In this document: positions 1 to 10,394 of the stretch, piece by piece
Layout: each line of letters starts with the position of its first letter
Position numbering within the stretch: the stretch's first letter is position 1
Source: Cyanobacteria bacterium T3Sed10_376R1m
Lineage (GTDB): Bacteria > Cyanobacteriota > Cyanobacteriia > Cyanobacteriales > Cyanobacteriaceae
Length of the DNA: 10,394 bases
Assembly (NCBI GenBank): GCA_003566215.1
Contig: PXEJ01000416.1
Span: 1-10,394, forward strand
Direction: 5' to 3'
Program-made: the position numbers and the translations under genes
Notes under the pieces: model-generated
Told to the model about the DNA's origin: nothing
The model's database searches: none
Seen by the model: the letters and a program-made list of their open reading frames with translations, nothing else

Positions 1-112
1 GAGAATTTTAGATTATGTTCCTTCTAAGTTACACGATCGCACTCCGGCTATTTTAGGTAGTGCGAAGGATGTGGATTTAGTTCTGTCTTTCATCAATGAT
101 AAAGAAGACTAG
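1..112 (+). CDS. fbp: Class I fructose-1,6-bisphosphatase, C-terminal end (partial, 5' end outside window)
   Basis: Only the last 36 codons are present, in the frame starting at base 2 and ending at TAG 110-112. The peptide contains RILDYVPSKLHDRTP, then ILGSAKDVD and a final LSFINDKED. This matches the C-terminal pattern of class I fructose-1,6-bisphosphatases (RILDxxPxxLHxRxPxxxGSxxDVxxVxxFI). The enzyme removes the 1-phosphate from fructose 1,6-bisphosphate in the cytoplasm. In cyanobacteria it serves gluconeogenesis and may contribute to the Calvin cycle alongside the bifunctional FBP/SBPase. No active-site residue lies in this fragment, so the call rests on the C-terminal signature alone. 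It ends 49 bp before the transporter gene with no clear terminator between, so read-through is possible. Confidence 0.75.
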   Translation, partial: RILDYVPSKLHDRTPAILGSAKDVDLVLSFINDKED

Positions 113-161
113 CACCAGAAAATATAGATAAAGTTAATATTTTTGCCTTTTATTTCTAAAA

Positions 162-1457
162 ATGGATAATTTTTTGATTAAGAATAACTTAGACAAGGAA
201 AGATGGTGGATTGCCATGGCAGCTATCATCATTCAATTATGTTTAGGCACTATTTATGCTTGGAGTATCGTCAAAAATGAATTGGTTGTAAATCAGGGAT
301 GGGAAGAAGTTGCCACTTCTTTGACTTTTATGATTTCTCTGGGGATAACAGGATTTGCGGCGGCTATTGGAGGAAATCTAGTGGATAAAAAAGGGCCTAA
401 ATTTGTGGCCACATTGGGGGGAATTCTTTTTGGTAGTGGCACAATTATTGCTGGATTTGGGATTCACCTTCATAACTTTTTTGTTCTTTATATTGGCTAT
501 GGTTTAATCGCTGGATTAGGAAATGGCTTTGCCTATGTCACCCCCATCGCTACTCTAATTCGCTGGTTTCCTGATAAAAGAGGATTGGTAACAGGATTAG
601 CTGTGATGGGTTTTGGTGCTGGTTCATTTTTTATCGGTTTAATTGCCCCTAGTTTCATTCTTAATTTAGGAATATCCAATACTTTCTATGTGTGGGGAGT
701 TACTTTTTTGATTTTAATTGTATTATCAGCTCAACTGTTAATTGATCCTCCTCGCACTTGGTTGCCACATAATTTTTCTTATCCTACGGGGGCAAAATGC
801 CCAGTCTCCTATAGTTTCAAAAATGCTCTCCATGCTTCCCAGTGGTGGATTTTGTGGGCAATCTTATTTGTTAATGTTAGTGCTGGTTTGGGGTTTATTT
901 CTCAATTGTCCAGTATTGCTAGGGATTTATATAACCCTCTTAATAATTTATCTGCCCAAGAAATTGCGATCGCAAAGGATAATGCAGGGGCTTTTGTAGT
1001 TGCGATCGCAGCTATCTTTAACGGCTTAGGAAGATTATTTTGGTCATGGTTATCCGACATTTTCGGCAGAAAGCAAATTTTCTCCACCATGTTTTTAACC
1101 CAAGCAGTATTATACTTAATCGTTCCCCACATTAGTAACTATTACTTTTTCCTCGTAATTGCCTGTTATCTTCTATCTTGTCTCGGAGGCGGATTTGCTA
1201 CCATGCCCGCCTTTACCGCCGACACCTTCGGCTCACTCAATATCGGTCGTATTTACGGCACAATGCTAACAGCATGGGGAAGTGCTGGGGTAATAGGACC
1301 ATTTATTTTTAGTTGGATCAAAGATAATACCGCCAGTTATAACAACGCCCTTTATGCGGCTACAATCTTATTAGTCTTGGGTTTTATCCTCACCAGAATG
1401 TATCATATTCCCAGAAATATTGAATCAATGATGGATGATCAAAATTTAAATCCATGA
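162..1457 (+). CDS. MFS transporter, oxalate/formate antiporter (OFA) family
   Basis: This 431-residue inner-membrane carrier has the usual length and about 12 hydrophobic segments for a major facilitator protein. TM1 carries the OFA-type pattern LGTIYAWSIVKNEL (residues 29-41). The TM2-TM3 loop has the MFS signature GNLVDKKGPK (71-80). A second copy of the signature follows TM7 as NGLGRLFWSWLSDIFGRK (287-304). A long hydrophilic central loop (about 195-225) separates the two six-helix halves, and a TAWGSAG motif (370-376) sits in a late helix. The family exchanges or symports small organic acids such as oxalate, formate, lactate or pyruvate; the substrate here cannot be read from sequence. 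By my recollection of OxlT, its essential late-helix lysine falls near Trp372 here, which argues against oxalate specifically. The ATG at 162 places about 15 polar residues before TM1; no Shine-Dalgarno is visible. Two HIP1 octamers lie inside the gene. Confidence 0.85.
   Translation: MDNFLIKNNLDKERWWIAMAAIIIQLCLGTIYAWSIVKNELVVNQGWEEVATSLTFMISLGITGFAAAIGGNLVDKKGPKFVATLGGILFGSGTIIAGFGIHLHNFFVLYIGYGLIAGLGNGFAYVTPIATLIRWFPDKRGLVTGLAVMGFGAGSFFIGLIAPSFILNLGISNTFYVWGVTFLILIVLSAQLLIDPPRTWLPHNFSYPTGAKCPVSYSFKNALHASQWWILWAILFVNVSAGLGFISQLSSIARDLYNPLNNLSAQEIAIAKDNAGAFVVAIAAIFNGLGRLFWSWLSDIFGRKQIFSTMFLTQAVLYLIVPHISNYYFFLVIACYLLSCLGGGFATMPAFTADTFGSLNIGRIYGTMLTAWGSAGVIGPFIFSWIKDNTASYNNALYAATILLVLGFILTRMYHIPRNIESMMDDQNLNP
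966..1009. repeat. HIP1 octamer pair (GCGATCGC)
   Basis: Two copies of the palindrome GCGATCGC lie 36 bp apart (966-973 and 1002-1009) inside the transporter gene. Six more occur at 2990, 5890, 7494, 9474, 9750 and 10130, all within coding sequence. This is the highly iterated palindrome typical of many cyanobacterial genomes and the best lineage marker in the window. Its role is unresolved. Confidence 0.9.
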
Positions 1458-1476
1458 TCTGAAACGGTAATTTGTC

Positions 1477-1496
1477 GAAGTGAATCTTCTTTTTTT
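1477..1496 (+). terminator. Weak possible terminator after the transporter gene
   Basis: GAAG (1477-1480) and CTTC (1486-1489) can pair around a 5-nt loop and are followed at once by seven T (1490-1496), 19 bp after the transporter stop codon. A 4-bp stem is very short for an intrinsic terminator. A second T-rich hairpin candidate (TCTCTC 1547-1552 with GAGAGA 1564-1569, then six T at 1576-1581) lies further downstream and is no stronger. Confidence 0.25.
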
Positions 1497-1648
1497 GTTC
1501 ATGACTAGAAACACAGACATATTTAATAAATTTCAAAAGAGTTTTTTCTCTCAATCTTAACAAGAGAGATAATCGTTTTTTATCTGATTACATACTTTCA
1601 GAAATATATTAATTTTTTTGTCAGAATGCCCTCGAGTGTAAATAAATA

Positions 1649-1677
1649 TGTAAAAGTATAAATAGGGGTTCTATAAT
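1649..1677 (+). promoter_or_regulatory. Candidate sigma-70-type promoter for the usp-creatininase pair
   Basis: A perfect TATAAT (1672-1677) lies 15 bp before the usp start codon. A poor -35 match, TGTAAA (1649-1654), is 17 bp further upstream. A start near 1684 would give a very short leader. An alternative -10, TATAAAT (1657-1663), would give a leader of roughly 20 nt containing GGGA (1682-1685) as a weak ribosome-binding site. I cannot decide between the two. Confidence 0.4.
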
Positions 1678-1692
1678 TGATGGGATAAAACA

Positions 1693-2265
1693 ATGAATAC
1701 CAACTTAAAAAATTCAAGCCAAAAAATGGATGACCATATCCATACAGACGAAACATCAACTAATTCAGTCAAAATAGGTTTTGAAAAGATTTTAGTAACC
1801 TTAGACTATCCCTTAGCTGATACAAAAATTTTTAAACAAGCCTTAGATATTGCTAAAAAATATCAGGCAAAACTAATGATATGTCACTGTCTTAACGAAA
1901 ATTTGGCACATAATGCTGATTTTTTGATGCCTTCTGTGGTTGGTAGCGGTATCTATGCCGCCGAAGTATGGGATGTAGAAAGCGAAATTTTAAATCAAAA
2001 TAAAGATAAAATCAACGAGTGGCTAGACTCTCTAAGTCAAGATGCTTTCAATGCTGGTATTGAAGGGGAGTCTCTTTGTTTAACGGGTAATACAGGAGAA
2101 GAAGTTTGCGATTTGGCAAAAGAGTGGAACGCTGATTTAATTGTTATGGGGCGCCGAGGTTTAACAGGTTTTAGTGAGGCTCTATTGGGTAGTGTTAGTA
2201 ATTATGTCTTCCACCACGCACCTTGTGCCGTATTGGTCATGCAACATCCTCCGGAGAAAAAATAA
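1693..2265 (+). CDS. Universal stress protein, UspA family, single domain with N-terminal extension
   Basis: The 190-residue product carries one Usp domain, starting near residue 30 (FEKILVTLDYP, with the conserved Asp at 38). It ends with the ATP-binding signature G-2x-G-9x-G-(S/T): GRRG at 153-156 and GS at 166-167, followed by the typical end YVFHHAPCAVLVMQ. This places it with ATP-binding Usp proteins, cytoplasmic dimers that respond to nutrient, redox or other stress. No partner can be read from the sequence. The first 28 or so residues are polar and outside the domain. Met12 is an alternative start, but the upstream ATG follows a plausible promoter and weak GGGA. The 40-residue insert between the first strand-helix unit and the mid-domain (about 68-108) is long but common in the family. 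Its stop codon is 3 bp before the next gene, so the two are very likely co-transcribed. Confidence 0.9.
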   Translation: MNTNLKNSSQKMDDHIHTDETSTNSVKIGFEKILVTLDYPLADTKIFKQALDIAKKYQAKLMICHCLNENLAHNADFLMPSVVGSGIYAAEVWDVESEILNQNKDKINEWLDSLSQDAFNAGIEGESLCLTGNTGEEVCDLAKEWNADLIVMGRRGLTGFSEALLGSVSNYVFHHAPCAVLVMQHPPEKK

Positions 2266-2268
2266 TTT

Positions 2269-3072
2269 ATGATTCATGGTTTTATTCCCCCAGAAAGATT
2301 TTTTCCATATCTAACCTGGCAGGAAATTGAACAGATGCCCAATAAGCAAAACACGGTTATTATTCAACCCATGGGAGCAATTGAGCAACATGGACCTCAT
2401 TTACCTTTAGTGGTGGATTCTGCCATTAGTCAAGGAGTATTGGGAGAGGCTTTTAAAGGTCTATCTTCCGATATTTCTGCCTTTGCGTTGCCGACTCTTT
2501 ATTATGGTAAGTCCAACGAACATATTGGTTTTGCTGGGACGATTAGTTTATCTGCCCAAACTTTGCTTTTGGTGTTGAAAGAGATGGCTATAAGTATCTA
2601 TGGAGCTGGTTTTCGTAAGTTAATTTTAATGAATTCCCATGGTGGTCAACCTCAGGTATTGGATATTATTAGTCGTGATTTACATCAAGAGTATCCAGAT
2701 TTTTTAGTTTTTCCTTTTTTTACTTGGGGTGTGCCTCACATTGCGAAGGATTTGATGACTAAGCAAGAGGGAGAAGTTGGTATTCATGGGGGGGATGGGG
2801 AAACCAGTTTGATGTTATCTTTGTTGCCCGACTGGGTAAAAATGGATTTGGCACTCAAGGAGTATCCTTTGGATTTAGGGGAGGGTAGTCTTTTATCCCT
2901 TGAGGGTAAGTTGCCTTTTCCCTGGGTGACAAAGGAATTGAGTAAAAGTGGTGTTATGGGTGATGCGACGGTGGCAACTAAGGATAAGGGCGATCGCATT
3001 TTAGCCTCTTTAGCTAAAGGGTGGGTTCAGGTAATAAGGGATGTTTATAATTATCAACATACTTATAAATAA
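2269..3072 (+). CDS. Creatininase-superfamily metal-dependent amidohydrolase
   Basis: The 267-residue product has the creatininase fold's metal-binding motifs. GAIEQHGPHLPLVVD (36-50) supplies Glu39, His41 and Asp50. NSHGG (122-126) supplies His124. GIHGGDGETS (171-180) supplies the downstream His173/Glu178 segment. The length is normal for the family and there is no signal peptide, so it should be cytoplasmic. Members cleave cyclic or linear amides (creatinine, formamide intermediates of cofactor synthesis, mycofactocin precursor peptide); nothing here identifies the substrate. In classical creatininase a second-metal Glu follows two residues after the NxH histidine; here the residue is Gly126, as in the NGHGGN-type subgroup, so creatininase activity itself is unlikely. 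The start follows the usp stop by 3 bp. GGAG at 2253-2256, inside usp, is the only ribosome-binding candidate, 12 nt away. A run of seven G (2788-2794) encodes part of the HGGDGE motif. Confidence 0.85.
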   Translation: MIHGFIPPERFFPYLTWQEIEQMPNKQNTVIIQPMGAIEQHGPHLPLVVDSAISQGVLGEAFKGLSSDISAFALPTLYYGKSNEHIGFAGTISLSAQTLLLVLKEMAISIYGAGFRKLILMNSHGGQPQVLDIISRDLHQEYPDFLVFPFFTWGVPHIAKDLMTKQEGEVGIHGGDGETSLMLSLLPDWVKMDLALKEYPLDLGEGSLLSLEGKLPFPWVTKELSKSGVMGDATVATKDKGDRILASLAKGWVQVIRDVYNYQHTYK

Positions 3073-3106
3073 TTAGGCTTTGCTAAAAAAGTCCTGTCAT
3101 GAGGAG

Positions 3107-3124
3107 AATTGACCATGGACAATT
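3107..3124. repeat. Near-perfect 18-bp dyad
   Basis: AATTGACCATGGACAATT reads as its own reverse complement except for one A:A pair on each arm (8 of 9 pairs). It starts 34 bp after the creatininase stop codon. Outer arms GAGAAT (3104-3109) and ATTCTC (3135-3140) are also complementary but overlap the inner dyad. No T-run follows, so an operator is more likely than a terminator. No known regulator is recognised. Confidence 0.45.
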
Positions 3125-3175
3125 ATGAGGTTCTATTCTCTTAATGTAGTATCTATAATTTTAAACTATTTTTGT

Positions 3176-3215
3176 GTACTTTTTGATACTTGTAGTATGC
3201 CTAAAGCATTAATAT
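3176..3215 (+). promoter_or_regulatory. NtcA-like box with a following -10-like element
   Basis: GTA-N8-TAC (3176-3189) matches the consensus of the cyanobacterial nitrogen regulator NtcA exactly at its six fixed bases. TAATAT (3210-3215) fits the TAN3T -10 pattern 20 bp downstream, slightly closer than the usual 22-23. Six fixed bases in AT-rich DNA can occur by chance, so this is a candidate only. It would give a leader of about 380 nt before the first GGDEF-EAL gene, or drive an unannotated small RNA. Confidence 0.25.
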
Positions 3216-3318
3216 TCATAGTTTTTGTTTTATTCAGAAAAGCTTAATTAATAGTAAACAATAACTGTATTTTATATTAAAAAACAAATCTAAATTTTTC
3301 TTGATAAATAAGATTTTT

Positions 3319-3333
3319 AGGTAATCATTATCA
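3319..3333. promoter_or_regulatory. Fur-like iron box
   Basis: AGGTAATCATTATCA matches the 7-1-7 Fur box TGATAAT-N-ATTATCA at 12 of 14 defined positions, with a perfect right half. A weak promoter could overlap it (TTGATA at 3301-3306, 16-bp gap, AATCAT at 3323-3328), which would put the box over the -10. It lies about 270 bp before the first GGDEF-EAL gene. The region is AT-rich, so chance similarity remains possible. Confidence 0.3.
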
Positions 3334-3370
3334 ATTTTTTCAACCGAGCAATTTAGAAAAAATAACGATT

Positions 3371-3434
3371 TTTATCCATAAAAATTAAAATTCACTAAGG
3401 ATAAAGATAAATATTTGACAATGGTAAGGATAAA
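3371..3434. repeat. Three copies of a TAAGGATAAA motif around the candidate promoter
   Basis: TAAGGATAAA occurs exactly at 3396-3405 and 3425-3434. An inverted copy with one mismatch (TTTATCCATA) lies at 3371-3380. The two direct copies flank the -35 element at 3415-3420, with starts 29 bp apart (nearly three helical turns). This arrangement is typical of an operator or activator array. The cognate factor is unknown. Confidence 0.4.
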
Positions 3435-3443
3435 ATTAATAGT
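3415..3443 (+). promoter_or_regulatory. Candidate promoter of the FHA-GGDEF-EAL operon
   Basis: A perfect -35 hexamer TTGACA (3415-3420) is followed after 17 bp by AATAGT (3438-3443), a 4-of-6 match to TATAAT that keeps the key second A and final T. Transcription would start near 3450, giving a leader of about 150 nt. Confidence 0.4.
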
Positions 3444-3476
3444 GAATAATGAACAATAATTTAGTCATAGAAAATG

Positions 3477-3515
3477 TTAACTTAATTAATAATTATTCCT
3501 TCCTTGGTAAGTTAA
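3477..3515. repeat. 8-bp inverted repeat in the operon leader
   Basis: TTAACTTA (3477-3484) and TAAGTTAA (3508-3515) are exact reverse complements separated by 23 bp. In a transcript starting near 3450 they could form an AU-rich hairpin; in DNA they could be a binding site. The arms have a single C or G each, so stability would be low. Confidence 0.3.
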
Positions 3516-3591
3516 TTGTTGCTAAATAGTTTTGGTCTGTGTTTTTATTTCAAATGCCATTAATTCATAAAATTGTTTAAATACATACTTT

Positions 3592-3596
3592 AGGTG
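3592..3596 (+). promoter_or_regulatory. Ribosome-binding site supporting the first GGDEF-EAL start
   Basis: AGGTG lies 7 nt before the ATG at 3604. It is the best-placed Shine-Dalgarno of any gene in the window and supports this start. The two downstream paralogs have none visible, which suggests translation coupled to, or less efficient than, the first gene. Confidence 0.55.
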
Positions 3597-3603
3597 TAAG
3601 TCG

Positions 3604-6078
3604 ATGAGTGAAAATCAAGAATTTCGTCATATTTTAGTTATAGAAGATCGTAAAGGCAGAAGAATAGTCTCCCTAGAAGAAAGTAATTACACCCTAGGTA
3701 GAGACTCGAATAACCCGATAGTTATCTATAACTATCAAGTATCCCGTACCCATGCCACTCTTATTCGCAAAATGGATGACGAAAATGAAGGTTTCTCTTA
3801 TCGCATCATCGATGGAGATTTACAGGGAAAAAGAAGTACCAATGGCCTATTAATTAATGGACATTCTCGTATTTCCCACGAACTAAAACATGGAGATAGT
3901 ATTCGTTTTGCTAACGATGCTAAGGCAAATTACTACATCATTGCCACAGAGTCAGGTATTGATTTATTTAATCCGGGGGACTTGGGTAACATGAATAGTA
4001 AAAGTACCCTTACTAACCCCACCACTCAAACTATTATTTCCAAACAAAATGACGAGTCTAGTAGTAGTCCAGAAGATCAAGAAGAATTAATTCGTTTAGC
4101 TTCTTTCCCAGAATTGAGTCCTCATCCCATTATCGAATTGGACTGGGAAGGTAACATTACATATCTTAATCCTGCGGCTAGTATTAAGTTTGAAAATATT
4201 TATGATGAAAAATTAAACCATCCTATCCTTGATGGTTTACTGCTAGAGTCAAACAACCGTCAGGGTAATTTATTTTTAAGGGAAGTCAAAATTGGAACGG
4301 AAGTATTTGAACAATATGTTCACTATCTATCAGAAAAAAAACTGATTAGAAGTTATATTTTCGATTTTACCAAGAGAAAACAAGTGGAAGCTCAATTAAG
4401 AGAAAGTGAAGCTCGTTACCGTGCTTTAATTCGTCAAACTTCCGAGGGAATCATTCTTGCCTATGCTCAAGATAAAAAAATTATTGAAGTCAATAATATT
4501 TATGCAAAAATGTTGGGCTATACGGAGAAAGAGATTTTGGAGTTATTTCTATACAACATTATTGGGGATAATCTTCAAACTTTAAACCATGATTTAGCTC
4601 AAATTTTGGAAAATAAACAAGACTTTACCAGTGAATATCTTCATCGTCGTAAGGATGGAAGTTTATTAAATCTTGAATGTAGTATTAGCATTAATAATTA
4701 TCAGAATAAGGACGTTTTTTGTATTGTTGTTAAAAATCCTAACACTCCTAAATTTGATATGGATTATGCTAACTATAGTGCTTTTCATGATATGTTAACG
4801 AATCTACCTAATCAAAGATTGTTCCATGAACAGTTGGATATTGCCCTATCTAATGCTAAACGGTATCAATATTTGATGGCTGTTATTGTGGTAGAAATTT
4901 ACCAATTAAAAGAGTTTCAAGAGATAAGGGGTAAGGAGGAAACCGATAAGTTTATTAAGTATTTTACTCAAACATTTCAATCTTGTTTGAGGGCAGGAGA
5001 TTTGGGGGCCAGATGGGATGAAACAAAATTTATCTCTTTATTTTCAAGGATTAGAGGACCTAGAGATCCGGCTAAAATTGCCAAGAGAATGTCAACGGTT
5101 TTAGATCAATATATTCAAGAGCAAAAAGGAAATATTGATTTAAAGTTAAATGTAGGCATGGTAATTTATCCCTTGGATGGCGATGACACGGCAACTTTAG
5201 TTAAAAATGCCCTAATTTCTTTGGAACAAAATAAAAATCCTTTAGTTCCTAATTTTGGGTTGACGGGCTTTAGTATTAGTCCTAAAACCGCTAGTTTGTT
5301 GAAGTTAGAAAGTTTAATTGCTAGTGCGGTAAAAGAAGAACAATTTTTCTTGTGCTATCAACCTCAAGTGGATTTGACTACGAAAACTTTGATAGGCATG
5401 GAGGCATTGTTGCGGTGGAATCATCCTGAGTTGGGTAAGTTGACTCCTCAGCATTTTTTGCGTCTGGCGGAAGAAACTGATTTTATGCTTCCTTTGGGAA
5501 TTTGGATTTTGAAAACGGCAACGGCACAGATGGAGCAATGGCAAAAAGATGGTTTGTTTACGGGTTGTTTGGGGGTCAATATTTCTGGTCGTCAATTTAA
5601 TCAGTCTAATTTTGTGGATGTTGTGAAGACTATTTTAAATGATACTGGTCTGGCTCCAGAAAAGTTGGAGTTGGAAATTGGGGAAAATTGTTTATTGCAA
5701 AATCCTGATTTTTCTGCGCAAACTATTTCTCAGTTACATGAGTTAAATGTCCGCTTATGTTTGGATAATTTTGGAGTTGGTAATTCTTCTTTTGGTTATT
5801 TACAAAAATTTCCTTTTTCTAAGGTTAAAATTAGCCCTAGCATTATTACAAAATTAGTTCCTGATTCTAGGGAAAGTTCTTTGGTAAGGGCGATCGCCAC
5901 TTTTGCTCAGGGACATAATTTAAAGGTTGTGGCAGTGGGGGTAGAAAAACAAGAACAACTTGAATTATTAAAAGACTACAATTGTATAGAAGTTCAAGGG
6001 AATTTATTCAGTGATCCACTAAGCTCCGAAGATGCTAACATTTTTCTAAAGAAAGGGAATAATATTGACATCTCTTAA
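3604..6078 (+). CDS. FHA-PAS-PAS-GGDEF-EAL protein with both c-di-GMP domains degenerate (paralog 1)
   Basis: The 824-residue protein has no membrane segment. Domain order: FHA (about 8-115; GR at 32-33, Ser47 and His50 of SRTH, Asn80-Gly81), a linker, PAS1 (about 163-260), PAS2 (about 265-380), GGDEF (about 390-550) and EAL (about 565-815). The GGDEF signature is DETKF (472-476), and the VDIDxFK metal site has become VEIYQLK (429-435), so cyclase activity is very unlikely. An inhibitory-site motif RAGD (463-466) survives in the correct position, five residues before the signature. The EAL domain keeps Glu600, Asn659, Glu691, Asp721, Lys742, Glu781 and Gln798. It has Asn722 in place of the second Asp of DDFG, Ser744 for the Asp of KID, and Val778 for the Glu of AEGVE. 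These losses predict little or no phosphodiesterase activity. I infer a c-di-GMP-binding or scaffold protein. It is the first gene of a three-paralog array. Confidence 0.9.
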   Translation: MSENQEFRHILVIEDRKGRRIVSLEESNYTLGRDSNNPIVIYNYQVSRTHATLIRKMDDENEGFSYRIIDGDLQGKRSTNGLLINGHSRISHELKHGDSIRFANDAKANYYIIATESGIDLFNPGDLGNMNSKSTLTNPTTQTIISKQNDESSSSPEDQEELIRLASFPELSPHPIIELDWEGNITYLNPAASIKFENIYDEKLNHPILDGLLLESNNRQGNLFLREVKIGTEVFEQYVHYLSEKKLIRSYIFDFTKRKQVEAQLRESEARYRALIRQTSEGIILAYAQDKKIIEVNNIYAKMLGYTEKEILELFLYNIIGDNLQTLNHDLAQILENKQDFTSEYLHRRKDGSLLNLECSISINNYQNKDVFCIVVKNPNTPKFDMDYANYSAFHDMLTNLPNQRLFHEQLDIALSNAKRYQYLMAVIVVEIYQLKEFQEIRGKEETDKFIKYFTQTFQSCLRAGDLGARWDETKFISLFSRIRGPRDPAKIAKRMSTVLDQYIQEQKGNIDLKLNVGMVIYPLDGDDTATLVKNALISLEQNKNPLVPNFGLTGFSISPKTASLLKLESLIASAVKEEQFFLCYQPQVDLTTKTLIGMEALLRWNHPELGKLTPQHFLRLAEETDFMLPLGIWILKTATAQMEQWQKDGLFTGCLGVNISGRQFNQSNFVDVVKTILNDTGLAPEKLELEIGENCLLQNPDFSAQTISQLHELNVRLCLDNFGVGNSSFGYLQKFPFSKVKISPSIITKLVPDSRESSLVRAIATFAQGHNLKVVAVGVEKQEQLELLKDYNCIEVQGNLFSDPLSSEDANIFLKKGNNIDIS

Positions 6079-6122
6079 TTCATTTTAAATTTTCATTATC
6101 TTAAATTCTTCTTGAACAAATC

Positions 6123-8726
6123 ATGAATAGTGATTATACTCCTACCGTCATTAACAATAAACTCAAAAAGTCAATCCATGTTCTAGTCATTAACGATGAA
6201 AACTCTCGTCAAACCATTGTCTTAGACCAAGAAAAATACTCTATTGGTAGAGATCCTCGCAATACTATTGCCCTAACATCAAAAAAAGTATCCCGTATTC
6301 ATGGAACTATCTTAAGACGAGATGATGTAAAAAATCAAACATTTTCTTATTGGTTATTGGACGGAGATTTAAAAGGTAATCGCAGTACTAATGGTATTTT
6401 TATTAATGATAAGCGGTGCTTAGTTCAAGAATTAAAACACGAAGATTTATTAAGGTTTGGGCAGGAGGTAGAAGGTTCTTATTATTTGGTTTCTGATGTG
6501 TCTGAGCTATCAGACTTACAGTCTAAAGACTACCAAAATACCCCTGAACCTCAAGGGACAAATATCGGTCATTCTCTACATCATCAGTCAGCAGAAAAAT
6601 TTGAAACTTTGGTTATTTCTGAGCCAATGGTGGAACTTTTTGAAGAAAGTCAGAGGGCAGAAAAATCATCCCAAGACAATGAAAATCCAGAAGACTCCTC
6701 TCAAGCAGATGAACTGGCTAAGTTGGCTTCTTTTCCCGAATTGAGTCCCAATCCCATTATCGAAATAGATTGGGAGGGAAAAATAACTTATTTAAATCCT
6801 TCTGCCATTAAAAAATTTCCCGAGTTAGAGAGGGATAAATCTAATCTAGAACATCCTCTATTAATTGGTTTGGTAAAAAGCATCAAAAATCATGGTTCTA
6901 ATACTAATTTATTTGTTAGGGAAATTGATATAAAAAATCAGGTTTTTGAAGAGTATATTCATTATTTACCAGAGCAAAAATTAATTCGTTGTTATGTTTT
7001 TGATTTTACTAAAAGAAAAGTTTTAGAGGGTCAGTTAAAAGAGAGTGAACAAAGATATAAAACAGTTTTGAATCAGACTAGGGAAGGAATTTTTCTAGTT
7101 GACTGTAATGATAAAAAAATCTTAGAAGCGAATAATGCCTGTGCTGATTTGCTGGGCTATCGTTTGGATGAGCTACATTGTTTAAAATTATATGATTTAT
7201 TAAATCTTTCTTCTGCACAAGTTGATGAAAGGGTTAATTTTTTGGTAGAAAATAAAAGTAATACTAAGAAAAATGTAGAAATTTTATCCCTTTTGAACAA
7301 GGAAAATGGTTTTGTCAGTTTTGAGGCTAGTTCTACTTTAATTAGTTATGGTGATCAAAGAATTATTTCTTTTACCATACGTCCTGTTTCTTTGGAAGTA
7401 GAAGGGCAAACCATGATTCAGCAAGATCAAGGTTTATTTGACTTGGAGACGGGGTTGCCTAATCGTTATCTATTTATGGAACAGTTAGAGACTGCGATCG
7501 CAAATACCCATAGAAGTCAGGGGTTATTGTGTTTAATGTTCATTGAATTAGAATTAGATAAAAAAATAAATCAAACCAAAAACTATCGCCTCAAATCCAA
7601 TTTATTTGAAGGTTTTTCTAAAAGACTAAGATCATCCTTAAGAGCCGGGGATACTGTTGCCCGTTGGCAGGGGAGTCAATTTGTTTGTTTACTTCCCCAA
7701 GTCAAAACAATTAAAGATATAGGAAAAGTCAGTAATCGGGTTTTAGAAACTTTAAGACCACCATTTTTCTTGGATCATCAAAAGATTTACATTAAAACTA
7801 GCATGGGTATTACTATTTATGGGGAAGAGAATAATTCCTCATCTTTGTTATTAAATAATTCCCAAACTGCTTTAAACAAAAGTAAAGAATCTGGTAGCAA
7901 TAATTATAAGTTTTTTGACCCTGAAATTGAACAAGAAATTGAACGCTTATTACGTTTAGAAAAACTTTTATTCCATGCCTTGGATAAAAAAGAGTTTTCG
8001 TTGTGTTATCAACCCATAGTAAATGTTAAAACCAGAGAAATATCAGGGGTAGAAGCACTATTAAGATGGAATCATCCTGAATTAGGTGGAATTTTACCAA
8101 GTCAATTCCTTCCTTTAGCAGAGGAAACTGGGTTGATTGTACCCATCGGGGAATGGGTATTAGAAAGGGCTTGTTTTCAACATCGTATTTGGCTTAAAAA
8201 TAATGTGATTAATAAACCAATTCATGTAAATATTTCTAATCAACAATTTCAACAACCTAACTTTGTGAATATGATTAGTAATATCCTCGACAAAACTACC
8301 CTAAGTCCAGAATTTTTAGAGTTAGAAATTACAGAACAAACTATTAATAATGATTTGGAGTTAGCTCAAAAAACCTTAAAAGACTTAAATCAAATAGGGG
8401 TGAGAATTTGTTTAGATGATTTTGGAAAGGGTATGTCAGCGATAGGTTTCCTCAAACAATTTAAATTTCATACTTTGAAAATAGATACGGAAATTGTTCA
8501 TAATTTAGCCGATCACCCTCAAGATATAGCCATCATTACTGCTATTATTGGGATAGGTAAGAGTTTTAATTTGCAAGTAGTTGCCGAGGGTATTGAAACT
8601 AAATCCCAGCTAAAACTTTTGTCAGATTTGGGTTGTGAAGAGATTCAAGGTAATTTATTTACTTCGCCGTTGAAAATGGATGATACAACTAATTTCTTGG
8701 CGAATCCAAGTTATACTTTCAATTAA
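6123..8726 (+). CDS. FHA-PAS-PAS-GGDEF-EAL protein, inactive GGDEF, probable c-di-GMP phosphodiesterase (paralog 2)
   Basis: This 867-residue cytoplasmic protein has the domain order of paralog 1 with a longer linker. FHA is at about 18-125 (GR 42-43, Ser57, His60, Asn90-Gly91). PAS1 (about 198-300) and PAS2 (about 305-420) follow, then GGDEF (about 435-600) and EAL (about 608-860). The GGDEF signature reads QGSQF (516-520), and the VDID metal site has become IELEL, so it should not make c-di-GMP. RAGD (507-510) remains as a possible inhibitory-type binding site. The EAL catalytic set looks complete: Glu644, Asn703, Glu735, Asp765-Asp766, Lys786, Asp788, Glu822, Glu825 and Gln842. This predicts hydrolysis of c-di-GMP to pGpG. 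Loop 6 is off consensus (DDFGKGMSA instead of DDFGTGYSS), which may lower activity or make it regulated. The gene starts 44 bp after paralog 1, with no Shine-Dalgarno or clear promoter in the gap, consistent with one transcript. Confidence 0.9.
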
Positions 8727-8758
8727 TACTAATTTTTACCCCCAAAATTTCTTATCCA

Positions 8759-10394
8759 ATGATTAGTAATAATAGTGAATTTGATCATGTTTTAGTAATA
8801 GAAGAACCTCAAGGACAAATGTCAATATCCTTAGAATCTAGCCTCTATAGTGTTGGAAGACATTCGGGGAGTAATATTCGTCTTAATTCAGTTTCAGTTT
8901 CCCGTCATCATGCCACGTTAATTAGAACTGATGTTAGCGATGAGCATTATTTGTATGTATTAATTGATGGGGATTTAAATGGAAATAGAAGTCAGAATGG
9001 AATTTTAGTCAATGGGGAAAAGATTATTCGCCGTCAGCTAAAAGATGGCGATGTAATATTATTTGGGGCGGAAGATGTACGGGGTACTTATAGTGTCATT
9101 CAAAAAAAGTCTTATCAAAGTAGAAATCCTGACGAGAAAGATAGTTGGCGTGTTAGCAATAATCAATTGAAGTTAAACCGGGAAGAGTTACAAAATACCC
9201 TAATTTTATCGGAGGAAAATTTAAGTGCCAATTTGTCTAATACAGATTCGGTTGACGATGATGTAAAAAGACTTGCTTCTTTTCCTGAGTTGTCCCCCCA
9301 TCCTATTATTGAGTTAGATTATGATGGTAAGATCACCTACATGAATCCGGCTGCGAATCTTTCTTTTACGGATTTGTCTAGTTATGATAACGATACTCAT
9401 CCCCTGACAAATAATTTAACTATTCCTAAGGATACTCAAAATAGTCAGTTGGTGGTTCGAGAAATACAGGTGTGCGATCGCTATTTTGAACAATACATAC
9501 ATTATCTATCAAAATATAATGTTATTAGAAACTATATTTTTGACATTACCGAAAGGAAAAACTCCGAAGCAAAATTACAATATCAAGCCCATCATGATTC
9601 TTTAACAGGTATTGGTAATCGTGACTACTTTTATTGGGAATTAAACAACAAACTGCGCCAAGCGAAAAAATATAATCAATCCTTAGGGATTTTATTTGTT
9701 GATATTGATCGTTTTAAAAATATTAATGATACCTTGAATCATACTACGGGCGATCGCCTTTTAGAAAGTTTTGCTGATCGTCTTCTTTCTTGTTTACCTA
9801 ATACCTGTTTGATGGCTCGTTGGGGGGGGGATGAATTTACCATCTCAATTTCAGAGGTAGAAAATAATACCGTTCAAGAAATTATTAACCTCATAACAGA
9901 AAGTTTGAGAGAGCCTTTTATAATTGATAAATATACGATTTATATTACCTGTAGCTTGGGAGTAGCGGTATATCCCCAAGATGGTAAAACGAAAGAACAA
10001 TTAATTCAAAATGCTGATACCGCCTTATCTCGTGCCAAAAAAATGGGCAAAAATAATTCCCAATACTACACAACTCAATTAAGTGAAGAACAGATGTTAT
10101 TATTTGAGTTGGAAACCAGTTTATATAATGCGATCGCCAATAATGAGCTATTTCTTAACTATCAACCCCAACTAGACTTAGAAAGTGGAAAAATTCACAG
10201 TTTAGAAGCCCTGTTAAGGTGGAAACATTCAGAACGAGGTATGATTTCACCAGCCACATTTATCCCCCTAGCTGAAGAAACAGGGTTAATTATCGAAATT
10301 GGAGAATGGGTATTAAAAACCGCCTGTGAACAAACAAGAAAATGGCTAGATTTAGGATATGATTTACACACCGTGGCAGTGAATGTTTCCGTAA
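8759..10394 (+). CDS. FHA-PAS-GGDEF-EAL protein with intact GGDEF (paralog 3, 3' end outside window)
   Basis: The frame is open from ATG 8759 to the window end (545 codons) with no stop. FHA is at about 9-115 (GR 33-34, Ser48, His51, Asn80-Gly81). A linker leads to one PAS domain (about 170-268), which runs straight into GGDEF (about 277-437); the second PAS of paralogs 1 and 2 is absent. The cyclase site is intact: VDIDRFK (314-320), Asn323, Asp332 and GGDEF (356-360). The inhibitory RxxD position holds PNTC (347-350), so product inhibition there is lost. The EAL domain begins near 445 with EALLRW (483-488) and the catalytic Asn542 before the sequence runs out. I infer a diguanylate cyclase, with phosphodiesterase status undecided. 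GGDEF is encoded through nine consecutive G (9822-9830). The gene lies 32 bp after paralog 2, without a visible ribosome-binding site. Confidence 0.88.
   Translation, partial: MISNNSEFDHVLVIEEPQGQMSISLESSLYSVGRHSGSNIRLNSVSVSRHHATLIRTDVSDEHYLYVLIDGDLNGNRSQNGILVNGEKIIRRQLKDGDVILFGAEDVRGTYSVIQKKSYQSRNPDEKDSWRVSNNQLKLNREELQNTLILSEENLSANLSNTDSVDDDVKRLASFPELSPHPIIELDYDGKITYMNPAANLSFTDLSSYDNDTHPLTNNLTIPKDTQNSQLVVREIQVCDRYFEQYIHYLSKYNVIRNYIFDITERKNSEAKLQYQAHHDSLTGIGNRDYFYWELNNKLRQAKKYNQSLGILFVDIDRFKNINDTLNHTTGDRLLESFADRLLSCLPNTCLMARWGGDEFTISISEVENNTVQEIINLITESLREPFIIDKYTIYITCSLGVAVYPQDGKTKEQLIQNADTALSRAKKMGKNNSQYYTTQLSEEQMLLFELETSLYNAIANNELFLNYQPQLDLESGKIHSLEALLRWKHSERGMISPATFIPLAEETGLIIEIGEWVLKTACEQTRKWLDLGYDLHTVAVNVSV

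Follow-up and report, generated by a model that had tools for sequence, protein, structure and literature searches.

A three-gene array of cyanobacterial FHA-PAS-GGDEF-EAL paralogs with complementary motif losses, a candidate divided c-di-GMP module

Dead domains are common in hybrid GGDEF-EAL proteins; whether they are relics or sensors is a long-standing question. The 10,394-nucleotide stretch of DNA analysed here (the window), from Cyanobacteria bacterium T3Sed10_376R1m, raises it for three same-strand, adjacent FHA-PAS-GGDEF-EAL reading frames found in its ORF list, P1, P2 and P3. An earlier note, made from the sequence, had read them as paralogs that divide labour.

Results

Layout of the array

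3604..6078, + strand: P1, FHA-PAS-PAS-GGDEF(dead)-EAL(dead), 824 aa (ORF, Pfam, alignment, AF2 model)
6123..8726, + strand: P2, FHA-PAS-PAS-GGDEF(dead)-EAL(complete), 867 aa (ORF, Pfam, alignment)
8759..10393, + strand: P3, FHA-PAS-GGDEF(intact)-EAL, at least 545 aa, running off the window end (ORF, Pfam, alignment)

The genes are separated by 44 bp (P1-P2) and 32 bp (P2-P3), and in ten relatives the gaps between array genes span 8-427 bp, with start codons set mechanically. Paralogy by duplication, as proposed earlier, is supported; P2 and P3 are each only 38% identical to P1 in the alignment, and the duplications are therefore old. Pfam calls FHA, PAS, GGDEF and EAL in P1 and P2, and FHA, GGDEF and a partial EAL in P3; GAF is called in none of them.

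3688..3909, + strand: P1 FHA domain, phosphothreonine-binding-type motif retained (GRDSNN, VSRTH, RSTNG; Pfam, motif scan)
4096..4122, + strand: P1 LASFPELSP, start of the first PAS (motif scan)
4411..4728, + strand: P1 second PAS domain (Pfam)
6723..6749, + strand: P2 LASFPELSP (motif scan)
9272..9298, + strand: P3 LASFPELSP (motif scan)

An N-terminal FHA domain and a common entry motif had been claimed for all three genes and are borne out, with LASFPELSP occurring once per protein, at aa 165 (P1), 201 (P2) and 172 (P3). The motif lies in a first PAS region that Pfam missed in all three proteins and that is visible in the alignment. The shared front end thus comprises the FHA domain and this first PAS; a second PAS, at about aa 270-375 in P1 and 311-418 in P2, is missing from P3 (Pfam, alignment). 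Similarly, the claimed GGDEF-EAL end is found in P1, P2 and the relatives of P3, the EAL of the window's P3 being only partial at the contig end. FHA domains that bind phosphothreonine carry conserved GR, S, H and NG residues; these are present in P1, P2 and P3 in the alignment, and phosphothreonine binding is predicted.

Catalytic motif and I-site of the GGDEF domains

4780..5238, + strand: P1 GGDEF domain, dead by motif (Pfam, relatives' alignment)
4861..4863, + strand: P1 R420, upstream I-site Arg, offset -52 (motif scan)
4990..5001, + strand: P1 primary I-site RAGD, R463-D466 (alignment, motif scan)
5017..5031, + strand: P1 DETKF replacing GGDEF, aa 472-476 (alignment, motif scan)
7440..7904, + strand: P2 GGDEF domain, dead by motif (Pfam, relatives' alignment)
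7512..7514, + strand: P2 R464, upstream I-site Arg, offset -52, R in 48/48 clusters (motif scan)
7641..7652, + strand: P2 primary I-site RAGD; R, G, D invariant in 48/48 clusters (alignment, motif scan)
7668..7682, + strand: P2 QGSQF replacing GGDEF (motif scan)
9587..10057, + strand: P3 GGDEF domain, intact (relatives' alignment, motif scan)
9668..9670, + strand: P3 K at offset -52, the upstream I-site Arg position (motif scan)
9695..9718, + strand: P3 FVDIDRFK (motif scan)
9797..9808, + strand: P3 PNTC at the RxxD position, I-site lost (alignment, motif scan)
9824..9838, + strand: P3 GGDEF motif, aa 356-360 (alignment, motif scan)

All motif readings of the earlier note proved right: DETKF, N722, S744 and V778 in P1, a degraded GGDEF (here read as QGSQF) with a complete EAL in P2, and an intact GGDEF in P3. 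An intact GGDEF occurs in none of 39 P1 and none of 48 P2 protein clusters and in all 47 P3 clusters, which also all carry the FxD metal Asp; only P3 thus has the GG(D/E)EF motif and metal Asp expected of an active diguanylate cyclase. The metal Asp is Glu in 34/39 P1 and 46/48 P2 clusters, and two other lineages show the replacement in their P1 and P2 as well; GGDEF activity was thus probably lost early in both proteins.

The I-site is distributed differently. RxxD has both R and D in 48/48 P2 clusters, R in 32/39 and D in 36/39 P1 clusters, and is found in 0/47 P3 clusters, which by motif places P3 outside the product-inhibited cyclases. At the upstream position (offset -52, which lies 43 residues ahead of RxxD) Arg is found in 48/48, 32/39 and 0/47 clusters of P2, P1 and P3, and the two halves occur together in 48/48, 30/39 and 0/47, the window's P1 and P2 having both. 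In WspR, R242 of RxxD and R198, 44 residues earlier, both contact c-di-GMP, and mutants lacking R242 or R198 are essentially nucleotide-free on purification and highly active (PMC2270323). The off-switch site therefore appears, by motif, to be missing from the predicted messenger maker and kept in most copies of its two non-making sisters.

Outside the P1, P2 and P3 groups RxxD is present in 105/113 intact and 34/36 dead GGDEF domains; P1 and P2 therefore keep it partly as family background, and the loss in P3 is the striking part. Structural reasons could explain the retention of I-site residues, though the loss in P3 speaks against that. In the P2 GGDEF domain 16 of 162 columns are invariant, the I-site R, G and D included, and variation is seen at motif positions 1-4 as well as at the position of the GTP-site Asn. 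A role of the dead domains as GTP sensors is not favoured, that Asn position and both Gly being gone in most P1 and P2 clusters. The I-site is partly or wholly lost in 9/39 P1 clusters; co-loss of its halves (Fisher p = 0.0007) is weak evidence because five of the nine belong to one lineage, and a trade-off in P1 between catalytic residues kept and I-site lost is unsupported (Fisher p = 0.30).

The partition of the I-site across P1, P2 and P3, absent from the earlier note, is the most telling feature of the locus. The P3 clade itself has low support (0.32) and takes in a non-family sequence, P0221.

EAL domains

5323..6018, + strand: P1 EAL; scored ligand positions still read E, N, E, D, K, E, Q, N722, S744 and V778 for D, D, E (alignment)
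7968..8669, + strand: P2 EAL, full catalytic set (alignment)
10118..10390, + strand: P3 EAL, model positions 3-92 of 236 only, where the window ends (domain profile match)

An active EAL was scored on ten residues, a set that comprises metal, ligand and base positions. P2 carries the motifs EALLRW, VNIS, ELEITE, DDFG, LKID and AEGIE, with D, D and E where P1 has N722, S744 and V778. All ten residues are present in the window's P2 and in 36/48 P2 clusters, 12/48 lacking one or more; P2 thus has the residue set of an active phosphodiesterase, and activity is predicted. Among P3 relatives nine of the ten residues occur in 47/47 clusters and the tenth in 45/47, the domain being complete in full-length relatives and cut by the contig end in the window. 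Since these relatives carry the full set, P3 may both synthesise and hydrolyse c-di-GMP.

In P1 the seven ligand residues are kept in 39/39 clusters, and D, D and E are all present in 1/39; the window's P1 lacks all three. P1 hence falls short of the active-phosphodiesterase residue set, and its EAL would be dead, as in receptors of the LapD/FimX type, with c-di-GMP binding predicted. For such binding the EAL pocket is a likelier place than the I-site, which is damaged or gone in 9/39 P1 clusters, although in the pocket too conservation is incomplete, EALLRW keeping its Arg in 36/39. The EAL of Prochloraceae P1 is complete and certain P1 clusters retain part of the catalytic set, which suggests that this domain decayed later than the GGDEF domain and stepwise. 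The earlier picture of a simple gradient of decay along a putative operon is accordingly replaced by one in which P1 and P2 probably lost GGDEF activity early and P1 its EAL activity later.

Conservation and selection

The search for the array that had been called for found the P1-P2-P3 order in 11/15 family genomes; its absence from close relatives, which the earlier note would have taken as a sign of plain gene decay, is thus not seen. In G007 and G010 the trio is dispersed at three separate places, with all three orthologs surviving and motif states unchanged. G002 has lost P2 and carries P1 fused in frame to P3, G005 has domain deletions in all three genes with P3 broken, and G012 has stops in P3; the breakage in G002 and G005 means that the full trio is not indispensable. 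The catalytic-motif states of the window's trio recur in relatives, and the pattern is therefore beyond chance. For Crocosphaera-type triplets, two quick trees did not, at their depth, settle orthology with P1-P2-P3. Both trees omit second copies from one genome, G005, the G012 P3 fragments, any other fragment shorter than 450 aa, further GGDEF/EAL proteins of the window genome, and loci that are distant or partial (L068, L077-L083).

The flanks were surveyed in the window and 18 fetched loci (ORFs of at least 70 aa). Of 98 flanking ORFs across the 19 loci, 47 fall into 20 shared clusters, 19 of which are confined to one genus; none of the window's three upstream genes is shared with the other loci. 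The one two-genus cluster is the housekeeping gene purH (AICARFT/IMPCHase), divergent from P1 in G006, G008, G009 and G014, and these loci thus reveal no fixed functional partner next door. PilZ matches occur in 11/15 family genomes, 10 of them above the curated cut-off, and the trio is therefore not required as sole c-di-GMP receptor.

Relaxed selection on P1, which the earlier note had proposed to look for, was not seen. Whole-gene dN/dS (NG86) is 0.038-0.062 for P1, 0.068-0.084 for P2 and 0.067-0.088 for P3, none exceeding the span of 11 flanking genes (0.049-0.149). In each of three pairs P1 is the lowest among the paralogs, and it lies below 10/11 flanking genes compared within pair, the exception being c3 (0.053 against 0.062 for P1). 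Six pairs have usable dS, and in these the dead domains of P1 range over 0.02-0.22; a seventh pair, window-G001, is saturated (dS infinite for P1 GGDEF and EAL). In several pairs NG86 dS approaches or exceeds saturation; G007-G010 (whole-gene dS 0.26-0.43) is the safest.

Discussion

The array consists of known parts in a new arrangement, and no three-gene FHA-PAS-GGDEF-EAL array was described among the matches listed in the open-access full-text literature, subscription papers lying mostly outside this scope. LapD is membrane-anchored with a HAMP domain, and FimX is a c-di-GMP effector with a degenerate EAL. P1 resembles both in that its two domains are dead by motif, its EAL fold being predicted intact in the AF2 model (mean pLDDT 81.5), and differs in keeping seven EAL ligand residues and in its front end, where Pfam finds FHA and PAS and no HAMP ahead of the GGDEF-EAL unit. 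A structure search with P1 placed DosP, MorA and PA0575 at the top and LapD, itself an effector with degenerate EAL (PMC5052742), first at rank 23; FimX was absent from the best 50.

Among the nearest known proteins is CdgSH of Anabaena sp. PCC 7120, which is cytoplasmic, has the layout FHA-PAS-GAF-GGDEF-EAL with neither catalytic domain degraded, and in vitro is a dual enzyme with hydrolysis dominant (PMC8682488). It combines GAF and both activities in one protein, in contrast to three paralogs with complementary losses, among which both enzymes are complete only in P3 relatives. The FHA-GGDEF-EAL layout is also shared by Sll1895 of Synechocystis PCC 6803 and by a Microcystis hybrid, one such protein occurring in 23/24 Microcystis genomes with RXXD and GGDEF less conserved than in Microcystis cyclases; these are single proteins, and the excerpts consulted describe neither an array nor a motif split (PMC4632739, PMC7063779).

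PopA and CdgI bind c-di-GMP through an intact I-site in a degenerate GGDEF (PMC5052742, PMC5635695). P1 and P2 match this pattern and are predicted to bind likewise, P2 differing in its added complete EAL and in output. The trigger phosphodiesterases PdeR and PdeL, whose enzyme activity modulates contact with target macromolecules, are, like P2 in this reading, EAL hydrolases with a proposed second role in sensing c-di-GMP (PMC5052742); P2 would instead sense it via the I-site of its dead GGDEF. In Bdellovibrio DgcB, which also has FHA ahead of GGDEF, the cyclase is regulated through the phosphopeptide cleft of the FHA domain, and the protein's own phosphorylated N-terminal tail is the activator (PMC6733907). 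The first FHA strand of P1 begins at residue 7 in the AF2 model, which makes a partner in trans likelier than such a tail.

We cautiously put forward, at a little under an even chance, a three-protein c-di-GMP module that shares out the roles of one GGDEF-EAL ancestor, whose combined functions were later divided among P1, P2 and P3. P3 would synthesise c-di-GMP, possibly also hydrolysing it given an EAL that looks competent in relatives, and, lacking an I-site, would escape product inhibition; the net activity of P3 could even be hydrolysis, by analogy with CdgSH. P2 would be the phosphodiesterase and, because its dead GGDEF keeps the product-binding I-site, feedback would act on the hydrolase, high c-di-GMP activating P2 rather than inhibiting the synthase. 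P1 would neither make nor break c-di-GMP and would hold it in the EAL pocket and/or I-site as a receptor, scaffold or hetero-partner, which agrees with the earlier assignment of P1 as putative sensor or scaffold, P2 as phosphodiesterase and P3 as synthase. The three FHA domains, with motifs intact, would recruit all three proteins to phosphothreonine-bearing partners. Architecture, motif states across relatives, array conservation and purifying selection are observed; from the sequences we infer ligand binding, gating direction, hetero-association, FHA target and output. A bolder version, conceivable and rather doubtful, is that feedback has been relocated outright: P3 would be a synthase without I-site, P2 and the dead P1 would keep theirs purely for c-di-GMP sensing, and the trio would form a self-contained controller with its set point held by the hydrolase and its address given by phosphothreonine via FHA.

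That P1 and the dead GGDEF domains are duplication leftovers heading for loss is very improbable and already largely refuted. Active-site positions do drift in P1 and P2, and the array is damaged in G005, G012 and G002, but these are single-genome breaks. In most family genomes the genes are full length and in frame, all three are retained even when dispersed, ligand residues stay invariant as catalytic ones drift, and P1 dN/dS is low over the whole gene and the dead domains. Decay of P1 is rejected on these grounds, and retention of all three genes with purifying selection supports the earlier preference for division of labour.

Unlikely is that three independent regulators merely stand side by side by inertia, P3 being an ordinary dual enzyme with CdgSH-like dominant hydrolysis (PMC8682488). 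Dispersal in G007 and G010, intergenic gaps that reach 324 bp in one relative and 427 bp in another, and the single Microcystis and Synechocystis proteins (PMC7063779, PMC4632739) fit this reading, but the order persists in 11/15 genomes though most flanks differ between genera, and the I-site partition is complementary. Unlikely too is a dimerisation role in which P1 and the dead GGDEFs pair with active P3 or P2 domains and tune them sterically, c-di-GMP not being required. Co-location in one array, the natural P1-P3 fusion and heteromeric contacts of degenerate GGDEF domains in E. coli (PMC5635695) favour such contacts, which nevertheless leave R-52 plus RxxD in every P2 cluster and the seven ligand residues in every P1 cluster unexplained.

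A trio with complementary losses in many genomes provides natural variation that separates conservation of the catalytic site from that of the ligand site, and from such variation follows a prediction of which of the three binds c-di-GMP, which makes it and which breaks it. Migration of feedback from a cyclase to a phosphodiesterase becomes directly testable in three proteins from environmental cyanobacteria.

Organisation and motif states of the paralogs

The genome that carries the window comprises 2.14 Mb in 431 contigs (estimated to be 63% complete), and the window spans positions 1-10394 of its contig C95. Three other genes precede the paralogs P1 (3604-6078), P2 (6123-8726) and P3 (8759 to the window end):

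162-1457, +, MFS transporter
1693-2265, +, Usp protein
2269-3072, +, creatininase-family protein, followed by P1, P2 and P3

P1 and P2 have the layout FHA-PAS-PAS-GGDEF-EAL and P3 the layout FHA-PAS-GGDEF-EAL; only the second PAS domain is called by Pfam, the first, beginning at LASFPELSP, being known from alignment. The EAL domain of P3 stops at model position 92 of 236, where the window ends. P1 shares 38% identity with each of P2 and P3. Close relatives in protein searches include, among the matches listed, Cyanobacterium sp. HL-69, Cyanobacterium stanieri LEGE 03274 and Geminocystis, and the window most likely derives from a cyanobacterium of this group.

The motif states described in the earlier note hold for all three proteins: P1 carries DETKF at the GGDEF place and an EAL domain with N722, S744 and V778, P2 combines a degraded GGDEF (QGSQF) with a complete EAL, and P3 retains an intact GGDEF together with FVDIDRFK. 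Glu replaces the metal Asp of the GGDEF domain in both P1 (VVEI) and P2 (FIEL). Absent from that note's list are two elements of the c-di-GMP product-binding site (I-site), namely RAGD, which begins nine residues ahead of where GGDEF lies, and an upstream Arg (position -52), both of which are retained in P1 and P2; P3 has PNTC at the RxxD place and Lys at -52.

Three protein searches (the best 120 of 630, 120 of 936 and 120 of 302 matches) gave 287 distinct proteins, 283 of which, of at least 650 aa, entered the alignment. The P3 clade includes P0221, a cluster from outside the family of 15 genomes to which the window belongs.

Table. Motif states in the three clades, among the matches listed and with window P1 and P2 counted (P1; P2; P3).
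Protein clusters (clade support): 39 (1.0); 48 (1.0); 47 (0.32)
GGDEF intact: 0/39; 0/48; 47/47
I-site R: 32/39; 48/48; 0/47
I-site D: 36/39; 48/48; 1/47
RxxD and upstream Arg both present: 30/39; 48/48; 0/47

Among the same listed matches, the EAL domain of P1 keeps E, N, E, D1, K, E and Q in 39/39 clusters and the EALLRW Arg in 36/39, and has lost the second Asp in 33/39, the KID Asp in 38/39 and the AEG Glu in 31/39. All ten scored EAL residues are present in 36 of the 48 P2 clusters; nine of the ten are found in every P3 cluster (47/47) and the last Glu in 45/47. In the 149 listed proteins that fall outside the three clades, RxxD occurs in 34/36 degenerate and 105/113 intact GGDEF domains, so that its presence in a dead GGDEF is usual, while its loss from a live one, as in P3, is unusual.

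Conservation and selection

Of the 162 columns of the P2 GGDEF domain (among the matches listed), 16 are invariant, and these include the I-site R, G and D; in the conservation ranking, by contrast, the second GGDEF position comes 150th and the third 132nd. Similarly, the seven EAL ligands of P1 lie within 35 invariant columns of 250 and the second Asp ranks 186th; the I-site of P1 is less constrained, with R 62nd and D 25th of 164 (same matches). These column ranks indicate that selection has held the ligand positions and let the catalytic positions go, the pattern being clearest for the I-site of P2 and the EAL pocket of P1. Per-domain dN/dS for P1, a computation that the earlier note had proposed, ranges from 0.02 to 0.22 in GGDEF and from 0.05 to 0.13 in EAL (NG86, six pairs; a seventh, window-G001, is saturated). 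Whole-gene values for three pairs are 0.062, 0.048 and 0.038 for P1, 0.084, 0.069 and 0.068 for P2, and 0.068, 0.088 and 0.067 for P3, and those of 11 flanking genes are 0.049-0.149. Within P1 the FHA (0.82) and the first PAS (0.87) are the most conserved parts and GGDEF (0.55) the least conserved domain, as mean pairwise identity over 13 genomes.

The array across relatives

The proposed survey of relatives searched the front part of P1 against 40 genomes, 34 of which had a match, and the loci were then read. The order P1-P2-P3 on a single strand is found in 11 of the 15 family genomes (the window genome, G001, G003, G004, G006, G008, G009, G011, G012, G013 and G014), with P3 cut in the window and broken by stops in G012. 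In the latter (Geminocystis GBBB08, L029:2582-4681) the contig coverage is 1.9, and the stops may be sequencing error or a true break. G007 and G010 have P1, P2 and P3 dispersed as three copies. Since 19 of the 20 flanking gene clusters common to more than one locus are confined to one genus, the trio itself is the main thing conserved; the sole flanking gene common to two genera is purH (AICARFT/IMPCHase), in four genomes. Beyond the family, a Prochloraceae genome (G031, L032) has the trio in the same order with a complete P1 EAL, and sets of two or three adjacent related genes with other motif states occur in Crocosphaera, Hydrococcus, Chroococcus, Aphanothece, Chlorogloea and Gomphosphaeria.

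L019:10109-11644, L023:2037-3572, L024:10517-12052 and L031:2036-3643, divergent from P1, purH
L058, L059, L060, L062, L065, L066, L069, L070, L071 and L074, three FHA-PAS-GGDEF-EAL genes in a row
L063 and L067, two FHA-PAS-GGDEF-EAL genes in a row

The P1-type FHA-PAS front half also serves a different output: at L038:2440-4482 it is carried by a histidine kinase-receiver protein adjoining an FHA-PAS-GGDEF-EAL gene (L038:4684-6951). The layout of L039 is similar, the L038 kinase being the one scanned for domains. A P1-like gene with a front part 52% identical (L064) lies on a contig labelled as a Chloroflexaceae MAG, a label that is probably wrong because its genome, G024, ranks within the window's order.

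Order of duplication and loss

Two quick trees were built, one from 87 front-half rows and one from 100 catalytic-half rows. In both, P1, P2 and P3 of the family form three separate clades (support 99-100), each of which joins, in a wider group, the Prochloraceae gene that holds the corresponding position (support 88-97), so that the duplications are probably older than the family. In the GGDEF domain, Glu replaces the metal Asp in 34/39 P1 and 46/48 P2 clusters (among the matches listed), as well as in the Prochloraceae and Gomphosphaeria P1 and P2, which makes it probable that cyclase loss is old and shared; the Gomphosphaeria P1 is still GGEEF. EAL decay in P1 appears later than the GGDEF loss: among the eight first-branching P1 clusters listed (FastTree tree as drawn), six retain both the second Asp and the AEG Glu, and P0029, also one of the eight, has all three EAL residues.

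A second FHA-PAS-GGDEF-EAL pair in G031 (L041:2458-6827) falls near the P3 clade, and one of its genes has an intact GGDEF without RxxD (PKNG). Two genomes (L034:3492-5984 and L061:6597-9092) encode, at full length, a P1-like protein whose EAL is much more strongly degraded (EASLYW, AQNVT); the tree of catalytic halves places it as sister to the P1 clade.

Natural breaks and predicted structure of P1

Two family genomes carry rearranged arrays. An in-frame deletion of ~3.7 kb in G002 (L014:4546-8265) joins P1, to ~aa 690, to P3, from ~aa 146, yielding a 1240-aa protein with the P1 FHA, PAS domains, dead GGDEF and half EAL followed by the P3 PAS, GGDEF and EAL; P2 and the P3 FHA are deleted, and the best match to the P2 front in this genome, 48% identical, sits in the fusion gene itself. 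The fusion fits with P1 and P3 acting together, without proving it. In G005 (MH1_Bin12, L017:1530-6260) all three paralogs are present with internal deletions. P2 (508 aa) has lost both PAS domains in frame, and P3 its PAS and GGDEF with a change of frame. An in-frame loss has removed PAS2 and GGDEF from P1 (547 aa), which keeps the FHA, the first PAS region to ~aa 234 and the dead EAL; this suggests that the dead EAL is a useful part of P1. The shortened form recurs in another source (544/547 positions identical), perhaps from the same sample.

Modelling of P1 with AF2 (74 aligned sequences) gave a mean pLDDT of 81.5; ten-residue blocks score ~82-93 across most of the GGDEF domain, and EAL lies mostly above 85. 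The pTM is 0.45, and the domain arrangement is therefore not given by the model. The best partial Foldseek matches are the GGDEF-EAL structures of DosP, MorA and PA0575, and for isolated EAL domains, those of MorA and MucR among them, the target-normalised TM is ~0.9. A confident model is no proof of folding or binding. The self-tail mechanism described for the FHA of Bdellovibrio DgcB (PMC6733907) is unlikely in P1, as the first predicted FHA strand begins at residue 7.

Proposed mechanism

We tentatively propose that P3 would be a synthase free of product inhibition, and possibly dual, that P2 would be a hydrolase gated through c-di-GMP binding to the I-site in its own dead GGDEF, that P1 would be a dead receptor or scaffold, and that the FHA domains would give all three a common address. 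A structural ground for treating R-52 and RxxD as a single c-di-GMP site comes from WspR (PMC2270323), in which the Arg-to-RxxD spacing is 44 residues, compared with 43 in P1 and P2. The second Arg of WspR is supplied by a neighbouring GGDEF domain, so P2 would need a partner, either another P2 or one of its sisters. The component kinds are all known already; no description of the conserved three-gene partition was found in the open-access full-text literature, among the matches listed.

Because most dead GGDEF domains outside the three groups also keep RxxD, we set our confidence slightly lower in the reading of the three proteins as one module, which seems to us about evenly balanced between right and wrong, and likewise in a further reading, which we consider rather doubtful. 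In the latter, feedback would have moved from the synthase to the hydrolase: P3 would run without an I-site, the dead GGDEF domains of P2 and P1 would act as c-di-GMP sensors, and the trio, addressed through its FHA domains, may form a self-contained controller.
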